Shown: piece after piece, positions 1 to 64,000 of the stretch
Layout: every line of letters starts with the position of its first letter
How positions within the stretch are numbered: the stretch's first letter is position 1
NCBI RefSeq assembly: GCF_047511655.1
Contig: NC_133393.1
Coordinates: forward strand, 2,299,001 to 2,363,000
DNA: 64,000 nucleotides
From: Castor canadensis
Taxonomy: Eukaryota; Chordata; Mammalia; Rodentia; Castoridae
Direction of reading: 5' to 3'
Position numbers and translations under genes: made by a program
The notes under the pieces: model-generated
Told to the model about the DNA's origin: nothing
The model's database searches: none
The model's input: only the letters and a program-made list of their open reading frames with translations

Positions 1-195
1 TAATGCAAAAAAAAAAAAAAAAAAAAAAAGAGTACAGGGAGAAAATATGTGCAAGACACATGTAATTAAGAACTGTAATCCAACATACACAGCTGACTCG
101 TAAAAATCACAATAAGAAAAGGAATAGCCAGATTTTTTTAAATGAGCAAAGAAGATTCATAGATAGAAATTAGGAATATTAAAAAACGTTCAAAG

Positions 196-275
196 CTGAT
201 GTGGTGGTGCACGTCTGTAACCCCAGAACCCTGAAGATCTTGAATTTGAGGTCAGCCTGAGCTGTTACAAACATA
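196..275 (+). mobile_element. B1-like SINE fragment
   Basis: GGTGGTGCACGTCTGTAACC marks the box A region of a 7SL-derived SINE; the 3' part is missing. Confidence 0.65.
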
Positions 276-294
276 TTCAACATTGTATGTTATT

Positions 295-1080
295 AGGGAA
301 GTATAAATTAAAACAATAATGAGATATTAGACTAACCAAAATACAAAATACAACATTAAATGCTGGCAAGGATATAGAACCACTGGAACTCTTAGATCTT
401 TCTGTAGAAATTCAAAATGATACAGACACTCTGGAAAACAGTTTGCAGTTTCTTTCAAGACTAAATATACCTCCTTGGTCTTTACCCAAGTGTACAAAAA
501 CTTATGTCCACAAAAAAACATGCACCCAATTGTTTCGAAGCTTTATTCATAACTGCCAAAACCTAGAAGCAATGAAGAGGTCCTCAGGTGCATCAATAAA
601 TAAACTTTGGTACATCCAGACAATAGAATAACTCAGCCATAAAAGATGAACTATCAAGCCACGGAGAGATATGGAAGAACCTTAAAAACATACTACTATA
701 TGAAAGAAGCCAATCTGAAAAGGCTACATACTGTTTGATTCCAACTTTATATAAATTTTGGAAAATACACAACTGTGGAAATAGTAAAAGGATCAATGGT
801 TGCATGGACTTAAGAGGGATAAGGCAGCAGAGCACAGATGTTTAGGGCAGTGAAAATATTTTCACTATACTGAGGGGGGGTGGATACATGTTATATCCCA
901 GACAACAGTACACCAACAGTGACCCTTGTGAACTATGGGCTTTGATGATAATGATGTTAAAATGGTGATTCATTTATTGGTTTGGGATATCAACAGTGGA
1001 AAGGGGGCAGGACAGTATGAGAACCATCTGTAGTATCCACTAAATTTTTTCTGTGAACCTAAAACTACTTTTTAAAACTT
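295..1080 (+). mobile_element. Ancient L1 3' fragment
   Basis: A diverged match to the end of L1 ORF2 and its 3' region: the stretch from ATTAAAACAATAATGAG through the spot corresponding to 'CCATCAATAAATAAACTTTGG' and 'ACTCAGCCATAAAAG' is characteristic. Frames are closed by stops. It is much older than the L1 at 56,246-62,607. Confidence 0.65.
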
Positions 1081-1098
1081 TTTTGGGGGTTATTTTAG

Positions 1099-1168
1099 AG
1101 CTGGGGGATGTACAGTGGAGAGGCTTGCCTAGCATGTGTGAGGCCTTGGGTTTGAGCACTAGTACCAC
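1099..1168 (+). mobile_element. tRNA/ID-like SINE
   Basis: A GCTGGGGGATGTACAGTGG start and a GAGCACTAGTACCA end, diverged from the common family. Confidence 0.6.
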
Positions 1169-1899
1169 TTGATCTTATTCGACTTCTTCTACAAGAAAAA
1201 CTGGCTTACCAATAAACTATTGCTATTCTTTATGCAAATCAGTCACATGTACAAACCTATTTTTATTGAAAGTGGAATAGTATTGCATCATCAGTCAGAT
1301 ACTGAGTATGATTTTGCAAACAGATGTAAATTGTGCTGAAGGGAGCACATACAACCAGGCCAGTATGAGGCTACACCTCTGCAGCAAGCAATGCTCACAA
1401 AAACCACTTTGGGTAAAATAATCCTCACTTTCTGATTGCTTGATCAGCCCTAAAGCATTGTACTATGCAGTAGGTATCATTCTATTAACTTCAAAACATC
1501 CTTTCACAAGTTATGGGGAAATGCAGTTTGTTAGAAACACTGTTACCAAAAAATTTATTTGAATTTCGGCCCTTTAGTAAAGTCTATTTTATCTCTGTCT
1601 TCAAAAAATAGATTCACTCCTTGGGAAGACAAAAAAGTAGTATCTCTTTATTTAAAAGGTAGATATTATCTACCTATTAGAACAGATCCTATTTTTTTTT
1701 CTTCTAAAAATAATTTTTAATTGAAGGAAGTGGATTTCAACACAGGCCAACAATGTGTTAACTAACTTTCCTGAGAAAAGATTACATTTTTTTATGTTTA
1801 AACTCTAGCAAAAGTAATGCTTGGAAAACTTGGTAAACCGAGATTACATTAATACAGCATACATGGGCAAGATATAAATTCTTTACCTACAAAACAAAA

Positions 1900-2005
1900 G
1901 TATGGTGCACATCTGTAATCCCAGCATTATGGAGGCTGAGACAGGAAGATTTTGAGTCCCAGGACAGCCTGGCCTATAGAGAGAAATTCTGTCTCAAAAA
2001 AATAA
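1900..2005 (+). mobile_element. B1-like SINE
   Basis: ATCTGTAATCCCAGCATTAT through ATTCTGTCTCAAAAAA, nearly a full monomer. Confidence 0.75.
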
Positions 2006-3390
2006 ACAAGAGAAGGAAAGAATTCTCCATTCTCCATTCTCCAACAAGGTGGCTGATATTCCTAAGCAAATCAGTATCCGATGCCTAAAATAATCTGAAG
2101 ACCACAAGCTACAGAAAATTGCAATATCATCACAATTAGATATTTCAAGTCACTACTCTTACACCAAACCCACTCAAACATTAAGCCACTTATGCAGTCA
2201 TGAGAGTGTCAAAGATGAGAAATGGTATTTCTGTCTCTGTGTGTAATTTCTCATGTGAACAAGAAGACAGCCAAGTTCTGATGGTTCTAGGATCATTTAA
2301 CTTTTTCCTACTTCATAAACTAAAACCATTATGAATTACTTCTTAAGCTGCACTCATTCATAAAGTTCTACATAGTATTCTCTTAAAATTACTATAAGGC
2401 ACACTTAATGATTCTCTCTTTTATATTCTAACTTATAGATATATCCTGGATGCAAAGCTAAATGTAAATTAAAATCAGAAACAGCAATTATATATTCAAT
2501 GGAAAAATTTTAGTAATATGCTCATTCTCAAAACTTTTACTATCTTCAAACTATACTCAAGATACCATCACAACATAATCATAATGCTAAGTTGTTTATT
2601 TATATCTCTTCAACATCATTCTAAAATTACTCTTCAGCCCAAGACAATTACCTATTTTTTATTTGAAAGTATTTTTAAACAGAAACATAATTTTACATAT
2701 TTATGGAGTACGCTATATTTGATACATGTATGTAATCAGTGTATGATACAATGATTAAATCAGGAAAACTAGTATTTCTCTTTAAACATTCATCATGACC
2801 ACTGCCTTTTGAAGGTCAAATAAGTAAAACTTGTTGGAATTGTCATAGCCATTCACAGCCTATATAGATTGTATTTTCTTTAACTATATAGCTTTACCAT
2901 AATATAAAGGTGCCTTTTAAATTTCTAACTAACTCTACTCATCTGTGTATCATCTTCCTTTACTTAGAAAAGCTGAAAAGACCCACAAGCCATGAGGCTA
3001 AAGAGAAGACACTGGGAACTGAGTGTAGTAAATTTCTCCTTCCCCGCTAAGGATGAAGTTTGCTTCCTTCTTAAAAAGAAAGTAATTTTTCTTGGAAAAA
3101 AAAAAAAAGAAAAAAGGAATTCTGGCTACCTATATTGAAAGCATATTTGGGAGGCAATCTGCTGGGCCAAGAGAAAATGGAACAGTTGTCTGGAGAAAGC
3201 AAACACCTCGATTTGAAACCTTGGTCAATTTTGCAACCACTTTAAAATAGAGAATATGGATGTGCTTTTAAAGGGATTTTTCTCTTTAACTGAGAGAAGG
3301 GTAAGTATATGAAACAGATTATGATTATGACAGCCATAGTTTGTTTTTCCACCAAAAATCTTGGGTTTGAGAGTCAAAGTTGCTAGTTAG

Positions 3391-3450
3391 GGCCAGGGTC
3401 AAGGCTCAGTGGTAGAGTACCAGCCCAGCATGACTGAGGCCCAGTACCAC
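3391..3450 (+). mobile_element. tRNA/ID-like SINE
   Basis: GGCTCAGTGGTAGAGTACC and GAGGCCCAGTACCAC identify it. Confidence 0.65.
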
Positions 3451-4261
3451 AAAAATCAGGAGGGACTCCTGGTTAAAACTAGGCATGAGTCACAGTTATC
3501 AATGAATACTGTCACTGTTTCCTTAAAAAGCCAAATTTCTCAAATTTCCACTGCTAGTGATACACAGTGAGGAGTAGGCTCTAGACCTGACAGAATTACA
3601 CTCTTCTATGGAAAGATGTTCTGGGAAAACATATTGTACTGGGGAAAAAAAAGGGATCATTGATTAGGAAATTTACCCATAAGTCACTGAAACCCCTGAT
3701 CACACAGCAAGCAGTAATAGCAGGTAACCCAAATAATTAAACATACAGAAACAAATTTTAAATTATCAGAGTATAAAGGAAAGCAAACTTACCATCACTT
3801 TGTTACCAATCCAACTGAAGAACCCAATCTGTGTACTGTTAGGAATATGGATAGAAAGTGAACTGATTTCAGGATAGATGGAAGTACTTTAAATGTTTCC
3901 TACAAAACTAAGATAAAAGAGGCCATTCAATTTTTAGGACTGGGAATCCGATCAGTCCCTAAGTATCAGAATGCTGAACTGTAATCTAACACAAAATCAT
4001 AAAATGGAATTCCAGGATGCCCTTCTCATGCTGGATTTGCCACATACACCATCTTCCCAGAGTCCATCACCTATGTTCTTGGAATTTTCTAAGAGAAGTC
4101 AGGCATTCAGATATGTAATTTCCTAAACTAGAACCAATTGGCTCTGAACAATAAGCTTTAAGCTTTTTTTAGGATCAGGAATCTTAGCAGCTCTCCAGGA
4201 TCACCCTTTTTGAAATACAGGACTAACTTCTTTATAAGATACATTGTAATGTTAAAGAGCT

Positions 4262-4365
4262 CATGAAGGTAGTGGTTCATGCTTGTAACCCTAGCACTTG
4301 AGAAAGGAGGATCGTGAGTCCCAGGCCAGCCTAGGCTACACAGCAAGAGCCTACCTCAAACAATA
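4262..4365 (+). mobile_element. B1-like SINE
   Basis: GCTTGTAACCCTAGCACTTG through GGCTACACAGCAAGAGCC. Confidence 0.7.
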
Positions 4366-4479
4366 CAGTCCATACTGACAACTGATAAGGTATCAATTCA
4401 CTGTTATCTCTCAGGAGAAGCATGAGAAAAATACTGCTGATAAGGCATCTCTGTTCATATACACACATGTATACACAAC

Positions 4480-4622
4480 TCAGAAGTCTTGCACATACTA
4501 GGTTAACTGTTCCACCACGAGCTACAGCCTATCACGTTCTCACTATATTGCCCAGGCTAGCCTTGCTCTTGCGATCCTCCTGCCCAGCTTACTGAGTAGC
4601 TGGGATTATAGGCAGTAATTAA
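4480..4622 (-). mobile_element. B1-like SINE, reverse
   Basis: TATTGCCCAGGCTAGCCTTG and GAGTAGCTGGGATTATAGGC mark a minus-strand copy. Confidence 0.7.
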
Positions 4623-5124
4623 TGGCTACCTAGTTTACCCATTTTAGATCACTGTGCATCAGTTTTCTTCCATACCCACAACTGCACAAAATTAAGGAAG
4701 ACATCATAAAGCCAAGAGGTTAAGAAGCAGACTCTAGTTTAGTCACTTTGAAATTCTTAATTTCTTAAATATACTTCTATACATCTTTCATTTAAAACTT
4801 GGGGAAAAATATATACAAAGCAAATCTGGGCTGCGTCCTAGAAACAATCATCAGAATCAGGACACTGATTAAAACAATTCTACACGTTCATGAAATGTAT
4901 GTCTATACAGGATCCAAATAAAGAACAATGTTTACCTTTTAATGTACCTTGATAGAGTTACAGTAAAAACTACAAGCCTAGAAGTAGGGTGTAATATGGG
5001 CAGGAAAGAGGGGCTTCTGTTATAACATCAGGACTGAAATAGCAGTAGTACTGGTTGAGTAAAAAAAAAAAACCGGGGAGAGGGAGGAGGAAAACCAGAC
5101 AAAAGTAAGGGCATTTTATTATGT

Positions 5125-5213
5125 TTTGAAACAGGGTCTTGGTAGATAGCCCAGGCTGGTCTTGAACTCTGCTGCATTAGCCTCCCTCAGTGCTGGTGTT
5201 ACAGGCGCGTGCC
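5125..5213 (-). mobile_element. B1-like SINE, reverse
   Basis: CCCAGGCTGGTCTTGAACTC and GGTGTTACAGGCGCGTGCCC. Confidence 0.75.
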
Positions 5214-5641
5214 CAAATCTGAGTTGTTTTCTGTTTTTACCTCTAGGCTACATCCTCAGCCCAGGGGCATTTTTAAAAAGCCAACTAGCATCCAGGTCAT
5301 TATCATTTTACAATTTACAAGTGTGAAGCCAGTTAGTTGCCCATAACAAACTCAGTATCATGGCAAAGCAGCTTGCACTGCCCTTGTTCTTTCTGCTGCA
5401 GATTACTAGCCAGGTCACTAGAAACCACTGCAGACCATAAACTTAAATCCTGGTAAGAGATCATCAGTGGTCACATGTCCAGTGAGAATTTCACTAAAAA
5501 TTTTCACCAAAATAATGACTGCTTTCACTTGTCAATCAAATTTAATGAACAAAGATTTCCTTCAAAAGAAATACAAAAGACCAATAAATACATGTGAAAA
5601 AAAAAAAAGGTTTTTGACATCCTTAGCCTCAGGGATAGGCA

Positions 5642-5885
5642 AATGTGAGTCAATGCCCTGTATAGCTATCCTTATCTCAACCAGCAAAAACCCTTGTTCC
5701 TTCCCATTATTATTTATACTCTCTCTACAACAAAATTAGAAATAAGGGCAAAATAGTTTCTGCTGGGTATTGAGGGGGTGGGGGGGAGAGGGAGGGGGTG
5801 GGGCAGGGGGGAGAAATGACCCAAGCCTTGTATGCACATATGAATAATTTAAAAAATAAATAAATAAAAACAAAACAAAAAAAAA
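5642..5885 (+). mobile_element. Young L1 3' UTR fragment with G-rich tract
   Basis: Same sequence as 62,345-62,607: an upstream AT-rich part ending CTACAACAAAATTAG, a long G-run (about 5,770-5,812), CCAAGCCTTGTATGCACATATGAATAA and an A-rich tail. It is a 5'-truncated insertion placed directly against the older L1 piece that follows. Confidence 0.8.
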
Positions 5886-5887
5886 AC

Positions 5888-6740
5888 AACACTGAGATTC
5901 CATCTCACCCCAGTCAGAATGGCTATCATCAAGAAAACAAAAACAAATGCTGACAAGGATTCCCACTGTGGGAATGTAAATTAGTAAAACTGCTGTGGAA
6001 ATCATCATGGAGGTTCCTCAAAAAACCAAAAATATGCTGGGCACTGGTGGCTCACACCTGTCACCCTAGCTACTTGAGAGGCTGCGATCAGGACGACTGT
6101 GGTTCAACGCCGGCTAGGGCAAATAGTTCAGGAGATCCTGTCCCCAAAATAACCAGAGCAAAATGGACTGGAAGTGGTAGAGCACCTGCTTTGCAAACAT
6201 GAAACCCTGGGTTCAAACTGCAGTTCCACACCCCTAGGTCGGGGGAAGAACTACTGCATGATCCTGCTATACCACTGAGTATAGGGAACCAGCCAACATA
6301 CCATGCACACCTGTACACACTTGCTGATTGCTGCACTATTCATAACAGCCAGCTACAGAATCAGGCTAGATGCCCATCAACACAGAAACTGATAAAGAAA
6401 ATGTGGCCTATATCCACATACAATGCAGTACTATTCAGCCATAAAGAAGGAAATGATGTCATTTGCAGGAAAATGGATGGAACTGGAGATCACAGTGCTA
6501 AGTGAAACAAGTCAGACTCAGAAAGACAAGTATGTTTTCTCTTATACGTGGAATCTAGAATTTAAAAAAGACATGAAAGTAGAAGGGAGACCATTTGGGA
6601 AGAGGTGGGGACCAGCAGGAGGTGGGAAGGTGGACAAAACAGGATAAGGGAGATGAATATGACCAAAGTACTTATATACATATATGAAAATGTCAAAATA
6701 AAACCAATTATTTGTACGATTAACATACACTAACTTCAAA
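5888..6740 (+). mobile_element. Older L1 ORF2 3' end, split by a SINE
   Basis: L1 ORF2 C-terminal region and 3' UTR, recognisable from CAGTCAGAATGGCTATCATC and from CAGTACTATTCAGCCATAAA. A composite SINE (6,033-6,232) interrupts it. The last frame (6,423-6,644) is a decayed ORF2 terminus, not a gene. Confidence 0.75.
6033..6232 (+). mobile_element. Composite B1-tRNA SINE inside an L1
   Basis: A B1-like head (GGTGGCTCACACCTGTCACC) is fused to an ID-like tail (GGTAGAGCACCTGCTTTGC, then GGGTTCAAACTGCAGTTCC). It splits the older L1 at 5,888-6,740. Confidence 0.8.
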
Positions 6741-6756
6741 ACAAAAATGAAAAGAC

Positions 6757-6940
6757 GGCTGGGTGTGATGACTACACACCTGTGGTCTCAGCTACTGGGG
6801 AGGCTAAGGTAGGAGGACTGATTGAGCTCATGCACTGCAGACCTGCCTAGGCAACACAGCAAGTGTCAGGTAATAGAGTTTGAACTCAGGGCACTGCACT
6901 TACTAGGCAGGTGCTTTAATAAGAGATACATCTCCAACCC
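6757..6940. mobile_element. B1-like SINE (+) followed by tRNA-like SINE (-)
   Basis: A forward B1-like part runs to about 6,865. It is joined head to head with a reverse tRNA-like part (GAGTTTGAACTCAGGGCACT) from about 6,873. Confidence 0.65.
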
Positions 6941-7139
6941 AAGGTAAATCATGTAGACTCTGTAGGCTGGTTCTATAAGCTTACTGCCAATTACTGGGGA
7001 AATGTTTTTCCAGTAATGAGGTCAAATACCATTATCACTTTAAAGCAAAAAGTATTTGGCTAACATGTTGGTGTTATTTTTCCTTACTTATGTGCTTTAG
7101 TTCACCAGTGTTTAAATTTTTTGTTTTTATTTCCAAAAA

Positions 7140-7240
7140 AATGGAGTGTCGTGATGTTATCCAGGCTGGGATCAAGTAATCCTGCTACAGCTTCCCAAAC
7201 AGGTGGACCTACAGCCATGGTATACCACATCCAGCTCAGC
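7140..7240 (-). mobile_element. B1-like SINE fragment, reverse
   Basis: TATCCAGGCTGGGATCAAGT and CCACATCCAGCTC suggest a diverged reverse copy. Confidence 0.5.
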
Positions 7241-7483
7241 TGTGCTTTTTCAAAATACCTCCAGAATATGCACTAACTTACTATTTTAAATATTAAAAGC
7301 ATACATAATCAAATTAAAAGCTGAAACTTAAAATTAGCTTATGCAGCTTTGACCTGACCTTCCTCCATTCCAGTCTAGAATATAAATGCAGGAAGCAGTA
7401 TTCTCAACTTTTCCCATCAAAAAAGTATGTTCTCTTGTAAGCTTAACAAATTTATTCTAAATTAAGCTATGTCACAAAAGGAT

Positions 7484-7770
7484 CTTTTTTTTGGTGGTAC
7501 TAGGGGGTTGAACTTGGCTTCACACTTGCTAGGCAGAGGCTCTACCACTTCAGCCACTTCATCAGCCCTTTTTGTGTTGGTTATTTTTGAGATAGGGTCT
7601 CCCATTCTGCCTGTTTGTGCCTTCCAAGTAGCTGGGGATGACAGGTACACACCACTATACCTAGCTACAGGTTGAGATGGAATTGAGAGCTCTTTGCCCT
7701 AGGCTGGTCTTGAACCTCAATCCTCTAAGTAGCTAGGATTACAGGCTTGAGTCATCTCACCCAGCTATAT
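7484..7770 (-). mobile_element. Full composite B1-tRNA SINE, reverse
   Basis: The reverse tRNA-like part (TGGTGGTACTAGGGGGTTGA) comes first, then two reverse B1-like monomers each ending in a GGATTACAGG-type box. Confidence 0.85.
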
Positions 7771-7973
7771 TTTACTAAAACTAAATTTCCACCTAACTAG
7801 TTTCAAATTAACCACATACATAAATGACTTCAAGGTGAGCTTTTAAAATTCATCTACAAATACCTACTTGTTGAAAAACATGTACACTCAATCCTGAAGT
7901 ATATTATGATTTAGGAAGCTAAGTGTCATACACTTGCCAACTCTTCTTTGGTACTTAAGAACTAGCCTTGAAA

Positions 7974-8068
7974 ACCAGGAGTGATGATGCAGGCCTATAA
8001 CCCCAGCAATCAGGCTGAGCCAGGAAGGTTGTGAATTCCAGGCCAACTTGGCTATATACATAAAAAGA
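7974..8068 (+). mobile_element. B1-like SINE
   Basis: GCAGGCCTATAACCCCAGCA through GGCCAACTTGGCTATA. Confidence 0.65.
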
Positions 8069-8169
8069 ACTGCCCTTGTTACTGAATGCTGAGAAAACTG
8101 GATCTAAAATATGTTTTATTAAGAACTTTTATAAGAGGATCCCATACTTGTATTTTCTCAAATATTAAA

Positions 8170-8300
8170 TGTAGGCAGGTATGTTCCCCACCGCCCCCCC
8201 TTCTTCCAAGTAAGGTCTCACTATGTAACCCAACCTGGCTCACTCTCTGATCCTGCTGCCTCCAAGTGTTGGGATTACAGACATGCACCCCCACACCTGA
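8170..8300 (-). mobile_element. B1-like SINE, reverse
   Basis: AAGGTCTCACTATGTAACCC and GTTGGGATTACAGACATGCA. Confidence 0.75.
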
Positions 8301-9594
8301 TCACTTTCACTTTCACCTCATACAGCTTCTCACCCAAAAGTTGAGCCTAAGTCATTTCTTACTGCTATAACCAGCAGTAAGATGACTTAGAAATATCTGC
8401 CAAGATCAATTCAAAGGAAACACAGATTTAAAGGAGTGGTTCTGCTTTTGTAAAGCAATTTCTATCAACACAGTATTGAAAAAAGCAAGGCTTTACATGT
8501 GAAATTATTTTACAGTAGTCTGCAGCATTATTTGGTGGCTGTTCAATGATGAAGTAGTGATGTATATTTTTAAATTACTATTATTCACTTCTAAAAGGCA
8601 TTTTTAGTTCTTGAGTAACTAACAAAAAAGGATTAATTTTGCATCCTCTAAATAGTTACTTTAATGGGACTACAAAAGAACATATTCACCAGGCCACTAT
8701 GGGAAATGGAACAACTGCTCTATCCCCTAAACAGGGTGACGGAACTTGGGAAGACAGCACTCTGCAAGACATGCACTACCCATAAAAGTGACCACAACAG
8801 CCCAGTGTCCTATCTGGTGGACTGAAGGCTTTCTGGCTACTGAAGTCACTAATAAGTAAAGACACACACACAACAACCCACAGCAGAGGTTCACTTATTG
8901 TTGTTCCATCTCCCTCAAGGTCAGCTAGCACTGCTTAGCCAGAGGGAAGATGACCATTTCCTTCATTATCCTCATCTTCTATGTCATGGACTCTAAGGCC
9001 GAAGTATTAACAGATTAACTCTGTAAATCTATCTGACTAGTGTCACTTGGCTGGGAAGAATTTCTGAAACAAATGCATTTCAAAGTCTTTTTTATTATTA
9101 CTGATTTTAAAGCTTAACTCCCTAGTTGGACTGAAATTTGCATACACATAAAGAAAATATGAACTCAGCAAAACAGTATTTATTTACTATCTCCAACAGC
9201 AAAATGTTGGAACCAGGAAACCCTCTTTACAAAGCAATCTTCCTCCCGCCCGTTTGTCATTTACAAATACGAAGAACAGAGAACATCCATTTTATATGAA
9301 CAAAGTTACACACATACACCCCATTCTGTAAAGTACTTTATTCAGTTACGAAGGCTAGTACCACCAAACTATTAAATAACATTCTTACTGTATTGTCTTG
9401 AGTAAACTAGCAGTATTTCTTTCTGTAAAATCCTCTAAGAAAGAGACTGATTCTCCATCAGGACACACACACTGAAAAAAAAAAAAATTATACAACTTTG
9501 GAACTTAAGAGAATTTATAAATTTCTCTGAATATGACGATGTAACAATGAGGAGTTACTTTTTAACCCCAGTGTCACTGCACTGCCTCTGGCAC

Positions 9595-9712
9595 AGGAGG
9601 GAAGAGAGGGAAAGGAGGAAGAGGCAGGGAGGGAGGAAGAGGGAAGGAAGGAAGGAGGGTAGGCAGGCAGGCAGGCAGGCAGGCAGGGAGGGAGGGAGGG
9701 AGGGAGGGAAAA
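9595..9712. repeat. Purine-rich tetranucleotide microsatellite
   Basis: An almost pure purine run on the plus strand: GGGAA/GGAA units, then seven or so CAGG units, then GGGA units. Confidence 0.9.
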
Positions 9713-10235
9713 TGTAACGGCAAAACAACAAGGAAAGAAACTTCAAAAAACAAACAGAAAGTTGAGAAAATGTGTTTGAGGGCTGCTGCAGACACTGGCA
9801 CAGGTTCACAGTTCCAAGACAATACCTCCAAATGTCATTGCAATAACATTCTTATAAATTTCTTCATTTTTCCCCAAGTCCACCCAGAAATTACCCAGAA
9901 GTCAACACAGAAGGAAATGAACCCCACTACACTGAAGAAGGCACCACCACAAGGTGGCCCTGAAGCATGCAACTGCACATTCACAGTGGGCTCCACACCC
10001 CAATGAAGCAGCTGTCCTGTTCTGGACGCCACATTCCACAGAAGCAGGCTATCCTGTTCATCTTCAATCTTGTTCTGGACCAGCCTTCAGTTCTCTCTCA
10101 GAGGGTAAGCTGCCCTTAGTCAGAGGTGCACTGTTAAGAACCCTCCTTGGGTTCAGTTCAGGGAAAAAAAGAAGTAAACTGCTCTCAATGTCCATAGTGG
10201 ACTGTAGTATAGATCAAGTTTTAGACTACTTTTTA

Positions 10236-10326
10236 TTTTTTGTAGTACTGGGATTTGAACCCAGGGCTTCACTCTTGCTAGCAAGCCTAGACAAGCACTC
10301 TACCACTTGAGTCACACCTCAGTCCT
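10236..10326 (-). mobile_element. tRNA/ID-like SINE, reverse
   Basis: GTACTGGGATTTGAACCCAG and CTCTACCACTTGAGTCACAC. This is SINE, not a tRNA gene. Confidence 0.75.
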
Positions 10327-11965
10327 TTTAGACTACTTCTGTAATGTTACAAGTAATGGTTACAGACTTAGTATCCTTTGAATATGTAAGAGCCAATACA
10401 TTTCCATGGGTAACATATCCTTAATTGCTTTCATTTCTGCCCACCCAAAAGCTACTCCTTATAAATCTGAAACCAGACACAACTCATCATGTGCTACCTT
10501 TGTACACACTTCTTTCTTTCACCTTAATGCCTGGCTCCTGTGTCTCTACCAGACCAACTAATTCATTACTCCTCCTCCAAAACGCACCTCAAGCACTTAA
10601 TAAGAAAAGCTTCCCTGACCCTTCTAAATGACCCTCTTTTTGGTTCCAATATCATCTTAGGCACTTCTCTAAACAGAGGGTTATTACACTGTACTGGTGT
10701 TTGTCTTTCTTAAGAGAATACACTGTCTCTTATTAACCCCTAGTGTTCTCAGACCTTCCTCAGTGCCTGCCTGCACAAATCCAGTATTGAAAAAAATGTC
10801 TGACAAGTGAAAAAAGATTCTTCCCAACATAAATACAAACATCATCCATCAGAAATCATACATACATGCCTACACACCCTGGCTCTTCATTCTACCTCTC
10901 TTATTATTTTCTTATTTCTTAGCTTGTACTTGAGAAAAGAGACTTTAAATATGTCTTTCCTTGACTTAATCTGTAAGTCACTGTAAAAAGGGGGAGCATT
11001 GCCAGATGGCATGAAATGAACAATTATGTGCTACTTTGCATTTTAAAATGTATGTATCTGTCTATACCCAACAGCATCCAGTTATAAGAAATCTAAGAAT
11101 GTGGAGATAAATAGCACAACAATATAAAATTAAAAAAGGAAAGCTGAGTTGAGCTTTGGTGTTTTTCTAGGTATTTCCAGGTATTATCCCTTTGAGAGCA
11201 GGGAAAGTGAGGCTCAGAGCATAAGTGACTTGCTGATACTGAGATCAAGGCACCATTCCACTTTCCTTCAATTAAGCCGATACCCTCAAGATGCCAGCTT
11301 GGTGTGTATCTGAACAAAATGAATGTAGCAAACAAAAAAGGCAGACCAAAGAAAAAGGCAAGTCATAAGAATGACTAACATGATCAATGCTGAAGATGAA
11401 TACAACAAATAAACAGTAAGCAAAACAGAAGTCACTATTAATCAAGAATAACCATAGTTCAGCACAATGAAACCTCAATGACAGAATAATCAGAAATGAA
11501 GATACCAAGTAACAAGAGGGAGAGAGTACACCCACAGACAGAAAGTTCAGTGAAGAAAGAGCAGCACATCTGAAATGAGTGTCAGGTCACACCTGAGCAG
11601 ACCTTGGAGGCTGTCAAGTACAATACTGCACTGAGACTGAAAGACGTCTAAGGGAAGCTCGCCAGCACAACCTAAGCAAGGTGCTTCAGACTCCTTGTTT
11701 CACTTCCTTACCTACAAAACAAGGATGGACTTCTATCTCAGGAGTGTCTAGTGGATATAGGTTCTTCTATTTCCTTCCCAGGCAAGAAGTTAACAAACAA
11801 GGCTTTCAAGGTGGTTCCAAGGCCTTTCCAAATAGATAGAAACTGTTACAAGTCGTTAAATATCAATACACGGGAAGTATCTTGGTTAAGAATGGAAATG
11901 AGACTACTTACACAGCTCAGAGAAACAGCTTGTGAGACCCTACCTCGAAAATACCCAACACAAAG

Positions 11966-12022
11966 GGCTGGTGGTTGAAGTGGTAGAGTGTCTGCTTAGC
12001 AAGTATGAGACCCTGAGTTAAA
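11966..12022 (+). mobile_element. tRNA/ID-like SINE
   Basis: GTGGTAGAGTGTCTGCTTAG and GAGACCCTGAGTTAAAAA. Confidence 0.65.
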
Positions 12023-15000
12023 AAAAAAAAAGGAATTGAAATCTTACAACTGTTTAATGACTTCAGGTAATGTTTTTATTCTACCATCCACATCACTGCT
12101 GCCTCACCAATTAAAAGAAGTACATAGAAACCATACATGTAATAGTTATTTAATACACAACTACATTATGAATCAAAGTAATGTGAACGATTTCATCACA
12201 GATGAAAGTAAGAGTTCTAATTGTAGCCCTTAAAACTGAATGCTGAGATTGAGCCACTTTTATGGGTAATGAAAGAAAACAGAAAAGTACATGCTACTTG
12301 ATGGGGAAAAAACAGTGTATGATCTTACAAAAAGACCACTAACAGAATCCATAACACAGTAATACTTGAAGCATTCTAAGGTCAAAGCAGAAATATTTAG
12401 GTATTACCAAATATAAAACATTTACTTTCACTTCTACCAAGGAATATACTCAAGAATAGTAAAAATAATATAACTTGAGAGATCTTCAAAGTCCTAAAAG
12501 AAACCTGAGAACTCTTGACGAGTCATCAGAAAATCCAATAAACCATTTGGAATAGTCAGTTACCTCAATAAAACCAGTAAAGCCCTTAAGACCTAAAGAC
12601 AACTGGCTAACTTTAAGAGCTGTGCTATAGAACATTTGTATAAGATGAAATTTGTCACAAATATGTAAATAATAGATTTGTTTGATTATGCAGAAATGAG
12701 ATAATACTGCCATTAAACATGAAGGCATCAAAAATTGTTAAAAGTTCAGGAGCCAGGAAACACTTTGAGCCTGGACTGGCTATGTATGTTTTTCAAAAAG
12801 GACATTAGGGAGAAATCGAAAATCTGGTACAGTAATTCTTAAGATGGTATTTCAATATACAAATACAAAGCCACATCAAAATCCTGGCTAGTACACACTG
12901 GCAGAATAAAAAATATAATCAACATCAAAGAGACTGAAGGAAGATCAGACATCCTTTTAGAAAGAGGTATTGTATAAAGGAGAAGGAGAGATCTATGTAA
13001 AGAATAATTATAATAACTCTGACTGGACTGTGACCATTCCCAGATATATCCCACAGGAAACAAACATAATTTCTAATTTCAATGTTACCAGGCATTACTG
13101 TAAAAGTTTTCATTACAATAAAGTCAGACAAATAAAAAGACAAAAAAGTATAAAAATATCCCATTAATAAGGGGGAAGAGATTTAATAAAACAACAGTCT
13201 CATCACTTACCCTGGAAGGGACATTCCATAAATTTTAATGATTTACAAAACTGTATGTAGGAAAAAAATCAGTGAAAGACTACATTCAATAAAGTAGTTA
13301 TCAGATAACTGGTAACCAACTCCTGTGTATTCTAAGTGAAAAAAAATAAGAACTGGTTTGTGTACCCCCTAAAAACCATACGGAATATGACTGGCCAACT
13401 GAATGACATGTGTAAGATGCAACAATTACACTGGTCTAGCCACTAACGTTAAGCACATCATAGTAAATTTCAAAGGACAAGAGAACCAAAATAGTGCAAG
13501 ACTGGGGCAAAATATGCCTCACATTAAAAAAGAAAGTTTTCTGTTATTGCGATCTTTAAATTATTTCTAAAAAGATCCAAGCCATAATTTCAGGCCTTCA
13601 TCAAAATCCCAATTAATTTTATCTTCAAGAAGAATAAATGTGTTGCTTAACTCTATGCTACCCATATCAGTGTCCAATTTTACAGCTAGAAGGATTACGG
13701 AGTTTGTCTTTTCCAACCTCCTTGTTCACAATACCTGAGAGGTTATCCTGGATGTATCAGGCCCTTAGGGACATTATATCAATCAGGTCACTTAGGTAAA
13801 ATTCAGAAAACTATTAGTGTGGTGCTAAACAGTATCTGAGTAGCCTAAAAGAGTTTATACATCCCTCAAAATAACATTTTGAGGCTAAGTAAATAAGTGG
13901 AATTATACTAATAAGCTGCCACACAGTTTTTTAAAAAGACAAAGTTGAAATATAATTATACTGATAAGGAAGCTTTCACAATCTTATACATATAGATATA
14001 TACAAATATATATATATGTACATAAAGTGTCAGGAAATTTACTGCTTTTGTAAAAATGTCCTTGCTTTTTCTAACCAAGTAAAACACATTCACTTATCAA
14101 ATGTAAGTTGTGTTACCATGGCTAAGAACAAGACTAGAAAAGAGACAAATAGCTTAATCAGAAAATCTAGAATCTACAGAGAGAAAGCAAAACAAACTTG
14201 ATGCCAAGAAAACTGGCCAATAACTAAAAGCTAAAAGGAATTTCTGTGATGTTAAATAAGGAGTAAGGAAATAAACACTATACAACTTTCTGAAATCAAT
14301 CAACAGTGCTATAAAGAAAACAAATTAACATTCAGAAGGAGAGTACATTTAAATAGTGCAATTGTACAGACAATGAATTAAACTAAAAGGTTAAATCACA
14401 GTACAGAATTCACATAAATACCACCGGCAATATATGCCATACATTGAAATTTAAGTTTTAAACATAAGTGTGAAATTTTAAAAGGCACTTCATAACAATT
14501 AATGGAAGTAGTGTATCTCTATACATAGTAACTATAAGAAATCACATTGTCTCCACATGTATTTTATGTCTAGTCAAGAAATAACATTTTGAAAGAATAA
14601 TTGGACACATCCCTTTGAGACTATCATATCATTAAACTTGCATCTTTTCCAAGGCCTCCCAAAAAATCTAGCTTTATTTTATGTCTAGTTAGTCTAATAA
14701 AAAACTTTTGCCACAGGCTCTGCACATGGCAGGCACAGTATAAATATTTATGGGTTCTATAACCTACTTGGGTTGTCTCCCTAAATCACTACTTTTAGTT
14801 TTCTAACACCATCACCACTTAAGTATACAAGATTAAAAAAAAAAAAAAAAGATAACCAGGTTAGGGATATATCAGGTATTGTTTCTTCTGCAGACAATAA
14901 ACTACTCTATAGCTAAAAGGTGTTCCTCCCCTACTGTACTGTCATCACCCCCAATCAAATGTCAAATACTTTCATTAAGTTCCTTATTTGGTCACTGACT

Positions 15001-15140
15001 TGGTGATTTCCTGATACCTCTCCTCTTTCAGGAGATGCTTGGGTACCAACTACAGTAGTTAAAAAACTTTTATTTTATTACTGAGCAGCATAAATATCAC
15101 AAGAGGAAAAGAATAATGTTGTCTTAAAAATATTTAAGAC

Positions 15141-15252
15141 CCAAGTGTGGTGGTACACGCTTGTAATCCCAGCATTTGGAAGGCTAAAGCAGGAGGACTG
15201 CTGAGTTTGAAGTCAACCTAGGGTACACAGAGAGACCCTGTCTCAATAAAAG
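15141..15252 (+). mobile_element. B1-like SINE
   Basis: GTGTGGTGGTACACGCTTGT through AGAGACCCTGTCTCAATAAA, close to the B1 consensus. Confidence 0.85.
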
Positions 15253-17038
15253 AAAAACAAATCTAGTCCCCTCTCCGAAACAAAGGAAGATCCACACATT
15301 GATGTGAATACAGTTACCACTAATGAACTAAACTCTTAAAAATGGTTAAGGTGCTAAGTTTTATGTGTTTTATCACAATTTAAAAGGGGGAAAAGAAAGA
15401 AGCAGCATATTAAGTGGAAGTGCCAAAGCAATTTCAGAGAATCATTATCTTCAAGCATCATTAATTTTGGTTTAGTTTTTGGAAAACAAGGGTATCTCAA
15501 AAATCACCAAATCTGTGAAATACCATCTAATTCAGGGGAAGAACAGGGAAGACTGGAAAACTGGGTCAGTCTGAAGTTGCCTTAACTAGTTGGGAACTTA
15601 TGTGCAGTCACATAAAACCCTCCCAAGGTATCTTTTTCCAATTCAATCTGGGTGCCTAGTCCCTTCTCAGAAGAAAACTATACTGCCAATGTCAAGGACA
15701 CAAGACTGCTTCACTGTTATAGTACATATTACAAGCTATGAACATCTGTGTATGACTTCTTAGGCCCATGTTTCTTTTCAGGTAAGCAGTGTTCTTCTGG
15801 AGTTCAGTCTGAAAGATTTTTGGAGAACACTGGCATGGACCTGAAGAAGTGGAAGTAGAACAGTGGATAATATAGAAAAATAAGGTAAATGTTATCTCCA
15901 GGTACAACTTGGTTAAATTTCTAAATGATCTTTATCATGACCAGTTCAGGCTTAGTGTACAAACAGGATAAATAGGACCAATACAGTATCCTACAATTAC
16001 CTGACAAAATGACTTCTTCCCAGTAGGGATATCTGTGCCATCAATTTCTATAGCACAAACAGGAAGAGGAAGAAGGTAGATTAAAAGAGTGCTGAATATG
16101 GCTATGATGGGGAGGAGAAATAAGCTTCCCAAAAACTACTAAAAGGTCGGCATCACAGAAAATGCCAATTACTACAGTGTTATAACTATGGCAAGAACAG
16201 AGATCACATAAACCTTAAAAGAGGGCTATATTCCACTAATAGTATACCCAAAAACAGTTGACCAAGCAGTTTTTTAAGACAGATGTTTGACAAACCAGTA
16301 AGTTACAGAATTTTAAGTCTATGAAAAAAAAAAACTTTTTTTGGCTGTTAAGCAAGTAACACCAGAGTGATGTATTCAGACCTCTCAAACTTGACATTTT
16401 CTCCTTTCCCAAAGTCATGCTGTGAAGACAAGGATCTAAGGCCTGGTACACCATACAGCCACTGCCTTGAGATTACAGAAGATACTGTAGGATATGTAAC
16501 TGAGGTATGTGATGCCAGCTCCAGTATGATGGAAAACTAATATTTGAACAAAAAGATAAGTCACCCCTTCAGGTGAGTCTGACAACATTAAGAGACCAAT
16601 TTAACCAAGAACATGTCACGGAAGTCTTGATCTCAGTCCATCAAGAAATCATTAATGGGTATCATCATTTAGATATCCAGAAACAGAACTGTGAGGCTTG
16701 CTACCTTCATGACATCCTTAACTTAAGGATTTCTCCATGAGATTGAGACTGACGGCTTTCTCTTTCAGTAGGAGATCAGATAGTCAGGCATGTTTGGAAT
16801 TCTTGCTCTTAAAGAATTCAGATTGTCCTACTTGGATGACTTAAATAATATCCTTTATTTCCAGGGAATGGATGCACATATCTATTGGATTGAGAGTGTG
16901 ATGTATCATCAAGCTCAAAAGATTTAACCATTTAGAAGATAGGTTTAAGAAGGCCATCTTGGTGAAAGGCCCAGATTATAGAGACTTCTATGATTTGAGT
17001 CTCATAGTTGGTAGGAGAGCCTGACAGGTCAAAGACCA

Positions 17039-17330
17039 CTAGAATTGATGACAAAAAAGAATTATCTCACATGTAGCTTTATGAGTGGCAATGGTATGGT
17101 AACCATCTGTCTTGATGAAGACAGTTACTGTGAAAATTTCTACACATGATGTTACAGGCAGGAAAGTCTTTTTCAAGTTGGTGTCCAGAAGACTTTTGAC
17201 ATCTAGCCATCCCAACTGGAAGCAAATTGGATTTGGCAAAATTTTATTTGAATTCCAACTGGCACATAGCTTCATGGCTGATTCTGAAGTCTCACAGAGC
17301 TTGATAGTAGTATGAACTCATGGTGAGTTG
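17039..17330 (-). pseudogene. Relic of a DIRS-like reverse transcriptase downstream of the gag-derived exon
   Basis: On the minus strand, in two overlapping frames, I see KSNLLP and then LGWLDVKSLLDTNLKKTFLP. This is the pattern (KSNL.PSQ, FLG..LDT...K.FLP) that follows the YLDD catalytic box in DIRS-type reverse transcriptases. A frameshift separates the two pieces and stops flank them. It lies about 500 bases downstream of the gag-derived exon on the same strand, where pol of the donor element would be expected. The resemblance is read by eye and could be wrong; a translated search would decide. Confidence 0.4.
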
Positions 17331-17673
17331 GTCATCTTGACAGTGTCTGTTGACAGACCAATAATCTTTTGAAGATCTATCAAGATGAAGCCTGAACAAG
17401 GAAGCACTGATGACCTAAAAGTGAAGGATCTACCTCTGGTCTTAGTAAACAGAGATGTAACAGACTGTTTCCAAATCCACAATCTCTTTGTCCTCAGTTT
17501 ATCACAAGACTCTCCTGAAGAAGAACTCTTCCTTTAATCACAAGACAATTCAAATTCCAAAGTGTCCTCCTCTAGACTTAAGTCTGGATTAGAAATAATG
17601 GGTAAATCTTTGTTCAACCCTCCTTACAACAAAGTCTCCCCATTGTTCACTTGTCCAAAAAAACATGAGTCTC

Positions 17674-17679
17674 TTTATT
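17674..17679 (-). promoter_or_regulatory. Candidate polyadenylation signal for the LAP2alpha-like isoform
   Basis: TTTATT on the plus strand gives AATAAA on the minus strand, about 170 bases after the stop codon of the alternative terminal exon. It is the first canonical hexamer I noticed downstream, so it could end the short ZNF451 transcript. No downstream element was tested. Confidence 0.45.
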
Positions 17680-17847
17680 ATATACTTAATTCCAAAAGTC
17701 TAGAATTCAAACATCAGCTGTGATCACTCCAGACATGCACTCAGTTTTTAAGATGACCTCCTACCTGTAGATCCTGTCTGAGTGGGGAAGGAACAAAATA
17801 GGCTCTTGGATGACTATCTTTACTAATAACCTATCGTAAACAGGTTA

Positions 17848-19335
17848 TTAATTCTTATACCCATGGCGTTCTGGAGATTCTCCCTTCTTTCTATATCTAT
17901 AGGGGTGGTTTCGCGGTTTGTACCAGTCCCCTTTGGAGTACCCTCTGTTGTGATAATGAGCTTTCTGTTCATGACTATAAAAGTATCGATGCTGGTTATA
18001 GTATTTACTGTGATCCTTATAATCATTTTCTTTAATACTGTTTTCTTCTGCAACAACAGCATCTACATCTTGACCAAAAAGGGAAGCACCATCAAATGGC
18101 AAGTGTAAGATTTTCTCCTGCGTTTTCTTAGTGAGAGATGTCAGTCGGAGCCAGGCCTGCCTTCTGTAGTCTATTGCCATGGCCATGACTCTAACTACAG
18201 AGTCCATTATGTCCCTAGTTGTACAAAGCTGCCAAAGGCCCGCATCCATACCATCAGATATTATACACCTTGCTTTTCCACGGTCAAACTCTGGGTCATG
18301 AACCAGCTCCTCCATGTCTTCCCAGAGTTTTCGCTGATACTGAGTCATATAGGCCATGTAGCTAGCAGCTCGGGCTGCAATGGAGGCAGCATGGTAGAAC
18401 CTACAACCCATGATCTCCATTTCTTTTGAGGTAGAATCTAGAGGAGATGTCGAGTTTCCTCTTTTGCCATGCTCTAATGCTTCAACAATAGGGCCCTCAG
18501 CTGGTGGATTTGGTTGGAAAGGAGAGGTATCCTTGGCCACAGAATATACCCTGTGCCCCATGAAGGAAGAAGGATGGCAATCAGCAGGGTCTTTAAAGAC
18601 TTCAGTGGTGGCAATTCTCAAAAGAGGATGCAATGGAGGAACCAAACGTTTTTTAGAGGTCACACAATCAGGTTTCCCTTCACAGGATTCAGTTTCCGGT
18701 TGTAAAGTTACCCTCTTTATAACACCTCTTTGTTCCATTCTCTTCAAAAGACCTGTGAAACTAGACTGGGTGTGGTCAGGTGACTGCCCTTTGTCTTCAG
18801 CTGATGGGAACTTGCAATCAACCTCTTCTTCAACTGTGGCCAAGTTTTCATCCTTAGAGGTTGAGATATCCCAAGGAACTGAGGTGTTCTCATTTGGCCT
18901 AGAATGATGAAATCTAAAACAGCTCCTGGACTGCAGATCACGTATCACCCGGGACATCTCAGCCACTTGTGTCTGAAGATAGAGTATGGCATCCTGTCCG
19001 TGCTGTGAAGCTGAGGCCGATGCTACAGGTAAATTCTCTTTAACCTCAGAAGATTCTTGGGGGACCAGAGGTGGAGATGAAGACAGAGTCTGATAATTTT
19101 GTGATGACTTAAGTGTCTCTGTCTCAGAGCTCTTAATATCTGAATTATTTTGATCATTTTTCTGGTTCTCCAATGAGTTCTCAACAGAGGAAGGTTGAGA
19201 AACTATTCTTTGTGGGCTGCTGGTACAACTCCCAGAGGAGGAGCTGCTGTCTCCAATGGGAAGAGGAACACTGCAGCTAGAGCACATTTCTGGGCGATGA
19301 TTCTCAGAGGATGGCACCTTAGATTCAGGCATTCT
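17848..19335 (-). CDS. ZNF451: ZNF451 alternative terminal exon: LAP2alpha-like, DIRS gag-derived
   Basis: An intact frame of 496 codons including TAA at 17,848-17,850. The acceptor is a long pyrimidine tract then ACCCAG (AG at 19,336-19,337), giving a phase-0 start RMPESK that joins exon 3 in frame. With exons 1-3 it predicts a protein of about 557 residues. Exon residues about 10-90 are Ser-rich and low complexity; about 105-130 form a likely coiled coil (ILYLQTQVAEMSRVIRDLQS). About 305-425 is the LAP2alpha-like helical domain, with the core YHAASIAARAASYMAYMTQY and ending LPFDGASLFG. The last 60 or so residues are rich in Tyr, His, Arg and Lys, as in a nucleic-acid-binding gag tail. Known: a short ZNF451 isoform and TMPO/LAP2alpha share this domain, which is derived from a DIRS-like retrotransposon gag. 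The absence of any stop argues for selection on it here. Ligase function comes from the spliced N-terminus; the role of this tail is inferred to be dimerisation or chromatin binding. Confidence 0.88.
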   Translation of the reverse strand, partial: RMPESKVPSSENHRPEMCSSCSVPLPIGDSSSSSGSCTSSPQRIVSQPSSVENSLENQKNDQNNSDIKSSETETLKSSQNYQTLSSSPPLVPQESSEVKENLPVASASASQHGQDAILYLQTQVAEMSRVIRDLQSRSCFRFHHSRPNENTSVPWDISTSKDENLATVEEEVDCKFPSAEDKGQSPDHTQSSFTGLLKRMEQRGVIKRVTLQPETESCEGKPDCVTSKKRLVPPLHPLLRIATTEVFKDPADCHPSSFMGHRVYSVAKDTSPFQPNPPAEGPIVEALEHGKRGNSTSPLDSTSKEMEIMGCRFYHAASIAARAASYMAYMTQYQRKLWEDMEELVHDPEFDRGKARCIISDGMDAGLWQLCTTRDIMDSVVRVMAMAIDYRRQAWLRLTSLTKKTQEKILHLPFDGASLFGQDVDAVVAEENSIKENDYKDHSKYYNQHRYFYSHEQKAHYHNRGYSKGDWYKPRNHPYRYRKKGESPERHGYKN

Positions 19336-19891
19336 CTGGGTTATCCACATGAGTAAGAAAACCAAGGAAGAAAAAAAAATGCTTTTAATATGTTAACTTT
19401 CAAGTGCAGAGATGCATGTCCAGTAAGTAGAATTCAAATTTTAAATTATTATAAATAATTTAAATTGCAAATACTACAGGTCAGTGAAGAATAGAAGTCA
19501 AATCCACAAGCTTTGCTACCACAAATCCCAATGATGCAGTCTAATATGGGACTTTGTCTACAAACAAGCAAGAGACTAAAAATAAGCTCACTTCAAGTGG
19601 TACTGTCATAGCCTGCTGCTTGATTTTGAGCTAAGATAAGATGAGGTGGTGAGACCACTGGTAAGAACAATTAATGAAAATATCCCTACTCAATATATGT
19701 AAGTTAACAAGTGGAAGCTAATAATGGCAGAGAAAACTTGAGGAAAGTCCTAAGGAGAAGAAAAAAAATCTGCAACTCCCTATTAGTCATTTTAAGCCCC
19801 TGTAAAATTCTGTCAGTAAGTCTCCATGAATAAAACTTTCTAGTTGTATATTCCTGTTTTATGGTTTGAATTTTATTTATTTATTTATTTA

Positions 19892-20096
19892 TTGGTGGAC
19901 TGAGGTTTGAACTCAGGGCCTTGCACATGCTAGGAAGACACTCTTACCACTTAAGCTATTCCGCCAACCCCTTTTTTGTGTTGGGTGTTTTCGAGATAGG
20001 GTCTCGCAAACTATTTATTCAGGCTGATTTCAAACCGTGATCCTCATCTCTGCTTCCTAAGTAGGATTACAGGCATGAGCCCAAGGCGCCCGGCTT
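19892..20096 (-). mobile_element. Composite B1-tRNA SINE, reverse, between ZNF451 exon 3 and the LAP2alpha-like exon
   Basis: A reverse tRNA-like part (GGTTTGAACTCAGGGCCTTG) is followed by a B1-like part ending GGCGCCCGGC. Confidence 0.8.
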
Positions 20097-20956
20097 AAGG
20101 TTTGAAATTTGAAGGAGAGTACAAGTTTATTACCTCATTTCATCCTCACAACAACCCTGTGAGGTAGGTATTATTCTCACTTGATTGATAAAAGGGGTAC
20201 AGCTGTGTCCTAAACCAGTATTGGTATTTTGATTCCAAGTCCAAGTCTCAATCCCCCATATCATACAGCAAGTAGCTTTCTGGCCACCATGAGCAACAGC
20301 CAGGAATTCTCCAATCCATCAGGAAAATAGTCCATTAATAGAAATTTGGGCTAAGGCAAAGACAAATGAAAAGCAAGATTGCTACAAAGGGTTCAACTAA
20401 TTCAACTCTCAGAGTAAATAAACAAGGGTCAAGCCCACAACCAGCAAAGTCACAGGTAAGATAATAATTCCAAATGAACTGGGGGAAAGAGAAGGTTCAA
20501 AGGGATGAAGACTGAAGTAATGTATCAGCTGTAAATCATTCCCCACATTCCATTTTCACACATCCTTTCTACCAAAATAAGCCAAAGTTTCTGTGGCCAT
20601 GTGCTTCTGGAAGGAAAAGATTCAGTTCTACATGGCAACAGACGAAGAGTACAACAAATAACAAACACAAGAGAAGCCAAAAAGCTTGCAGGGTTTATTA
20701 TTATTATTATTAATTTCCCTCTAGAGTTTAGAACTTCCTAGAGTTAATTTATCTTTCCACATTCTCACTGAAAGTAGAAGAAACAAAATTGGAAGGAAAT
20801 GTTCTGGGCAAAAAAACTTCTTGTAGTGCCTATCACAGCCATTCTCTAAAGTGCTATCACTCCTCAACACAGCCATCACTGATTGGTGAACTCTTTTAAA
20901 AAAGCCTCTTAACTTGACACAAGTGAAAAAGTACAAGTCAAATGCAATGTACTTAC

Positions 20957-21037
20957 ATCGCTATGAGAGGTGGTAGGCTCTTCGTCATCACTGCTGACCA
21001 GATCAATGTACTCAAGAACCGGTCTTAGTGGTCCTTC
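20957..21037 (-). CDS. ZNF451: ZNF451 coding exon 3 (PLRP linker and second SIM)
   Basis: An 81-base, 27-codon phase-0 exon with acceptor TATAG (AG at 21,038-21,039) and donor GTAAGT (20,951-20,956). It encodes [20 protein letters not shown] followed by a short Ser/Thr/His tail. In ZNF451 the PLRP turn and the IDLV core with its acidic tail form the inter-SIM linker and SIM2 of the catalytic module. The exon lies 6.7 kb downstream of exon 2 and 1.6 kb upstream of the LAP2alpha-like exon, to which it can splice in frame. A diverged paralogous exon is at 48,484-48,564. Confidence 0.93.
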
Positions 21038-21196
21038 CTATAATAGAATTGAGCAAATACACATATCATGAACAGTTATTTAAAACAAACTAACATTTAA
21101 AACAATATTTTTTTGGGTTTGTCTGTTGGGATTGGCTCTGAAGAGGAAATCTTATGGGTAGCAGAAAATAATCAAAAGCAGCAGAGCAAAATAATT

Positions 21197-21306
21197 CAGA
21201 GCTGGCATAGTGGTACATGCCTGTGATCCCAGCATTCTGGAGGCTGAGGCAAGAGGATCAGGAGCTCAAGGCCAGCCTGAGCTACACAGCAAGTTCCAGG
21301 CCAAGA
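21197..21306 (+). mobile_element. B1-like SINE
   Basis: GCCTGTGATCCCAGCATTCT through AGCTACACAGCAAGTTCC. Confidence 0.8.
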
Positions 21307-21344
21307 TACAGATACTATGAAGGGATGGGAATCAACAGTCTGTT

Positions 21345-21597
21345 AAGATATCTAAGCTCATCCTTATCTCAACCAGCAAAAATCCTTGTTCCTTCCTATT
21401 ACTGCTTATACTCTCTCTACAACAAAATTAGAAATAAGGGCAAAATAGTTTCTGCTGGGTATTGAGGGGCAGGGAGAGGGAGGGGGCGGAGTGGGTGGTA
21501 AGGGGGTGGGGGCAGGGGGGAGAAATGAACCAAGCCTTGTATGCTCATATGAATAATAAAAGAAAAATGAAGAAAAAAAAAAGATATCTAAGCTCAT
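21345..21597 (+). mobile_element. Young 5'-truncated L1 with 17-bp target-site duplications
   Basis: The L1 3' UTR (21,362-21,580) with G-rich tract and A-rich tail is flanked by perfect 17-base direct repeats AAGATATCTAAGCTCAT at 21,345-21,361 and 21,581-21,597. This is the hallmark of target-primed reverse transcription. It is inserted in ZNF451 intron 2. Confidence 0.93.
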
Positions 21598-21672
21598 GGG
21601 CTAGGGATAAGTAGCTCAGTGCTAGAGAGCTTGCCTAGCCTATGCAAAGCCCCAAATTCAATCCCCAAAACA
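21598..21672 (+). mobile_element. tRNA/ID-like SINE
   Basis: It begins directly at the right target-site duplication of the L1 tail: GTAGCTCAGTGCTAGAGAGC, then CAAATTCAATCCCC. Confidence 0.7.
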
Positions 21673-21876
21673 GGAAAAAAAGGAAAAAATAAGAATGATC
21701 CAAGCTCAAAACATGAGCTCTTTTACCAACAGCTTATCTTCATATCCCACACTGCACAGACTAAAACATCAAACCCAGATTCTTCCAACCTTTCTTTCCT
21801 TTCATGTTGATTTCTTCACAGACCAGGTCTTGAACACCAGGCTTAAGCGCCCAAATTTTATTCTATAGCAAATTAA

Positions 21877-22272
21877 GGCCAGGTGAGGTGGCTCACATAT
21901 GTAATTACAGCTACTCAGGAGGCAGAGATCGAGAGGATCACAGTCAAGGCCAGCTGGGGCAGAAAATTCATGAGACCTCATTTCAACCAATCAAAGCTGG
22001 GCGTGACACTGTGGGGCTGTCATCTCAGCTACACAGAAAGCATAAATAAGGAGGATCACAGTCCAGCCAAGGCATAAATAACTAAAGCAAGCTGGCGGAG
22101 TGGCTCAAGTGGTAGAACACCTGCCAAGCAAGTGTGAGGCTCTGAGTTCAAACCACAGCATCACCAAAAATCAATCAATCAAAAAGGAAAAAGGTCTGGG
22201 GGTATGGCTCAAGGGGTAGAGCACTTGTACAGCAAGCATAAAGCTCTTAAGTTCAAACCCCAGTACTGCTGA
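21877..22272 (+). mobile_element. Full composite SINE followed by a second tRNA-like SINE
   Basis: Two B1-like monomers (from 21,877 and 21,995) and a tRNA-like tail (to 22,173), then an independent tRNA-like copy at 22,191-22,272 (GGTATGGCTCAAGGGGTAGA). Confidence 0.85.
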
Positions 22273-22761
22273 CGCCACCCCCCCCACCAAGTCCCGAAAA
22301 ATCAAGGAATAAAAAGGTTTTTGAAATTCTGAGCTCAAATGACTAGAATGCTAGTCATTAGTATAAATTCGGAATGCAGACGTACAAAACTGATGTTCTT
22401 TTGGACATAATGGACTCAAGTATGAATAGGTACCTGGAAGACAGCTGGAAATGCAGGCCTGTAATCTGGGAGTATGAACATACCAGGAAACAGAGATTTG
22501 GGACTTGTGCCTTAGAATGCTGAACTCTACAACTAAACAGGAGCTTATATTGCCCCAACAAAAAGCTCTCTATGCTAAATGTGTGCAAAAACAATGAACA
22601 CCAAGAAGACATCACCCAATTTAGCAACAGGACATTTTTAAACGCCTTTGAGAGAACAATGTTGAAGAAAGAGAGCACAGAAGCCAGACTCTAAAAGAAC
22701 AACAAAAGCAAGGCGAGAATGAGGCAGAAAAAATAATGACAATTTTTTCAAGATATTGGGG

Positions 22762-22982
22762 GACAGGGGGAGGTGTGGCTCAGTGGCAGAGCACCTGCAC
22801 CTACCTAGCAAGAGCAAAGCCCTGAGTTCAAATCCCAATACCACACACACACATACACACACACAAAGATACTGGGGGGATGGGAAGTACATCTGAAATC
22901 CCAGCAGTTGGGAGGCTGAAGCAGAAATATCACAAGTTTGAGGCCAATCTGGGCTACACAGAGAGTCCCTGTTTCAAAAAAG
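22762..22982 (+). mobile_element. tRNA-like SINE, AC repeat and B1-like SINE in series
   Basis: The tRNA-like copy ends CAAATCCCAATACCA and runs into an AC microsatellite (22,843-22,866). A B1-like copy follows from about 22,875. Confidence 0.75.
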
Positions 22983-23036
22983 CAAAGGGCAGGCAGGGAA
23001 TTCTTAAGGGAAGTTTAATTTTCTTAAATATTTACT

Positions 23037-23142
23037 TAGAGACAGTGTTTCACTAGTAGCCCAGGAAAGCCTTGAACTATCAACCTTCCTGCCTCAGCCT
23101 TCTCAGTGCTGGAATCAGAGGTATGTATCACCACATTCAGCT
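23037..23142 (-). mobile_element. B1-like SINE, reverse
   Basis: GTAGCCCAGGAAAGCCTTGA and CTCAGTGCTGGAATCAGAGG. Confidence 0.7.
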
Positions 23143-23261
23143 TTTAGGAACTTATTACAGTACCACAGAAATAGTAACCAAAAAAGTCCCCAAGTAGGCA
23201 AAAAAAAAGAGAGACATGGGCAGAATTTCTGTGAACGTAAAGTACAGAAAAAGAGGGAAGC

Positions 23262-23532
23262 TAATCACAGTGATACATTTCTATAATTTCAGCATTTGAG
23301 AGATTGAGGCGGAAGGATCACTAGCTGGAGGCCAGCCTAGACTACAATACAGAATTCCTGCCAGCATGGCACCATAGGGAGATCCTAGTTCAACAAAGCA
23401 AAGACAAACAAAACGGAATGAAAAATGGCTATAAACGGGATTAAAAAGTAGCAGCAGAGGACTGGGGATGTAGTTCAATGGTACAGCACTTGTCTAGCAT
23501 GTGCAAGGCCATGAATTCAATCCATGGCATCT
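23262..23532 (+). mobile_element. B1-like SINE and tRNA-like SINE in tandem
   Basis: The B1-like part lies at 23,262-23,405 and the tRNA-like part at 23,455-23,532 (GATGTAGTTCAATGGTACAG), with an A-rich spacer. Confidence 0.7.
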
Positions 23533-25110
23533 CAGAATAAATAAAAAGATAAATAAGTTTAAGAACTAGCTGCAGAAGTAACATAAATGTCAAGAGGAAG
23601 GACAGATGAGACAAGACTACCAGGAATTTACTACTGGAGTGAACTACTATACTGATATACAACCATTTTTGGACTGCAAAACACAATTTCATATGATTCA
23701 CAGTAACTAGAATGAAAGAAAAAATCAGGGTGAAAAATCCAAAACTGAGAAAAAAAAGAAGTTTATTTGTTGACTCAAAAAATAATTACTGATTTACAAG
23801 CGATAGATACACTAAAAAGAGAAAACATGTTAAGAGACTGTCAAAAAGGCAAGTAGATTGGATGGAAAAATAAGTACCTTGCTTGTATACAAACATAGTA
23901 CACTTTAGCTGGTTTTCTCTGTGGATACAGAGTAACTCCAGAATACTGAGGACTCTGATTATTTTACCATTAGCCAGAATACTTACTGAGCCCTGAACCC
24001 AGCACTATGTAAGCTCCTCATGCACACTGTCTCATCCAGTCCCCAAAACTGCCTTACAAGCTGACATCTGAATTATTACCATTACCCCATTTAAAGGATG
24101 CTGAAAGTGAGTGGAGTAGTCTGGTTCTCTAAACATAAGTTGGCTGTGGGGTCGCAATAATTCTGAGGTACTTCAAAGTATGAACTCTTATTTTTAAATC
24201 ACTACTTATTGCCTAGGTTTCTGAGAAAAAACATTTTCTTTCCCTTTAATAAGAAAAAAAAGACTATCTGCTATTGCCTCATTCTGAACATTTCAAAACA
24301 TGGACCAAAGATAAGTTACTACCTCCTCCAAGAAGTAATGTTTATAATAAACATATAAAGAAATAGTCTTATATCTGTAATAGATAGGTATTATATAGAT
24401 ATTACAACTAGTAAATGATTATTCTCATCCCTGCTTGTACAAATAACAAAATCAAAGGATTCAACTCCAAATGGCATTACAATTTAGCAGCAGGGCTCAC
24501 GCACTGGCATGACAAAACATTTTAGGAACACAGCATAATATTCTAAATTTTAAAAATATTATTTTAACAAAATAGAAAAATCTCATTCCTATTAATTGGG
24601 AAACTGATTCTCAAAACCAATGCGCCAATTTTCTACTTAGAACAAGACAGTAATGTAATTAAATATGGTGAACAAAAGAAAGTGGTTTATGGCAACTTAA
24701 GAATTTTCTGAAACAATGAATATGAATTTGGGCATAAAAACAAAAACCTAACTTAAAATCCTAAATAACTCATGTTTTCCCCCATATAGTGAACTTAGGG
24801 TCGTATTTTACTTCTGTAGCCCTGTCCAGTTCAAAACCTTTTTTCAAATAACTCCCAACTGCCTACTTTATAATTCAAATTTAGTTCAACATTCAAATGT
24901 GCCATCTGGCCCATCCTTCCCTCTTCCAATGTAAAAACTAACTTAAATTAAAATAAAAACACCTGATCCTCTAAAATTACATTTAATCCTTTCCTTTTTC
25001 AGCTTTTCCTTTTTTTTTTTTCTACACAAAATGCCCTTTAAACACACATAAAGAACCAAGAACTACCTATGCCAAAGCCACAAACTTGCATTCTTTAAAA
25101 GCACCGTGAG

Positions 25111-25178
25111 GACTGGCAGAGTGGCTCAAGTGGTAGACACCTGCCTAGCAAGCCTGAGTTCAAACTCTGGTACCTCGC
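25111..25178 (+). mobile_element. tRNA/ID-like SINE
   Basis: GAGTGGCTCAAGTGGTAGAC and GAGTTCAAACTCTGGTACC. Confidence 0.75.
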
Positions 25179-26184
25179 CAAAAAATAACTAAATATAAAA
25201 AGCACTATGAACTCTTTAAACAAGAACTTTCTACTGTCTATTAGAACATTTCCTCACTTCTCCTATCCTATTACCTGCACTAAAATACTGACAGTTAAGG
25301 GGAGGATAGACTTCTAATTAATGGACAGAGCTCTAAGGTACTTAATGCATGTCTTTGAGTATTACAAGCTTCACACTACTTTTGCCTGATGACAATTATA
25401 GTCCAAGAAACCCAGAGAAAAGATACTCATTTTCTACTGCAGCTAAAAGCATCAATACTCAACCTATGTGCTCAAGTTATCTCTAGATTTCCGTAGTTAC
25501 CAAATTTTCAATGACTCTATATTATACTAATAAACTTAGCTGAAACCTAAAGTTCCTGTGCTATTATGAAGACTATGACAGGTTTCCTGCACAGTTTTTT
25601 TATACTTTTATACCTACGGTGGCACTGTGAATTAATTCTGTCAACAGCTTTTAGCTAATGTTTTTGGAAGTAAATATGATAAAAGATCACCATTTCAAAA
25701 ATAGATAGAAAGACAGTGGTTCAATAAAGAGACATATTATTATACAAAATAAAGCAAGAAACCCAAGGGTAAAAACTTTGTTATAGTAACTCTGTTTCTT
25801 GATTTGAGTACTGTTTACACAAATGTATTTGACTGCAAAAATCCACTTATGAATTGTGCACTTTTCTGCACATTTCAATAAAATTTAAGTGAAAGGGCTC
25901 ATATCTGCATATCTATCACTCCTTTCCTTCAACATACCGTGTTTGGATTCAAGTTCTAAATTTTGCAACCACAGAAAGTCTGCTGTGCCACCACGTAGGT
26001 TAAAAGTTAGATGAGTAAATCAAAAAGTGACATCATAATGTGCTTTGTAATCTGAAGAACTCAAGCAGAGAACTATTTTTCATCTTTACTGGTTAAGCAT
26101 TACCTGCAGAGTGAAATCTGGGACTGGGTTACACAGAGTCCAAGATTCTGTCTCTGAGTGGCTCTTTGGCTGGTTTTGGTTTTT

Positions 26185-26290
26185 TGAGACAAGGTCTCAC
26201 TAGGCAGCCCAAGGGGGTCCAGAACTCTGCTTAATCCAGGCTCAACTCCAACTCACAATCCTCCCACTTTGGCCTCCACTGTGCTATAAT
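26185..26290 (-). mobile_element. B1-like SINE, reverse, diverged
   Basis: TTTGAGACAAGGTCTCACTA and CAATCCTCCCACTTTGGCCT. Confidence 0.6.
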
Positions 26291-27773
26291 TCAGATGCAT
26301 TTTAAAACAGAATTAAGCTATAACTAATTGCCCTTTAAGTGGTACCACTTAAACACAGAAGAAGTTTTAAATAGGTTTCTTAAGTATTGTAATTGCACTT
26401 AAAACATGCAATTAATTTTCCATTCAGAACTGTCAAACTGTTCAATCTTTCTCTGGAAACAGGGAAAAATTTATTAAGTTGAATATACAATGAATTTTCT
26501 CATTCTTTATTCTTGATCTTCTACATTTAAAATAAAGTTTAAATTAAAAACTTTAATGCAGTCTTTGCTCCCATTTCCTGTGTGGGGAACAGGAAATGTT
26601 TCTCTCTTCCCCCCTACCCCTTGCTAAAACTGAACCAAAAAAAAAGCTTAATGCAATTCTTGATTCGACAGGGTATAAAAATTTAGCTTTGAAGCCTTTT
26701 ATTTATAATGCCTGTTTCTCAAAAGGCCATAATTCATAAATAAAAGTGTTATTCCTACTTGTATCTGTATGATACATAAAAGTAAACACTGTTCACAAAT
26801 ATACCAAGATTCAGGAAGAACCAAAAACATCTGTCCTAGTAAGTTACGGAATGCTGTCATCAATTTTACTTCAGCTCATGCTTAGGATTATGCATAGCCA
26901 TGGGGTCAGTGACCAACACTGTCCCAAAAGAACATGTTTCAGTCCACAGTGAAGGGGATACAACGCATTTCTACCACTCACCCCAAATCCCCAAAGTTCA
27001 AAACGAAAAGCAAAGAGTACAATGTATACAGGCAACAAGCAAGCAAGCCAAGAAAACAATTCATGATTCCCTTCAAAACAAATCCATGAAAACACCAAAC
27101 AACAATGGACCACCACAATGGCCCAAAGTTTTGGAAGATATTGTTTTATAACAACTTTTATATAGTTGGTCAACAATACCCACAAATATTCATCAGATGG
27201 ACAATCAAAAGGAAAAAAAAATCACATAGCTTTAATACCAAATGGCAACTACCCAAACGATAACACACCTTTTCCCCAAATCAATGCTTAATAACAACGT
27301 GTGCTCAGAGGTCCGTGCGTGTGTGCATTTGTTCCACAGTGCAGATTCCCAGGATCCACCTTGAATTCCACTTGCTAACACTTTAAAACCCCTGTCCCAA
27401 AGGGAATCAACTCAGCGCGCCCCCAGCCATGCGCGATGCTTTCAGACCAGCACCAACGGTCTGCATTCACTTTCGCGGGGGTGGGCTGGGGTGGGGGTGC
27501 CGGGCCTCCAGCCCTCACTGTTGCGCTGTGCTGTCACGCGATGACCTCAGAGGTCAGGAGTCCTCCAGCTGTCTGTCCCTCTCACGACCCTCCCTCCCTG
27601 TCCTCCACCTGCCCCTGGCTCGCCCTGCGCGTCCTTTCAGGGGATCATGTCGCCCGCTTCAAACCACGGCCTCGGGCAGGACGCTGCGCGCCCCGCGCTC
27701 GGCCCTGGTCCCCGTCCGCACCCCACGCCACGCGGCACCGCGTCCGCGCTGCGGTCACCAAGGCTCTACTTAC

Positions 27774-27857
27774 GCCGACGAACTGAATGTCATCTTCGTT
27801 CTCCTCCGCCGCTGGCTCGCGCGCCGCGGGCCCGGCCGCCGGGACGGATCCTATCAT
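27774..27857 (-). CDS. ZNF451: ZNF451 coding exon 2 (first SUMO-interacting motif)
   Basis: An 84-base, 28-codon exon in phase 0 at both ends. The acceptor is a pyrimidine tract ending CTAG (AG at 27,858-27,859) and the donor is GTAAGT (27,768-27,773). It encodes an Ala/Pro-rich stretch and then an acidic segment with the core EENEDDIQFV. In ZNF451 this IQFV core is SIM1, the first of two SUMO-interacting motifs that hold the SUMO donor and back-side SUMO on UBC9. The residue before the exon 3 junction is Gly (GGC), where I recall Ser in human. Exon 2 of the right-hand copy (51,011-51,094) differs by one synonymous base at 27,843. Confidence 0.92.
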
Positions 27858-28187
27858 CTAGGGAGAGAAGCGGGACACGCGTGTCCGTGAGCGCCCGCCC
27901 CGGGCCGGATCCCAACGCGCCCGCTGAAGACAAAAGCTCCGGGCCGAGCGCGCCACGCACGCCGGCAGACCGCGGCCGAGCGGACAGGAGGCTCGGGACC
28001 GGGCCGCGTCCGCTCCGAGGGGAGGCCGGGGCGGCCCCGGCTGCGGCCGAGCGGGGCGGCGGGGGCCGGGCGGCCATGGCTGCTGCAGGGCGCCGAGGAG
28101 GCGTCGCCCGAGCAGCAGGCTCGACCCGGAGGAGGCACGGAGCCGTCCGCGGCTCGGCGCGGCCCTGAGGACGCCACGGCTACTCAC

Positions 28188-28208
28188 CTCCGGCCCCGGG
28201 TCTCCCAT
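28188..28208 (-). CDS. ZNF451: ZNF451 coding exon 1 (start codon exon)
   Basis: Read on the minus strand, ATG at 28,208 opens seven codons (MGDPGPE) and runs straight into a consensus donor GTGAGT at 28,182-28,187. The start matches the N-terminus of mammalian ZNF451 (MGDPG..), and phase 0 fits the next exon. ZNF451 is a nuclear SUMO E3 ligase and chain-elongating E4 factor. The exon sits in a CpG island with a GC-rich 5' leader above 28,209. An essentially identical exon occurs at 51,425-51,445. I am confident in the assignment because exons 2 and 3 follow in order with matching phases. Confidence 0.9.
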
Positions 28209-28318
28209 GGCTCCGACGGCCGACAGCACCGCCGCTCCTGCTGTCCCAGCCGCCGCCGCCACGACTTCTCTTCCCGCCGGCAGCGCCTCGCGCCCCGCGC
28301 CCCGCCCCTGCGTGAGCG

Positions 28319-28347
28319 TCGACGCCGCTGACGCCGCTGACGCCGCG
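28319..28347. repeat. Short GC-rich tandem repeat in the ZNF451 leader or promoter
   Basis: Three imperfect copies of a nine-base unit GACGCCGCT lie just upstream of the ZNF451 start codon. The paralogous KIAA1586 promoter lacks them. Confidence 0.6.
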
Positions 28348-29639
28348 GGCGGCAGGAGACGCGAAACCGCTGGAGCAGGAGGCGTGGCCTCGCGGGCCGC
28401 TATCTCCCGGTGCGCCTTGCGCGCCCCTAGCCTGCCTTTCCGTGCCGCGGAGGACGCCGGGAAGTGTGGTTCCCGCTGCCGGTCGTAGCCCCTCGCGGTG
28501 CTGGGGGGAAAAGACGGACACGAACGAGCGCGGAAGGTCCTGTGTTAGTTTCGCAGGGGTGAAGAGTCCGGTTCTGCTGCCCTGTGAGGCCAGTAGCAGT
28601 GGCGGGAGAGGGCATTCGTTGGCAGCAAGCCGCAGGTGGAAGGTATAGGACTTTCGCCCTCTACGTTTTGCCAGCCTAACAGCTTGTGTGGCGTTCCTAG
28701 GCAGATGGGCACGGAGGCGTCGCCAGTCCCTGCGGCGACCATGGTCGCGTGGCCGCTCGGCGTTTCCCGGCGTTCCGGGATCCGTCTCCCTATCCCGCAT
28801 GGCTCCCGCACAGGCTTCGCTGGGTGATGGGGGGCGGGCGTGGGTGGGACACGAGAGCCCGCGCGCTCGGTCAGCGGGGGGACCGCAAACCCGCTCGCCT
28901 TCTTCCCGCTCTTCTGTTTTGAGGGCCGGGTGTGCGGAGGTTTACCTGCGTTCTAACAGGAGGCAGTGCTGAGCAAACCCTCCACTGCTCACCTGTTCCC
29001 CAGCGTCCAGCAAGTGTCCTAAACCCGAGGAAGCAGGCCAGCGAGGTGAACTCAGGGCCCACGCCTGGACCGACACGCAACCGACTCGGGGACCTAAAAC
29101 GCGCTGTTAAAGGATATTCTCAGATGCGCCCTTTAAAATAAAGTAAAAGTTGCCTTTTTTTCACTTCATACTCATACTCCAGCCTACCAAACAGATCTCT
29201 CAAATTCAACTATGCAGTATCTTTTCTTAAATAATGTCCTACCAAAATAAAATTTAGAAAAATACCAGTGATAAATAAGGTTTTTGAAAAGAATATAAGT
29301 GGGAAAATTTAAGTCTTAGAGGCCTGGTTTTGCTGTCTATGAACAAAACTACCATGTGATTACCTATGTCGATGGTAATTGTTTAATATTCGACACTTCA
29401 TCTCCCAGGTGACTTATGACTTCTGTTGCTTGTCTACTTAGTAAGTTTGAGACTTGTACAGGCCAACTGAGAACTAGAGACCTGTCCTATACATTTTTTT
29501 AAAGGCTGTATAAGTAAAATAGATTAAAATGTGTAGGCAAACCTTTACTTAAAATACTTCTGATACACAGGTGAGAGTTCAGTGGAGCGTTCAGTTGGAG
29601 GTAGAAGTTAATGGATAAAAGTATTGAAAACATGTGGCT

Positions 29640-29900
29640 ATAGAAAAAAAAATGCTCACACTATTCAGTTTGCTAATTGTAATTTCGGGGATTTATCCCA
29701 ATGATATATCACAGGTTTCTTTATAGCAAAAATTGGGAAACAGCTGTCTATTGACAGGGAGATGGGATGATTAAATTTCAGTACATACTCTATGAAGTTA
29801 ACACTATAGAGTGATTTACCTCCACTGAAAATGTTTACCTAAGATTTCTAAAAGCTTACTTTTCCAAAATGCAAGAGATATACAGTACGATTAGAACCAT
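29640..29900 (+). mobile_element. Ancient L1-like fragment
   Basis: It resembles the decayed end of an L1 ORF2 (TCTATTGACAGGGAGATGGG, then TTCAGTACATACTCTATGAAG). Very diverged. Confidence 0.4.
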
Positions 29901-30399
29901 GTCAACCACTAAGCAGACCATGCCTGACATAAGAAACCTACTTGAAGGTTAATAATAATTTTTTTTCCAATGGGTAGTTCACTGTTTTTATAAGGTAATC
30001 CTTTGGAGCCTTCCAACAGAAGATTAAGACATTCCTAGAGTCCCAAAAACCCTATTTTATTTAGCTTGGTGTAGTAAATCTCTGTCTTAGGAAGCTAAGA
30101 AAGACTTCGGTCAGGTGATTTTTATGGCCAGTCTTGTGAAGTGGGAAACTAATTAGAATGGGAAAAGGTACAGTTGTCTGCTGATTGGTTTAAGGTTCAA
30201 AATGAAGAACTTTAGCTGTAGGTAAATTTTTTTTGTATGATTAAGGAATATTTTTATGTTTTAATTGTACTAAGAATACATTTATTCAACTCTATATATC
30301 AAAAAATTCTAGGCTTCAACTTTAGTTTTCATCAATTCTCCACTGACTGTCTGAACATTAGCTACTCAGAAGCATTTAAAACTCTACAGAACTTAAGTC

Positions 30400-30475
30400 T
30401 GGTGTGGTGGCACAGGCTGGTAATCCCAGCACTTAGGAAACTGAAGCAGGAGGTGGGGGAGACCTTCTCTGGATA
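30400..30475 (+). mobile_element. B1-like SINE fragment
   Basis: GTCTGGTGTGGTGGCACAGG and GGTAATCCCAGCACTTAGG. Confidence 0.75.
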
Positions 30476-31049
30476 ACAATTTTAAAAAGATACAAGGCAA
30501 ATTAAGTTGCCTAGATTGGAAGGGGAGGGGGTGTCAAACCGAACAGCAAACTCTGACTTCAGAAACAATTCCTTCCAAGTAGCCAAAATTTGGTTGGATT
30601 GCTTTATAGAGCAATTTATCCTCCAGAACATTGTAGAAAACCATACAGCAATCTGCAGCAATGAGTGGAGTTCAGCAGCTGAGAGTGGTCAAGGAAAGTG
30701 GAAGAGACCAAAACCAATTTTATCCCATAGTGACTATAGGATGCTGCACCTCCCTGACAAGCAACTTAGGGGCTTTTATAGTGGCGGGGTGGAGGAAAGA
30801 GAAATGGACTTCCGTAAAACAATCCAGCCAGTCACTACACAAATAAGCAAGTAATAGCAAGTCCTGGAGGAAAGAGACATCCATACAAAGAGTTACTGCA
30901 ATATTTACCCAAAAATGCCCATTTTTCAACAAAAAGTTAAAAGGCAAGCAAACAGAAAAGTATGACTCATTTGCCAGAAGAAAGTAAGCAACATAAACTA
31001 TGTGGGAGAAAGAAAAAGACTCCAGAGCTATTCTATTGCTATAGAATGC

Positions 31050-31500
31050 TTACTGAGCATGTGCAAGGCCCTGGGTTCCATGTCCAGCACTTTAGAAACA
31101 ATGCCCCCTCCCCCCACAAAAAAACCCACTTCACATTATTCACATGCTCACCGAACTAAAGGAAAATGTGATTAGAAAGAAAAGAAGGGCTAGGAGAGTG
31201 TCTCATGCCTGTAATCCTAGCTACTTGGGAAACAGAGATCAGGAGGATCTCGATTTGAGACCATCGTGGACAAAAAGCTAACAAAATACATCTCAATAAG
31301 CCAGGGGTGAGGGCTGTACATGTGATCCTAGAGACTTGGGAGGCCATAGATAGGAGGATCGAAGTCTGAGGCCCACCCCAGGCAAAAATGTTAGAACTTA
31401 CCTAAAAAATTACTAAAGCAAAAAAGGGCTGGGTACTTAAGTGGTAAAGCACCTGTCTAGCAAGTGTGAAACCCTGAGATCAAACCCCAATACTGAAAAA
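31050..31500 (+). mobile_element. tRNA-like SINE fragment and full composite SINE
   Basis: An ID-like piece (31,050-31,110) precedes a complete composite (31,187-31,500) with two B1-like monomers and a tRNA-like end reading GAGATCAAACCCCAATACTG. Confidence 0.8.
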
Positions 31501-32180
31501 AACAAAGGAAGACATAGTGACAATGTCACATCAAATAGAATATTAATAGAACTTATAGAAAACCAACTGGAAATGGTGTAGTTGAAAGATGCAATAAATG
31601 TTAAAAAAATAAATACAACCTCACTAGAGTTTCTCACAGGGCTATTCTAGGACTCAAAGGTAGATCTGGACTGTCAGAAGAGAAAATGCGCACGCTAGCT
31701 TAAAGATATGTTGATAAAGATTATGCAACCCAAAGAACAAAGAATGAAAAGTGAGAAGTTCCTAGATGGAACACCACTAATCACATCAGCACAGGCTTAA
31801 TGGGAGTCCCAGGAAGATAGAAAAGAGCAGAAAATAGATTCAGAAACATGATAGCTGAAAACTTCCTAAATTTATTGAAAAGCAATAACCTACACATACA
31901 AGAAGCTCAATGGATTCCAAGTAGAAGAAAACAAAACATGTTATAGTAAAGATGCTGAAAGTCAAAGCTAGGAAAATCATGAAAGGAGGAAAAGAAAGAC
32001 TACAAGGAGTAAGATTAATAGTTCTCAGGGAAAAGAATAGCGAAAAGGCAGTGGGAAATAGTGTTCAGAGGGGAAAAGTAAAGCAAAGCTTCATGACTAA
32101 GACAGTGAAATGGAAGTATCCTCCACATGACTGGGTTTTGGAACAAAAAATTCCAAGGAGAAGAGAAAGCTGTGGGAATT
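31500..32180 (+). mobile_element. Ancient L1 ORF1-region fragment
   Basis: The stretch around 31,850-31,975 (CTTCCTAAATTTATTGAAAA and what follows) corresponds to the ORF1 C-terminal part of old L1 families. Reading frames are broken. Confidence 0.5.
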
Positions 32181-32279
32181 AGAAAAGGGTGATGGGCTCG
32201 TTGTAGTGGCATATATCTGTGTATTTTTAATTTTTTCATTGGACTTTTATTTCACTGTACTTTTTTTTTCTCCCTCCTT

Positions 32280-32778
32280 GTTTTGAGGTGGAGATTGTTT
32301 TTTTGTTTGTTTTTGATAAGGCAGCCCAGGCTGACCTTGAACTCTTGATCCTCCTGCCTCATCCTTGCAAATACTGGGATTGCATGCATGCACCACTCCT
32401 GGCTTCTTCCTGATTAAAATCTTGTCACTTCTTTTATTTTTATCCTTTCCCTACCCATTTTCTATTATTATTTTTTTTACTTCTACTAATTTTTAACTCT
32501 TTAGTTTATTCTATATTATTTTTCCCTGTCCTTTGCTATTGCTATTTATGGTAAAGTTGTTCTTGTGTTTTTCTTTTTGGCAGTGTGGACTCAGGGCCTC
32601 ATGCTTGCTAGGCAGGCCCTTTTACCACTTGCGCCCCTCTGCTAGCCCTTTCTGTGTTCAGTATTTTTGAGATAGGGTCCTCGAACTATTTGCTCAGGCT
32701 AACCTGCAACCAAAATCCTCCTGATCTCTGCCTCATAAATAGCTAGGATTACAGGCGCGAGCCACCAGTTCCCGACTC
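32280..32778 (-). mobile_element. Two reverse SINEs (B1-like; composite)
   Basis: A reverse B1-like copy is at 32,305-32,400. A composite is at 32,570-32,778, with TGCTAGGCAGGCCCTTTTAC and AGCTAGGATTACAGGCGCGA. The T-rich DNA between them is unremarkable. Confidence 0.75.
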
Positions 32779-33154
32779 AATTTTTTTCATAGTACACCTA
32801 TATCTGGTTTTTGTGTTAACTGTGATTTGTTTTCTCCACTCTAAGCAGTACTGGGGAATGAAATTCTGAAAGGAAGGCTACTCAATAAGGCAACACTCAG
32901 GAGCCAGTGACAGCATCTGTGCATGCACATGCCTGCATCAGGGCCAGGCTTCAGGCGACAGCAACACAAGACGGCAGCCACCACAGGCTCAGAAGTCTCG
33001 CGATTTCTGACTGTTGGAAGAACTCAAAAGCAGCCAGAAAGGAGGAGATGGCATAGTTAGCTGGGGTCTAGAAGACAACAAAGACATGACACAAGATGGA
33101 CAGGCATGATAATTGGGCCTCCCAGAACAACTTATAAAAACTAAATATACAGTC

Positions 33155-33469
33155 TGATAGAACAATGTCACCATTTATAAATCGGTGGCCATTTTATCCT
33201 CAGACCTCACTTGAGAAACTTCCAAGGACAGCCCTGCCCTTAACAGAAATTCCTGTCCTCTAAGACAGCCCCACCCCTACCAGAGACTACCAAGCAAGTG
33301 CTAACTTCCTTAACCTCTCCCTTCTATAAAAGCCACGCCTGGCCTAAAACCTGTGCTGCGCCATCTTTTCCCCAGCCAGCCTGGCAGTTTGGGCCTGCCA
33401 TTAAACTTTGCTTTATGGACGTGAGACTTTTCTTGTGAGCTTTCTTTGTGAGTGGCGTTTTTCCTAACA
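33155..33469 (+). repeat. ERV 5' LTR
   Basis: A 315-base LTR beginning TGATAG and ending TAACA. A TATA box (TATAAAA) is at 33,325-33,331 and a polyadenylation signal ATTAAA at 33,400-33,405. It matches 38,983-39,288 with scattered substitutions and small indels. Confidence 0.92.
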
Positions 33470-33471
33470 TT

Positions 33472-33489
33472 TGGTGCCATGACTCGGAT
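33472..33489 (+). other. ERV primer-binding site for tRNA-His
   Basis: TGGTGCCATGACTCGGAT begins two bases after the 5' LTR. It is complementary to the 3' end of mammalian tRNA-His at 17 of 18 positions (A in place of G at the eighth base). Confidence 0.85.
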
Positions 33490-33866
33490 TGGGGTGCACT
33501 CCCGGCTGTGACCTTGCTCTCCTGGCCTCTCCCACCCCATCCCACTCTCTCTCTCTCTCCTCCCATTCCCTTCCTCTGGGATCTGAGCTGCTTTGCCAGA
33601 ACCCCCGATCCTAGAAAATGCCACTCTCTCACAGCTCACAGGGAATTTCCTCCACCCCAGAGCACCTCCAATTGCCATCCACCACCAGCCAATCTTCCCT
33701 CAAGGTCCTCTCTTGGTGAGCCCTCGCACACAGAGCCATGATCTCTCTCTCATTTCCTCGAAATCCTAGCGCTAGATCTTGGCTCGCTTTCCCTGGGAAC
33801 TGGGTTCCCCACTAGGGACTATGGATCCCCGTGGTGAAGACATTCCCTCTGGGTACTCCACATCTC

Positions 33867-33895
33867 TCTCTCTCTCTCTCTCTCTCACTCTCTCT
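33867..33895 (+). repeat. TC microsatellite in the ERV gag leader
   Basis: About 13 TC units with one interruption. Confidence 0.9.
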
Positions 33896-36146
33896 CCTGA
33901 GGACCTGGTATTTCAGGGACGCCCACCATATCTCTCCTCAGGTCAGGCCTCACCATGGGAGTTGGACCATCCAAAATTCCTTCAGACTCCCCACTGGGAT
34001 TTCTTCTGGCCAATCTTGGGCCCCTATGTCTCATGCCTGATCTTAAGCCCCAAAAGCTCATTTTTCTCTGTAATCAGGCATAGTACCAATATCCATTAGA
34101 CAATGCCTCCAAATGACCACTTAATGGCACTTTTGATCCCATTATTTTAAGGGATTTATACAATTTCTGTGAATGTGCTGGTAAATGGAAGGAACTTCCC
34201 TGTGCCCAATCCTTTTCCTATCTCCACACCAAACCCTCCCTCTGTAATTCCTGTTCCCCTGTGCAGGTTCTATTGCCTCTAAACTAGCTTCTAAATGAAC
34301 CAAATCCTCTCCCAAACCTCCTCCTTCCCCATGTAAGCGGATTTCTTGCACTGCTCTCCCTGCCTGTTTCTTTCTATCTTCCTGAGTGACTTTCCTGTCA
34401 TGGTGTCAAGCCACTCCTTGCCAACTCTGGCCTCAAGGTGATTCCAGCTCTGGGAGAGCCCATGCTTCCTCCCTGTGGACTGAGACCAAGCCTGGGGTTT
34501 ATTCAGGTATGCCTCATGCTACATTGGCGGAGTCCTGTTTGATTATGTCATCTGACGACTTCTTCTCTTCCCCCCCCCCCATCTAATCTCCCTTTTTTTC
34601 TGAGACAGCAACTGGAGAGTGGAGGTTTTGTGTTGCTGAAAGTGTTCCAGTAGCAGTCAGTGGGAATGACCTAGAGGCACAGGTGATGGTTAATCCCTCA
34701 GGTGTGTGTCATGCCTCCAGGCTCTGCCTTCCCCTCCCTTACCTAAGATGTCAGGACACCTTTTCTGCCTCCTCCATGGTCTCACCACGTGTCCTTTGTC
34801 TCTGTCTGCCTTCCCCTCCCTGGGCTTACTGGGACCCTGCCTCCCATGAAAAACTTATAGCATAGTATCTTAAGACTTAAGTTATTCCAACTAATTTGCC
34901 AGGCCTCTCAGTCTAAAGTAACTTTAAATCAACTGCTTTACAAACAGTGCTTAAAAAAACTGCAGTTGCCATGCTAACACCCTAACCCCACCCCCACAGG
35001 GGGAGGAGGGAAAGCAAATAGGCGCACTCACACACAGCAGGAACGCCTGCCATAGCTAAGAGAATCCATAGGCCAACCCAACTCACATCCTAGGCCGCCA
35101 GCTGCACATGGCGGTGGCTGCGGCCGGCCACCACTTCCCCTAGAATAAATGCACACAAAGTACACAGGAGCGGGACGGCAACAGACTCGCTTGTTCCAGG
35201 TGTGTGTAGAGGGGGTCAGTGCCTTGCATACACCCTGCTCCCAGCCCCACCTCACACCTCAGGTCACCGGACCCAGCCCTTGTAAGCCAATTGTTACCTC
35301 AAGGTTATAGTCCCAGAAATCACAAAATGGACAGTATGCTACTGTTATTGGCCCGGGATGCCCTCTGAATGCCCTTCTCTAACTTTACAGATGATTTATT
35401 CCTTTGTTAAAAAGTAGCCTTTATTAAAGGAAGAGGCTGCCTGCTGTTAGCTAAAAGACAGGATCCTAACGTTTTGTTAGGACCTGCACCTTCCAGTCTT
35501 CTGGCTTGTAGATGTTGACAGCTTTGTACTAAGGTCTGGCCTCAATATGCCTTGGGTGACCAACAAGAGTGGCCTTCACACGGTTCCTTAAATTACAATA
35601 CCATACTCTATTAGACCTTTTCTATAAAAGGGACAAAAGTAAACTGAGGTCCCCTATACAAATTTTCTTTCATCTCATATTGGCTCCACAATTGCTATTT
35701 AGATACTCAAATGCTGGCCATCCTTTGTAAGCCACAGCATAAACACCCTCTGCCCTACCTTCTAAGCCACCCCAATATTCAGAACCTCCTAATGGGTGCT
35801 TCCCCCTTCAATAGGTAATGGTAGGAAAAGAGTGAGTCTATGTCCCCTTCCAGCTATCAGATCTAAGGGAAATTAAAAAACATCTGGACAGCTATACTGA
35901 TGCCAAGACCAATACATCCAAGCCTTTATCTCTGTGATCCAAACCTTTCAATTGACATGAAAGGATATTATGCTTCTACTAGGCCAGACTTTCCTCATTA
36001 GAAAAGCAATGGGTTCTGGCCCAGGCCGCTCAGGTTGGAAATGATTACCATTTACAATGAGCCCCAATACTAGTGGCACCTGGAAATGAGGGAATAAATG
36101 CACCTACCTACAGGGGCACAGGCAGTCCCCTTGACAGATCCACACC

Positions 36147-36332
36147 AAAACGGGCTGATAATATGGCTCAAACAGTAGAGTGCTGCTCTACAGGCATAGA
36201 GTCCTGGGTTCAAGCCCCAGTACAGCCAAAGGAAAGAGGAAAAAAATATTTGGGGATAAGGGCATAGCTCAGTGGGAGAGTGTCTGCCCAACATGTGCAA
36301 AGCCCTGGGTTCAATTCCCCAGCATTGCTAAA
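36147..36332 (+). mobile_element. Two tRNA-like SINEs inside ERV gag
   Basis: A first copy at 36,147-36,232 (GGGTTCAAGCCCCAGTACAG) and a second, from a different subfamily, at 36,253-36,332 (CATAGCTCAGTGGGAGAGTG). Both post-date the provirus. Confidence 0.8.
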
Positions 36333-37059
36333 TAAAAAAAAAAATGGTAAGGAAGACAAGTGGCATTAATGTCACTTCAGCCATCTCATACTGAAGAAAG
36401 TAGTTTAACTTAGACCAGATCCCTCATTCTTCATGTGAGGAAACTGAGGCCCAGAATGGTTCAGAGACCTGCTCTCCAGAGTATCAGGTGTCAATATGAA
36501 ATAACAACTTTGCTTTATAGCAACATCCTAAAGAAAATCCCCTTACCTTTCTACAGCATCTTAGGGAGGCTATCAGAAAGCATACCATGGTGGACCCAGA
36601 GTCACAGGTGAAAGAGATTCTCCTCAAAGATAAATTTCTAACAGTCAGCCCCTGATATATGTAGAAAACTCAGTCTGTGGCTGAAGGAGAAAAGTCATTG
36701 GATCAACTAATACAACTAGATATGTCTGTATACTATAACCGGGACATTACTAACAGGAGAGAAAAAGATAAGAAACACCATGGTCTCAATGCTGCTCTCA
36801 GAAAAAGGCCCCGCCCAACTGGGGCCTGCATCCTGAACTTACTACCATAGTGGACAGGAGGGGCACTTCTGCAGAGAATGCCCAGAAGGGGGACAGCCCG
36901 GGAGACAGCCCCGTCCCCACCCGGGACCCTGTCCTCTCTGCAAAGGTAACCACTGGAGGTCTAAGTGCCCCCGTCTCCAGATGGAAGGTGAGGTGCCACC
37001 TCCTATGGCTTGATGGGTCCTGGCCCCCTGTCCACACTCCAATTCTTGGCATTAATGTT

Positions 37060-37230
37060 GAGATGCCTCGGGGTAGCCATGCTGGCAGAAAAACAAAAGA
37101 CCATTTTCCAGCTAGACGGTGGAGCTCATTTCTCTGTTTTACCTTTCTCTCCCAGTCCCCGGTCCAATGACAAAAGTTATCATTTGGGGCAAATTGGCCA
37201 GCCCCTAGAGCACTAATTTACCCAGTCTCT
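37060..37230 (+). pseudogene. ERV protease remnant
   Basis: A short open stretch carries LDGGAHFSVLP, the place of the retroviral aspartic protease active site (normally D-T/S-G-A). The second active-site residue is replaced by Gly, which fits a dead copy. The frame ends soon after. Confidence 0.65.
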
Positions 37231-38119
37231 GGCCTGCTCTTGGGGAGACCTCCTCTTCTGTCACTCTTTCCTCATAGTTTCTAAAATTCCAGTGACTCTG
37301 CTGTGATGGGATTTACTATCTCAACTAAAAGCTCAAATTATCCTCCCCCCAGGCAGCTATCTCTGCTGCCCCCTCCTTCAGGAACAAATAGATCCCACAG
37401 TGTGGACTGATGAGATGAGTGTAGGGCAAGCCTGGACGACCCTCCCTATTCAAATAAAACTTAAAAATCCCTCACAGTTTTCACACAAAAAACAATATCC
37501 CCTCAAGTCCCTCTGAAGAACGATAAGGCCTTATGCCTACCATAAAATAAATTCCTTAAAACAACAAGGGCTACTAATTAGTTGCATCAGCCCCTATAAT
37601 AAATCTAAAATTCTTATAAAAGTTAATTTTAAAATACAAGTTACAAAGTAAACAACTAAAAAGGAAATACATAGATAATGAATGTATTTTTTGAGAAGTT
37701 AAAGGAAAAAGGAATGGTATTTTGGATGAGAAAGGATTTTGTAAAGAAAGATTTGTCCTAAAGATTGTTTCAAATAGGATGGATTAGGACAAGCCATCAA
37801 AGGGTTTAGTATGTTATATAAAGGTCTGAGTAAGTTTTAAAAGTGTATAATAAAAAGCTTCAGTGTGTGATAAAGTTAAAGTGACTATAATCTAAGAGTT
37901 GCATAAAATATTTTTAGGGTCATGTCAAACTAAAATCAAATTCTCTATATCTATAAAACAACAAGGTTATCTTAATATTGTTCTGCTCTGAGTAACATCT
38001 ACAGAAAACCATTACAGACCCATTAATGACCACCTTGTAACAGTGTTGTGTCTATACTTTATCTAAATATGGTACAAACATTTACAAAGCTATATAAAAA
38101 TGAGCTAGAGCTCTCTTTT

Positions 38120-38345
38120 ACCCAACAGTGTTACATTTAAATCCTGACAGCCCCTGCTTCCCACAGGTCATCTACCTAGGTGTGGCCTTAAAGGAACAGA
38201 CTCACTCCCTGAGTCATGAGTGCATCAACCCAATCTTCTGTTTCCCTACCCCTCATAACATAAGGCAGCTTAGAGCTTTCTTGGGAGTTACAAGATTTTG
38301 TAGAATCTGTATCCCTAGATATGCAGTCCCTTAGCAGACACCTTT
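38120..38345 (+). pseudogene. ERV pol remnant (reverse transcriptase thumb region)
   Basis: An open piece with YLGVALKE and then RQLRAFLGVTRFCRI, the conserved region after the reverse-transcriptase palm in gammaretroviral pol. The upstream palm with its YxDD box was not found: 37,560-38,110 is AT-rich and unrecognised, so most of pol is deleted or replaced. Confidence 0.7.
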
Positions 38346-38569
38346 TTATGCTCCTCTTAATATTCCTATTTGGATCTTAAATAATGTATGGCCACCCATT
38401 TCTCTTAGAAAACTTGCCTCCAACAGACTCTGATCTTCTGGCTATCTACCTTATCTTAACCTTCTCGGGGAACTTCTCAGAGAGCATGCAGACCAGATCC
38501 TGCACCACCCTATAAAAATTTGTTAAACCAGTGGATCTTGTTCTCCTAAAAGGATCTTCTACCCTCTCC

Positions 38570-38962
38570 ATTGGGACTTCGGTGGACCAGCACTCATCTG
38601 GTCATTCTCATGACACCCACTGCTGTCAAGCTCAATGGGGTACCCCAGTGGCAGCACCTCTTAAGGAACAGATTCTTGCAATCCTCTAGGGAGTAACATT
38701 TCACAGTGGTTCTCCTGGCCAATGCCCATCCTAATGCCTGTATTTCTTGCTCTTCTATTTTTAAGCTTCCTCCCTTGTATCATAACCAGTTGTACCTCCA
38801 GGGATATCAACCTCTCCAAAACTGTCCAGAGGACTGCTATGAGGGTCCTCCACCAGGACGCAGGAGTCTGAGGATCTCACCCCATACAGCGCCCCCAGCC
38901 AGCAGGAAGCAGCTAAGAGACCGACGCTTTGTCCCAATTCTTGATCCTCAGCCCCATCATTA
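38570..38962 (+). pseudogene. Possible ERV env transmembrane remnant
   Basis: Just before the polypurine tract is a hydrophobic stretch followed by a Cys-containing boundary, in the position of the Env membrane anchor and tail. The frame is broken and similarity is only general. Confidence 0.35.
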
Positions 38963-38982
38963 TTAAAGAAAAAATGGGGGAA
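38963..38982 (+). other. ERV polypurine tract
   Basis: TTAAAGAAAAAATGGGGGAA lies immediately before the 3' LTR, the standard plus-strand priming site. Confidence 0.85.
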
Positions 38983-39288
38983 TGATAGAACAATATCACC
39001 GTTTATAAATAGTGGCCATTTTATCCTCAGACCTCACTTGAGAAACTTCCAAGGACAGCCCTGCCCTTAACAGAAAGACCTGCGGTCTATGACAGCCCCA
39101 CCCCTACCAGAGGTACGCACTAACTTCCTTAACCTCCCCCTTCTATAAAAGCCACGCCTGGCCCAGAATCACTGCTGCGCCATCTTTTCCCCAGCCAGCC
39201 TGGCTGTTTGGGTCTGCCATTAAACTTTGCTCTATGGACATGAGACTTTTCTCATGAGCTTTCTTTGTGAGCAGCATCTTTCTTAACA
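38983..39288 (+). repeat. ERV 3' LTR
   Basis: A 306-base partner of the 5' LTR with the same ends, a TATA box at 39,144-39,150 and ATTAAA at 39,219-39,224. It is about nine bases shorter than the 5' LTR, with visible indels near its middle. Confidence 0.92.
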
Positions 39289-39293
39289 CAGCC

Positions 39294-40500
39294 TTAAAAT
39301 AGAATGAGGACCTAAATATCCAGAAGCACCCCCCCTTTGTAAGATTTGTAACAAAAATAAATATGGAGTTAACAGTTCTAATGGAGTGGTGGACCCAAGA
39401 GCCATCTCAGTTCTAGCCACGTGGCAGAATTCATACAGCATCAAAGTCAACCTGCAGGAGCTTCAGGGTTGATGATTCTTGGGAACCAAAAGCCATAGTC
39501 TGACAAGGCCGCTGTGGCTTAGTAACATTCTGACAAGGTTGGAATCTGCAGGTGGACCATGCCTCTATCATGGAGGGAAGGAACACTAAGTGGTTTCTCT
39601 CAACTGAAAAGTTTATGCTTAGTCAAGGACACTGGCAGTAAGAATGCAGGGTGGCAAAAACAGAAAGGTTGTAACTAGGTCAGAGTGTTTTGATGTTTCT
39701 GTCTCTCCCTCTCATGTGTTTCATCATTCCCTTCCTGATGAGTGAGTCCTTTTGTGTTTCTCGTCTGTTCATTCCTTCTCTGAGCCCTTTCTGGTTTAGG
39801 ACCTCTGCGATCCTGGCAGATGATGTCTAAAGAGAGCATGAAAGTCCCTCAGCCACCTGAGACAGTGTCACAGCAATTAATCAGAGCCCAAGCCCCCATT
39901 CCATTTTCTGGTCTTCATTTTCCACCACAGTCCATTTTCTAGTTACGTCTGTAGACTCAAAGTACTGGAGGGAAGCTTCCAGTCAATGGCAATCTATCTT
40001 AAGATACTGTAAATGAAACTAATTTTTGTCCATTTAAAATATGTAAGTTGTGCTATAACAGGTCATTGTCCGGTGTAAAAAAAGAAAGACATAAAAGTGG
40101 AAAAGATATCCAACCAAACATATGTGCAAATCTCAATGTAGTAACAACAGAAATATGGGGGGAAAAAGTCAATATGAATCCCCCAGAAGTTCATAACTTT
40201 TCACTTATTGAATCCAAAAAATACAAACCCAAAAATATAAAAGTATAAGAAATGCCAATGAATTTAAAAGATTTTTAACAATAATCAATAAATTGAAAGA
40301 GGATATGAATAACCAGATGAATTTATAGAGTGCAACATAGGAAATAAACAATTCAATAAAAGAGAGATTGTGAAAAGCAAAAAGTATCTTGGAAATGGAA
40401 AGCTCAAAAAGTCAAATAAAAAAACTCAGTTGAAAGTTGGTGACATGGCTCAAGTAGAACACAAGACTTGGAGTACCATCCTCAGTACAAAAAAAACCTT
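39294..40500. other. Unclassified DNA between the ERV and the old L1
   Basis: No gene, SINE or recognisable repeat was seen. 40,048-40,245 has an open frame rich in Lys and Asn, typical of A-rich L1-like sequence and not of a gene. Confidence 0.4.
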
Positions 40501-43090
40501 AATTGAAAGCAAGAATATTCAAGGCTGGAAGGCAAAGCTGATAAATTATTTGGACAGTAATAAAAATAAGAAATATGAATAGAGCATACAAAACCTTTGG
40601 GGCATGATTAAGTGATCAAACAAGATTAAAGAAAGGAGCAAAGCTATAGGCTAACAGCAAAGAAATCTATTCAGCAAAATCATGGAAGAAAAATTTTCAA
40701 ATCTTGGGAAAGATATCGATATCCAAATGTAGGAGGCATTTAGAACCTCAAATAGATGTGACCAGAAAAAGACCTCTCATGTACATCGTAGTTGAAATGC
40801 CAAAGTACAGAACAAGGAAAAACTATTAAAAGTTGCAAATGGGAAGGACCAAATCACTTATAAAGTCAAAACCCATCAGAATGACAGATTTTTTCAGCAG
40901 AAACTCTCAGAAGAACAAGAGGCCACGTAGAGAAGAGCAAGCAAGACAAAATAATGAGAGCAGAAGAAAGAATAAATTTCACAAAAAAAGTAGACAAGCA
41001 GACAGGAGTTGGGGAAGAAATGATTAATTCATTAAACTTCAAACTTCAAAGAGGAGTAAGAGAGAAGGAAAGGAACATAGGTCATTCAGAACAACTGGAA
41101 TAAAAACAAGTAACAGGAAGTAGGACATATTTTTCAGTAACATCCCTAAATATAAACGGTCTTAATTCTAAACTTTGAAGATACAGACTGGCTGACTGGA
41201 TTAAAAACAAGACTCATCTGATTGCTACCTACAAAAAACTCAACTCACTGGCAAAGACACACACACTTGAAAGGATGGAAAATCATAATCCAAGGATACA
41301 GAATCAGAAGAAGGAACAGCTATACTCATATCTGACAAAACAAGCCTCAAGCCAAAACCGTCAAGAGACAATGTGACTACATATTGACAAAGAGAACAAT
41401 TCATAAAGAAAACATAATGAATGTAAACACATACGCACCAAACATCAGGGCACCCAATTTTATAAAACAAACACTACTGGACATAAGGGAGAGATAGGCC
41501 TGAAATACAATAATAGTAGGTGACTTCAATTCAGTCTTCATAATAGAAAGATCATCCAGACAAATTTTTGTTTTAAAAAAATCGGTTAAGCCCTTCCGCA
41601 TGGCCAAAGTCCACTGCCTATACCCGCAGCTCAAAAAAAAAACATCAGTTAAGTTACATTATAAATCAACAGATATAAAACAGATCTAACAGATATCTGC
41701 AAAGTACTTCATCAAACAGCATCATGAAACACATTTTTTCATTAGCACAAGCAAACTTTTCCAAAACAGATGACATTTAAGCCATACTACATCACAACAA
41801 ATACAAAAAAATTGAAATAATTTTTATAGTATCAGATCACAACTGAATCAAACCAGAAATCAATAGTAGTACAAAGTATAAAAATTATAAAAACACAGAT
41901 ATTGAAAAATACATTTTGAATGAACAGTAATTGAAGAACTCAGCAGGGAAATTAAAATGGTCCTAGAACCAAATGAAAATGAAAACAGGATTTACAAAAA
42001 CCTGTGGAATATAGTAAAAGCAGTTCTAAGAGAAAAGTTTGTAGCAATGAGTACCAACATTTTTTTTTAAATGTCTTTTTTTTAAAGAAAGTCTCAAATA
42101 ACTTACTGATGTATCTCAAGGTCTCAGAAGAACAAGAAACCAACCACAAAGTCAGTAGAAGAAGAAATAGTAAACATCAGAGTGAAAATTAGAGACCAAA
42201 AGAACAAGACAAAGATCAACTAAACAAAGACTTGGTTCTTTGAAAAGATTAACAAAATTCAAAAACTCTTAGCCAAACTAACCAAAAGACCAAAATAAAC
42301 AAAATTAGAGGCAAAAGCAGAGATATTACAAGATACCTCTGAAATCCACAGGATTAGGGAACTTTTAAAAAAATTATATACCAATAAACTGGAAAGACTA
42401 AGAAATGGACATTTCTAATATTGATGACCTACCAAATTTAAGCAGAGGATATTAAAAATCGAAATAAACTGACAACAAGCAATGAGATTGAAACATTATC
42501 AAAAAGTATCCTAAGAAAGAAAAGCTCACGACCAGATGGATTCACAGCTGAATTCCACTAGACTTTAAAGAACACCAATGCTCCTCAAACTAGTCCATGA
42601 AATTAAAAAGAAAAGGAATGCTTTCAAACTCATCCTATGAAGCCAGTAATAACCTAATATTAACACCTGATAAGAATACACCAAAATTCTAAATGAACAT
42701 AGACACAAAAATCAGTGAAATATTTTCAAATCAAATTCAGTAAAAAAGATGACATACCATGATCAAACCAGTATCATTCCAGGAATGCAAAGATGATTCA
42801 AAATACCCAAATCAATAAATATAATAAAGCACCTAAATACAGTCAAGGATAAAAATCAAATGATCATCTCAATAGATGGAGAAAAACCTTTGATAAACTT
42901 CAACATGCTTTCATGATAAAAATCTGAATAAATTATGTGTAGAACAATCATACCTCAATGTAATACAGGTGATATAATAAATCTATAATCAATATTATAC
43001 TGAATGGGAAAATACTGAAATTATTTCTTCTAAAATCAGTCACAAGACAAAGGTGTCCAGTATCTCCCAGCAATGTCAGGAAGTGTAAAA
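40500..43090 (+). mobile_element. Old, degraded L1 (ORF1 end through RT)
   Basis: ORF1 C-terminal-like sequence (40,640-41,030) is followed by endonuclease-like ORF2 (41,100-41,930; AATGTAAACACATACGCACC is diagnostic) and RT regions. It stops near 43,060, at the spot matching the RQGCPLSPL motif of the young L1. Frames are closed throughout. It lacks the 3' half and is far more diverged than the element at 56,246. Confidence 0.75.
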
Positions 43091-43162
43091 TAGGAAAACA
43101 AGGTTCAGACTGTCTTGGAGAATAAACATGAGACCTATTCAAAAAATAACTAAAGCAAAAAT

Positions 43163-43375
43163 GGTTAAGGCATAGATGAAGTGGTAGAGTACCTGACTAT
43201 CAAGCACAAGGCCCTGAGTTCAAACCCCAGTACTCCATTTTTAAAAAAAGCATTCAAGCCGGCACGTTGGCCTACACCTATAGTCTCACTATTTGGGAGG
43301 CTGAGGAAGAGATCAGGAGCCCACGGACTAGAGACCAGTGTGGGCCACACAGTGAGACCCCACTTCAAAAAACCA
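43163..43375 (+). mobile_element. tRNA-like SINE and B1-like SINE
   Basis: The tRNA-like copy at 43,163-43,233 ends GAGTTCAAACCCCAGTACTC. A B1-like copy follows at 43,256-43,375. Confidence 0.75.
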
Positions 43376-44025
43376 GCCCTTTTCCAAAAGGGGTATTGCT
43401 CAGCATCCATATGAAGATTTTATGAGAAAAATTATGAAAATGAGCTGCAAAATTGACAAATGCATGAAAAAAAATCACAAGGGAAAAATTGTAACAGAAC
43501 AGATGAAAATGCTGACCCACCGTGAGATTAACTTCTTAATGAAACTATCATCTTGGTGTGGGAAAACTACAGAACACATGCAGAATCCCAACCACTATTA
43601 AAGTTTCCTGGGTTTGTTTTATTGCACTATCTTTTTACTTCAGCAAATTACCTTCAGTAAATCTTATGTCAGCTCGTAACACTGAATTCATTCAGTTATT
43701 GAATAAACTGAATTGCAACCTTAAATGCATGCATCAGTAAATTATTTTTCAAATGTTTTAAATGGTTTTCACAGTAAATTTAACACTCAAATACAACTAA
43801 AATTGTGTACACACTGGCTCACCCTAGGAAAATAAGCAAGCTTCTTTTTAGTTTAGAGATTTGGCTTCAACATAAGTTCTAGTAGTTGTCTAGATTGGGC
43901 ACAAGTAAGCTTTTTCTACACTTAAGAGGTTCATGTGACATGTGACACTGGGGAGAAAACAAATCAAACTGCTGTTTTTTGTCTTTCTTATTAGCTTTTC
44001 TATTCCAGAAAGACCCTGAAACTGA

Positions 44026-44150
44026 ACAGCTGGGAATGGTGGTTCAGCCTATAATCCCAGCACCCAAAAGGCTTAGGAAGGAGGAGCAAGAGTTTCAAGG
44101 CTACCCTGAGCTATAAAGCAAGACCCTGTCTCAAAAACAAAAAGAAAAAA
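44026..44150 (+). mobile_element. B1-like SINE
   Basis: GCCTATAATCCCAGCACCCA through AAGACCCTGTCTCAAAAACA. Confidence 0.8.
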
Positions 44151-44425
44151 ACCAACAACAAAAAAATTCGTGGAGTGAGAGCAGTGAGGGCAGCAAGAGC
44201 TGTGGAACTCTTCCTAATTCCATAACTACCAGGGAACACTAGATCACTAAATTCATTTTCCCTTCAGCAATCCTATAAGAATAAGGTAGTGCTGATTCAC
44301 AGTTAGTACTCATATGATGAGCACTCAACTGTGCCCTAACACTTTCACAGAGACCATTTAAAAAAACTCAGCACAAACATTTTCAAAGTGCATTACACAG
44401 AACAAGAAATAAGGGAACCCTCAGG

Positions 44426-44458
<33 letters not shown>
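44426..44458. repeat. TG microsatellite
   Basis: About 16 uninterrupted TG units. Confidence 0.95.
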
Positions 44459-44459
<1 letters not shown>

Positions 44460-44765
44460 CCAAAATAACTGGAGTACATTTATTGTAAAAGAAAATAATT
44501 TCTCACCTAGCTGAAACTCTTATGATATATAAGATTTAAAAATAGCACAATTTTGACTTTTTAGGCCACAAATTTAAGTTACTTCCAGGTTAATATTTTA
44601 ATTCCCAATTATGATTTACACAGGTATCCCTGTAATTCCTCTACTCTGTATAATATATTCAGGTAAACATGCTGCTATATCAATTCATAGAAAAAACTAC
44701 TTGCATTGATCCATCTGTTGATAAACACTTAATCAGTATCTGTTTATATATAATATTAAAAATGA

Positions 44766-44842
44766 GGGCTGGGGATATAGTTCTATGGTGCAGTCTTCTT
44801 AGTGTGCATGAGGCCCTGGTTCTGATCCCCAGTATACACACA
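44766..44842 (+). mobile_element. tRNA/ID-like SINE
   Basis: GGCTGGGGATATAGTTCTAT and GGTTCTGATCCCCAGTATAC. Confidence 0.7.
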
Positions 44843-45153
44843 CACCAAGAAAAAAAAAAAGCTTCATAGCACAGTACAGTAATTATATTTTACAAGGTAA
44901 CAAAGGGAAATGTGTTCCTAAAAACCAGTACAATTATGTAGAAAAATACTATACTATCTCAGCTTTTATAAATTTTTTTTAGTCTTACTATAAGTGTTTA
45001 ACAGCCACATGTAGCTATTAGTGCTATACTGGATAGTGTAGATATGCAAATGAGAAAGATGTGAGCCAAAAGGCTTACAATTTTTTAATTCCATCTGTCT
45101 TTTATTTGCTCCAAGGCTTAGAATTTATCTCAGTCACTTTACTTTGCATTCTT

Positions 45154-45234
45154 TTTTTGGTGGTACTGGGGTTTGAACTCAGGGCTTCACGCTTGCTAGG
45201 CAGGTGCTCTACCACTTGAGCCACTCCACCAGCC
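45154..45234 (-). mobile_element. tRNA/ID-like SINE, reverse, young
   Basis: GGTGGTACTGGGGTTTGAAC through GAGCCACTCCACCAGCCC, close to consensus. Confidence 0.85.
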
Positions 45235-45489
45235 CTTACTTTGCATTCTTAAAAACAGTACAAGCAAAAATAGAAATGTTTTGAAGTTCTGTATAGTACT
45301 TCTTAGAATGTATCAACAGCATGTGAGCCAATCTCCAAAAAACTATAGTTCCTAAAAAACAACCAACTTTACCTTTTTAGAGAATGCCCTTTAAACAGCA
45401 ACATGCGGATACCAGTTTAACTGGTTTTCAAAACGGTCTCTGTATATAAAGGACATACAGCACACCATTTGCACATTAAAAACTTGTGC

Positions 45490-47637
45490 TGTTTATTCTA
45501 AGTTCCATGTAGCCAATTGATTCTCATAGAAGGCTTTTGTTGACTTTTGCCGAACTCTTGTATCTGCAGCCAACCTATGGTTGCAATTTGACCAAGAGTT
45601 TACAAATGGAGTTGCATCCCAATCTGCCAGCTCTTTCCCCAATAAATTTACTGTCATCAAATCTGGTATGTGACCTATTGTTAACGTATTTCTCACTCTT
45701 GTACAAATTACGTTTATTAAATTGAAACCTCTTTTGGCTTCAGCACTACTGATTGCAATTGTGCTAACTATCTTCTTAGCTTTTTGTGTAGCTAAGAAAC
45801 ATTGTTTGGCTTTATATCATTATTTACAAACTCCCTAAATTCACTCAAGTTAATTTCATATTTTAAAATTTCACACAAATGAAGTAACTTTTCTTCACCA
45901 GATGTCCACGGTGAAGTTATTTCTTCATAAGGCCATGTAGAAGGTTCTAGCAAATCAAAATAATTAAAAAGATTTTCATCATGGTTTCTGTCAGATAAAA
46001 GGCGTAAGTTCATTTGTTGAATATTTTCTAGTAACATACTCCTACGAAGAGCATTAAATTTATCATTTTTATTAAATGGAGTATCTTTAAACTTCTCTGA
46101 ATTAACCAAATCTTCAACCTGAGATTCATACTTTCCAGTACCAATTTTTAAATTTTCCAATGCTTTTATGGTTTGCTTGATCAATTTTTCTGCTTTCTGA
46201 ATGTTAGTTGATGTTGACTGTAATGCAGTTGAAAGTACTGAGAATTCTTCAAGAATGTCAATCATCAAAGCAAGGTCTTGCAAGAAATTCACGTTAGCTA
46301 ATCTCTTTGCCAAACCAGGGTAAGAATGAAAAAAATGCATATATAGTGCGGGATATGCATGCCATGCAGCAGTAGCAGCTTGTAAACCGCATGCCGCCCA
46401 TCTTGGTCCCATTACCCAGCCAATTTTATTAATTTCAATTTCAAGTTCTTTAGCTACGCTTCCTAAAAGCTTGGTTTGATTCTTATTAGGCTGATGATAA
46501 AGACAATAAATTTTATCAAGAAACACTTTAAAATGATTAACTTGTTTTATTTCAGATATTGAATCATCAAGTGACAATTGCAATCGATGGTTTAAACAGT
46601 TCCAAATAATGACTTCAGGAAAGAGTTCTAACAATTTTATAGCTACTCCAGACTTTCTTCCCAGCATCAGATTAGCACCATCAGAACAAAATGCAATTGA
46701 ATTTGCTTTCAAATACTCATTTGTAAAGCCGAAATCATTTAAAGTAGTGAACAATGTATTAAAAATGCACTCTGTAGTTGACACCAATTCTTTTAAAGCA
46801 ACAAATAACGTTAACAGGTGCAGGAGCTGACAGAAGTGTACACAGAGGTGCTTTTCTTGGAAACTGCATATGCCTCATCAATTATGACAGACTTTGGCAT
46901 TCTCTTCTACATTACTCTTAAATATCTTCATCTTCCTTTTGCAATATGTTCTGCTATCCTTGTTGCACTGTAGCGTGTATTTAAACAATTGACCTCTCCA
47001 TTATTCTCCTGTAATTCTACTGCCCCTTCAATATCAGATAAAGGTCTATTATGTTTTACTAAACTGTAGACAGTGTTAAACACTTTTATAGTAAAATCAG
47101 TATTTTTACTATTTTGTTTATGCACTACAGTGGAAACTGAGTCATTAACTGAATCCTTTTAACAAACCTTGAATTTTACTGTGAGCTTTAGAAATGTCAC
47201 GTTCCCTAATCTTTTTCCGAAGAAAAGCTTGCCTGGTAGTTTTATTACTACCATTAGGGGTTACTAAATAGGCAATCCATTCCTTAGACACATGGACATG
47301 CTTTTCTGCTTTTGGTCCCAAATGTCGAACTGTTGAGCAATCCTTACATCCCAATTTACCTTCTTTTATTTCAAGCCATTTATACTGTTCTGTAAACATA
47401 AATGCTTGTTTTTCACTCCAACAATCTGGAAGCACAAGATTATCTATTTATTTGTTGACCACAGTGGCCTTTCTTCAATGACTGCTGGATCAACATACTT
47501 GTAACTGGGTTCCTTTGACTTAAGACAATCCAGTGATTTTTGTTCCTATTATTACTTTCTGTGCCTGTTTTCACCTTCTTCACATTTAAAAAATGCAAAC
47601 ATTCACCCTCTCGTTTTGGCATTTTAGGAAACAGAAT
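45490..47637 (-). pseudogene. KIAA1586: KIAA1586 terminal exon, hAT transposase-derived, multiply frameshifted
   Basis: The acceptor TTATTTTTCAG opens the exon at 47,637 with ILFPKMPKR, in frame with exon 3. Homology to human KIAA1586 (a domesticated hAT-like transposase fused to the ZNF451-type SIM module) runs to 45,493 in separate pieces: 47,440-47,637, 47,145-47,435, 46,928-47,125, a long 45,792-46,787 piece, and 45,493-45,780. The breaks are near 47,512-47,560, 47,447, 47,150, 46,930, 46,890, a deletion with frame change at about 46,805-46,860, and a stop plus lost codons at 45,792. The last piece carries the hAT C-terminal dimerisation signature ([12 protein letters not shown]). The long 331-codon stretch is still well conserved, so inactivation may be fairly recent. 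The full-length protein cannot be made, but a short one can: the first stop is at 47,440-47,442. Confidence 0.88.
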
Positions 47638-48483
47638 CTGAAAAATAATTTTACATTTGTAAGTAAATCTCATTAAAAGGTTAATGTAAAAAGTTCTCTA
47701 AATGATTTCTTTATATAATTTTAGAAATAAAGTTTCAACTAATCTACTTACCTTGAATTTCAGTTTATACCTGTAACTTCAGTGTGATTTGCTCTTTCTT
47801 GAAAAATCCTCTATCAGTTTTAAAATTCTATAGTCAACAAGTGTCACAAAAATCTATGAATGTTTTTTATTACGATTCAATTCTGTCAAAAACAGCAGTC
47901 ATATGATTTGCAGATCAGTAGAGGTTCGACATGAAGAGTGATTTTTTTTTTCATTAATTTTAATAAGAGTGAAACAATGAAGACACACTAGAGTTCCACT
48001 CATTCATCAATGAAGATATCAATATCTTTGCTGAATTGATTGACTACTGCAAGGAAATTTCCTCAACTTTTTATACTATACATAGTCTAGCAGTTAGCAA
48101 TATTGCAATCTGAAGTTTAACTAGCATTAACATTTTACTTATTTTAAGTTTAGATCATCAAAAAATAATTTCTCTAGCTCTGATTTGCATTTTACTGACT
48201 ACCCTTAGGCACGTACTCCCTCCATGCTGCACCAGGCACACTATTATGGCATTTCTGTCATATGGATACAATGGATGCAAATAAGTTCAAGTGAACAGAT
48301 ACAAGGAAATGATAATTTGTGTATCTGTACATTTATATACTTTAATTTTTTAAACTCCCATGTTTACAATCAACTCACAAATTGCAGAAAACCTCACAGA
48401 CGATTCTTGTAACTCAGTTGAAACCACCTCTCGCATGCTATCGCCCATAAAGAACCAAAGAAACAGAAATATAATGTGCTTAC
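47638..48483 (-). other. KIAA1586: KIAA1586 intron 3
   Basis: An 846-base intron bounded by GTAAGC at 48,478-48,483 and TTTTTCAG at 47,638. AT-rich; no repeat recognised inside. Confidence 0.75.
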
Positions 48484-48564
48484 ATCACTGTGGTGGATGT
48501 GAGGCTCTTCATTACCACCACAAACCAAGTCAATGTACTCAAGAACTGGTCTTGACAGTCCTTC
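48484..48564 (-). CDS. KIAA1586: KIAA1586 coding exon 3 (second SIM)
   Basis: An 81-base, 27-codon phase-0 exon with acceptor TTTTTAG and donor GTAAGC. It reads [20 protein letters not shown] and then a His-rich end. The core [10 protein letters not shown] is identical to ZNF451 exon 3, but PLRP has become LSRP and the acidic run SSDDEE has become CGGNEE. The frame is open. Flanking intron sequence is recognisably homologous to that around 20,957-21,037 but strongly diverged, showing an old duplication. Confidence 0.85.
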
Positions 48565-48696
48565 CTAAAAAGGAAGTAGCAAATTTGTAAGTCATTTACA
48601 ATCATCCAAATTAAGTCTGAGTTTACAATTAGTAGCGTGCTTTTTTGGTTGAACCTGGCAAGGGATCCTCTGAGAAGACAATCTTTTTTTTTCCCT

Positions 48697-48775
48697 TTGG
48701 CGGTACTAGGAATTGAACTCAGGGCCTTGTGCCTACTATACCAATGCTCTACCACTTGAGCCAGGCCTCCAGCCC
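48697..48775 (-). mobile_element. tRNA/ID-like SINE, reverse, in KIAA1586 intron 2
   Basis: GAATTGAACTCAGGGCCTTG and CCACTTGAGCCAGGCCTCCA. It interrupts the intron homology with ZNF451, so it post-dates the duplication. Confidence 0.8.
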
Positions 48776-49921
48776 AGAAAATCCTTCAAGTATCACAAAA
48801 TAATCAGAAATAAAGAAGGCACAAGAAAAGATTCAAAAATGTATGAATATGTAGTAATGACAAAACTCCAAAGGAGTCTAAACTTACAAAGAGGAATAAA
48901 GCCATGTGGATTCCTTTGGGAATTCCAGAGAGAATTAAAAAGACACAGATTTAATGGAACAGTATTTCTAAGCTGAAATGGTTTTCAATAATCTCAAATA
49001 CCTAAGCTCAAAACCATGGAGTTCGACAACTCTGCTTCATCCATCACATTCTTATATAGTCAAATATCAATCTTCTCTAACCTTTCTTTACATGCATGAT
49101 ACATTATTATAGACCAGGCCATAAACACCTCAGTCAAAAATCTACATTTTATTCTATAGGCGAAGGAATCAAATGTTAAGATGGGAACGACATTATTATA
49201 TAATTGCACTACACATTATATAAATTACATAATAATGTAATAATCTGTAAGTAATAGGTTTTGTCTCTGAATGTATTTTAAAGTAGAATTAAATTTTCAT
49301 TGTCTTTTTATATGGCACCATTTAAATACAACAGGAGTGTTTTTAATAAGTTCTGATACTGCAATTTCCTTGAGAGAATATAATTCACTTTTCCATCTGA
49401 AGATGTCAAGTCTTTGTTCCTCTATTTGGAACAAGGTTAAAAATAAGAGGTACTGCCAAGCTGGTTCCTCTATTTAGAAAAAGATTTAACTACAAGGGGC
49501 TTTATCAAGCTAGATATTCAAAACTTTGTATGTAAAAAATTTTCTGTATTTAAAATACAGCCAACCCTCTGTATCCCTGAGCTCCATGACGGATGAACCA
49601 AAGATGGAAAATATGCAGAAAATCAAAATTGTGCCTGTACTGAACATGTACAGACTTTTTCTTGTTACTGTTTCCTAAACAATTCAGTACAAGTATTTAC
49701 ACAACATCCACAGTATACTAGGTGTTAAAGGTAACACAGAGATGACTTAAAATACACGTGAGGGTATACACAGGTTACAAGAAATACTATTCTACAAGAG
49801 TAGAATACCTATATCTGTATATGTAGAAAACCTACATCTATAGGTTTTGGTATTTGCAAGGTCCTAGAACAATGCCACATGGATAGTGAGGGATAACTGT
49901 GCAATTTAAATTATGAGTTTT

Positions 49922-50243
49922 AAGCCAGGCATGCAGACTCATGCCTGTATTCCCAGCTACTTGGGAGGCAAAGATCAGGAGGACAAAGGTTTGAGGCCAG
50001 CCTGGGCAAAAAGTTAGCGAGCCCAAGCTCATTCAATAACCTGGGTCTGGTGGTATGCCTGTGGTCTCAGTTTTGCAGGCAGCAGTAAAGAGGATCACAG
50101 CCCGAAGTCAACCCCGGGGGGAGAAGGAGGTCACATGAGACCCTAACCAAAAAATAACTAAAAGGCAGAAAGGTCTAGCTCAAGTGGCAGAGCACCCGCC
50201 CAGCAAGTATGAAGCCCTGAATTTAAACCCCAGTGCCACCAAA
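49922..50243 (+). mobile_element. Full composite B1-B1-tRNA SINE
   Basis: First monomer from 49,922 (CATGCCTGTATTCCCAGCTA), second from about 50,046 and tRNA-like part from about 50,163 (CTCAAGTGGCAGAGCACC). Confidence 0.85.
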
Positions 50244-51010
50244 AGAGTTTAAAAGTTTTAAACTTCAGCTGACTACAAGCCAGAACTAGCTCAGAACATA
50301 TGATGTAATTATTTATTCCTCAGGGTAGTTCGTATCTTAATTTTGTAAACTCCTGTGTTGCTCAAAGGTATATAGGCCATAAAAAAAAAAGTGTCACTTT
50401 TACTGTTGTGCAAAACACCGTCAATATCATACTACCCAAAATTTCCTTTATGTCCAGTCAGGAGAAGTCAAAATTATTTTTCCTAAAGATCCATGGCACC
50501 CTCTTTCCAATTTTTTTCAATAAACAAAAAAATGTGTTTAATTTCCTGTTACACTGATCGTGCATTTGTTCCACAGTGCAGATTCCCAGGATCCACCTTG
50601 AATTCCACTTGCTAACACTTTAAAACCCCTGTCCCAAAGGGAATCAACTCAGCGCGCCCCCAGCCATGCGCGATGCTTTCAGACCAGCACCAACGGTCTG
50701 CATTCACTTTCGCGGGGGTGGGCTGGGGTGGGGGTGCCGGGCCTCCAGCCCTCACTGTTGCGCTGTGCTGTCACGCGATGACCTCAGAGGTCAGGAGTCC
50801 TCCAGCTGTCTGTCCCTCTCACGACCCTCCCTCCCTGTCCTCCACCTGCCCCTGGCTCGCCCTGCGCGTCCTTTCAGGGGATCATGTCGCCCGCTTCAAA
50901 CCACGGCCTCGGGCAGGACGCTGCGCGCCCCGCGCTCGGCCCTGGTCCCCGTCCGCACCCCACGCCACGCGGCACCGCGTCCGCGCTGCGGTCACCAAGG
51001 CTCTACTTAC

Positions 51011-51094
51011 GCCGACGAACTGAATGTCATCTTCGTTCTCCTCCGCCGCTGGCTCGCGCGCCGCGGGCCCGGCCGCCGGCACGGATCCTATCAT
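51011..51094 (-). CDS. KIAA1586: KIAA1586 coding exon 2 (first SIM)
   Basis: An 84-base phase-0 exon encoding exactly the same 28 residues as ZNF451 exon 2, including the DDIQFV SIM core. The only base difference is synonymous (GTG versus GTC for Val). Acceptor CTAG and donor GTAAGT are intact. In this gene family the motif contacts SUMO; the identity between paralogues is explained by the 889-base block it lies in. Confidence 0.87.
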
Positions 51095-51424
51095 CTAGGG
51101 AGAGAAGCGGGACACGCGTGTCCGTGAGCGCCCGCCCCGGGCCGGATCCCAACGCGCCCGCTGAAGACAAAAGCTCCGGGCCGAGCGCGCCACGCACGCC
51201 GGCAGACCGCGGCCGAGCGGACAGGAGGCTCGGGACCGGGCCGCGTCCGCTCCGAGGGGAGGCCGGGGCGGCCCCGGCTGCGGCCGAGCGGGGCGGCGGG
51301 GGCCGGGCGGCCATGGCTGCTGCAGGACGCCGAGGAGGCGTCGCCCGAGCAGCAGGCTCGACCCGGAGGAGGCACGGAGCCGTCCGCGGCTCGGCGCGGC
51401 CCTGAGGACGCCACGGCTACTCAC

Positions 51425-51445
51425 CTCCGGCCCCGGGTCTCCCAT
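51425..51445 (-). CDS. KIAA1586: KIAA1586 coding exon 1 (paralogue of ZNF451 exon 1)
   Basis: ATG at 51,445 starts MGDPGPE and ends at a GTGAGT donor (51,419-51,424), identical to ZNF451 exon 1. Human KIAA1586 shares its N-terminus with ZNF451 through an old tandem duplication, and the gene order here is the same as in human. The exon and its splice site are intact although the terminal exon of the gene is broken. Confidence 0.85.
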
Positions 51446-51605
51446 GGCCGCTGCTCCGCCGCCGCCACGAATTCTTTTCCCGTCGTCGGGCAACCCCCTT
51501 ACTCGGGCGAAGAGAGCTGTAAGACAGCTAGGAATAAAGCGCGTCCCTTCCGGCTGCTCCCGGAAGGAGCCTCCGCGCTCACTCCGCCACGCCCCTCAGC
51601 CGCGG

Positions 51606-51630
51606 TGCACGCTGGGAACTGTAGTTCCGG
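51606..51630 (-). promoter_or_regulatory. ZNF143/STAF-type binding site in the KIAA1586 promoter
   Basis: On the minus strand the site reads AACTACAGTTCCCAGCGTGC, close to the extended ZNF143/THAP11 motif (ACTACAATTCCCAGCATGC), with CCGGAA beside it as a possible ETS site. It lies about 175 bases upstream of the start codon, a typical position for housekeeping promoters. Confidence 0.65.
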
Positions 51631-51762
51631 AAGGCTAGACCTTGTGCGCGTGCGTGAAGCGCTGAGCTGTCTGTGTTTTGTTCTGTTGGTTTGTTTTTGT
51701 TTTGTTTTGCAGATTTTCTTGGTTGTACATCTGCAAACCCATCTGTTAGATTTTTTGTGTAT

Positions 51763-51840
51763 GTGTGGGTGGTGCTGGAAATTGAACCCTAGGCTGCCTG
51801 CACGTTCCTGGCAACATCTCTACCACTGAGTCCCAGCCCA
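51763..51840 (-). mobile_element. tRNA/ID-like SINE, reverse
   Basis: TGGTGCTGGAAATTGAACCC and CTCTACCACTGAGTCCCAGC. Confidence 0.7.
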
Positions 51841-52314
51841 AAGTTTTGTATTTTAACCACCGAAATTATAATTTGTAAGAATTTCTAACTCCTATTTTTT
51901 TCCTCTGAATATTCCTTTTTCTTAAAGCCAGATTGACTACATCAATAGTGCACACACATACAAGCATGTAGAGAAACATACTCTGAATAAGAATGAGAAT
52001 TAGAATGACATTAGTCTTCAAAGAACTATGGCCAGACTTATAGGACACCCAGTTAAATTTGAATTTCAGATTGATGAGTAATTGTTCAGTGTTGGCATAT
52101 CCCAAGTATAACATGGCATGCACTTAAACTACAAAAGTATTTCTGGTTCATCTAATTCACTTAACTGTGTGTCTGTGTTTATCCTGCAATCCTAATGTAG
52201 AAGCACTGGAAATAACTGCTCGGAATGAATTTGCAAAGTAGATTTCCCCTAAGAAAGCAAGAAAAAATAAAAGAGTGGCAATAGCAAACACCCTACCCTG
52301 CTCTTCTTAGCAAA

Positions 52315-52585
52315 ACGAATGGTGCTCTACCACCTGAGCCACACCCCAACCCTTTTGGCTGTAGGGATCTTTATGATATAAAATTATATGATATTATATG
52401 TGATCCTCCTTTTTATTCTTCCCACCTAGTCAGGATGACAGGCACCACCATGCCCAGCGTTTATTGGTAGTGATGTGATCTCGCCAACTTTTTGCCTTGG
52501 CTGCTCTCCAACCACGATCCTTTTGATTTCCTCCTCTAAGGTAGCTAGAATGACAAGCATGAACTCTGTGCCCACCCCACTATGT
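52315..52585 (-). mobile_element. Composite SINE remnant, reverse
   Basis: A tRNA-like stub (TGGTGCTCTACCACCTGAGC) and two decayed B1-like parts, ending near CTAGAATGACAAGCATGAAC. Confidence 0.6.
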
Positions 52586-53120
52586 TTTAAAAGTGCCTAA
52601 AAGAAGTTAAGTTGAACATAAAATACAAGGAGAATATTAAGATGAACAAAAGTGACAGAGCCTGGAAACAGAAGCAAAAGTATACTTTCTGAAAGCAAAA
52701 GTATACATTTCAGAAATGTCAACATCTATACCCCCTAAATCTAACGTCCAAGTGTAACGCCGTCGCAAGCTAAGTGTGAGCAGAAGTTCCTTCTTGGCAT
52801 TTTGGTGATCTAGTTTCAAATTTAGAATCTCCTTCCCGTGGAAGGAGAATGGAAAATGGGGCATGTGGAATGTGGAATACACAGAGAAACATAAAAAGGA
52901 AAATAGTTTGCAGTGGGAATGAGCAGAGAGACAATTTACCAATTATCTCACTATCATTTATTGAATAAATCTTTCCAAACTTACTCAAGGTTCTACTTTA
53001 ACCATATCCCAAATTCGTACACATGTGAATATATACACACATGCATGTTCTTCAATGACTCTCTGGGACTCTATTCAGTTTTGTTGTTTTCTTATTTCAT
53101 ACTTGTGGGCTTTTTGATTT

Positions 53121-53196
53121 TTGGCACTACTGGGGATTTGAACCCAGGGCCTTATGTCTACAACAACTCTGTCCTTTGAACTATACTCCCAGCCAT
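53121..53196 (-). mobile_element. tRNA/ID-like SINE, reverse
   Basis: GGCACTACTGGGGATTTGAA and a CTCCCAGCC end. Confidence 0.7.
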
Positions 53197-54051
53197 TGGT
53201 TTTTCTTATTTTGGAATTCATTTTGGACTGATCTACAAAGCTGAATGAAAAATGCCTTCATTCTGTTACCCATAATGATATCAAAATATTTCAATATACT
53301 TTAAGGAAAGACCATACGATTTCCAGCTTAATAATACAGTTAAGTTTTGCAAAGGCAATTTCTCTTTCTTTTAGTAAGTGAAGTGAAATTACCTTACCAA
53401 GTAGTTTTTTTTTTAAGGAAATAGCATGAATCTTTGTAAGATTATTGTTTTCCAGTAAAATTGTTAGTTGTATTTACCATCTTGGCCAATGTCTACACAT
53501 CCTGCCTTAGCACAGCTCCTTCTCAACAAACTAGCCTGAGTTAGGTGTAATGGCAATGCCTCAGTGTGTGAGTGAAGAAGCTAGAAAAAAAATTATACCT
53601 GAACATTGTATGTTAAGAAAAAAACAAGGCCTTATCTCTTTCCAATGGAGTTTATTTTATGTAATTAAAATAGTAAATGTCACATAAGTTATTTTGCAAG
53701 AACATTTACTTGTACAGCCACATTGTTATCAAGCAGTGTTTATGGAATGTCCCCTGGGTCCCTAACACTGAGCTTTGTAACGATTAGGGTATCTTCTTTT
53801 CCCCGTTTAAACATGACCTTGTGCATTGAAGGAGCATGGCTCCATGTTGCACAGTGGTCACATGAGAAGCTTTTGAAGAAGGTTTTATCTTTTGGTGAGT
53901 TACAAAATGGCATTCATCTTTTTGTGTGATTATCAAACCCATATTGTTTTTGTTTTTCAATTTACTTTTCTTCTACTACCATGAAAATAAAACAGTTAAA
54001 ACTGAGTGGTGTAGCAATATAACTGACCAAATGCATATAATATATCTTTTT

Positions 54052-54377
54052 TGGGGGGAGGGTAGGACTGGAGTTTAAACTCAGGACTTTGCACTTGCAG
54101 AGAGGGACCTCTACCACTTAAGCCACACCTCCAATCCATTTTTCTGTTTATTTTATTTTTGTGTGTTTGTCATTGTTGTTTGTTTTTGATGGCACTGAGG
54201 TTTGAACTCAGGGCTTTATGCTTGCTAGGCAGGCATTCTTTCCGTTTGAGCCACTCTACCAGCTGCTCTGGTTATTTTAGAGGGAATCTCACAAACTATT
54301 TGCCTAGGGTGGCCTCAAACCTTGATCTCAGCTTCCCAAGTAGCTAGGATTACAGACATGGGCCACAAGTGCCCAAG
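54052..54377 (-). mobile_element. tRNA-like SINE and composite SINE, both reverse
   Basis: One copy at 54,052-54,137 (AGTTTAAACTCAGGACTTTG). A composite at 54,184-54,377 ends CTAGGATTACAGACATGGGC. Confidence 0.75.
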
Positions 54378-54669
54378 GTATGCTATATCTTATACATGGT
54401 GTTTTAGGTGATATTAATGTTTTATATTATACATCTGTGATTAGTATATTTTGGACAATGAAAAGTTAGAATCAAGTCTGTGAAACAAGGATTATTCTGA
54501 CAATTAACATGCTGTTTTACCACACCCAAAATTTAGATTTATTTGTTTTTTAGGAGTTTGGTAGCATAGTTTAATATGAAAAAGGTCTTGGTATTCTTGG
54601 CTCTTCTGCTCTCCCTGTGTTATACATTTGGAGAGAACAGAATAATCCGGTAATCCTATTTCCCTGATC

Positions 54670-55520
54670 TCATGTTTGAAGACATTGACTATTTCACACT
54701 TACTTTTCCAAAGATGTACTCATGCTAAAGACCCGAGGGTGACAATGGGGAGTGACTGGCACATAAATGCGCAAGGTTTGCTCAGGGCAATGACTGATCT
54801 GGGGGCTAAAGGTTTTTGGGAGGACAAGTGTTCTGACTGTCCTGTACAGAAGAGTATTCGGGGATACAGTAATGTGCACTTCCAAAGAAATCACACCGCA
54901 TGCTTCTTTGACTGGTGGAAAGTCTCTGGTTTGATGCACCACTGGTATTTGAGGTGGATCTATATGCAGCTTCTTCAGCAAGGCTGTTGCTCAGCGGGAG
55001 AGCCCACGATGCTACACCTGTCACCACACAGGTGTCTGTGCTCACTGCCAGGGAGTATACAGATCGTCCTGTATGGTCCAGTGTTAGAACTGAAGATTCT
55101 AAATATGACATCAAACACAAGAAAAAAGTAGTGCACAGAAGAGGCAGACTAAGCAGAAGCATGAGGCTCTGCTGCTGTAACATGCTACACTGCTTTACAG
55201 TAAACTTCATTTCCAGTAAACTTTATTTCCAGTAGGAGTGCGTGCTAACAATCAAAAAACTATTGCATAGTAGGGACAGAAGTCAGTCACATAGTCATGG
55301 ATCATCAAGTAGTATGCACTGTACATAACTGTACATGTTTGTTTTATACAACTGGCAGCTTGGCAGGTTTGTTTACACAGCATCACCACAAAGACACCAT
55401 GTGTTACGATGACTACATCACTAGGAACTTGTCATCTTCATTATAAGCTTATGGGATCATCACTGTTGTGCATTCACCCAAACATCATAAACAGCATATG
55501 ACCATATTAAGTTTGCAAAA
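54670..55520 (+). repeat. Unclassified old interspersed repeat, possibly DNA-transposon related
   Basis: A moderately GC-rich block unlike its surroundings, with overlapping frames on both strands (151 codons plus, 134 codons minus). Its right part (55,290-55,480: GTATGCACTGTACATAA, then TCATTATAAGCTTATGGGA) recalls the end of an old mammalian DNA transposon. The family is not identified, and the frames match no protein I recognise. Confidence 0.35.
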
Positions 55521-56021
55521 ACAAGACATTCCAGCCGTTATCAGTTAGGGCTGCTGTGTCTTTCTACTTCAACTGCCCACACGTAATGATCACTCTTCCT
55601 AATGCAACCAGGGAGTGGCAGCAGGCACGTCTGTGATCTTACTGAGAATTCACTGGGGTGCTTTTATGTGTCTTGCCATCTCCTTTTGTGTAGTTGCTTT
55701 ACTGCTGCCATCTCAGTTCAGGGGATCTTCTAGGGACACTTGGAATATGGTAAGTTCAGAGACTATTTAAGAGCAGTCACTCCATAGAAAACTTGAAACT
55801 CAATAGAGGTTTCCCGAAATTTGACAAAATCCCCAAAATTACATGATATTAGTAATGAAGTTAAGAATGTTAAAGAGACCTTTGTAAACATTCAAAAAGA
55901 AAACTAAAAAGCACTTTTTCCATCAAATGTGTTAGAGGACAGTCTAACGCTATTCCTTCTATACAAAAGGTTGTTACATGATTTTTGTCAAATGAGAGGC
56001 AATTAAAAAAAATAGGGTAGC

Positions 56022-56213
56022 AGGGTGCTGGTAGTCATGCCTACAATCCTAGCAACATGGAGGCTGAGGTCCAGAGGATTGTGGGTTGAGGCCAGACTAA
56101 GAAAATAGTTCACAAAAAGCCCATCTCCAAAATAACCAGAGCTCTACTGCTCAAGCAGTAGCATGCCTGCCTTGCAACTGTGAAGCCCTGAATTCAAACC
56201 CCAGTCCCACAAA
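56022..56213 (+). mobile_element. Composite SINE just upstream of the L1
   Basis: A B1-like head (GCCTACAATCCTAGCAACAT) and a tRNA-like tail (CAAACCCCAGTCCCACAAAA). It ends about 30 bases before the L1 5' end. Confidence 0.8.
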
Positions 56214-57259
56214 AAAAGAAAAAGGAGGGTAAAAAGCCAGACATGGGAGGGAGGATCCAAGATGGAGACTAGAGGGAGGAAGCAGATAGCATGAGCTCCA
56301 TAAATCAAAAATCTTGCTGAGATGCTGGAGCCACACTTGGCACAAAAAAACCACCAAGAAGAAGCACAACCCTGAGACCCAAACCCCCAGCCCACACAAA
56401 GATTCTCCACACCACGTTGCGCTGAGAAACCACGAGGACTCCTGCACTGCCAACACCAGCTCCAAACCTGCCTGGGAGACGCAGGCCAACAGGTGAGCAA
56501 ATAAGCGGCACGAGGTACTCTCACAGCCACCCCGGGGATAAACCAGCATAGCCCCCTAGACAGACTGACCCCCGCCCTGCAAAAAGGGAAAACAACCTGA
56601 ATAATAAATAAGCAACTGAAAAGGACACCCAGCAGTGGAGGCAGGGTGCTCTGAGTGCACTGGGGAAGGGGGGAGGGCAAGGAGCTGTCTCCATGGGAGC
56701 ATTTAGTAAACAAAGCCTGCAACAGTAGACTGCTGGCAGTAGATGGGAGATGAGCTGCTGCCTGAAATAGGGCAGATAGCGATTCACAAAAATGCCTCCT
56801 GACCCAACCACCTGGCGAGACTACAACAGAGCTACTGCTTAAATACCAACACCAGGACAGGATGCTGAAGGAGCAACACCAGAACCACTAAGACTGAAAT
56901 TTCATTGTTCCTGAACCTGGATTTTTTTTCTCTTTTTCTTTTTTCTCTTTCTCTCTAAATGCTTGTTTAGTTCACTGTTGGTTAGTACCATCTCTCCCTG
57001 TTGATTTCTTTTTTTTTTCCTGTTCTTTCTTTTCTTTCTTTTACTTCTTACACTTTCATTCTAGATCTATTTACTTTAATTATTGTAAGCTAGCTAATAC
57101 CAAATTACACACAGAACAGGGACAGTAACATCACCAAGTGGAATGATGGGAAGATGGAAAAGGAATGGAAACCATTCGCCCCACAAAAATAAATTAGTAC
57201 AGGCACTGGAGGGAAATGAAGAAAACCGAGAACCAGATTCAGACTCCAACTAAGCAAAG

Positions 57260-58320
57260 ATAAACTATACCAAGGCATCCAACAATGCCCACAAGAACAC
57301 TCTGAAAGAAAATATTCTGCAAGTAATCGATGAGAATTTCATAGAGATGATACTAGACGTGGTAAACCAAAATGTACAGGAGGCACTCAAGAAATTCCCA
57401 GACAACAAAAATAAAGAATATGAAAAAGCACAAGAGCAAATAAAAGAAACCATAGAAGCCCTAAATAAACACCAAAGTGAAACAGAGAACACCATAAATA
57501 GAAAGATAAATGAACTCAGGAAGAAAATTGACAATATTAAAGAGGAAGTGACCCATGATATGGAAAACCTCAGAAAAAAGAATGAAACAGAAATACAAAA
57601 CAAAATGGAAGGTCACTCCAGGAGACTAGAACAAGCAGAAGACAGAATCTCAGTACGTGAAGACAAAATGGAAATTAAAGGAAAAACTGAAGAATATTAG
57701 TCAGACAACTCAAGACCAGTGAAAGGAATATGCAAAAACTTCCTGACTCCATCAAAAGACCAAACCTGAGACTCGTGAGCATTGAAGAAGGAGAAGAGGT
57801 GCAAGCAAAAGGAATTCTGAATATATTCAACAAAATAATAACAGAAAATTTCCCAAATCTAGAAAAAACTGTGCCCATTCAGGTACAGAAAGCCCCCAGG
57901 ACACCAAACAGACTTGACCAAAATAGAACTATCCCACAACATATTATCATTAAAACAAGAAGCACAAGAATAGAGAAAGAATATTGAAGGCTGTAAGAGA
58001 GAAAAAACAACATACAAAAGTAAACCCAACAAAATCACAGCAGATTTCTCAATGGAAACCTTAAAAGCAAGAAGAGCATGGGGTGAGGTCTTTGGGCACT
58101 GAATGAAAATAATTTTAACCCCAGGATACTCTACCCAGCAAAACTATCATTCAAAATTGATGGAGCAATAAAAGTCTTCCATGATAAGCAGACACTAAAA
58201 CAATATGTGACCACAAAGCCACCACTACAAAAGATTCTGCAAGGGATTCTGCACACAGAAAGTGAAAGCATACAAAACTATGAAAGGGCAGGCAGTACCA
58301 AACCACAGTAGAAGAAAGGG
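57260..58320 (+). pseudogene. L1 ORF1 remnant
   Basis: The N-terminal part (57,347-57,697) is a Lys/Glu-rich coiled coil with regular heptads, ending in a premature TAG. The C-terminal RNA-binding part follows in a second frame (57,730-57,984; SIKRPNLRLVSIEEGE) and a decayed end to about 58,310. ORF1 protein is the RNA chaperone of L1; this copy is broken at least twice. Confidence 0.85.
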
Positions 58321-58419
58321 GAAGAAAGTAGAGAGTAACATTGATTCAGCTGCACACAATCAAACCTTTAACAAAGACAACTACATGACAGGAATCACCA
58401 CATACCTATAAATACTAAC

Positions 58420-61400
58420 ACTGAATGTTAATGGACTTAATCCCCCCATCAAAAGACACTGTTTGACAAACCGGATTAAAAAGGAAGATCCAACAATTTG
58501 TTTCTTACAGGAGACCCATCACATTGACAGAAACAAGCACTGGCTTAGGGTGAAAGTCTGGAAGAAGATTTACCAAGCCAATGGTCCCCCAAAACAGGCA
58601 GGAGTAGCAATACTTATCTCAAACAAAGTAGACTTCAAACCTACATTGATCAAATGAGATAAAGAAGGACATTCCATACTAATAAAAGAGGAAATTCATG
58701 AAAAGGAAAAACAATTATCAACCTATATGCACCCAACGTCAATGCACCCAATTTCATCAAACATACTCTGAGGGACCTACAAACATATATAAACTCCAAC
58801 ACAATGGTAGTGGGAGACTTTAATACCCCCCTATCACCAGTAGATAGGTCATCCAAACAAAAAAAATCAATAAAGAAATCCTAGACCTAAATCACACCAC
58901 ACATCAAATGGACCTAGCCAATGTCTACAGAACATTTCATCCAACTCCTGCACAATATACATTCTTCTCAGCAGCCCACGGAACCTTCTCCAAAATTGAT
59001 CATATCTTAGGGTACAAAGCAAGCCTCAGCAAATATAAGAAAACAGAAATAATCCCACACATTCTATCTGATCACAATGCATTAAAACTAGAACTCAACA
59101 ACAAAAACAACAGTAGAAAACATGCAAACAGTTGGAAGCTAAAGTTTCCTGGAAGTTAATGAAAATGAAAACACGACCTACCAGAACCTATGGGACACAG
59201 CAAAGGCAGTCCTGAGAGGAAAGTTTATAGCCATGAGTGCATATATTAAAAGGACAGAAAGATCTCAAATCAATGACTTAATGATACATCTCAAACTCCT
59301 AGAAAAACAAGAACAAGCAAATCCCAAAACAAATAGGAGAGAAATAATAAAAATAAGAGCTGAAATCAATGAAATAGAAACCAAAAAAAAACCATACAAA
59401 GAATTAATGAAACAAAAAGTAGGTTCTTTGAAAAAATAAGATTGACAAACCATGGCAAACCTGACTAAAATGAGGAGAGAAAAAACCCAAATCAGTAAAA
59501 TCAGAAATGTAAAAACAGAGACAGCAACAAACACCACAGAAATCCAGGAAATCATCAGAGACTACTTTGAGAACCTATATTCAAATACATTTGAAAATCT
59601 TGAAGAAATGGACAGATTTCTAGATACTATGACCATCCAAATTGAACCAAGAGGAAATTAATCACCTGAATAGATCTATAACACAAAATGAAATTGAAGC
59701 AGCAATCAAGAGTCTCCCAAAAAAGAAAAGTCCAGGACCTGATGGATTCTCTGCTGAATTCTATCAGATCTTTAAAGAAGAACTGATACCAACCCTCCTT
59801 AAACTGTTCCACGAAATAGAAAGGGAAGGAACACTGCCTAACTCATCCTATGAAGCCAGTATTATACTCATCCCAAAAAGGAGAACTATAAACCAATCTC
59901 CTTAATGAACATCGATGCAACAATCCTAAATAAAATAATAGCAAATTCAACAATACGTCAGAAAAGTCATCCACCATGACCAAGTGGGCTTCATTCCAGG
60001 GATGCAGGGGTAGTTCAACATATGTAAATATATAAATGTAATACAGCACGTTAATAGAAGCAAAGACAAAAACCACTTGATTATCTCAATAGATGCAGAA
60101 AAAGCCTTTGACAAGATCCAACACCACTTCATGATAAAAGCGCTAAGAAAACTAAGAATAGAAGGAAAGTACCTCAACATTGTAAAGGCTATGTATGACA
60201 AACCTACAGTCAATATCATAGTTAATGGTGAAAAACTTAAACCACTTCTCCTAAAATAAGGAATGAGACAAGGGTGCCCACTATCCCCACTTCTATTCAA
60301 CATAGTACTGGAATTCCTAGCCAGAGCAATTAGGCAAGAAGAAGAAATAAAAAGAATACAAATAGGTAAAGAAACTGTTAAACTATCCCTATTTGCAGAT
60401 GATATGATCCTATACCTTAAAGACCAAAAAACTCTACCCAAAAACTCCTAGATACCATCAATAGCTATAGTAAGGTGGCAGGATACAAAGTGAACTTACA
60501 AAAGTCATTAGCTTTTCTATACACCAATAACGAACAAACTGAGAAAGAATATATGAAAACAATTCCATTTACAATAGCCTCAAAAAAAATCAAGTACCTA
60601 GGAGTAAATTTAACAAAGGATGTGAAAGAACTCTACAAGGGGAACTACAAACCCCTGAAGAAATAGATCGAGGAAGACTATAGAAGGTGGAGAGATCTCC
60701 CGTGCTCATGGATTGGTAGAATCAACATAGTAAAAATGGCTATACTACCAAAAGCAATCTACATGTTTAATGCAATTCCCATCAAAATCCCGATGACATT
60801 CATCACAGAGATTGAAAAATCTACCCTAAAATTCATTTGGAAACACAAGAGACCATGAATAGCCAAGGCAATACTCAGCAAAAAGAACAATGCAGGAGGT
60901 ATCACAATACCTGACTTCAAACTACATTACAAAGCAGTAGCAATAAAAACAGCATGGTACTGGCACAAAAACAGACATGAAAACCAGTGGAACAGAAAAG
61001 AGAACCTGGATATGAATCCACACAGCTATGCCCACCTTATTTTTGACAAAGGTGCTAAACATATACAATGGAGAAAAGACAACCTCTTCAACAAATGTTG
61101 TTGGGAAAAGTGGTTATCTGTCTGCAAAATACTAAAGCCAGACCCATGTTTATCACCCTGTACTAGTATCAACTCAAAATGGATCAAGGACCTTACTATC
61201 AGACCCCAAACTCTAAAGTTGGTAGAGGAACGAGCAGGAAACACTCTGGAAGTAATAGGTATAGGCAAGGACTTCCTCAATGGAACCCCAGCAGCTCAGC
61301 AACTAAGAGAAAGTATGGACAAATGGTTCTTCATAAAACTAAAAAGCTTCTGCACAACAAAAGAAATGGTCTCTGAACTGAAGAGAACACCCACAGAGTG

Positions 61401-62115
61401 GGAGAAAATATTTGCCAGCTACACAAAGGACTGATAACCAGAATATATAGGGAACTTAAAAAACTAAATTCTCCCAAAACTAATGAACCAATAAACAAAT
61501 AGGCAAGTGAACTAAACAGAACTTTCTCAAAAGAAGAAATTCAAATGGCCAAAAAACACATGAAAAAATGCTCACCATCTCTAGCAATAAAGGAAATGCA
61601 AATTAAAACCACACTAAGATTCCACCTCACCCCTGTTAGAATAGCCATCATCAGCAACACCACCAACAACAGGTGTTGGTGAGGATTCGGGGAAAAAGGA
61701 ACCCTCTTACACTGCTGGTGGGAATGTAAACTAGTACAACCACTCTGGAAAAACATTTGGAGGCTACTTAAAAAGCTAGACATTGATCTACCATTTGATC
61801 CAGCAATACCACTCTTGGGGATATACCCAAAAGACTGTGACACAGGTTACTCCAGAGGCACCTGCACACCCATGTTTATTGCGGCACTATTCACAATAGC
61901 CAAGTTATGGAAACAGCCAAGATGCCCCACCACTGACGAATGGATTAAGAAAATGTGGTATCTATACACAATGGAATTTTATGCAGCCATGAAGAAGAAC
62001 GAAATGTTATCATTCGCTGGTAAATGGATGGAATTGGAGAAGATCATTCTGAGTGAGGTGAGCCTGGCCCAAAAGACCAAAAATCGTATGTTCTCCCTCA
62101 TATGTGGACATTAGA
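58420..62115 (+). pseudogene. L1 ORF2 remnant (endonuclease and reverse transcriptase)
   Basis: Endonuclease pieces are at 58,463-58,655 (CFLQETHHI) and 58,908-59,157 (FSKIDHILGYK, LSDHNALKLEL). Reverse transcriptase is at 59,642-60,660, with [15 protein letters not shown], the motif [13 protein letters not shown], and the catalytic FADDMILYL near 60,400. The C-terminal part is at 61,012-61,432 and 61,815-62,112 (SFAGKWMELE). The pieces lie in all three frames, with stops such as the TAA at 60,257-60,259 just before MRQGCPLS. Catalytic residues are still visible although the protein is not continuous. Confidence 0.9.
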
Positions 62116-62477
62116 TCAAGGGCAAACACAACAAAGGGACTGGACTTTGATCACATGATAAAGTGAGGTATGAGGATAGGTAAAACATCTAAAAAACTAG
62201 ACAGCATTTGTTGCCCTCAAAGCAGAGAAACTAAAGCAGATACTTTAAATCAACTGAGGCCAATAGGAGAAGGGGACCAGGAACTAGAGAAAAGGTGAGA
62301 TCAAAAAGAATTAACCTAGAAGGTAACACCCACGCACAGGAAATCAATGTGAGTCAATGCCCTATATAGCTATCCTTATCTCAACCAGCAAAAACCCTTG
62401 TTCCTTCCTATTATTGCTTATACTCTCTCTACAACAAAATTAGAGATAAGGGCAAAATAGTTTCTGCTGGGTATTGA

Positions 62478-62540
62478 GGGGGTGGGGGGAGAGGGAGGGG
62501 GCGGAGTGGGTGGTAAGGGAGGGGGTGGGGGCAGGGGGGA
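62478..62540 (+). repeat. G-rich tract of the L1 3' UTR
   Basis: Runs of three to six or more G separated by short spacers, enough for several G-quadruplex arrangements. The tract also occurs, with different lengths, at 5,770-5,812 and 21,464-21,521. Confidence 0.8.
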
Positions 62541-62619
62541 GAAATGACCCAAGCCTTGTATGCACATATGAATAATAAAAAATAAAACAATAAAATAAAA
62601 TAAAAAAAGACTCCAGCAG

Positions 62620-62703
62620 CAATTCTGCCTTGGTCTCCAGCCTGCCCTTCTCTTTTCAGATTTGCCAGGCCCCACAATTGCACGAGCCAGTTTCTTGAAA
62701 TCA

Positions 62704-62743
<40 letters not shown>

Positions 62744-63190
62744 GGTTCTGTTTGTCTAGAGAACCAAATGCTATTGTTTCTACATAAGTTGAGTCCTGGG
62801 CTTCATGTGCTGGAGGGTTGGTCTTCAGTCTGATGTTCAGGTGCTGGCATCTTCAGAGGTAGGACGGTGGTTAGGTCAGTGGTGTATTACCGCCAGGAGG
62901 GATCCACACAGTTCTCTCAGGACCCCCAGTTGATTCCTTGTTGTCACCCAAGTGCAAGCCTGACCTGGAATCCCTCTGGCTTCCACCTTTATGACATTTC
63001 TTTTGCACATTTTCTTGTCATTGTGATGCCACCCTCCTCCAGCCCCTTAGCAGAGGCTGAACAGAAGGAGCTGCCTGATCCTGCGTTCTCAGCCTTCAGA
63101 ACTGAGCTAAATAAACCTCTCCTTTGCGCTTTAGTCACTCTAGGGCATTTTCTTACAGCATCCGAAAATAACCTAATACGGCTTGACTAA
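62620..63190 (+). repeat. Old LTR-type interspersed repeat with TC microsatellite
   Basis: The left part (CACAATTGCACGAGCCA, a TC run at 62,708-62,740, then ATTGGTTCTGTTTGTCTAGA) and the right part (AGCTAAATAAACCTCTCC, then AACCTAATACGG) resemble the ends of old mammalian LTR elements of the MaLR kind. The exact family is not identified. Confidence 0.4.
62708..62740. repeat. TC microsatellite
   Basis: About 16 uninterrupted TC units inside the LTR-like repeat. Confidence 0.95.
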
Positions 63191-64000
63191 TACAAAGTAA
63201 AATCCCAAGAACTGGAATAGCCAACTGTGTTGACCATTAGTTGCTGATCATCTGACCTTGGCACACTTAGGCTTGAGTCTCATTATCTCTAAAATAAGGG
63301 ATCATATTAGACCAGGGCTTCTCAACCTCAGAACTGATGATACTTTGGGCTGGGTAATTATTTGCTGTGGGGCCTTTCTGATCAATTTTAGGGTGTTTAG
63401 TAGCATCCCTGGCCTTAGTCCACTAGATGGCAGTAGTGACAACCCAAACTATCTCCAGGTTTTTCCAAATGTCCCCGGATGGGGCAAAGTAACCTCCCTG
63501 TCTTGGGTTTGAGCAACACTGTGTTAGATCATCACCAAGTTGATCTTTTTAACCAAGTTTTAATATATGCATATGTAATATTATGTTAGAAAGGATGCAT
63601 GCTGAGGCAGCTTTGAAAATTTCAAGAGATATGAATAAAATAAAAATTAAAAAAAAAAAAAAGAGAAAATTTCAGGACAAAGCTGTTTGATCCCTTAGTG
63701 GGATGATGTAGAGGTGATGCCCTAATATTGCACAATTCTTTAAGTAAATAAATTTTTCTTCAGTTCCTCTAAGAAAATAACAACTAGAGAAAGGCCATGA
63801 AGATCTGTAACACTGAGCTCTTGACAAGTGACAGCTGTGGGCAGTTACGGGAATATGAAAGACTAGACTAAAAATAAAATGAAGAGAGAAGGACAGAATC
63901 CAGCTTTTACCCTCACAGAAATGAGCTTTAGGTGGAAAGTGGTTGTCCTTTCAAATCTAAGCCAACAGTGGCAGCCTCAGTCTACCTAAGTGACAGCTTA
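63190..64000. other. Right end of the window; no gene seen
   Basis: No coding or RNA gene was recognised. A block at 63,310-63,530 (CCAGGGCTTCTCAACCTCAG at its start, CCCTGGCCTTAGTCCACTAG in its middle) has the look of an old hAT-type MER5-like repeat, and an A-run lies at 63,648-63,663. Confidence 0.4.

Follow-up and report, generated by a model that had tools for sequence, protein, structure and literature searches.

An 889-bp block shared by ZNF451 and a KIAA1586 pseudogene in a rodent genome: probable recent gene conversion between old tandem paralogues

Two neighbouring genes on the minus strand of the window (the whole 64-kb stretch of DNA analysed here) share a block of 889 bp that is nearly identical in both, and are strongly diverged on either side of it. 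One gene is ZNF451 and the other is the remnant of its known neighbour, KIAA1586. The most likely explanation is that a recent recombination event copied the block between them. We assign a probability of about 0.9 to the whole history proposed below, in which an old duplication gave rise to a fusion gene, conversion without crossover occurred repeatedly, and the latest exchange took place in this rodent.

Results

The shared block

In a pairwise alignment, copy A (27,323-28,211, in ZNF451) and copy B (50,560-51,448, in the KIAA1586 pseudogene) match without gaps and with 2 mismatches in 889 positions, and the edges are exact. A preliminary description of this DNA had claimed just such a match, and the alignment confirms it and locates the two differences: 27,843 G/51,080 C is a silent change in exon 2, and 28,090 G/51,327 A lies in intron 1. 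The tract comprises 3 bp of the 5'UTR, the coding part of exon 1 (28,208-28,188), the whole of intron 1 (330 bp), exon 2 with SIM1 (27,857-27,774), and the first 451 bp of intron 2. Thus, the "two introns' worth" of non-coding DNA described earlier is accurate for intron 1, while intron 2 is included in part. Intron sequence makes up 781 of the 889 bp and contains one of the changes. The chance of finding two or fewer mismatches over this length is ∼3e-46 if sites differ at 12%, and ∼5e-162 at 35%.

The block has a G+C content of 71% and contains 106 CpG dinucleotides. A genome-wide search (2.8 Gb, 181 contigs), in which the best candidates only were scored, found two matches, and these are copies A and B. 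The window is part of a 159-Mb contig and contains no N; there are two short N runs in the neighbouring 70 kb outside the window, which could be gaps or withheld stretches.

Several other repeats are present in the window. Positions 41,961-43,067 and 59,147-60,288 form a 1.1-kb pair with 68.5% identity, which may derive from old LINE elements. By eye, the open stretches at 57,254 and 60,859 resemble LINEs, but a Pfam scan gave no match. There is also a 315-bp direct repeat (33,155-33,469 and 38,983-39,288; 88.6% identical), and a 210-260-bp element is found in three copies (5,642-5,883, 21,355-21,582 and 62,346-62,608; 85-91% identical).

The two genes

Copy A belongs to ZNF451, which is unbroken in the exon pieces found. 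The coding part of exon 1 (28,188-28,208) encodes MGDPGPE, has a human counterpart in 5d2m, and is followed by a GT donor. Exon 2 (27,774-27,857) encodes SIM1 (DDIQFV) between an AG acceptor and a GTAAGT donor, and exon 3 (20,957-21,037) encodes SIM2, so that the tandem SIMs are both present. The LAP2alpha exon of the ZNF451-3 isoform (17,851-19,335) is open, with a match to Pfam PF11560 (4.8e-8) and up to 92% identity to ZNF451-3 proteins; this exon has been described as eutherian (PMC4495291). The zinc-finger exons are likewise open. Eight more pieces of the gene were read at lower coordinates beyond the window; seven are stop-free, and one has a stop that falls past its GT donor. For residues 110-141 and 971-1096 of P0213 (ZNF451), there is no match with P0213 at E 1e-4, apart from one weak C-terminal match with the Perognathus protein. 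In a tree of the longer ZNF451 pieces, the ZNF451 of this genome groups with Perognathus, the only castorimorph in the tree (95/88), inside the mouse-related rodents, which agrees with the castorimorph origin that the preliminary description assumed.

Copy B is the KIAA1586 pseudogene. The coding part of exon 1 (51,425-51,445) is identical to that of copy A, exon 2 with SIM1 (51,011-51,094) has the one silent difference, and exon 3 (48,484-48,564), which is of the KIAA1586 type, is diverged but retains its splice sites. The large transposase-like exon (45,496-47,637, from tblastn of the squirrel homologue P0037) is split into six pieces that do not stay in one frame, and two of these contain stops; it is for this reason that we regard the gene as a pseudogene in spite of its SIM exons. 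The dying gene that was earlier suspected of sharing its SIM1 exon with a living one can therefore be named as KIAA1586, and the living one as ZNF451. In the squirrel models P0037 and P0041, by comparison, KIAA1586 is full length. The term "transposase-like" is putative: distant relatives of KIAA1586 carry transposase-type Pfam labels in precomputed annotation (e.g., PF05699 and PF14291), and a Pfam scan gave no match for P0037, P0047 or the longest piece in the window. On the KIAA1586 side, the first 250 bp of the promoter (51,449-51,698) remain rich in CpG (CpG o/e 1.11); judging from this composition, the promoter may have stayed active and could supply transcripts to ZNF451 exon 3.

Edges and flanking DNA

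The block ends abruptly inside homologous DNA, as had been proposed. The first base beyond the tract is a mismatch on both sides, and outside the tract the ungapped identity is 7-22 of 50 positions per 50-bp window. Collinear, diverged homology is found beyond each edge. Within intron 2, 26,295-26,469 aligns with 49,271-49,442 (score 43.5, versus a null maximum of 18.5 in 100 resampled sequences), and the homology of copy A detected nearest to the edge, between 26,651-26,867 and 50,303-50,514, has a score of 25.5 (versus a maximum of 22; none of 300 resampled sequences was as high). Exon 3 with its flanks gives a score of 64, versus 19 for the best resampled sequence. Beyond the other edge, a core of the 5'UTR (28,250-28,279 versus 51,456-51,485) scores 24, versus 19.5 for the best resampled sequence. 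The identities are 74% of aligned bases for both intron segments, 66% beside exon 3 and 27/30 for the 5'UTR core, and all are overstated because they come from best local alignments. These alignments uphold the earlier view that the duplication is old, with exon 3, intron 2 and promoter homologous but heavily diverged.

Both edges of the tract are abutted by a length difference, as seen from offsets that differ between the two copies. Past the intron edge, detected homology begins at 45 bp in B and at 455 bp in A, and on the 5' side the shared 5'UTR core is 38 bp from the edge in A and 7 bp from it in B, a difference of 31 bp. Homology is undetectable between 27,322-26,900 of A and 50,559-50,250 of B (score 11; 269 of 300 resampled sequences were as high). 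A recombination tract could end at length heterologies in this way.

The presence of diverged homologous DNA on both sides indicates that the block is a replacement and not a new duplication. Two matching copies of exon 2 are found within the window, one in each gene, and so the block must have taken the place of its counterpart; in the window and in the genome search alike, each locus has a single copy, with none added. These features, a near-identical tract enclosed by older and diverged homology and one exon 2 per gene, together with the protein trees described below, support the earlier proposal of gene conversion between old tandem paralogues 23 kb apart.

Divergence within the tract is 0.0022 (95% interval 0.0003-0.008), compared with 0.32 in the flanking intron. 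The tract would thus have ∼0.7% of the age of its flanks. The flanks are taken to have separated ∼100 million years ago, in which case the tract would be under ∼2.5 million years old. The last fraction of the identity could be a consensus effect.

Comparison with other placental mammals

Protein trees were made from 26 ZNF451 and 15 KIAA1586 sequences chosen for spread, plus the two window copies (43 rows), and were drawn from three sources, of which 120 of 241, 120 of 126, and 33 proteins were listed. Among the sequences left out are P0042, P0048, P0049, P0050, KIAA1586 models that lack the SIM exons or exon 3 (part of P0052-P0063), and the bulk of the ZNF451 models that are nearly identical to one another. 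For exons 1-2 (35 columns, with five sets of identical rows left free and bootstraps that are not fully settled), a single KIAA1586 clade is rejected (delta lnL 48.7; p-AU 9e-6) under a simple model with the mixture off, for which 5 of 71 true clades were rejected in the tool's own trials, and the gene labels cluster no more than shuffled labels do. For exon 3, the same 43 rows and the same simple model place KIAA1586 in one clade (97/97), based on the first 21 residues, with two bat rows that are one residue short and shifted at the end, and with a long dog branch. The preliminary description had called for separate trees of tract and flanks; at the protein level, and with these short alignments, the result is grouping by species in exons 1-2 and by gene in exon 3, with Pongo as a case without sharing.

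The same pattern is seen when the two genes are compared within species, using predicted proteins over 28-35 residues. In residues 8-35, the mean difference is 0.33 within species and 2.91 between species, and none of 20,000 permutations gave a value as low (12 species, paired by name), although kinship between species makes the permutation counts less independent than they look. The KIAA1586 models of Aotus, Cebus and Dasypus are without exon 3 or without the usual start. When each lineage is represented by one species and the window is added, a set in which only two pairs have differing proteins, the values are 0.25 and 4.9, and the observed pairing is the only one of 40,320 that is as low; with the window left out, the count is 1 of 5,040 pairings. 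The corresponding permutation for exon 3 is uninformative, as all of the ZNF451 rows used are identical.

Unusual residues, defined against a "usual" sequence chosen by the analyst, are common to both genes in nine of the 12 same-species pairs: three each in Propithecus, Phocoena, Pteropus and Rhinopithecus, two each in Rousettus and Canis, and one each in Ictidomys, Cebus and Dasypus. No such residues were found in the Pongo, Cercocebus and Aotus pairs. In seven of the 12 pairs the proteins are identical, in residues 8-35 or throughout (counting Dasypus), and here the ZNF451 models could have borrowed exons of the upstream gene. The other five pairs have differing proteins, which makes it certain that there are two separate exons; tested apart, they give a permutation p of 0.016, and common residues are found in four of them (Propithecus, Phocoena, Pteropus and Rousettus; none in Pongo). 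Borrowing of exons by the gene models was set aside as a general cause, since it cannot explain these pairs. The Rhinopithecus roxellana pair is suspect, and may be one exon seen twice, because its two proteins are identical, while ZNF451 of the congener R. bieti (P0200) shows the usual sequence.

In armadillo, P0050 (KIAA1586) and P0244 (ZNF451) have a common alternative first stretch, MAARAPP..., and a similar reading can be seen by eye in intron 1 of the window block. Either homogenisation extends to intron 1 in armadillo as well, or the two genes use a single exon. We do not count this start, which P0245 also has, as evidence, as it may be one exon seen twice.

Discussion

Alternative explanations

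Three other explanations for the block were weighed against conversion. The one that deserves most attention, although we consider it unlikely, is an assembly artefact: either a single copy of the block ended up in both genes, or two similar copies were merged into one consensus sequence. The G+C content and the 106 CpG make this a hard region, and there are the two N runs in the neighbouring 70 kb. However, the copies differ at two sites in an N-free window, within a 159-Mb contig of a 181-contig genome, and for neither gene were exons 1-2 found outside its block, where the splice sites match. Moreover, the same block is known as a human segmental duplication (PMC5463148), and a collapse could sharpen the identity but would need very similar copies to begin with.

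It is very improbable that, instead of conversion, the block was recently inserted into the second gene or duplicated there in tandem. Such an event would fit with the stretch 27,322-26,900 of copy A, next to the intron edge, for which nothing similar could be detected in the 310 bp of B that adjoin the block, but the flanks are homologous and collinear on both sides, and there is no second exon 2 or older exon 1-2 remnant found beside either block; a simple insertion was rejected on these two observations. A one-time event in this rodent would also not produce the species-wise grouping seen in other mammals. Purifying selection alone, acting to keep exons 1-2 alike in both genes, can scarcely be the answer. 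SIM1 is part of a catalytic region (PMC8952880), and among the listed proteins there is almost no variation in the last residues of exon 2, ENEDDIQFV. Selection of this kind is rejected because the introns, 781 of the 889 bp, are near-identical with one change; in addition, in other species ZNF451 orthologues differ from each other in exon 2 (2.7 differences on average), while the paralogues within a species are almost alike there (0.33), and KIAA1586 is a pseudogene here.

Proposed history

Our preferred reading remains gene conversion, with the following course. The 5' end of ZNF451 (exons 1-3) would have been duplicated in an early placental mammal and joined to a transposase-like gene, forming KIAA1586, which lies immediately upstream of ZNF451 and is oriented the same way. 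Homologous recombination, presumably without crossover, would then have repeatedly copied the segment from the start codon through exon 1, intron 1 and exon 2 into early intron 2 between the genes, probably throughout placental history. The island would thereby be kept above the identity needed for recombination while the surrounding DNA drifts. The latest exchange would have occurred in this rodent, leaving two differences in 889 bp and ending at length differences on both sides. ZNF451 is the probable donor and KIAA1586 the acceptor, because the intact gene is the likelier template.

The distribution of KIAA1586 bears on the first of these steps. Among the listed proteins, SIM-bearing models are found in primates, colugo, squirrels, carnivores, bats, cetaceans, sloth and armadillo. 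Three marsupial relatives (P0068, P0069 and P0080) begin at the transposase-like part and lack SIMs, another (P0076) carries a KRAB box, and a lizard relative (P0065) begins otherwise. Since these relatives start differently, the sequences hint that the SIM exons may have been captured in early placentals, a suggestion that is weakened by placental isoforms also lacking these exons (e.g., P0060). In muroid rodents, ZNF451 was found and no named KIAA1586 was among the matches listed, which is no proof of loss.

Homogenisation of an island around the first exons in several placental lineages is supported at the protein level, and also by the human duplication described in PMC5463148. We think it reasonably probable, with clearly less confidence than for the conversion seen here, that this ∼1-kb island around the first two exons of both genes has kept itself going by recurrent conversion since the early placentals, with paralogue-specific DNA right beside it, and has outlasted the death of KIAA1586. 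On this reading, homogenisation continues after that death, so that recombination would be driving it, and not selection on KIAA1586. If so, the island makes KIAA1586 look younger than its real age, and crossover between its direct repeats would be expected to delete the gene, a possible reason why some lineages lack it. This extended reading would imply homogenisation of a ∼1-2-kb block over much of placental history, with a sharp contrast between adjacent exons that encode a single short region of the protein, and would bear on how small an island of homology can sustain conversion. It would also contradict the description of KIAA1586 as primate-specific (PMC8952880), and dating of the gene pair by its N-terminus would give the wrong age.

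Relation to known systems

Gene conversion is already known as a mechanism, and the ZNF451/KIAA1586 case appears to be new within the literature searched on these genes. The ZNF451 family of tandem-SIM SUMO E3 ligases has been described as neighbouring genes with a shared N-terminus, as is found here, and ZNF451-3 with LAP2alpha is likewise present in this window (PMC8952880, PMC10095316). Whereas KIAA1586 is called primate-specific in PMC8952880, here SIM-bearing models occur in squirrels, carnivores, bats, whales and xenarthrans, and a broken copy is present in this rodent.

In human, KIAA1586 and ZNF451 contain a direct segmental duplication of ∼1.78 kb (chr6:56911304-56913080 and 56954801-56956578), which spans the 5'UTR and the first two coding exons of both genes (PMC5463148). 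The block is thus in the same two genes, in the same direction, and over the same first two coding exons as here. The human block includes the 5'UTR and its copies are 43.5 kb apart, whereas the block in this rodent is 889 bp long and runs from the start codon, with copies 23 kb apart and a broken KIAA1586. The same block was reported at a rearrangement in a human patient; as the source of this patient's fusion duplication, the authors suggest that the two copies recombined, and in their view the segmental duplication also mediates the loss of KIAA1586 (PMC5463148). In an autism study, the KIAA1586 events listed measure 36,354, 36,902, 157,321, 36,901 and 67,160 bp (PMC2695001). The human duplication is discussed as a substrate for crossover rearrangement, and the term "gene conversion" is absent from the main text of PMC5463148, while our reading of the rodent block is one of conversion.

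The closest general parallel is interlocus gene conversion in human segmental duplications (PMC3790853; neither ZNF451 nor KIAA1586 is named in its main text), where near-identical tracts between paralogues and concerted evolution are seen as they are here. That study dropped sequences under 88% identity, conversion there being taken as negligible, while here the tract lies between flanks of ∼66-74% identity, figures that are themselves overstated. Average tracts in that study are 167 versus 348 bp, compared with 889 bp for the tract in this rodent.
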